Shown here in pieces: positions 1 through 32,220 of a DNA stretch of 32,220 bases. Under the pieces are notes generated by a model. That model worked only from the letters and a program-made list of their open reading frames with translations. It made no database searches and was not told the origin of the DNA. Origin of the DNA: Pseudomonadota bacterium. Its GTDB lineage: Bacteria > Pseudomonadota > Alphaproteobacteria > Rickettsiales > UBA1997. Within the stretch, counting starts at the first letter, position 1, and each line of letters starts with the position of its first letter. The position numbers were made by a program, and so were the translations under genes. The DNA is taken from positions 1-32,220 of the forward strand of contig RFYG01000005.1 in assembly GCA_009925685.1 (NCBI GenBank). The letters run 5' to 3'.

Positions 1-37
1 TTATGTTTTTGATTACTTTAATTTAATTTTTACGAAA

Positions 38-2017
38 TTATTTATTGAATAAAAATGAGAAAAATGATTTTTTCTTGATGCTATCTTGGTTGTTGTTACG
101 ATTCCTTGAGTCGTGTCTTTTATTAAATTTTTTGTCATTTCGATGTTTTTGATGATGAGATTTATTTCTATCATAATCACCAACATTTTTTTTGCCAAAA
201 TCATCACTTTCTGAGCTTTCATCTTGGTTATTGATCTCTTCAAAATAACTTTTTTCTATACCGAGTTGATTAACTTTTCCAGTCGTAGTCTGCATGTCGA
301 ATTCCCTTTTTTCATCTTCAGATAATGACTTGCGCTTCTTAATATTGAAACCCTGAGAGCCGTTTTCTTCTGAAGGATGCAGAAAGATATGAACGGAATA
401 ATTTTTTTCAGTAGAAACTATTTCATTTTTTTTGAAATTCATAATGTAGGCCAATGTTTCTGGGCTTGCATAAACATAAATTACACCAGTTTGTTTGTCG
501 GCGCATGCGTGTCTAATAGCTCTTAAAATAGAAACAGCCAAAATTTCAACTGACCGAACGTATCCCGTTCCACCGCAATGTTTGCAAGGTTCGGTTATAG
601 TTTCAAAAAAACTTGCCCCGAGTCTTTGTCGTGACATTTCAAGAAGTCCAAAAACACTTATTCTACCAAGTTGAATTCTAGCTCTGTCGTTTTGCAATTC
701 ATCGCGCAAGGCCCTTTCGATATTACGGCGGTGTTTTTGTTCGTACATATCAATAAAATCAATCACAATAAGTCCCGCTAGATCCCTAAGCCTTAATTGG
801 CGAGCAATTTCTCTAACTGCCTCAAGATTGGTGTTAAAAGCAGTTTCTTCAACACCCGATTCTTTTGTAGCTCTTCCAGAGTTAACATCAATTGCCACTA
901 ATGCTTCGGTGTGATCGATTACAATTGAACCACCCGAAGGAAGTGATATTTGCTTTTCGTAAAGAGCTGAAATTTGTTGTTCAATTCGATATTTGTTGAA
1001 AATTGGCACTCTATCGTCATGAAGCTTGATGTTGTTGGGCGCCGAAGGCATGGTGAGTTTTACAAAATTTGTAACTATTTCAAATGAATCTTGTCCCTCA
1101 ACAATAACTTCGTTAACATTTTCATTGTAAATGTCGCGAATACATCTTCTGATTATATCATCTTCAGCATGAATAAATGATGGGGCTTTAGAGTTTTGCG
1201 ATATTTCCCTGATATTGTCCCACAGGCGATTAAGATATTCGCAATCACGTTTGATTTCTTCGGGTTTTTTGCCAACTCCTGCGGTTCTGATTATAACTGA
1301 ACGATCATTGCCGATATTAATTTCACTTAATATGGAGCGCAAAATTTTTCTATCGCGAAAATTATCAACTTTTTTAGAAACTCCACCCTTATTTGGAGTA
1401 TTGGCCATTAAAACGCAGTATTTTCCGGCGATTGAGATGTAAGTGGTCATTGAAGCGCCCTTATTACCTCTTTCTTCCTTTGATACTTGTACCAAGATAA
1501 GTTGATTGGGTTTTATAACTTCTTGAATATTGAAGCGTTTATGAATGTTATAAATGTTGCCACCATATTCCGAAACTTCATCTTCAACAGAATATGAGCC
1601 AGTTGTTATTGATTCGCCATCGGTATTTTCTTCTTCGTGGTTTTTAGAATTGTAATTTTGGTGATTATTTGAATAACTTTGTCCGTTGATATTGTGATTA
1701 TCATCCTCTTCACCTCGATTATTTTGATTGATATTTAACTCCCTTAGTTTTTGTCTTTCGACTTCGGAAATTTGATAGTAATCAGGGTGAATATCCGCAA
1801 ATGGCAGGAATCCATGACGATCAGATCCATAATCCACAAAACAAGCTTGAAGAGAAGGTTCAACTCGAGTAACTCGAGATAAGTAAATATTGCCCTTAAT
1901 TTGTTTTATGGCTAAGGCCGAGCGGTCAAAATCAAGTAATTTTCCGTCACTTCCAAGGACAGCGACGCGAGTTTCTTCGCGGTGTGCGCCATCGATTGCA
2001 ATTGTAATTTTTGTCAT
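38..2017 (-). CDS. rne: Ribonuclease E/G family endoribonuclease (RNase E)
   Basis: ORF 659 aa; S1-domain start, catalytic-region motif EALVAIDVNSGRATKESGVEETAFNTNLEAVREIARQLRLRDLAGLIVIDFIDM, Zn-link CKHCGGTGYVRS; SD-like AGAGGA just upstream of ATG on the minus strand. Confidence 0.95.
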   Translation of the reverse strand: MTKITIAIDGAHREETRVAVLGSDGKLLDFDRSALAIKQIKGNIYLSRVTRVEPSLQACFVDYGSDRHGFLPFADIHPDYYQISEVERQKLRELNINQNNRGEEDDNHNINGQSYSNNHQNYNSKNHEEENTDGESITTGSYSVEDEVSEYGGNIYNIHKRFNIQEVIKPNQLILVQVSKEERGNKGASMTTYISIAGKYCVLMANTPNKGGVSKKVDNFRDRKILRSILSEINIGNDRSVIIRTAGVGKKPEEIKRDCEYLNRLWDNIREISQNSKAPSFIHAEDDIIRRCIRDIYNENVNEVIVEGQDSFEIVTNFVKLTMPSAPNNIKLHDDRVPIFNKYRIEQQISALYEKQISLPSGGSIVIDHTEALVAIDVNSGRATKESGVEETAFNTNLEAVREIARQLRLRDLAGLIVIDFIDMYEQKHRRNIERALRDELQNDRARIQLGRISVFGLLEMSRQRLGASFFETITEPCKHCGGTGYVRSVEILAVSILRAIRHACADKQTGVIYVYASPETLAYIMNFKKNEIVSTEKNYSVHIFLHPSEENGSQGFNIKKRKSLSEDEKREFDMQTTTGKVNQLGIEKSYFEEINNQDESSESDDFGKKNVGDYDRNKSHHQKHRNDKKFNKRHDSRNRNNNQDSIKKKSFFSFLFNK

Positions 2018-2196
2018 TTTTCCTCTAATAAAATGACGAGTGAATCAGCTATTTTCTAGGGAGAATAAGAATAAATCGTAATATTATTTATCATATTTTT
2101 TTCTGGTAAATATCTTGAAACTAGCTGTTTGACTCGTTTGATTAAAATTTAATGTAAGTAATGACGATTTAAAATCGTTCATTAATAGAAATTCAT

Positions 2197-2517
2197 TTAT
2201 TTTTTTAAAGATGATTCAATCCATTTCAGATAAGAATCGGAACCGTCATCAATATTTTGGGATATAAATTGTGGCACTTTATATTCGTGTCCCTGAATGA
2301 TTGCTTTTTTTATTTTATGATACAACGATTTTTTTGTTTTGAGGACAACTAAAATTTCATTTTGAATTTCAGGTTTGTTATCAAATATATAAAAACTTTG
2401 GATTTTAGATATTTGGGCGCATGCAACTAATTTATTTTCCAATAATTTTTGGCAAATCCTTTTTGCTAATATCAAGCTTTTATAAGTAGTTTTTATTTCA
2501 ATAAATTTGTTTTTCAT
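2197..2517 (-). CDS. cutA: CutA1-family divalent-cation tolerance protein
   Basis: 106 aa; LLENKLVACAQI...EILVVLKTKKSLYHKIKKAI...HEYKVPQFI...YLKWI pattern typical of CutA1. Confidence 0.9.
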   Translation of the reverse strand: MKNKFIEIKTTYKSLILAKRICQKLLENKLVACAQISKIQSFYIFDNKPEIQNEILVVLKTKKSLYHKIKKAIIQGHEYKVPQFISQNIDDGSDSYLKWIESSLKK

Positions 2518-2525
2518 AATTAGCG

Positions 2526-3161
2526 ATGATTAAAATTTTTGCCCACCGTGGTTTTGCTCAAAATAACATCAAGCAAAACTCAATTGCAAGCCTTAAAAAT
2601 GCTTTTAAGAACGGTTTTAAAGCTATTGAATTTGATATTTGGTGGCTGGAAAATCAGTTATTTTTGAGTCATGATAAACCCAGTAAAACTTCACTTTTTA
2701 ATCTCCCGCATTTTGGCGATTATTTTATTTATAATAACCAAATTGATTACTGGCTTGATTTCAAAAATATTGACGAAAGTAATGTTAGAGAAGTTTTGCA
2801 ACTTGTTAAAAATGATTTGGATTCAAATAAAATTAATTTAGATAAAATTTATTTTGCCCCCTATATCACCAATTTTGAACTTACTGAAAAAATTGCTCGT
2901 GAATTTCGTAATTTTTTTGATAAGAAAATTAATTTTTTAGGGGTTTGCGATCATCAATCACAAATTTTAAAGATTTCTGAATTACTGGATATTGAGGTTA
3001 TCGACTATGTTTCGATTGACCATAAATTAATTAATAAAAGTAATCTCGAGTTAATCGATCCAAAAAAAATCTTCGCTTGGACGGTTAATGATATCCATGT
3101 TTATAACGATCTTATGATTATGGGCGTTGATAAATTCGCGACGGATAATTTGGTGATCTAG
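2526..3161 (+). CDS. Divergent glycerophosphodiester phosphodiesterase-like protein
   Basis: 211 aa; N-term FAHRGF...IEFDIWW...LSHDKP and C-term FAWTVND....GVDKFATDN match GDPD TIM-barrel landmarks; PENT motif is degenerate (QNSIAS). Confidence 0.8.
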   Translation: MIKIFAHRGFAQNNIKQNSIASLKNAFKNGFKAIEFDIWWLENQLFLSHDKPSKTSLFNLPHFGDYFIYNNQIDYWLDFKNIDESNVREVLQLVKNDLDSNKINLDKIYFAPYITNFELTEKIAREFRNFFDKKINFLGVCDHQSQILKISELLDIEVIDYVSIDHKLINKSNLELIDPKKIFAWTVNDIHVYNDLMIMGVDKFATDNLVI

Positions 3162-3174
3162 TTTATATCGAGAT

Positions 3175-4572
3175 CTATTTTTTTATTCCCTGAACTGGTT
3201 CTGATTTATATATTGACCGATACTTACCGTTTTTTTGTTCTTGATAAACTTCAAAATAATCCGAAATTCTATCCTCGACCTTGTAAATGATTTTGGGACT
3301 TGGATCGTTTTTATCACTTAAGTACAAATCCCACAAAATGAATCTCTTATGGCCATTTTCATATACCGGATCGATTTTAAGTTCGCGATTAAAAATCACT
3401 TCAATAATTGATAATTGCCATTTTTTATTGGGTAGTTCGGTCGCAATGGCGCTGATGGAAGTTGTGTTAACAAAATTATTTGATAGAGCCTCATCTGTTG
3501 ATGGCGACAATGCGTACAAATTGAAAGCGAGAGTTGTCGGGTTAGATTTGATTTTCCATAAATAAGTGGTTCGGAGGTCGGAAATAATTTCGGGCGGTAT
3601 TTTTCTTTTAGCAAAAAATTTTTCGATTTTTTTGATTAATTCTGGGTATTTTTTAAAATCCGTAGACCAATAAACTGCATAATTCCTATTATCCATTGGA
3701 TTGATGCTCCAAATCTCCTCAAAATCGCCAAACTTAATTTTTTCAAGATCGTATTTTTTGCTCCATTTTATAATAAAATTTCTATCAATAATTTTTTTAT
3801 CACCAAAAAATTTTGCTTTATTATCAATATATTTTCCGAGATTTTTTTTGTTATGGATTGAAACGTAATTTTGATTTAAGAATTTTTCGAATTTTTCAAC
3901 AGGCTCTAGTGGATTAATAATTTTACCAAGTTCCTCAATTTCTGGGTCAGATAGTAGTTTTGGATGAGCAAATTTTATGGCATTTTCATCAGAATTTACG
4001 GCAATTTTAACAAACTCTTTGCTAGATTTTACATTCGGTGGAGCAAATTCAAGAAGCGCCCCATTATCTTCGAGGGCAGGTTTGGCAAATTCGCTAAATG
4101 ATTTTAAGCGATCAGAGGCATATTTGTAGTTATCTGAATCGAGATCAATCATGCGCTTCATGAATAATTTATTATCGAGTAAGCTCCATGAGCAATATTT
4201 TAGCGAGTCGCGATTTATATAAATCGCCTCTTCCATAAAATATTCATCCGTTTTGACCTCCGGTGCAACAAAGCGCAGGATTTCGGGGTTAGTCTTTATG
4301 GCTCTTTTAATAAAAATTTTATCTTGGTGTAAAATATCTGAGGCATTTTGAAATTGCTCTGGATCTAGTAATATTGCCCGAAGAATAAGATTTCTATCCT
4401 GCTTTAAACATTCTGGTAAATTATTGATTGCATTTGGATTTTTTTTGGAAACTTCTTGTAAGATGGCGTCGTAATATCTTTCTTTATTTGAACAAAAATC
4501 TTGGCTTTGGGCCGGTGATTTATTGATGAATAAGCTCAAAATTATAATTGGCGCGACAAGATTTTTAAGCAT
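3175..4572 (-). CDS. Secreted DUF4116-like repeat protein with uncharacterised C-terminal half
   Basis: 465 aa; N-terminal signal-peptide-like hydrophobic segment ending SPAQSQ; about six ~24-aa repeats (e.g. DKIFIKRAIKTNPEILRFVAPEVKTDEYFMEEAIYINRDSLKYCSWSLLDNKLFMKRMIDLDSDNYKYASDRL). Confidence 0.75.
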   Translation of the reverse strand: MLKNLVAPIIILSLFINKSPAQSQDFCSNKERYYDAILQEVSKKNPNAINNLPECLKQDRNLILRAILLDPEQFQNASDILHQDKIFIKRAIKTNPEILRFVAPEVKTDEYFMEEAIYINRDSLKYCSWSLLDNKLFMKRMIDLDSDNYKYASDRLKSFSEFAKPALEDNGALLEFAPPNVKSSKEFVKIAVNSDENAIKFAHPKLLSDPEIEELGKIINPLEPVEKFEKFLNQNYVSIHNKKNLGKYIDNKAKFFGDKKIIDRNFIIKWSKKYDLEKIKFGDFEEIWSINPMDNRNYAVYWSTDFKKYPELIKKIEKFFAKRKIPPEIISDLRTTYLWKIKSNPTTLAFNLYALSPSTDEALSNNFVNTTSISAIATELPNKKWQLSIIEVIFNRELKIDPVYENGHKRFILWDLYLSDKNDPSPKIIYKVEDRISDYFEVYQEQKNGKYRSIYKSEPVQGIKK

Positions 4573-4588
4573 TATATCCTTTAATGGA

Positions 4589-4900
4589 TTAACCTTTCAT
4601 GGATGAGATGTCTTCGAGTTCGATGTTTTTGCGATTGTTAAAGTAAACCACTAAAATTGCCAAACCAATTGCCGCCTCAGCCCCGGCGACCGTTAAAACA
4701 AAAATTGCAAAGACCTGACCAAGTAAATCATTTAGGTAAACTGAAAATGCCACAAAGTTGATGTTTACCGAAACGAGCATAATTTCAATCGACATTAAAA
4801 TCGAAATTATGTTTTTGCGATTTAGAAAAATTCCGGATACGCCGATGCAAAATAAAATTATGGCGAGAGTGATAAAGTGATAATGGCTGATATGGTTCAT
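4589..4900 (-). CDS. nuoK: NADH-quinone oxidoreductase subunit K
   Basis: 103 aa, three [29 protein letters not shown]...[22 protein letters not shown] is NuoK-diagnostic. Confidence 0.96.
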
Positions 4901-4908
4901 AAAATTGA

Positions 4909-5520
4909 TTATAAGTCGATTCCTTGGCCTGATTTTACCTTGATAATTTCAAGCGATTCATCTCGAGTGCGATGAACTTGCGAAGCAATATTTTGTTTAC
5001 GAATAAATCTTTTTTCGGGCTTGAGGGTTAGAACAATAGCTCCAATCATAGCTACAAATAAAATTGCCCCAGAAACCTGAAAGGGCAGAAAAAAGTCAGT
5101 GTATAAAATTTTGCCGATTGCCTTAGTGTTGTGAATATTTTGTGGAGTTGGGAATTTAATAACATTGTTTGTGTAATTAATGCTAGAAAATTTGGTGATT
5201 AGGAACAGCTCACAAAATATTATAAGTGTAAGCATTGTTATTAAGGGTTTGCGACGATTTATATTTTCGATAATTTTGAGATCAACATTGAGCATCATGA
5301 CCACAAATAAAAACAAAACGGCAATGGCTCCAACATAAACAACAATCAAGAGCATCGCTAGATATTCGGCGCCAAGCAAAATAAATAAACCAGCGACATT
5401 AAAAAAAGCTAAAATTAAAAATATTACGGCATTCACCATATTTCTGGAGACAACAACAGCAAGTGAAGAAGATATTAAGACAAACGAAAAAATATAAAAT
5501 AAATATAGTGTAAAATTCAT
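4909..5520 (-). CDS. nuoJ: NADH-quinone oxidoreductase subunit J
   Basis: 203 aa; [54 protein letters not shown] is NuoJ-diagnostic. Confidence 0.95.
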
Positions 5521-5615
5521 TGAGAAGGATTGGTTATTGAGGTTTAAATGATGTTATTTAGTTTAAATTTTTAGTCAAAATTTTTTAAAAACACTTATTA
5601 AAGTTAAATAATTTT

Positions 5616-6101
5616 TTAGCGATTATGAACATCGCACTCAATACTTTTTTGTAGCGCATATTCATATCTTTCGCCGTTGGCCAAGAGCTTTTCTTTGTTG
5701 TAATAAAGTTCTTGTCGGGTTTCGGTAGAAAATTCAAAATTTGGACTTTCCACGATTGCATCAACTGGGCAAGCCTCTTGGCATAATCCACAATATATAC
5801 ATTTAAGCATATCGATGTCGTATTTGGTAGTGCGACGACTGCCATCGGATCTTTCTTCAGCTTCAATTGTGATGGCTTGGGCGGGGCAAACGGCCTCACA
5901 TAATTTACAGGCAATGCATCTTTCTTCGCCATTTGGGTAACGCCTTAGAGCGTGTTCACCTCTAAAGCGGGGGCTGATTGGTCCTTTCTCAAACGGATAG
6001 TTAAGAGTGTATTTTTTTTTGAAGAAATATTTTAGGGTTAGTAAATGACCTATAAATATTTCTTTAAGTAAAAACGAATAGGCTTGTTTAAAAATTTGCA
6101 T
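5616..6101 (-). CDS. nuoI: NADH-quinone oxidoreductase subunit I (two 4Fe-4S)
   Basis: 161 aa; [38 protein letters not shown]...[24 protein letters not shown]. Confidence 0.97.
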
Positions 6102-6110
6102 TTTTAGAAT

Positions 6111-7121
6111 TTATTGAATGAAAACTATAAAGCTTGCGGTGCCAACCACCCACAATAATGATAAAGGTAAGAACACTTTCCAACCAAGTCTCATGAGTTG
6201 ATCATAACGATAACGAGGTAACGTGGCTCTTACCCAAATAAAACAAAATAATAAAATTAATATTTTTAAACATAACCAAATAAATCCAGGAATAGCGTTG
6301 CAAAATGCGCAGTCAAAAGGAGAAAGCCACCCACCTAAGAATAAGATTGAGGCAAAAGCCGAGATTAAAATCATATTGGCGTATTCACCTAAAAAAAACA
6401 TTGAAAATGGCATTGAGCTATATTCGACATTATAGCCGGCAACAAGCTCTGATTCAGCTTCGGGGAGATCGAAAGGATGACGATTAGTTTCGGCTAAAGC
6501 TGAGATAAAAAATAATAAAAACATTGGCAACATTGGCAAAACAAACCAATGATTTTTTTGAGCCAAAACAATTTCTGATAAATTTAGTGAGCCAGCGCAA
6601 AGAGCTACGGAAATGATGATCAAACCAATCGAAACCTCATAAGAAATCATTTGTGCTGAAGAGCGAATAGCTCCTAAAAATGCGTATTTAGAGTTTGAAG
6701 CCCAACCCGAAATTATAATGCCATAAACCCCAAGAGATGAGCTGGCGAGTAGGTAGGTTACGCCGACATTTAAATTGGCCACTACAAAATTTTCAGAAAA
6801 CGGAATTACTGCCCAGCCAATCAATGCTAGAACGAAAGTGATAATTGGAGCAACTAAAAATAGAATTTTGTTTGATTCGCTCGGAATTATAACTTCTTTG
6901 AGCATAAGTTTTAAGCCATCGGCCAAAGGTTGAAGAAGTCCAAATGGACCAACAACCGAAGGGCCCTTGCGTAGTTGCATTGAAGCAATAACTTTGCGCT
7001 CCATAAGAGTTAAATAAGCAACTGCCCCCAAAAGTGGCAATATAATCAACAAAATTTTTCCAATAATTGGTAAAATCAGCATTATTATTGGCCAAATTTG
7101 GCTATTAAAAAATTCGATCAT
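6111..7121 (-). CDS. nuoH: NADH-quinone oxidoreductase subunit H
   Basis: 336 aa; [67 protein letters not shown]. Confidence 0.98.
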
Positions 7122-7270
7122 AGATTTGGTTATTTAGGTAAAAGCTAAGATTTTGGATTTTTTTTGGTTTCAATCTGATTTTGACGGCGCAAATTTATTT
7201 TAAGAATTTCACAAAGTCAAATTAATGATTTTTCTATATTCTTATCAATTTTTATCAAAATATTGCACAA

Positions 7271-7299
7271 AAATATTGCTCGAAAACGAGTGTTTTTTT
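7271..7299 (-). terminator. Possible short intrinsic terminator 3' of pgpA
   Basis: CTCG-AAAA-CGAG hairpin (7279-7290) with A-run on one side and T-runs on the other, a few bases past the pgpA stop; only a 4-bp core stem. Confidence 0.35.
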
Positions 7300-7303
7300 G
7301 ATT

Positions 7304-7873
7304 TTATTCGCAATTGATTAGTTTGAAAAAAGGCGAATCAGCTGTGAAATTATAAAGTATTAAAGTTGCAATTCCCGAAATAATTCCGCATAAAATATCA
7401 TCAAACATAACTCCAAAAGGGTTTTTAATTTTTCTATCGCAAGTGCCTATAAATGAAGGCTTGGTAATGTCTAAAATGCGAAACAAAATTGTACAAAAAA
7501 CCACATAAATTAAAAATTTTGCCTGATTTAAAACATATAAATCGCGAGTCGTAAAATTAAAAATTTCCAACGCTATAAAAATTCCAACCGCTTCATCGAT
7601 AACAATTGATTTATGATCAATATCACGCGAATTTTTTGATATCTGATAATGCCGTATGTTTGCTATAGAGTAAGCGCAAGATCCAATAATAATCAAAAGC
7701 CAAAAGCTAATTTGAAGAATTGTTGGAACCGAGTTACTTAAAAAATAATCGTTTATCCAAATCCATAAAAATAACGCGCCAATTGAGCCAACTGTGCCGG
7801 GAGCATATTTTGATTTTCCGCAATAAAAAAAGGTAAGAATTAGTTCGTTAAGTTTTGAATATTTTTTTTTCAT
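7304..7873 (-). CDS. pgpA: Phosphatidylglycerophosphatase A
   Basis: FFYCGKSKYAPGTVGSIGAL...DHKSIVIDEAVGIFIAL...FRILDITKPSFIGTCDRKIKNPFGVMFDDILCGI; start chosen at MKKKYSKLNELI rather than the longer ORF start at 7942. Confidence 0.9.
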   Translation of the reverse strand: MKKKYSKLNELILTFFYCGKSKYAPGTVGSIGALFLWIWINDYFLSNSVPTILQISFWLLIIIGSCAYSIANIRHYQISKNSRDIDHKSIVIDEAVGIFIALEIFNFTTRDLYVLNQAKFLIYVVFCTILFRILDITKPSFIGTCDRKIKNPFGVMFDDILCGIISGIATLILYNFTADSPFFKLINCE

Positions 7874-7963
7874 AAAAACTTTAGTTATTTTATAATTTTT
7901 TAATTCTTGCAAAAAACAAATTATTTGAATAGTTTTGTGCACGCAATATCAATCTTTCTAGCA

Positions 7964-9166
7964 ATGAACTACAAAAATAAAAGCCTAAATTTCAATCATT
8001 ATAAGAATGAAACCAAAATGATTAGAGGTGGCTCAATCAGGAGCAATTTTGGCGAGACCTCCGAAGCAATTTATTTAAACTCCGGTTTTTGTTACAATAG
8101 CGCCGAAGTCGCAGAAAGCCGTTTCAACGGCGAAGATCCGGGATATGTTTATTCGCGTTATATAAATCCTTCCTTAAAAATGCTTGAGGAGCGCATAAAT
8201 CTTCTTGAAAATTCTGAAGCCAGTTGTGTCATGGCCTCGGGCATGTCAGCGGTTTTCGCCTCAATTATGTGTCAAATAAGAGCTGGCGACCATTTTATCG
8301 CTTCTCGCGTTTTGTTCGGGTCATGTTATCACATTGCCACCAAAATTTTACCCAACTATGGAATTGAAGTTTCGTTGGTGGATGGAACTAACCAAGACGA
8401 GTGGCGTAAAGCTTTTAAAAAAAATACCAAACTAGTTTTTATTGAAACCCCCGCCAATCCAAATTTAGAAATTATTGATATAGAATTTGTGGCGAGCTTG
8501 TGCCAAAAACATAACGCCAGCCTTATTGTCGATAATATTTTCGCTTCTTCATATTCTCAAAAGGCTTTTGATTTGGGAGCCAATATTGTTATTTATTCAA
8601 CTACCAAGCATTTCGACGGGCAGGGTAGAACATTGGGTGGGGTTGTTTTAGGTTCGCAATCTTTTATCAAAGACACTTTATTACCCTTTCATCGTCATAC
8701 CGGACCAGCCCTAAGTCCGTTCAATGCGTGGATAATTTTTAAAGCTCTCGAGACTTATCAAATGCGCATGGAACGCCATTGTAATAATGCTCGAAAAATT
8801 GCTGATTTTCTTGAGTCGCACCCCAAAATACAGCGAGTTTATTACCCCGAACTTAAATCACATAAACAATTTGAAATTGCGCAAAGGCAAATGAAAAATG
8901 GCGGATCAATGATAGCCTTTGAAACAATCGGCTCAAAGGCTAATTGCTTTAAATTCATGAATAATTTACAAATTATTGATATTTCCAATAATCTTGGTGA
9001 TTCGAAAACTCTTATTACTCATCCTTCAACCACAACTCATTCTAATATTTCTTTAGATGAGCAGAGAAAAATTGGCATCAATGATACGATGTGTCGATTA
9101 TCGGTTGGCCTTGAGAATGTTGAAGATTTGATCGAAGATTTAAAAATTTCACTCGATAAAATATAA
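7964..9166 (+). CDS. metZ: O-succinylhomoserine sulfhydrylase-type Cys/Met metabolism PLP enzyme
   Basis: GYVYSRYINPSLKMLEERI, PLP-lysine region IYSTTKHFDGQGRTLGGV, HTGPALSPFNAWIIFKALET, NNLGDSKTLITHPSTTTH; start uncertain (7907, 7964 or 8018). Confidence 0.9.
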   Translation: MNYKNKSLNFNHYKNETKMIRGGSIRSNFGETSEAIYLNSGFCYNSAEVAESRFNGEDPGYVYSRYINPSLKMLEERINLLENSEASCVMASGMSAVFASIMCQIRAGDHFIASRVLFGSCYHIATKILPNYGIEVSLVDGTNQDEWRKAFKKNTKLVFIETPANPNLEIIDIEFVASLCQKHNASLIVDNIFASSYSQKAFDLGANIVIYSTTKHFDGQGRTLGGVVLGSQSFIKDTLLPFHRHTGPALSPFNAWIIFKALETYQMRMERHCNNARKIADFLESHPKIQRVYYPELKSHKQFEIAQRQMKNGGSMIAFETIGSKANCFKFMNNLQIIDISNNLGDSKTLITHPSTTTHSNISLDEQRKIGINDTMCRLSVGLENVEDLIEDLKISLDKI

Positions 9167-9182
9167 TCTAAAAATTTTAGCT

Positions 9183-9674
9183 ATGCCTAGTTTTGATTTA
9201 GTCTCCAAAGTTAATTTTCAAGAAATCGACAACGCCGTTAACTCAGTTGTTCGTGAGCTTACTAACCGCTATGATTTTAAAGGGGCGATTTTTAGCGTGG
9301 AATTAAAAGCGAAAGAAAATCTAATTATATTAATAGCTGACAGCGACTACAAGCTTGAAGCAGTCCGCGATTCACTTAAGGTTTTTGGAACTAAGCGAGG
9401 CATCGATGTAAAAGCTTTTGACTTTCAAGAGCCTCAAAAAGCCGGTGGCAATACTCTTAAGCAAGAAGTTAAGCTAAAAAATGGTATCGACCAAGAAAAT
9501 GCCAAAAAAATCACCAAACACCTGAAAGATTTAAAACTCAAAGTTCAAGCTTCAATTCGGGCTGATGAAGTTAGGGTTGAAGGTAAGAAGCGCGATGATT
9601 TACAAGAAGCCATTGCATCGATTAGGGCTTTTGATTTTGGTATCCCGCTTCAATTTATAAATTTTAGAGATTAG
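9183..9674 (+). CDS. yajQ: YajQ family nucleotide-binding protein
   Basis: 163 aa; MPSFDLVSKVNFQEIDNAVNSVVRELTNRYDFKG...VRVEGKKRDDLQEAIASIRAFDFGIPLQFINFRD. Confidence 0.96.
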   Translation: MPSFDLVSKVNFQEIDNAVNSVVRELTNRYDFKGAIFSVELKAKENLIILIADSDYKLEAVRDSLKVFGTKRGIDVKAFDFQEPQKAGGNTLKQEVKLKNGIDQENAKKITKHLKDLKLKVQASIRADEVRVEGKKRDDLQEAIASIRAFDFGIPLQFINFRD

Positions 9675-9676
9675 CC

Positions 9677-10180
9677 ATGAGACCGCCAGTCATGAAACCG
9701 CCAGTAACTAAATACTTAACTTATTTAACAAAACAACATACACTTAGCGGAGCGCCCGTAAGCGGATTCAATCCGGGTAGCCCTTTTTTTCGTGGATTTG
9801 TACCGCCTCGACATCAAAATAACGGACCATATTCGCACCCAGTTACAAGAGGCTTCGGTATGGCTCTAGGACCTGGAATTTTTGCGGGATTCTTAGCAAA
9901 TTTTTTTACAATTTATTCGATTTTGTTAATTGCTGATACTCTTAATCGAGATAAAGCCTCGAGAGTTCCTGGAAAAAAAAGTCAAGTTATTTCAAAAGAA
10001 TCAACCTCTTTTGGTCCACCACTTGCCTTAGTTGAGGGTTTGTTGAGCGGGGCATTTAATATGGGAATCAAAGGTCCTTATTCATTTGGCAATGAATATC
10101 CTGATTATTCTCCAAAAGTGCATTTTTGTGCAAATTTACAACAACCACCTCAGCGACAAACATCTCAGCTATTTATTTAA
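9677..10180 (+). CDS. Uncharacterised Pro/Gly-rich small membrane protein
   Basis: 167 aa ORF 2 bp after the yajQ stop; central hydrophobic segment ALGPGIFAGFLANFFTIYSILLIADTL; no family recognised. Confidence 0.55.
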   Translation: MRPPVMKPPVTKYLTYLTKQHTLSGAPVSGFNPGSPFFRGFVPPRHQNNGPYSHPVTRGFGMALGPGIFAGFLANFFTIYSILLIADTLNRDKASRVPGKKSQVISKESTSFGPPLALVEGLLSGAFNMGIKGPYSFGNEYPDYSPKVHFCANLQQPPQRQTSQLFI

Positions 10181-10188
10181 CTTACTAA

Positions 10189-10398
10189 TCAACCACCACC
10201 TATAAAGTGAACGATTTCGATTTTACAATTTTCAGTTAAAATAGTTTTTTCAAAATCCATAGGATTAATTATTTCTAAGTCCTTTTCGATGGCAATTTTT
10301 TTGACATCAAGCTCGAGTTGATTAATAAGTTCAAAAAGAGTGATGTTGTGATTAACTTCGACAATTTCACCATTTATAAAAATTTTAATTTTTATCAT
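10189..10398 (-). CDS. thiS: ThiS-like sulfur-carrier protein
   Basis: 69 aa beta-grasp-sized ORF MIKIKIFINGEIVEVNHNITLFELINQL...CKIEIVHFIGGG with the C-terminal GG required for thiocarboxylation. Confidence 0.8.
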   Translation of the reverse strand: MIKIKIFINGEIVEVNHNITLFELINQLELDVKKIAIEKDLEIINPMDFEKTILTENCKIEIVHFIGGG

Positions 10399-10469
10399 CG
10401 CCTATAATAATTTGTTAAATTAAGTTAGTATTTAGCTTTTTTTGGGAGTTGTAATTCAATTTAGTTCCA

Positions 10470-11552
10470 ATGATTTATAAATCATATATTTTTAAAACAT
10501 CTTTGTTGAATTGGCTGAGCATAACTCTCATTTTAGTGGTTTTAATTTGGTTTAGTCGAGCAATAACTTTCCTGAATTTAGTCACCGAGAATGGTATTAA
10601 AATCCGCGATTTTTTCTTTTTATTTTTGTTAATATTGCCGTGGATTTTGATATATATTTTGCCAATTTCTTTCTTCGTTTCCACGCTTCTTTCTTTAAAT
10701 AAATTAAACAATAATAGCGAAATTATTATTTTAAAAAATTGCGGTTTATCAAATCTCAAGATTTCAAAGCCAATAATTTTTTTGGGTATTTTTATAACTT
10801 CAATTTGTTATTTTTTATCTTTTTACTTAATGCCTCTGGCCAATAAGCAACTGAGGATATCGCGCAATACAATCAAAGAAAATTATACAAATATTGCTTT
10901 CAATCCCCAAACTTTTGAGAGCTTCAACGGAATCACCATATACTCTGCTAAGCGCGATGATCAAAATAATCTTGAGGGACTTCTGATTAATGACCAAACA
11001 AAAAATGATTACACTATCACTATAACTGCTCAAAAGGGCAATTTGGTTGTTCAAGATGATGCGGTTTATTTGAAGCTTTGGAATGGAAGTTTGCAAAAGC
11101 ATATTTTTGAATCTGGCAAGACCGAAATTTTAAAATTTGATAACTATATTTTTAATTTAAATAACAAGGACCAAGAATATTCAGACTTTAAGTGGAAGCC
11201 CAACGAAAGATATATTACCGAGTTAATCAATTACGATATATTATCAACTGATGAGCAAATCAGGGCATTGCGTTCGGAGCTTCATAAAAGAATCAACGAA
11301 CCACTAATTTCTTTGATATTTAGTCTTATAATTTCAACCATAATTTTAAATGCAAAACTATCAAGGCGAGGCAATTTTTGGATATCTTTCTGGGCTTTGG
11401 GTCTATGTTTATCATATGTTATAATGCTTATATTTAGTTTTCGAATGACGGATAAAATCGATGATATTTTTTTCCTGCCATATTTGGTAAATTTAATTTA
11501 CTTAGCGATTTTTTTAGGCTTTATAAATGCTAATTTTTATATCAAAAAATGA
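10470..11552 (+). CDS. lptF: LPS export ABC transporter permease LptF
   Basis: 360 aa; N- and C-terminal TM blocks around a periplasmic domain, YIFKTSLLNWLSITLILVVLIWFSRAI, EIIILKNCGLS; 4-bp overlap with next permease. Confidence 0.85.
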   Translation: MIYKSYIFKTSLLNWLSITLILVVLIWFSRAITFLNLVTENGIKIRDFFFLFLLILPWILIYILPISFFVSTLLSLNKLNNNSEIIILKNCGLSNLKISKPIIFLGIFITSICYFLSFYLMPLANKQLRISRNTIKENYTNIAFNPQTFESFNGITIYSAKRDDQNNLEGLLINDQTKNDYTITITAQKGNLVVQDDAVYLKLWNGSLQKHIFESGKTEILKFDNYIFNLNNKDQEYSDFKWKPNERYITELINYDILSTDEQIRALRSELHKRINEPLISLIFSLIISTIILNAKLSRRGNFWISFWALGLCLSYVIMLIFSFRMTDKIDDIFFLPYLVNLIYLAIFLGFINANFYIKK

Positions 11553-12661
11553 TCCTCAATAAAATTAATTTATATTTAGCAAAAAATTTTCTTAAAAACT
11601 TCTTAATCATTGTTCTGGGCTTTTGGATTATCTTTTTTTTAATAAATTTAATCGATATTTTTAACCGAATTAATGATGCACAAGTCGGAATTAAATTAAT
11701 GTTTATTTTATCTTTTTTAAAAACCCCCAAAAACCTTTCATCTATTGTTGTTTCGATAGTTTTAATTTCTTCAATTTACACTTTGTTTCAAATGTCAAAT
11801 CGGACCGAAATCACTGTTATCAGAAATTGCGGATATTCATTGTGGCAAATTGCTAATCCACTCGTTATTTCGGCAATATTTTTGGCAATTATTTGGATTA
11901 TTTTTTTTAACTTTTTCGAGATTTGGTCTTCAAATAAATACAATAATTTTGAGGCGAAATATCTGCAAACAGAAATGCGAGAAACTCTTGATATTGGTAA
12001 TGGCATTTGGTTTAGGCAAAAAAATTTAATCAACGACTCCGAAACAATTATCATAGTGACCAGAAAAATTTACAAAAATAGTTTGGATTTATTTGAAGTA
12101 AGTTTGTGGTTTTTTGATAAAAATAATGATTTTTATAAAAGAGTGGACGCTCGAAAAATGTTTTTGAATAACGGAAAATGGGTGATTGAAAAAGCGATAG
12201 TAAATCAGGAAAATTCAATTAATCAAATGTTTGAATCAATTCAAATCCCAACTGAAATTGATGAAAATTTTTTGAAAAATAAAATTGTTAATAACTTTGA
12301 AAATGCCGAATCTTTTTTTATTTTTGAGCTTCCTAAAATTATTGATGATTTAAAAAAATCCGGTCTTAATCCAAAAAAATTACAAATTCATTTTCATTCC
12401 AAACTAAACTACATAATTTTGTTTGTGGCGATGGTTTTATTTTCAGTTTTTTTTGGCGTTAATGACGTTAGAAATCGCAAATCAAATATTAAACTTTTGA
12501 TCGGTATAATTTTTGGTTTAATGATTTTTTTAAGCTCCTCAATTTTTTCGACCCTTGGATCATCGGGCATCTTTTCGATTTTCGAATCGACTTGGCTGAT
12601 AAGTTTTATATATCTTGCAATTAGTATTTTGTTTATCCGAAGCAAAGAAACTAGACTTTGA
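11549..12661 (+). CDS. lptG: LPS export ABC transporter permease LptG
   Basis: 370 aa; YLAKNFLKNFLIIVLGFWIIFFLINLID, EITVIRNCGYSLWQIANPLVISA; paired with lptF. Confidence 0.87.
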   Translation: MILNKINLYLAKNFLKNFLIIVLGFWIIFFLINLIDIFNRINDAQVGIKLMFILSFLKTPKNLSSIVVSIVLISSIYTLFQMSNRTEITVIRNCGYSLWQIANPLVISAIFLAIIWIIFFNFFEIWSSNKYNNFEAKYLQTEMRETLDIGNGIWFRQKNLINDSETIIIVTRKIYKNSLDLFEVSLWFFDKNNDFYKRVDARKMFLNNGKWVIEKAIVNQENSINQMFESIQIPTEIDENFLKNKIVNNFENAESFFIFELPKIIDDLKKSGLNPKKLQIHFHSKLNYIILFVAMVLFSVFFGVNDVRNRKSNIKLLIGIIFGLMIFLSSSIFSTLGSSGIFSIFESTWLISFIYLAISILFIRSKETRL

Positions 12662-12672
12662 TTATAAAAAAT

Positions 12673-12708
12673 CCCCTTAAAATTTCCCTTAAAAAAACCC
12701 TTACAATT
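12673..12708 (+). repeat. 12-bp tandem repeat x3 (consensus NCCCTTAAAAWW)
   Basis: CCCCTTAAAATT / TCCCTTAAAAAA / ACCCTTACAATT read directly. Confidence 0.7.
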
Positions 12709-12855
12709 TTTATCGCAAATCAACTACGCGTTAGCTTTAATTACTTATTTGTTTCACAATTTATAATGCTAATTTGATTTGTTGAAAAGTTATTTTGCAT
12801 CTCTAATCTGACTCAAGAATTTCAAATTAAATAATCCCAAAACAATTTAAAAACT

Positions 12856-13476
12856 ATGAAAAAAACAATACTTACCCAATTGATGGTCATTTCTCTTGTC
12901 TTTTCTTGCGCTCCAAAAGTTGCTCAAGATGTTAAAAAATCTGCAAACGATCTGAGCGATTTGCCTGAATGGGTATTGGATCCAAAAATTAAAGATGGCG
13001 TTGCCGGGGTTGGTATTGCAAGTCCGTCACGCGCAGGAATTACAGTTCAACTTCCAAAAGCTGAACTCGATGCCAAAGCTAATATTGCTTCAACAATCCA
13101 ATCTGAAATTTCTCGCGTCACTAAAAATGCTTTGAGATCTGGAAAAGTTAACGATGCTGACGATGTTGAAGAATTTTTTGCTCAAGCTAGCAAAGAAGTT
13201 GTCAAAAATCTTCCACTTTCAGGTGCTAGAAGAATTCATATGTTCAAAGCTCAAGATGGAACTCTTTATGTTCACATGATGATTGATGATCAAGATTACA
13301 GCAAATTCTTAAAAAATAGCCAAAAAGAATTCGAAGAAAAACTAAAAAAATCAAATCTTAGTCGCGATAATATCGACAAATCTCAAACAGCTACCAAAGA
13401 TTTATTTGATGAGTTAGAAAAAGAGCGCGGAAATGTTCCGGCTCTTCCAGCCAAAACTGAAACTTCAAAAAACTAA
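12856..13476 (+). CDS. LPP20-domain outer-membrane lipoprotein
   Basis: 206 aa; lipobox SLVFSC then APK; LPEWVLDP..KDGVAGVGIASPS...AELDAKANIASTIQSEISRVTKNA resembles LPP20-family core. Confidence 0.8.
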   Translation: MKKTILTQLMVISLVFSCAPKVAQDVKKSANDLSDLPEWVLDPKIKDGVAGVGIASPSRAGITVQLPKAELDAKANIASTIQSEISRVTKNALRSGKVNDADDVEEFFAQASKEVVKNLPLSGARRIHMFKAQDGTLYVHMMIDDQDYSKFLKNSQKEFEEKLKKSNLSRDNIDKSQTATKDLFDELEKERGNVPALPAKTETSKN

Positions 13477-13485
13477 AATCAAAAA

Positions 13486-13545
13486 CTTGCCCAAATTTAA
13501 GGTCAAAATTTAAATTCTAATTATTTAAACTTTATTTTGGGCAAG
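13486..13545 (+). repeat. Inverted repeat, perfect 10-bp arms, 40-nt AT-rich loop
   Basis: CTTGCCCAAA (13486-13495) and TTTGGGCAAG (13536-13545), in the gap between the first two lipoprotein genes. Confidence 0.8.
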
Positions 13546-13567
13546 CAAAACTCCCACTTATAAAATC

Positions 13568-13723
13568 ATGAAAAAATTATCCGTTTTTCTACTTTTTTTG
13601 ACATTCTCTTGTTCAAATTATAACTCAGAATTATCTCAAACTTCTAAATCTTCATCGGCCTCTTCGCGCATTGATAATGTTCAGTCTGGTGCCAATAAAA
13701 TTTTTAAAGATATCAATGAATAA
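13568..13723 (+). CDS. Small (51-aa) lipoprotein, not in the supplied ORF track
   Basis: MKKLSVFLLFLTFSCSNYNSELSQTSKSSSASSRIDNVQSGANKIFKDINE*; hydrophobic leader plus lipobox LTFSC; 8-bp overlap with the next ATG (13716). Confidence 0.7.
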   Translation: MKKLSVFLLFLTFSCSNYNSELSQTSKSSSASSRIDNVQSGANKIFKDINE

Positions 13724-14693
13724 AAAAATCATAATCCTATTAAATATTTTGCTTTTAACCCTCGCAAATGTTGCGGTTGCTAAAGAATCAGGTATCCCAT
13801 CTTGGTTTTCAAAGCCTCGTAAAAATAATATTGATGTTTTATATGGCATTGGAGAGGGCGCTTCTCTTGAGGAGGCCACCAAAAATGCTCTTGCCGATAC
13901 GGCTGGCAAATTAGTGGTTTCAATTTCATCCGAATCACAGCTAATAAAGGAAGAAAATCAGAATAGTTTCAACGAAGAGTTGCGTCAAAAGGTTCGACAA
14001 TCTATCGAAAAAATCAGTTTTTCTGGTTACGAGGTTTCTAAAAGTGAAGAAATTGACAAAAGATTCTATGTCGAAGTTTCTGTCGAAAGAGATCCTTTTA
14101 TCAATGAGCAAAAGGAGCGAATCGAGTTTTTAAAACGCAAAATTAAAGATCTTGATAAAAATTCATCTGGAGCCAATCCAATTCAGCGAAGAACAAGCCT
14201 TATTAAAATTCTCGACTTATGCAAAGAACTTGAATTGAAAGGACGAATTTTGGCTGGCGCTCAAGAGGAAGTTGATATGAAAAATATTTTATCAAGCATT
14301 GCGAATTATCAAAATGAATTTGAAAAATCATCATCTTCGATTGAATTCTTTTTTGACAATTCGATTCCCAAAGATTTATTACAAATAATTCGAACCGCTC
14401 TTAACAAAGATGGACTTAAAATTGCTAAAAACTTTGATAAAAATGATGCAAATCAAATCGTCATAAAGGGCAATTATACCTCAACTTCAAATCTAATTTA
14501 TGGTGCTCACATTGTAAAAATTAATGCTGATTTTGAAAATTTTTCGCAAGAAAAAGTTGTGGCGAGTAATAATATCGAGGTTTCGGGAAGTTCAACTATC
14601 GGTGAATCTGAGGCCACAAAGTCCGCAATAAAATCTTTGGAAGAAAAAATTCAAAAAGATGGAATTCTTAAAATTCTCGGTATTTTGAATTGA
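13716..14693 (+). CDS. LPP20-like periplasmic protein
   Basis: Signal peptide MNKKIIILLNILLLTLANVAVA; IPSWFSKPRKNNIDVLYGIGEGASLEEATKNALADTAGKLVVSISSESQL resembles the LPP20 core; ORF-track start 13671 is upstream inside the small lipoprotein. Confidence 0.75.
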   Translation: MNKKIIILLNILLLTLANVAVAKESGIPSWFSKPRKNNIDVLYGIGEGASLEEATKNALADTAGKLVVSISSESQLIKEENQNSFNEELRQKVRQSIEKISFSGYEVSKSEEIDKRFYVEVSVERDPFINEQKERIEFLKRKIKDLDKNSSGANPIQRRTSLIKILDLCKELELKGRILAGAQEEVDMKNILSSIANYQNEFEKSSSSIEFFFDNSIPKDLLQIIRTALNKDGLKIAKNFDKNDANQIVIKGNYTSTSNLIYGAHIVKINADFENFSQEKVVASNNIEVSGSSTIGESEATKSAIKSLEEKIQKDGILKILGILN

Positions 14694-14733
14694 AACTCTC
14701 AAAAATAAAACCTTTAACAAAAAATTAAAAAAT

Positions 14734-15783
14734 ATGAAATTAAAACTTTTTGTAATAGCTCTAATTCTATCTTCTTGCACCCCAACCATTAAAAATTTTG
14801 AAAAATATCAAAAGCAATTTATTTCCAAAAGCGACTACATGCCTGACGAGCAAACCCTTGAAAACAAACTTTTGAAAGTTGCAATTTTTGATTTAGAAGA
14901 AGGTGATATTGAAATTGCAAAACAAGCTAACCTTGGAAAATCGGTTGCCACAGGAATCGAGAGCGCTTTATCAAAATATCGATTAGCAGAATTGGTTGAT
15001 AGAAAGGCCACTGAAAAACTTAAACAAGAAGTTCAGCTTGCTGAAATGAATAAAACCGGATCATACAAAGGCCCAAAACTGGCTGATTATGCGGTATCTG
15101 GAGCGATCTCAAACGCAAGTTTCGCCAATAAATATGTTTCGGGAAGTAGTTATGTTAATCCCAAAGATGGTTCGGTAATTTCGGTCCCACCTAGGTTTGT
15201 ATACAATTCACAAGTTTCGGGAAATATAAAAATTTATGAATTACCTTCTCTAGCGGTTATTGAAACGATTGAATTGAGTGGTAAAGCTGTTCGTTCAGAA
15301 AATGTTCAGCAAGATGGTGGAATTAGTTTGGGTGGAATTCAAATTGGTGGGGCGCAAGAGCGCGGAAATCAAAGAGATGATGGTCTTGTTCGTGAAGCTG
15401 GAGCTGATGCAATTGATGAAGCTGAAGCGTCAATTAGAAATGCTTTTGCCAAAAGAGGTTTTGTTCTCGAAAAAAGAACCTTTGAAGGTAAATCAATTTT
15501 TAAAATAAATCTTGGTTTTGAAGATGGTTTAAAACATGGCGACAAATTTGAGGTTATTGGTCAATATGAAGTTGAAAATTCTATCAGTGGTAAATCTGAA
15601 ATTGAGAGAAGAGTTATTGCCTCTGGAGTTATTTCCGACAAAATTGATCCAAAAAATTCTTGGATAATTCTAGCCGATCCAAAGCAAGATTCTGTAATTA
15701 GAATTGGGGATATGGTAAAAATGAAATATTCCAAAAGTGCCCTAAAATCTTTTACTAAAATGGCCAATAACCTAGGTAAATAA
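14734..15783 (+). CDS. CsgG / TolB-N-like outer-membrane lipoprotein
   Basis: 349 aa; lipobox LILSSC then TP; LLKVAIFDLEEGD....ANLGKSVATGIESALSKYRLAELVDRKA...LADYAVSGAIS resembles CsgG-type domains; C-term GDKFEVIGQ...VIASGVISDKI...DSVIRIGDMVK resembles a FlgT-C-like beta domain. Confidence 0.7.
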   Translation: MKLKLFVIALILSSCTPTIKNFEKYQKQFISKSDYMPDEQTLENKLLKVAIFDLEEGDIEIAKQANLGKSVATGIESALSKYRLAELVDRKATEKLKQEVQLAEMNKTGSYKGPKLADYAVSGAISNASFANKYVSGSSYVNPKDGSVISVPPRFVYNSQVSGNIKIYELPSLAVIETIELSGKAVRSENVQQDGGISLGGIQIGGAQERGNQRDDGLVREAGADAIDEAEASIRNAFAKRGFVLEKRTFEGKSIFKINLGFEDGLKHGDKFEVIGQYEVENSISGKSEIERRVIASGVISDKIDPKNSWIILADPKQDSVIRIGDMVKMKYSKSALKSFTKMANNLGK

Positions 15784-15789
15784 AATCTA

Positions 15790-16659
15790 ATGAAAAAAAT
15801 AGCTGGCCTGTCAGAAATAATTCAAGATTACAATTACTATATTTTTGATATTTGGGGTGTAATTCATGATGGTTCCAAGCTTTACCCAAATGTTTTGGAA
15901 ACTTTAAATTATCTTCGCAAAAATCATAAAAAAATTTGCTTTTTATCAAATGCTCCGAGAAGGGCTTCAAAAGTTGAGCAAATATTAAATAAATTCGGTT
16001 TAGGTAATCAACTTTACGATTTTGTCCTTAGTTCGGGAGAGTCAACATTCGTTGAGTTAAAAGATAATCAAGATAATGACTATAAAAATTTTGGTAAAAA
16101 ATATTTTTATATTGGGCCCGAAAAAGATTTGGATCTACTTGAAGGACTTTTTTATCAAAAAGTTGATGAATTGGATAAAGCAGATTTTGTCCTAAATACC
16201 GGTTTTGACAGCGATAACTCAACTATCCATGAAAAATTACCGCTTGCAATTCAGGCGAGCAAATTTAGACTGCCGATGCTTTGCGTTAATCCTGATCTGA
16301 TTGTTGTGAAACAGAATGGTGAAGAGATGATTTGCGCAGGTGCTTTAGCCCTTGAATATAAAAAACTTGGTGGCGATGTCCACTATCATGGAAAACCCTT
16401 TAAAAGGGTTTATGAAATGGTTCTTGAAAAGTTCTCAATGCCCAACAAAGATTCTATCTTAGCAATTGGAGATGGTCTTGAAACCGACATTAAAGGAGCT
16501 AATGATTTTAAAATTAATAATATTTTTGTTTCGGGTGGTATCTTAGCAAAGGAATTAAAAATTAATTTTTGGCAAGATGCTAACGAAATTTCACTAAAAA
16601 AGGTCTTTAATAAATATAACATTTTCCCAAATTATATAATTTCAAATCTAAAAATATGA
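15790..16659 (+). CDS. HAD-IIA family hydrolase (TIGR01459-like)
   Basis: 289 aa; YIFDIWGVIHDG, CFLSNAPR, YHGKPFKRVYEMVLEK, LAIGDGLETDIKGAND. Confidence 0.9.
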   Translation: MKKIAGLSEIIQDYNYYIFDIWGVIHDGSKLYPNVLETLNYLRKNHKKICFLSNAPRRASKVEQILNKFGLGNQLYDFVLSSGESTFVELKDNQDNDYKNFGKKYFYIGPEKDLDLLEGLFYQKVDELDKADFVLNTGFDSDNSTIHEKLPLAIQASKFRLPMLCVNPDLIVVKQNGEEMICAGALALEYKKLGGDVHYHGKPFKRVYEMVLEKFSMPNKDSILAIGDGLETDIKGANDFKINNIFVSGGILAKELKINFWQDANEISLKKVFNKYNIFPNYIISNLKI

Positions 16660-17723
16660 AACTCTACTCTAGAAGAAAGAAAAGCCCTATTAAAATCTTA
16701 GTAATAATAACATTACTTGTGGGAGCCAGCTTCGCATTATCGAGGTTTTTTTTAAGTTCAAAGGCAGATGATCTAATTGTTGCTCAAATCGCTGATGAAA
16801 ACATTTTTAAATCTGAAATTGAGAAAAAAATAAATGAAGTTTTTTCTAACAATCAAAGCGGTAAAATAAGTTTTGAAAAGCTCCCAAACCAAGTTTTAGA
16901 GGTTTTTGCCCGAGAAATTTATCTCGATAAAAAAATTATCGCCGAAGCCAAAAGATTGGGTTTAGACAATACTCTTGAGGTTAAGAATTCAATTGAGTCT
17001 TTTAAAACTTCAACAATACGCCAAGCCTACATTAATAATGCCTTAAAGGATTCTGTTAATGATCAAAAAATTGTTGAAAAATTTAATGAATTGAATGCCG
17101 ATCTAGAAAGTAAAAGCGAATACAAATATTCGCAAATAGTCTTGCGCGATGAAGGTGGTGCATTAAATGTTTTAAAGGAAATTAATAATCCAAAAAAACC
17201 TCTAAAATTCGCCGATGCTGTCAGAAAATATTCAATTGATTCGGTGTCATCGTCAAATGGTGGGGAGATAAATTATAAAGCTGAATCAACCATTAATATT
17301 AAAATTCTTGAAACTCTCAAATCCATCAAAAAGGATGAGATTTCTGATCCTATTAAAATTGATGAATTGTGGTTTATTGTTAAATTAAACGATGTCAAAA
17401 AATCTAAGCCAATGGAGTTTGAATCGTCAAAAGAATATATTCGCCACATTCTAAAAATTGAAGAAATTGAAAAAATTAACGGTAAATTTATCAAAGATAA
17501 CAAAGTAAAATTACTAATTAAAAAACCTTCCGAAGCTCCAAGTGAAAACAATGATTCTCCTGAAGCTATTGACTCGCAACCAAATGAAGAAAATTCCAGC
17601 AATGAAAATCTTGAGAACTCATCAAAAAATAAATCATCTTCGGTAGATTCTTCAGCCGAAACCCCTGAGTCCAATGCTCAGATCAACAAAAAAAATAATG
17701 AAATCAAGCAACAAAAGCTCTAA
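16656..17723 (+). CDS. Membrane-anchored parvulin-type peptidylprolyl isomerase (SurA/PpiC-like) with disordered C-terminal tail
   Basis: N-terminal TM IKILVIITLLVGASFALSRFF; parvulin-like YKYSQIVLRDEGGALNVLKEI...FADAVRKYSIDSVSSSNGGEINYKAES; Ser/Asn/Glu-rich tail; 4-bp overlap with upstream gene. Confidence 0.8.
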   Translation: MKLYSRRKKSPIKILVIITLLVGASFALSRFFLSSKADDLIVAQIADENIFKSEIEKKINEVFSNNQSGKISFEKLPNQVLEVFAREIYLDKKIIAEAKRLGLDNTLEVKNSIESFKTSTIRQAYINNALKDSVNDQKIVEKFNELNADLESKSEYKYSQIVLRDEGGALNVLKEINNPKKPLKFADAVRKYSIDSVSSSNGGEINYKAESTINIKILETLKSIKKDEISDPIKIDELWFIVKLNDVKKSKPMEFESSKEYIRHILKIEEIEKINGKFIKDNKVKLLIKKPSEAPSENNDSPEAIDSQPNEENSSNENLENSSKNKSSSVDSSAETPESNAQINKKNNEIKQQKL

Positions 17724-18519
17724 AGTTGACAAGATATCTCGCCACCGTGATGGTGGTGGCGAGATCAATTGGCTCTGGGTTGGTGGCAAAAACCCATGTT
17801 TTTTGATTTTAAAAAATCGCCAAAGACAGATATTCGAAATTTTAATCACAGAAAATAACCGCGAGAGTTTCAATAATTTTATAAAAAAAAATTCATTAGA
17901 GCGCTTCCTTAAAATTACTAAAATTGTAGATAATAATTTTTTGAATCAAACATTACCCCGAGATTTTGTGCACCAAGGTATTGCGGTAAAGGTTTCAAAA
18001 ATAAACTTAAAAACGCAATTCGAGTTACTTGAAGAGCTGAATCATATTGATGATAAAAACGATCTTCCAAATATCTTAATCCTTGACCAAATTACCGATC
18101 CGCAAAATGTTGGCGCTATTATTCGAAGTGCCGTAGCTTTTGATTTTAATAAAATTATTTTTTGCTCACATAATTGTGCAAAAGAATCTTCGTCAATGAT
18201 TAAAGCCTCCGCTGGGAATATTGAATTTGCAGAGTTATATGTCGCAAGTAATTTAAACAATCTTTTAGATAAATTAAAAAAAATCGGTTTTTGGTGCGTC
18301 GGATTAGCGGGGGAGGGTTCGATGAATGAGAAAAAAATTGCAGAATATAAAAATATAGCTTTAGTTGTTGGCTCGGAAGGGGACGGAATCAGAAGTTTAG
18401 TCAAAAAAAATTGCGATATTTTGGTTCGAATTAACACCAATATTGCGGTCGAAAGTCTAAATGTATCGGTTGCAACTGCGATAGCATTAAACGAAATATA
18501 TCATTCCAAAAATGTTTAA
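17698..18519 (+). CDS. rlmB: TrmH/SpoU-family rRNA 2'-O-methyltransferase (RlmB-like)
   Basis: LILDQITDPQNVGAIIRSAVAFDFNKIIF, ALVVGSEGDGIRSLVKKNCDILVRI, ESLNVSVATAIALNEI (SPOUT motifs); start MKSSNKSS chosen. Confidence 0.88.
   Translation: MKSSNKSSKVDKISRHRDGGGEINWLWVGGKNPCFLILKNRQRQIFEILITENNRESFNNFIKKNSLERFLKITKIVDNNFLNQTLPRDFVHQGIAVKVSKINLKTQFELLEELNHIDDKNDLPNILILDQITDPQNVGAIIRSAVAFDFNKIIFCSHNCAKESSSMIKASAGNIEFAELYVASNLNNLLDKLKKIGFWCVGLAGEGSMNEKKIAEYKNIALVVGSEGDGIRSLVKKNCDILVRINTNIAVESLNVSVATAIALNEIYHSKNV
17736..17765 (+). repeat. Strong inverted repeat, perfect 11-bp arms, 8-nt spacer, inside the 5' end of rlmB
   Basis: ATCTCGCCACC-GTGATGGT-GGTGGCGAGAT read directly; GC-rich against AT-rich surroundings. 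Confidence 0.9.
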
Positions 18520-19300
18520 AAATATTGGTATAATTGGTGCCAAAAATAATGATTTAGCTCTTAAGCAAAAAGATTTATTGGTACAAAAATATAATTTTCA
18601 GGATTTGACTTTATCACACCAAAATATTGGAGATTGCGATTTAATAATTGCCGTTGGTGGCGATGGTTTAATGCTTCATCTTCTTCATGATTTTGAAAAT
18701 AATCCTTTACCAATTTATGGAATTAATTGTGGAACGGTAGGTTTTTTGATGAATTCATATAATGATGGAGATTTGATTAAAGCGATTAACAGCGCTCATA
18801 TTTCCAAAATTAATCCCCTAAAAATGGTCGCAACTGATATCGATAATATTAAACATGATCATGTTGCAATCAATGAAGTTGCGCTTTTGCGCCAAACTAA
18901 TCAGGCTAGCAAAATTCAAATCGAAATAAACTCTAAAGAGCGATTATCTTGCCTAACTGCCGATGGAATACTAGTTTCAACATCTGCCGGAAGTACTGCC
19001 TACAATCTTTCGGCTGGGGGGCCAATTATTCCGTTTGGAGCAAAAATTTTAGCCTTAACCCCAATTAGTCCGTTTCGACCAAGAAAATGGAACGGGGCAT
19101 TGCTTCCATCTCAAACTAAAATAAAATTTAAAGTTTTAGATTACGATAATCGTCCAGTCAGTGCTACCGCCGATTCCCGCGAAGTTAGAAATGTAGTTGA
19201 AGTAGAAATATTTGAGGATTTAAGTAAAGAATTTAAGATTTTATTTGATCCAAACCATTCTCTTGAAGAAAGAATTATTCGTGAGCAATTTGGTAATTAA
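18512..19300 (+). CDS. nadK: NAD kinase
   Basis: 262 aa; LIIAVGGDGLMLHLLHDF, NCGTVGFLMN, LTADGILVSTSAGSTAYNLSAGGPI; 8-bp overlap with rlmB. Confidence 0.95.
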   Translation: MFKNIGIIGAKNNDLALKQKDLLVQKYNFQDLTLSHQNIGDCDLIIAVGGDGLMLHLLHDFENNPLPIYGINCGTVGFLMNSYNDGDLIKAINSAHISKINPLKMVATDIDNIKHDHVAINEVALLRQTNQASKIQIEINSKERLSCLTADGILVSTSAGSTAYNLSAGGPIIPFGAKILALTPISPFRPRKWNGALLPSQTKIKFKVLDYDNRPVSATADSREVRNVVEVEIFEDLSKEFKILFDPNHSLEERIIREQFGN

Positions 19301-19373
19301 AATATGAGAATAACAGCGATTGCTAGTTAAATTATCGCGCGTGAGAGTAAGATTAATCAAAATTATTCTTAAA

Positions 19374-19450
19374 TGGTGGGTCTGGGTGGACTTGAACCAC
19401 CGACCTCGCACTTATCAGGCGCGCACTCTAACCAACTGAGCTACAAACCC
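19374..19450 (-). tRNA. tRNA-Ile (GAT anticodon), CCA encoded
   Basis: Minus strand GGGTTTGTAGCTCAGTTGGTTAGAGTGCGCGCCTGATAAGTGCGAGGTCGGTGGTTCAAGTCCACCCAGACCCACCA; cloverleaf pairs, anticodon loop CTGATAA. Confidence 0.97.
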
Positions 19451-19719
19451 ATTCAAGAAAATTAACAACAAAAACTAGGCTAAATTTTTAGATTTTTGAA
19501 TGATTGAAATTCAAAGAAAAATTATTTAAAAAATAAGCAAATTTTTCAAATAAAGTCTAAAAATTTTATTCACCCAATCAATAATTGTCAATTGACTAAT
19601 CAAAAAAAATATAAATCATAATCGACGCAATTTGGATTAAGAGTTTGATATGTTTGCGATGGTTAAAAATTAAATTTCCGAATTAGTATATTTTTCAAAA
19701 TATCGATGGTTACCAGTTC

Positions 19720-20634
19720 ATGAAAATATTTGCTAATAAACTTGAAGAGGTTGTTCTTAATCAAAGAAAACTAAACGTTTCTTTTGAATTTTTTCCTCCA
19801 AAAAATAACGAAATGGAGTTAAAATTATGGGATGCTATTTCTAACCTTGAGCACCTAAAGCCTCATTTCGTTTCAGTGACTTATGGAGCTGGCGGTTCAA
19901 CTCGTGAAAGAACTCATCACACAATTGCTCGAATAATCAATGAAACTAAACTAAAACCCGCTTCTCACCTTACATGCGTAGGAGCCTCAAAAGAAGAAAT
20001 CGATACAATTTTGCGTAATTATTGGCAAATTGGAGTTAGGCATATTGTTGCTCTTCGAGGTGACATGCCAGCTTCAAGTCCAAATTATCAATTGCATCCA
20101 AATGGTTATAAATATGCGAATGAATTAGTTTTGGGTATAAAAAAGTTATGTTCCGAAAACATTAATTTTGATATTTCAGTAGCTGGTTATCCCGAAAAAC
20201 ATCCCGAAGCAAAGTCAATGCAAAATGATATAGATAACCTTAAACGTAAAGTTGAAGCTGGAGCCAATCGAATTATTACGCAATTCTTTTTTGATTCTGA
20301 GGTTTTTTTAAAATTTGTTGATTTATGTCGAAAAAACAAAATCGAAATTCCAATCGTTCCCGGTATTTTGCCAGTTACCAACGTTAAACAAGCAAAGCAT
20401 TTTGCTAAAATGTGCGGAGCGAAAATTCCTAAATGGATGGAAGATGTTTTTAATGGCTTAGATCAATATGGTGAAACCCGAAATTTAGTTGCTGGGATTG
20501 TGGCCACCGAATTATGTCGAATACTTCACAACAAAGGTGTTAACGATTTTCACTTTTATACTCTAAATCGAAGCGAATTAACCATGGCTATTTGCCATCT
20601 TCTTGGAGTTAGAATGCCAATAAATGAAGAATAA
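19720..20634 (+). CDS. metF: Methylenetetrahydrofolate reductase
   Basis: 304 aa; VSFEFFPPKNNEME, FVSVTYGAGGSTRERT, HIVALRGD, GANRIITQFFFD, GILPVTN, HFYTLNRSELT. Confidence 0.97.
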   Translation: MKIFANKLEEVVLNQRKLNVSFEFFPPKNNEMELKLWDAISNLEHLKPHFVSVTYGAGGSTRERTHHTIARIINETKLKPASHLTCVGASKEEIDTILRNYWQIGVRHIVALRGDMPASSPNYQLHPNGYKYANELVLGIKKLCSENINFDISVAGYPEKHPEAKSMQNDIDNLKRKVEAGANRIITQFFFDSEVFLKFVDLCRKNKIEIPIVPGILPVTNVKQAKHFAKMCGAKIPKWMEDVFNGLDQYGETRNLVAGIVATELCRILHNKGVNDFHFYTLNRSELTMAICHLLGVRMPINEE

Positions 20635-20775
20635 TTTTTTCACAACAAGGGTCAGCGGAGGGGCTATTTTATTGCTTGTAAAAAATTTAAAAGCTTGCAA
20701 TTGAATATTTTAATGTTAAGACTTGCGCCTCAATTTTCAAAAATCAATTTAATCAATAAATAAAAATAAACTAAA

Positions 20776-20994
20776 ATGCCCAAAGAAGATTTATTATCCA
20801 TGAATGGACTGGTATTAGAGGTTTTGCCCAATACTATTTTTAAAGTTGAATTAGAAAATGGTCATGTAATTATCGCCCACGCCTCTGGAAAAATCCGCAA
20901 AAATAAAATTCGTATATTAAAAGGTGATAAAGTTGAGGTTGAAATGACCACCTATGACCTTACAAAAGGCCGTATCGTTAGACGAAATATTTGA
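20776..20994 (+). CDS. infA: Translation initiation factor IF-1
   Basis: 72 aa; [60 protein letters not shown]. Confidence 0.98.
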
Positions 20995-20998
20995 AATA

Positions 20999-23482
20999 AT
21001 GAAAAATCTTTTAATTGTTGAATCTCCCGCCAAGGCCAAAACAATTGGCAAATATCTTGGCAAAGATTACCAAGTTTTAGCCTCGTTTGGCCATATACGT
21101 GATCTCCCAAGTAAAGATGGTTCTGTTGAGCCCGATAAAGGCTTTTTGATGAACTACCAAATTTCTGCAAAATCAACCAAGCATGTCAAAGATATTGTTG
21201 ATAAAGCTAAAGATTGTCAAAAAATTATTCTTGCCCCCGACCCTGATCGTGAAGGTGAGTCAATCGCTTGGCATATCCTAGAAGTTCTAAAAAGTAAAAA
21301 AGCCCTCAAATCATCAACTCAAGTTGAGCGAGTTGTCTTTAATGCTATTACTAAAAATTCAGTTCTTGAAGCCATTAAAAAGCCCCGCCAAATTAATATG
21401 GATTTGGTCAACGCGCAACAAGCTAGAAGAGCTCTCGATTATTTGGTTGGCTTCACATTATCGCCAGTTTTGTGGCGCAAACTTCCGGGGAGTCGTTCGG
21501 CCGGAAGAGTTCAGTCGGTTGCATTAAGGCTCATTAGCGATCGAGAAGAAGAAATTGAAAAGTTTCAAACTCAAGAATATTGGGACATCAAACTTAATCT
21601 TGAAAATACTTTAAAAATTCCATTTTTGGCTACCGTTTCCGAAATTGATGGAAAAAAACTCGAAAAATTTTCGGTTACTAACGCTCAAGAAGCTGACAAG
21701 ATAAAGCAAAATTTAGAATCCAAAAATTATCGAGTTTTATCGATTACCAAAAAACAAAGTAAAAGACGTTCTTATCCACCATTTACAACTTCATCTTTGC
21801 AACAAGAATCGGCCCGCAAGTTGGGCTTCTCAGCCAGCAAAACCATGATGATTGCCCAAAAATTATATGAAGGCGTTGACATAAACGGCACTTCGCAAGG
21901 CTTGATTACCTATATGAGAACTGATTCTATCGATGTTGCCCCCGAGGCGATTGGTTTGGTTAGAAATGCCATCAATAAAATATATGGTGAAAAATATTTA
22001 CCTGAATCCCCAAATGTTTTTAAGAGTAAAGTCAAAAACGCTCAAGAAGCTCACGAAGCAATTCGCCCAACTGATTTTGCGCTTGAGCCAGATAAAATTC
22101 GCCACTCTTTAGATAATGATCAATTCGCTCTTTATAGTTTGGTATGGAAAAGAATGTTGGCTTCACAAATGAGTGATGCGATATTTGATCAAGTAATTGC
22201 CGAAATATCTTCGGAGCCATCATACGCAAAGGCTAGAGCGGTTGGATCAACCATAAAATTTGATGGTTTTTATAAAGTTTATCGCGAAGATTTTGATGAT
22301 AATTCTGAAGATGAAGATGAATCTAAAACCACATTGCCAGAGTTGACCGAAAAACAATCTTTAAATCTACTCGAAGTATCGCCAATGCAACATTTTACTG
22401 AGCCACCGCCTCGTTACTCTGAAGCTAGTTTGGTTAAAAAAATGGAAGAGCTTGGAATTGGTCGTCCCTCGACTTATGCTACAATAATTTCAGTTTTGCA
22501 AGATAGAGGTTATGTTAAGCTTGATAAAAAAAGATTTATCCCTGAAGAGCGTGGAAGAATAGTGGTTACATTTCTTAAAGAATTTTTTGTGAAATATGTT
22601 GAATATGATTACACGGCTGACCTAGAAGATGAATTAGATGTTGTCTCTAACGGAGCTATGGATTGGAAAGTTTTTTTGAAAAATTTTTGGAAAGATTTTA
22701 ATAAAAATATCGGCGATGTCATGGAAAAGCCATTTCCAGAAGTTCTAGAAGTTTTAAATCAAAAATTCGGTGAACATATTTTTGGTCGCAATGAAGATGG
22801 TAAATTGCGCAATAATTGCCCAACTTGCAAAACTGGTTCTCTTGGACTTAGGCTCGGTAAGTTCGGTTCATTTATCGGTTGCTCCAATTATCCAGATTGT
22901 AAACATACCATGCAAATTTTTGGCCAATCTGACGACTCTGGTTTTGATGAAAATGGTGATTTAAAACCACAATTTGAGCCCAGAATTTTAGGCAAAGATT
23001 CTAAATCTGGCGCAGATATTATTGTTAAAATTGGTCCCTATGGACCATATCTTGAAGTTGATAATGTCGATTTCTTAAAAGATGATGATACTTCAGAAGA
23101 AGTTTCAGCCAAAAAAACCAAAAAATCATCGAGCAAATCGCCGAGCAAAACCAAAAAAACTGCCCCGAAAGTTAAAAAACCCAAGAGAGTTTCAATTCCT
23201 AAAAATATTGATCCGGCCACAATTGATTTGAAGCAGGCTCAAGATTTATTACAATTACCTCGTGAAGTTGGAATTCACCCCGAATCTGGTCAAAAAATTA
23301 TCGCCAATATTGGTCCATTTGGTCCATATTTGTTGCATGATAAAAAATTTACTTCGGTCAAAGAAGATAATATCCTTGAAATAGGTCTTAACAGAGCTGT
23401 TGATGTTATTGCGATGGCGATTGAGAAAAAGAAATTGAACCCAACAAAACCCAGAAAATTCTCCAAAAAAACTAAGAAATAA
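20999..23482 (+). CDS. topA: DNA topoisomerase I
   Basis: MKNLLIVESPAKAKTIGKYLG, APDPDREGESIAWH, PGSRSAGRVQSVALRLI, active-site GLITYMRTDS, CPTCKTGSLGLRLGKFGSFIGCSNYPDC; start at 20999 rather than 20954. Confidence 0.97.
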   Translation: MKNLLIVESPAKAKTIGKYLGKDYQVLASFGHIRDLPSKDGSVEPDKGFLMNYQISAKSTKHVKDIVDKAKDCQKIILAPDPDREGESIAWHILEVLKSKKALKSSTQVERVVFNAITKNSVLEAIKKPRQINMDLVNAQQARRALDYLVGFTLSPVLWRKLPGSRSAGRVQSVALRLISDREEEIEKFQTQEYWDIKLNLENTLKIPFLATVSEIDGKKLEKFSVTNAQEADKIKQNLESKNYRVLSITKKQSKRRSYPPFTTSSLQQESARKLGFSASKTMMIAQKLYEGVDINGTSQGLITYMRTDSIDVAPEAIGLVRNAINKIYGEKYLPESPNVFKSKVKNAQEAHEAIRPTDFALEPDKIRHSLDNDQFALYSLVWKRMLASQMSDAIFDQVIAEISSEPSYAKARAVGSTIKFDGFYKVYREDFDDNSEDEDESKTTLPELTEKQSLNLLEVSPMQHFTEPPPRYSEASLVKKMEELGIGRPSTYATIISVLQDRGYVKLDKKRFIPEERGRIVVTFLKEFFVKYVEYDYTADLEDELDVVSNGAMDWKVFLKNFWKDFNKNIGDVMEKPFPEVLEVLNQKFGEHIFGRNEDGKLRNNCPTCKTGSLGLRLGKFGSFIGCSNYPDCKHTMQIFGQSDDSGFDENGDLKPQFEPRILGKDSKSGADIIVKIGPYGPYLEVDNVDFLKDDDTSEEVSAKKTKKSSSKSPSKTKKTAPKVKKPKRVSIPKNIDPATIDLKQAQDLLQLPREVGIHPESGQKIIANIGPFGPYLLHDKKFTSVKEDNILEIGLNRAVDVIAMAIEKKKLNPTKPRKFSKKTKK

Positions 23483-23602
23483 TTATAATTTTCGCTTGAG
23501 TTTTATAGGTTTTTAATTCAAATTTTTTTTATTCAATTCTTCCCAATCCCAAGAATTAATCGCCAAATTTTATAATAATTTTTTCGCCAAAAGCGCTAAT
23601 TA

Positions 23603-25432
23603 ATGACCAAAAATTTAGTAGAATCGGATTTAGAAAATTTTTCTATTTTTGAAAATGATGATGATATTGGTCAATTATCCCTCTTAGTAAACTCTAAGCC
23701 CGAAGCCAGTATAATATGTTCTTATAATTCAAAAGTTCCAAATTTTTTATCAATAATTCAAGCAAATAGCGAGTTTTATAAATTATTTATGCTCGATGAA
23801 ACTCGAGTTATTGGGCAAAATTATGATTTCTTATTTGATGATATTGAATTAGACAATTTTTCAGAAGATCAAATCGAATATTCAAGATTAATTAGAGCTG
23901 TGCGAGATAAAACCGAGTGCGTTGCCGTAGTATCTAGTTCATTTGAACATTTTAAGTTTGGTAATTTTAAACTTCATATTAGTTTTCATCCGCATCAAAT
24001 TAAATCAGAAAATACAATTCGTGAATATGGAATTTTTAGCTTTATCAAGGTTGATAATAATTCACAAAACGAAGACAGAAAATTAAAATCTCGAGCCAAT
24101 ATTTCTTTATTAAGAGTTTTGGAAAGGACTCTGCGAAACGAAAGGACACTTCGTGAAATTGCTAACCTAATTATCTCCGATGAAAAAATCGACAATCTAG
24201 CGCGAGCAATCGCTAAAATATTGTGCGAACATTTAAAATGTGATCGATGTATAATCCATGATTTTAAAAAGAATCGCACTGATTTTGTAATCGAGTATTC
24301 TTCGATTTTCTCGGATAAAATAATCCCCGATAAAATTACTTCTCAAAGCATTGAAAACATTCAACGATATATCAATTTTCAAAATAATTTTTATAAAAAA
24401 TTTGGCGTTAAAAACAAAAAATCATCAATTTCAATCATCAATGACATAACTAATGACAACAATTTTAACGATATTCGTGATATATGTTCAAAATATTCTA
24501 TTTCCTCGCAAATTGCCATAACCACTAATTTCAACGGCATTGTCAATGGTGCGATATATCTTCACCAATCCGAAAAACGCACTTGGATTCAAGATGAAAT
24601 TGATTTTATTGAAATTGTCGCTGAGCAGTTTTCGATTGCTCTTGATCGCTCTTCGTCAATTCAAAAAGTTATGATCGCCAATCATTCTTTAATGGAAAAA
24701 ACCCTTCAACTTAAAGACGCCCTTAAACAAGAACAAGAAATGCGTAAAATGCAAAACGAGTTTGTGGCCCTTGTTTCTCACGAGTTTAAAACTCCGTTGC
24801 AAATTATTGATGGTAATCGTGAACTGATTGCGCGAAAACTAAAAAACAACAACTATCCCCAAGACGGAGTATTTTCTTATTTAGAAAAAATTAAATCAGG
24901 CATTCAGCGAATGAACGGTCTAATTAATAGCACGCTCCACCTAGCTAAAATGGAAAATAGTGATGGCAAGATCAAGGTTGATTTACAAGAGTTCGACCTT
25001 TGCGCTTTAGTTAGCGATATTATTGATAAAAATTATAATTTGGCTCAACAAAAAAATATTCAAATTCACATGCGAATCAATGATTTGCCAAAGAGTTATG
25101 TGACTGACCAAAAGCTTCTTGATCACGCTTTGTCTAACATCGTATCGAATGCAATAAAATATTCTAACCTCAATTCAAACGTAAAAGTAATTGGCAAAAT
25201 ATTAGATGATTGTATCGCAATTCGTGTGATTGATAGCGGTATCGGTATTCCTGAAAAAGATTTATACAATATTGGTAAAAAATTTTTTAGGGCAGGTAAT
25301 TCTATCTCTGTTGCCGGAACTGGAATTGGAATTTACCTTACTAAACATTTTATTGATTTGTTGGCGGGCAAGTTAATAATTGAAAGCAAAGAAGGCGTTG
25401 GAACAACGGTCACCATAATTTTAAAAAAATAA
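23603..25432 (+). CDS. Sensor histidine kinase (PAS-like, GAF, HisKA, HATPase_c)
   Basis: 609 aa; H-box VALVSHEFKTPLQIIDGNRELI, N/G boxes NIVSNAIKY, DSGIGIPEKD, GTGIGIYLTKHFIDLLAGKLIIES; no obvious TM. Confidence 0.93.
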   Translation: MTKNLVESDLENFSIFENDDDIGQLSLLVNSKPEASIICSYNSKVPNFLSIIQANSEFYKLFMLDETRVIGQNYDFLFDDIELDNFSEDQIEYSRLIRAVRDKTECVAVVSSSFEHFKFGNFKLHISFHPHQIKSENTIREYGIFSFIKVDNNSQNEDRKLKSRANISLLRVLERTLRNERTLREIANLIISDEKIDNLARAIAKILCEHLKCDRCIIHDFKKNRTDFVIEYSSIFSDKIIPDKITSQSIENIQRYINFQNNFYKKFGVKNKKSSISIINDITNDNNFNDIRDICSKYSISSQIAITTNFNGIVNGAIYLHQSEKRTWIQDEIDFIEIVAEQFSIALDRSSSIQKVMIANHSLMEKTLQLKDALKQEQEMRKMQNEFVALVSHEFKTPLQIIDGNRELIARKLKNNNYPQDGVFSYLEKIKSGIQRMNGLINSTLHLAKMENSDGKIKVDLQEFDLCALVSDIIDKNYNLAQQKNIQIHMRINDLPKSYVTDQKLLDHALSNIVSNAIKYSNLNSNVKVIGKILDDCIAIRVIDSGIGIPEKDLYNIGKKFFRAGNSISVAGTGIGIYLTKHFIDLLAGKLIIESKEGVGTTVTIILKK

Positions 25433-25441
25433 CTCAAAAAG

Positions 25442-26590
25442 ATGAAATTCTCACACAAAATATTAACTTTTTTCATATTATTTTTTGTTTCGATTAATGC
25501 CAATGCTGAAGACAAAAGCAAGGATTCCGGATATTATTTTAGACCGACTTTATCTGGAAGTGTGCTTTATCAAATCCAAGCTGATCACATAATTAGTTCT
25601 AATAAAAAAAATAATAAAAACTCCAACGGATTTGTTTATATTGAACCAAATTTCGGCTTACATTTTGATGAAAACTGGTCAGTCAAAACCCAATGGCGCA
25701 TTCAAGACAACGCAACCCTCACCACCAGAGATAAACAAAACCCGGAACGCTACAGAACATTTTTGAGCGATAATAGAGGTTTCGCCTTATATGAAACTGG
25801 ATTGTTAATTGAAGAGTTAAAATTGTACTACGAGAATGAAGACATGAAATTCACAATTGGTAAATTTGATCCTTCTTTTGGAACTGCTCACCGAAAATCA
25901 AAAAGAATTGGGGTTTTTGCTTCGCAATTTGCCGAAGATTATAATTTGCGTGAGAAGCTTGGGGCCAACATCACAGCTCTTTTAGAAGGGAGTCAAATTT
26001 CGTTTAGCAGTTTTTTTACCGATTCAACTGATTTAAGCAAAAGTGCCATAAATGATCGCGGAAGGGAATTGAGTAATAATGGTTTATCATCCAACACCGG
26101 AAGTTTTTCTTCATATTCAGTTTTGATTGAGGGTGAAAATTTATTAACAATTGATAATTTATTTTACAATTTTGGATATAGAAGTATGGGTGTTGATGCT
26201 AGGGGCAGAAAGCGTGAAACTGGGTATGTTGCGGGTGTCGAATATCTTTACAAAATTGGTCGAGAAACCTCTTTAATTCCTTTTGTCGAAATCGTTAGAA
26301 CCGAAAATTTTTCCGGAGAAAAAGGGCGAGTTGGAAATTATGCCACCTTTGCGGCTATCGGAAAATACTCAAGTTGGACCGCTAGCGCATCGTTAATGAT
26401 TAGAAATATCAAAAGACCAAATACACTATTTGATATACCCAAATCATCAACCGATAGACAGTTACAATTTTCAATTGGTTACAAATTCACCGACAATTTG
26501 ACACTTGATGTAAGTAGAGCGGTCATTAGTGAAAACGGTTTTAGTGCCGGAATTTTTGGTGCAAGCTTAAACTATTTATACAAGTTTTAA
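25442..26590 (+). CDS. Outer-membrane beta-barrel / porin-like protein
   Basis: 382 aa; signal peptide ...ISNANA-like leader, alternating amphipathic strands, C-terminal aromatic FGASLNYLYKF. Confidence 0.75.
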   Translation: MKFSHKILTFFILFFVSINANAEDKSKDSGYYFRPTLSGSVLYQIQADHIISSNKKNNKNSNGFVYIEPNFGLHFDENWSVKTQWRIQDNATLTTRDKQNPERYRTFLSDNRGFALYETGLLIEELKLYYENEDMKFTIGKFDPSFGTAHRKSKRIGVFASQFAEDYNLREKLGANITALLEGSQISFSSFFTDSTDLSKSAINDRGRELSNNGLSSNTGSFSSYSVLIEGENLLTIDNLFYNFGYRSMGVDARGRKRETGYVAGVEYLYKIGRETSLIPFVEIVRTENFSGEKGRVGNYATFAAIGKYSSWTASASLMIRNIKRPNTLFDIPKSSTDRQLQFSIGYKFTDNLTLDVSRAVISENGFSAGIFGASLNYLYKF

Positions 26591-26594
26591 CTTC

Positions 26595-27596
26595 ATGATA
26601 AATAAAATTAAAAAACCTAATAAACACATTTCAATCAAGGCGTACACAATGATTGAAGTCTCTTTATTAATTATAGTTCTTGGGATTCTTATTACTGGAA
26701 TATATCAAGGCACTAATATTTATCGCGAAACAGTTACATCAAGATCCCAATCTCTTACTCAAAATTCAATTCTTGGTAGAACCAACAATATTTTATTGTG
26801 GTACGAAACCACCCTCAGTTCAAGCTTGATAAGCGCTCAAAGAAAAGACTCTCAACCAATTACTCAATGGTTTGATAATAACCAAAAAAGTGTTGATAAA
26901 AATAATGCTTCAGCCTCACAGAAAATTGATGATACACGAATCGATTATGAAGCAAGTGCCGGTTTCTCAAGCTCAGGACCGCTTTATATTGAAAAAGGAA
27001 TTAACTATTTACCAACTCTACGATTTAAAAATACCTCAAATAGCTCACAATTCTTGGCCGTTAATTCTATAAAATTAGGATCTTCGAGTTTAGCTATTTT
27101 TTTGGTTATGCAATTTAAAAGCTATTCTTCTAATGCATATATTTTTGATAGAATTTGCACCAAAACAAATGGATCAGTTACCGTAATTGAGTCTGAAGCT
27201 ATAAATCAATGCAGGCCAGTGTTTTCGGTAAATATCAGTCCTCAAAATTTAATAAATTTTACGCTTACCAATCAATCAGCAAGCCTTAACTCAACCACTA
27301 ATAATCTTTCAAACATAGTGGCCAAAAATACGCCATATTTAATTCAATTTGAGCGCGATTTTAACCAAACTCTAAAATTTTATTTGAATGGCAAATTGCT
27401 CTCCTCGGGCGTTGATAATCTTAGTCAGTTTGATTCTTTGCCTTTAAAAATCGGTAGACATGCAAGCCTAAGTTCGGTTGAATCGGAGTTTGATTTATCG
27501 GAAATAGTTATCATCGAAGATAAAATTGACAACGAGCGCAAAAAAGAAATCGAAAATTATTTCTCCAAAAAATACTCCATCAAACTCAATCGATAG
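26595..27596 (+). CDS. Prepilin-type N-terminus fused to a LamG/concanavalin A-like domain
   Basis: N-term ...KA/YTMIEVSLLIIVLGILITGIYQG (Glu at +5 after A/Y); C-term TLKFYLNGKLLSSG...LKIGRH...FDLSEIVIIEDKIDNERKKEIENYFSKKYSIKL is LamG-like. Confidence 0.75.
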   Translation: MINKIKKPNKHISIKAYTMIEVSLLIIVLGILITGIYQGTNIYRETVTSRSQSLTQNSILGRTNNILLWYETTLSSSLISAQRKDSQPITQWFDNNQKSVDKNNASASQKIDDTRIDYEASAGFSSSGPLYIEKGINYLPTLRFKNTSNSSQFLAVNSIKLGSSSLAIFLVMQFKSYSSNAYIFDRICTKTNGSVTVIESEAINQCRPVFSVNISPQNLINFTLTNQSASLNSTTNNLSNIVAKNTPYLIQFERDFNQTLKFYLNGKLLSSGVDNLSQFDSLPLKIGRHASLSSVESEFDLSEIVIIEDKIDNERKKEIENYFSKKYSIKLNR

Positions 27597-27670
27597 CAAT
27601 TTAAATATAGAATTACTCGATATTCTTTCTTGAAGTTTTTTTATAGGAGCCTTAGAGTTTGGCTTTAGAT

Positions 27671-27711
27671 TTTAGCTAATAGTTGACTTAGATTTGATAT
27701 ATTTAGCTAAT
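27671..27711. promoter_or_regulatory. Pair of TTTAGCTAAT boxes (palindromic core TTAGCTAA), 31 bp apart, upstream of ftsH
   Basis: TTTAGCTAAT at 27671-27680 and 27702-27711 with TTGACT between them. Confidence 0.35.
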
Positions 27712-27760
27712 TTGAAAATCATAAAATTTCTAATTTTATTTACTAATTTCACTTCCTTAT

Positions 27761-29629
27761 ATGAACAAAAATTTTCTGAGTTGGCTTGTCATTTTTTTCG
27801 TTGTAATGGCGGTATCTAATTTTATTAACGGTTCTGATGGCATAGGCGCTAATAAGCTCAATTTTAGCGACTTTATGAAAAAAGTTAATGACGGTGAGGT
27901 TGTTCAAGTTGATATCAAAGGCAATGATCTTGAGGGCATCATGAAAGATGGAAATCGCTTTAATACCCATCTTCCTCAATACCCAAATTTAGTTGAAAAA
28001 CTTCAAGAAAAAAATGTTGCGATCAATTCTTTACCGCTAGTTAGTAAATCTGAAAAAATTATGGCAGGTTTTTTTAGTTGGTTGCCATTTTTAATTATGA
28101 TTGGTTTGTGGCTATATTTTGCTAAAAGTGCAACTGGTAAAGGTAGTGGAGGGGCTTTTGGTTTTGGCAAATCACGCGCAAAATTGCTTCAAGAAAATAA
28201 AAACAAGGTCACTTTTGCCGATGTGGCGGGTATTGACGAGGCCAAGCAAGAGCTTTCCGAAATCGTCGATTTTTTGAAAAACCCTAAAAAATATACTGAT
28301 GTTGGAGCCAAAATTCCACGCGGATGCTTATTAATTGGCTCACCTGGAACTGGTAAAACTTTATTAGCTCGTGCAATTGCAGGGGAGGCGGGAGTTCCGT
28401 TTTTTTCAATTTCTGGTTCCGACTTTGTGGAAATGTTTGTTGGGGTTGGTGCTAGTCGCGTTAGAGATATGTTCGAGCAAGCCAAAAAATCTGCGCCCTG
28501 CATTGTTTTTATTGATGAAATAGACGCGGTTGGTCGCCACAGGGGTTCGGGAGTTGGTGGTGGTAACGATGAAAGAGAGCAAACTCTAAACCAAATGCTT
28601 GTTGAAATGGACGGTTTTTCTGAAAATGAAGGGGTGGTTATTATTGCGGCAACCAATCGACCAGATGTTTTGGATAGGGCTTTGCTTCGCCCTGGAAGAT
28701 TTGATCGTCAAATTACCGTTCCTAACCCAGATATTTTAGGTCGAGAGCAAATTTTAGATGTTCATCTCAAAAAAATTCAAATGGCCTCCGATGTAAATGT
28801 TAAAATTATTGCGCGTGGAACTCCGGGTTTTGCGGGTGCTGATTTAGCAAATTTGGTTAATGAGGGGGCTTTGATGGCTGCCCGTAATAATCAAAAAATG
28901 GTTACCATGAAAAATCTCGAAGATGCCAAAGATAAAATTATGATGGGAAGCGAGAGAAAATCGATGGTTATGCAAAAATCTGAAAAAGAACTTACGGCTT
29001 ATCATGAGTCAGGTCACGCAATTACCGCTCTAAATTGTGAAAATTCTGACCCAATTCACAAAGCTACCATTATTCCTCGCGGAAGAGCTTTGGGTTTGGT
29101 TATGCGTCTTCCCGAAAATGATCGTTTTTCCGTATCGCGTGCTAAATTACATGATGATCTGGTGGTGGCTATGGGCGGAAGGGTTGCCGAAGAAATAATT
29201 TTTGGCCACGAAAAAGTAACTACGGGAGCCATGTCTGATATTGAGCAAGCAACTCATATGGCGCGCAATATGGTAACCAAGTGGGGCTTAAGTGAAAAAG
29301 TCGGAACTATTGATTATACTGATGATGAGTCATCAAAAATTTATGGTTCAACAAAAAATTATTCTGAAGAAACCGGCAAATTAATTGACTCCGAAATAAA
29401 AAGAATAATTGATGACGCTCACAAAAAAGCTAAAAAAATTCTTACCGACAAAAAGCATGATCTTGAAAAGCTTGCCAAAGCTCTTCTTGAGTATGAGACT
29501 CTTAGTGGGGACGAAATTAAAGATTTGTTGGCGGGTAAAGAAATTCGTAGAAATTCTAATATTGCAAAAGATGAAAATTCGTCGAATAACGCCTCGTCGC
29601 ATTTTATTCCAAATGTAAGCGAGTCTTGA
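27761..29629 (+). CDS. ftsH: ATP-dependent zinc metalloprotease FtsH
   Basis: 622 aa; two N-term TM, Walker [66 protein letters not shown]. Confidence 0.98.
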
Positions 29630-29715
29630 TCGGAAGATTAAAAAAAACTTTACAAAATAAGTTTATTGATGAAATAAAATTATTTTAATTTTTCTAAAAC
29701 TATTAATTCAAAAAT

Positions 29716-30816
29716 ATGCAGTTCGAAGTCCAAAAATCTATCATATTAAAAGCTATTTCCGATACGAATGGCGCGGTTGAAAAGAAAAACACTATTCCGG
29801 TTTTGCAGAACATAAAAATCGATGTTGCTGACGATAAGGTGGTTTTATCGGCAACTGATATGGATATTTTAATTACCTCATCTTTTGAGTGCGACATGAA
29901 AAACTCTGGTCAAACTACAGTGCCAGCGCAGATGTTTTTTGATATTATTAGAAAAATTCCGGACGGTCCAATTTTAGTCAAACTTGAAAATAAAATTAAT
30001 CTACAAATTAAGTCGGGCAAATCAAAATATAATTTGCCATGCATTGACGCTAGTGAATTTCCGGCCTTATCTGAAGGTGAAATGAATCAAGAAATTGAAA
30101 TTGATGCGGTTAAAATATGTAAAATGATTGATAAAACGCGTTTTGCTATTTCAAACGATGAGAGCCGTTATTATCTAAATGGTTTGTTTTTGCAGGGCTT
30201 CAGCAAAGAAAATATCAATCAAATCAGAACCGTTGCCACTGACGGTCATAGACTGGCATTATCTTTCATGGATAATCCAATCGAACAAGGTTTCTCAGTT
30301 ATTATTCCCAAAAAATCAGTTAATGAAATTAGAAGAATAATTGACGGAATTAAAAAAATTAAAGTTGCTGTTTCGCGTTCTAAAATCAGAATTGTCGCTG
30401 ATAAATCAATGATCATGTCAAAACTTATTGATGGCGAATTTCCTGATTACGAAAAAGTTTTACCAAAAAATAATTCGCATCTCGCCTTAATTAATCGCAA
30501 AAATTTGTTTGATTGCGTCGATAGAGTTTCAACTGTTGCCAGCGATAAACATCGTTCCGTGAAAGTAATTGTTGAAAATGGCAAAATGTCTCTTCAAGTC
30601 GGCGGTGACGATAACCCGCTAGCCTTTGAGGAACTAGATATAAACTACTCTGGAGATAGAATTGAAACTGGCTTTAATTCGCGATATATGCTTGATATAA
30701 TTAGTCAAATCGACAAGGAAGAGCTCATGATTCGTTTTCGAGATGGCATGTCGCCAGCATTAATCGAAGCACAGGATATGAGCTCGGTTTATGTCTTAAT
30801 GCCAGTTCGTGTTTAA
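29716..30816 (+). CDS. dnaN: DNA polymerase III sliding clamp (beta subunit)
   Basis: 366 aa; NGAVEKKNTIPVLQNIKIDV, ATDGHRLALSFM, VLPKNNSH, C-terminal SSVYVLMPVRV. Confidence 0.96.
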   Translation: MQFEVQKSIILKAISDTNGAVEKKNTIPVLQNIKIDVADDKVVLSATDMDILITSSFECDMKNSGQTTVPAQMFFDIIRKIPDGPILVKLENKINLQIKSGKSKYNLPCIDASEFPALSEGEMNQEIEIDAVKICKMIDKTRFAISNDESRYYLNGLFLQGFSKENINQIRTVATDGHRLALSFMDNPIEQGFSVIIPKKSVNEIRRIIDGIKKIKVAVSRSKIRIVADKSMIMSKLIDGEFPDYEKVLPKNNSHLALINRKNLFDCVDRVSTVASDKHRSVKVIVENGKMSLQVGGDDNPLAFEELDINYSGDRIETGFNSRYMLDIISQIDKEELMIRFRDGMSPALIEAQDMSSVYVLMPVRV

Positions 30817-30825
30817 TCCCAAATA

Positions 30826-31956
30826 ATGGCCACCTTAATTACAAAATTGGTTCTTAATAATTTTCGCAATTTTGATTATAAAAAATTTGATTTTGAATCG
30901 AACCAAGTTTTGTTTTATGGTGATAACGGAGTTGGAAAAACTAACACTCTTGAAGCCATAAGTGTTCTGGGTCGAAATTTAAGTCTTCGCGGGGATGATT
31001 TAGAAGAAATGTTGCAGTTGCCCAATTCCGTTCATCTTTCAAATCCGTTTTCTAATTTCACTATTTACGCCGAATTAAAAAATCATGATTACATCGATAA
31101 TATTGCTGTAAAATATGATAAAAATATTCGCAAAAAAACTTATGAATTTAATGGCGAGATAGCTTCTTCCAAGCGTCAATCGGATTTAAAAAATTACTTA
31201 GTAAACTTTATTTTTTTAACCCCTCAAATTGAACAACTATTTATATTGGGTAAATCTTATCGTCGCGATTATCTTGATAAAATTGTCTGCGACTTAGATT
31301 TAACTCATCAAAATCGATTAAGCGATTATCAAAAACTATTAAAAGAAAGGTTGTTAATTTTGCAAAAATATCGCAATCAATCAGCGGGAGAAAAGTGGCT
31401 TAATATTGTGGAACATAAAATTGCCGAGATTGGAATTGCCATAGCTTTTGCTCGGATTGAAGCTATAGAATTTTTTAATAAAGCGATCGAATCTTTTGCG
31501 TCAAATTTTCCCAAAACCAAACTTTTAGTAAAAGGCGAAGTGGAAAGCGAAATTCACGATAATTCAGCATTAAAAATTGAGAATTTATACCGCGAAAAAT
31601 TGCAAATAAATCGCCAACAAGATTTAGAAAATTTTCGTACCGATTTTGGGGTTCATCGTGCAGATTTTGATGCAATTTTTAGTGACAAAAAATCTTTAGC
31701 AACCAGATCTTCAACTGGCGAGCAAAAAGCTATGATGATATCAATTACTTTGGCGCGGGCAAAGATTTCAGCCAATTATAAGAATTTTCCGACGATTTTA
31801 ATTTTTGATGAAATAATTTCTCACCTAGATAATCAAAGAAAAATCCATCTTTTTGATGAAATTTCTCAAACAAATTTGCAAAGTTTTTATAGTGCAACAT
31901 CTCAAGATTTAATTCCCACGAATTTTCAGCAAACCATGCAAAAAATTAATATTTAG
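30826..31956 (+). CDS. recF: DNA replication and repair protein RecF
   Basis: 376 aa; LVLNNFRNF, Walker A YGDNGVGKTNTLEAISVL, STGEQKAMMISITLARA, ILIFDEIISHLD. Confidence 0.94.
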   Translation: MATLITKLVLNNFRNFDYKKFDFESNQVLFYGDNGVGKTNTLEAISVLGRNLSLRGDDLEEMLQLPNSVHLSNPFSNFTIYAELKNHDYIDNIAVKYDKNIRKKTYEFNGEIASSKRQSDLKNYLVNFIFLTPQIEQLFILGKSYRRDYLDKIVCDLDLTHQNRLSDYQKLLKERLLILQKYRNQSAGEKWLNIVEHKIAEIGIAIAFARIEAIEFFNKAIESFASNFPKTKLLVKGEVESEIHDNSALKIENLYREKLQINRQQDLENFRTDFGVHRADFDAIFSDKKSLATRSSTGEQKAMMISITLARAKISANYKNFPTILIFDEIISHLDNQRKIHLFDEISQTNLQSFYSATSQDLIPTNFQQTMQKINI

Positions 31957-31961
31957 CAAGT

Positions 31962-32220
31962 TTATAAATTTCTTGGTTCTTTAGTCAAAAGATCCAAAAG
32001 TGTGCTGTTGTTAATTTTTGGAGTCACCTTATTTGAGAATTTTGATTTGAAAAATTTGGTTAAAAATATTTCTGGTTTTTTGTTGTCAAAAAAATCATTT
32101 CTATAATTATCCCTGAAAAATTCTTGCCCAAAGAAATTAATAAAATCTCTTAAAGAATTTTTGTAGTTATTGATGAATTTTATGTTTCTTTGATGCTTTA
32201 AAACTAGTGATTTAATTGAC
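31962..32220 (-). CDS. C-terminal part of an uncharacterised protein running off the window edge
   Basis: Uninterrupted minus-strand frame ...SIKSLVLKHQRNIKFINNYKNSLRDFINFFGQEFFRDNYRNDFFDNKKPEIFLTKFFKSKFSNKVTPKINNSTLLDLLTKEPRNL*; no start in window. Confidence 0.5.
   Translation of the reverse strand, partial: SIKSLVLKHQRNIKFINNYKNSLRDFINFFGQEFFRDNYRNDFFDNKKPEIFLTKFFKSKFSNKVTPKINNSTLLDLLTKEPRNL

Follow-up and report, generated by a model that had tools for sequence, protein, structure and literature searches.

FlgT- and LPP20-type domains on separate genes: a four-gene envelope cluster in flagellum-less Rickettsiales

Four co-directional genes, here designated A, B, C and D, occupy positions 12856–15783 on the + strand of the window, the 32,220-nucleotide stretch of DNA under analysis, which makes up a single 32-kb contig in an assembly of 1.45 Mb and 181 contigs from a freshwater Rickettsiales bacterium. 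Three of them, A, C and D, encode relatives of LPP20, HP1454 and FlgT and are retained together in genomes of the order that have no flagellum. The cluster is best explained, with a confidence somewhat short of even, as the source of a flagellum-independent ring or collar at the interface between outer membrane and peptidoglycan, assembled from FlgT/FlgP-type domains that are separated from one another. The proteins would join in a complex, presumably with ring geometry, and the ring would surround some further structure. No published description of the cluster was found in a limited literature search.

Gene A (12856–13476, + strand) encodes an LPP20-type lipoprotein of 206 residues with the lipobox VFSC-A and a conserved C-terminal helix, KELFDELEKE. 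Gene B (13568–13723, +) specifies a lipoprotein of only 51 residues whose lipobox, TFSC-S, is weak. Gene C (13716–14693, +), which starts with the ATG at 13716, encodes a 325-residue HP1454-type protein with a signal-peptidase-I-type end, AVA-KES, and gene D (14734–15783, +) a lipoprotein of 349 residues (LSSC-T) that combines a CsgG/TolB-N-like domain with a FlgT_C-type C-terminal domain. The first-pass annotation had described a four-gene envelope cluster lying in a row on one strand, with three lipoboxes and no Asp at +2; coordinates, strand and order were verified, the lipoboxes of A, B and D were confirmed, and the +2 residue is not Asp in any of the three.

The lptF and lptG genes (10470–12661, +) lie upstream of A and are conserved in the window's family, according to neighbourhood comparison, and a HAD-family phosphatase gene (15790–16659, +) adjoins D; both are treated as context, the lpt pair lying outside the module. 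The gap between lptG and A measures 194 bp, and the successive spacings from A through B, C and D to the phosphatase gene are 91, −8, 40 and 6 bp. As the last 8 nt of B are also the first 8 nt of C, the two are probably translationally coupled, and a transcription unit may begin at A; promoter and terminator scans gave results at chance level only. The neighbours at large are housekeeping genes, with names read from sequence: nuo, metZ, lptF, lptG, the HAD phosphatase, a parvulin-type gene, trmH, nadK and topA. In the window's family the phosphatase gene stays beside D even at loci where D is separated from A and C (L036, L037).

All four genes are under purifying selection. In each, dN falls far below dS, with values of about 0.11 and 1.5 for A, 0.34 and 2.0 for B, 0.18 and 1.4 for C, and 0.12 and 1.1 for D; the dN/dS ratio is about 0.07–0.09 for A and about 0.17 for B. 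The order A-B-C-D is also preserved at many independent loci.

Profile searches for A, C and D in an order-level sample of 131 genomes recovered A in 16, C in 15 and D in 14, and all 14 genomes with D also harbour A and C, even when the genes are unlinked. Conservation across relatives had been proposed as a check on the cluster, and this result supports co-conservation. The co-occurrence corresponds to a Fisher p of about 1e-18; since this value takes no account of phylogeny and the three families involved are possibly one clade, more weight falls on the joint retention of genes that are unlinked. Family f1 has the cluster mostly intact, C and D are together with A nearby in f28, and the genes are dispersed in f15. 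The named relatives that a search with protein D brought up are Rickettsiales or MAGs of uncultured Alphaproteobacteria. In the f15 genus g57 the profiles did not find C or D; an LPP20 match situated ∼1 kb from a CsgG match (G093:C10:150352-151792) suggests that a diverged C-D pair may persist there. In another f15 genus, g51, D lies divergent from a VirB11-like ATPase gene (L041 4523-6679, L040 8542-10727).

The genomes that carry the trio are devoid of FlgI, the single marker used for the flagellum. Neither the window's genome nor any of the 14 genomes with A, C and D has it; 65 of the 131 genomes of the order do. LPP20 domains were detected in 17 genomes of the order, all belonging to f1, f15 and f28, and all three families lack FlgI. 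The constant company of A, C and D in flagellum-less relatives indicates that their job is probably non-flagellar, in keeping with the non-flagellar setting that had been surmised from the window. A clade termed DDG has been reported to be without flagella (PMC10847448); f1, f15 and f28 may be families of this clade, which would fit.

Protein A of the window scores below the curated cut-off of Pfam LPP20 (PF02169; E 0.09, 13.7 bits, cut-off 25.9). A match to this model was obtained for 14/14 aligned homologues (best 8e-7), with those of f15 and f28 above the cut-off, and the lipobox Cys is invariant among homologues. A profile of A found no meaningful match among PDB sequences.

The small lipoprotein B accompanies A. 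Its Cys is invariant in 8/8 aligned homologues, and a B profile recovers it in every genome of the same family, directly after A each time (7/7); two f28 genomes have a lipoprotein of 45–47 residues in the same position. The A-B adjacency extends to nine genomes of two families and survives with C and D elsewhere, as in G062, where the pair lies about 22 kb away from C. Since B tracks A across genomes in this way, it belongs to A and not to C; the earlier placing of B in the set is right in that B is a real small lipoprotein and needs amending in that its partner is A. A spurious ORF was considered and is ruled out by dN << dS and by the recovery of B after A in same-family genomes. When A and B were compared with hhalign, the signal peptides alone were aligned. 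A gapless comparison of mature B with the C-terminal helix of A (KELFDELE) reached up to 12.6 bits, against ≤9.8 across 4200 shuffles, and the same comparison of mature B with C and D yielded at most 2.5 bits. Common descent of the B tail and the A helix, both short and acidic sequences, is only suggested by these scores. B resembles a lipid-anchored mini-copy of the C-terminal helix of A.

Protein C is a member of the LPP20 family in its own right (E 2.6e-10, 41 bits against the same cut-off of 25.9), which together with the matches of the A homologues upholds the LPP20 similarity claimed for both proteins. The label LPP20-like is accurate as to that domain but falls short of the whole protein, which is a distant homologue of HP1454 and of the same multidomain type. 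A profile built from 18 homologues matched H. pylori HP1454 (PDB 4KZS) with E 1.2e-9 over chain residues 2–201, and the AF2 model (pLDDT 82) retrieved 4KZS as the top Foldseek match (E 6.8e-8, 291 columns), LptE-like lipoproteins coming next. Likeness in sequence and fold thus spans several domains of 4KZS, and the architecture consists of an LPP20 domain, a helical hairpin and an LptE/TolB-N-like C-terminal domain. Pfam LptE did not match C, and the idea that C is the missing LptE was rejected, as two genomes that carry C (G014, G092) have separate lptE genes. The C of the window, like that of its closest relatives, bears a cleavable Sec signal, and a lipobox Cys is present in the majority of homologues farther removed; within the C family lipidation has been lost or gained.

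Protein D is related to FlgT through its C-terminal part. The window's D matches Pfam FlgT_C with E 6e-4, under the cut-off, and among 25 homologues FlgT_C was found in 17 (best 8e-7) and CsgG in 2; the FlgT_N and FlgT_M models gave no match to D. Against one true three-domain FlgT, with all three FlgT Pfam domains over cut-off, the D profile reached E 6.5e-11, the similarity being confined to the C-terminal part. Against PDB sequences the D sequence produced no match and its profile found FlgT weakly (E 0.13). Foldseek with the AF2 model (pLDDT 82, pTM 0.75) placed Vibrio FlgT (3w1e) first with E 1.5e-13, a chain of the LPHT ring (8z5n) second and CsgG next (best 1.6e-6); TM-scores of these matches are about 0.3, so the domain arrangement differs from that of whole FlgT. 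A FlgT proper unites FlgT_N, FlgT_M and FlgT_C in one chain, and D has FlgT_C alone by Pfam. D is therefore FlgT-like, of the middle plus C-terminal type without FlgT_N, and A and C supply the LPP20/SHS2 domains, an arrangement that agrees with the earlier suggestion of FlgT-like domains split over separate genes.

The CsgG/TolB-N likeness originally ascribed to D stands insofar as CsgG is among the fold matches, but FlgT is closer and the loops of D are unlike the membrane hairpins of CsgG. At the position of CsgG hairpin 1 there is a short polar hairpin with a DG turn (TYxxxDGxxxxIP), kept from Rickettsiales to other Pseudomonadota. A second loop is polar as well, and it is short or absent in homologues from other Pseudomonadota. 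Some f15 homologues (L043) have a more hydrophobic insert there.

Outside the order the genes are scarce. C was found in 0 of 288 other genomes of a class-level sample, and D in 12/398 other genomes of a phylum-level sample, several of these being true FlgT or matches to the C-terminal part only. Four near-full-length D homologues, from two Pseudomonadota families, have an adjacent C, and the gene order is C-D-A. In these loci the gene after C-D-A encodes a protein of 460–500 residues that has a lytic-transglycosylase domain of the SLT type and in some cases is Mltc_N-like, and a conserved 270-aa gene without a Pfam match lies nearby (L125 6019-12414, L126, L127, L128). In L125 a papain-family protease gene then follows. 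The transglycosylase also flanks a D homologue in a third Pseudomonadota family. A search by title or abstract found no published link between lytic transglycosylases and LPP20. The near-complete trio-bearing relative G014 has only a Slt70-like transglycosylase and neither an MltC-like nor a 270-aa partner; hence the core is taken to be A-C-D and the wall enzyme to be specific to lineages. The notion of a self-contained complex is accordingly unproven, since a transglycosylase and one more conserved gene join the trio elsewhere and one Rickettsiales family has it scattered, and the first-pass annotation as a whole emerges as largely right and partly supported.

The proposed ring or collar would be organized as follows. 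A, C and D would be the core of a complex anchored in the outer membrane, in which D, with its middle and C-terminal type of FlgT domains, most likely assembles into a full or partial ring beneath the membrane. The LPP20/SHS2 domains of A and C would pack with D, so that separate chains fill the role that FlgT performs as a single chain and to which FlgP adds round flagella. B might modulate A or dock it by means of a helix like the A C-terminus. The complex would have its place where outer membrane and peptidoglycan meet and would work with a dedicated lytic transglycosylase in other Pseudomonadota; this partner suggests that its probable task is to brace or open the cell wall round some envelope structure. 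Several findings speak against this scheme, among them the restriction of the profile similarity between D and FlgT to the C-terminal part and the lack of a motility or barrier defect in an H. pylori Δhp1456 mutant (PMC11756786). A β-hairpin insert correlates with ring formation in FlgP and FlgT, and an SHS2-like fold is common to FlgP, Lpp20 and FlgT (PMC12222027); at the position of that insert the C model has a low-confidence loop and then a helix, with no strands, which argues against a ring. The MltC-like partner, moreover, is missing from G014.

Among characterized systems the HP1454/HP1456 operon of H. pylori offers one parallel. The genes for HP1454 and HP1456 (Lpp20) share an operon there, and in two-hybrid assays each of the two proteins binds FlgP of the basal disk, yet a Δhp1456 mutant shows no defect in motility or barrier function (PMC11756786). 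Profile and fold both tie C to HP1454, A falls in the LPP20 family with HP1456, and LPP20 genes are co-operonic in H. pylori and probably here as well; in contrast, H. pylori is flagellated, its proteins touch FlgP/FapH, and the account consulted mentions no D-like gene. The H/T ring of Vibrio, formed by FlgO, FlgP and FlgT, is similar in that D resembles the middle and C-terminal domains of FlgT and that A and C have the LPP20/SHS2 fold of FlgP and FlgT. It differs in that here the domains are on separate genes and D is a lipoprotein; as there is no flagellum (no FlgI) in the genome, the cluster falls outside that flagellar ring system. The FlgP basal disk of Campylobacter has in common with A an outer-membrane lipoprotein of LPP20-family fold, but the C model is without the ring-forming β-hairpin insert of FlgP and no motor exists here. 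CsgG and PelC, which are ring-forming outer-membrane lipoproteins, share the fold of the D core domain; D lacks hairpins of transmembrane type, and no curli or Pel genes were seen in the cluster.

Several other explanations compete with the ring. An unlikely one casts A, C and D as LpoB-like cofactors of a PBP or lytic transglycosylase, which they would recruit or activate without forming a ring or channel. LpoB has a TolB-N-type fold, C and D carry domains of that type, and the MltC-like transglycosylase invariably follows the trio in two Pseudomonadota families and flanks a D homologue in the third. A class A PBP is present in 8/8 genomes tested, but such enzymes are near universal, so their presence is uninformative; moreover, LpoB does not figure in the 50 listed fold matches of either D or C, and G014 has no dedicated transglycosylase. 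A CsgG-type secretion pore, with D as the channel, A and C as a collar and B as a plug or chaperone, appears less probable still. Among the fold matches of D, CsgG structures form the second group, two further homologues add to the two of 25 that match Pfam CsgG, and ring formation is common among relatives with this fold. Set against this, the polar loops stand where CsgG has its membrane hairpins, sequence evidence that makes such a pore unlikely; in addition, the window's genome has no Pfam CsgG (PF03783) match and the cluster has no obvious secreted substrate.

An accessory function in LPS transport, in which the cluster assists LptDE or LptFG, is very unlikely. Besides the lptF/lptG pair upstream of A in the window's family, lptG adjoins D in one f28 genome, and C resembles LptE structures in its C-terminal domain; yet the LptE match is common to many TolB-N-like lipoproteins, D included, G014 and G092 possess a separate lptE in addition to C, f15 shows no lpt linkage, and A, C and D are absent from most Rickettsiales. 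Scarcely credible is a relic of a lost flagellar H/T ring or basal disk, now decaying or repurposed. The fold likeness to FlgT and the LPP20/FlgP group and the many flagellated families in the order would suit it, but selection is strongly purifying and distant genomes carry the trio again, amid genes that are not flagellar. As a leftover of a local flagellum the cluster is rejected, because LPP20 occurs in no flagellated member sampled.

The outer-membrane ring or collar thus remains the preferred reading, and it has a bearing on protein families of the LPP20, FlgP, FlgT and HP1454 kinds, which have drawn attention almost exclusively as accessories of the flagellum or as antigens of H. pylori. 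The trio is conserved in flagellum-free genomes, and in bacteria unrelated to these it neighbours a lytic transglycosylase; together this implies a common role that is not flagellar. A wider and more doubtful proposal, possible though improbable on balance, is that flagellar disks of the FlgP/FlgT type descend from, or have a common ancestor with, a non-flagellar C-D-A ring of the outer membrane that is widespread, opens or braces peptidoglycan and serves another envelope apparatus in flagellum-less, probably extracellular Rickettsiales. The origin of the disks of high-torque motors becomes testable in a flagellum-free background, and A, C and D provide a marker set for the flagellum-less families of the order. 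Elsewhere in the window, positions 26595–27596 encode a pilin-like N-terminus (AYTMIEVSLLIIVLGILITGIYQG) fused to an apparent LamG/concanavalin-type domain.
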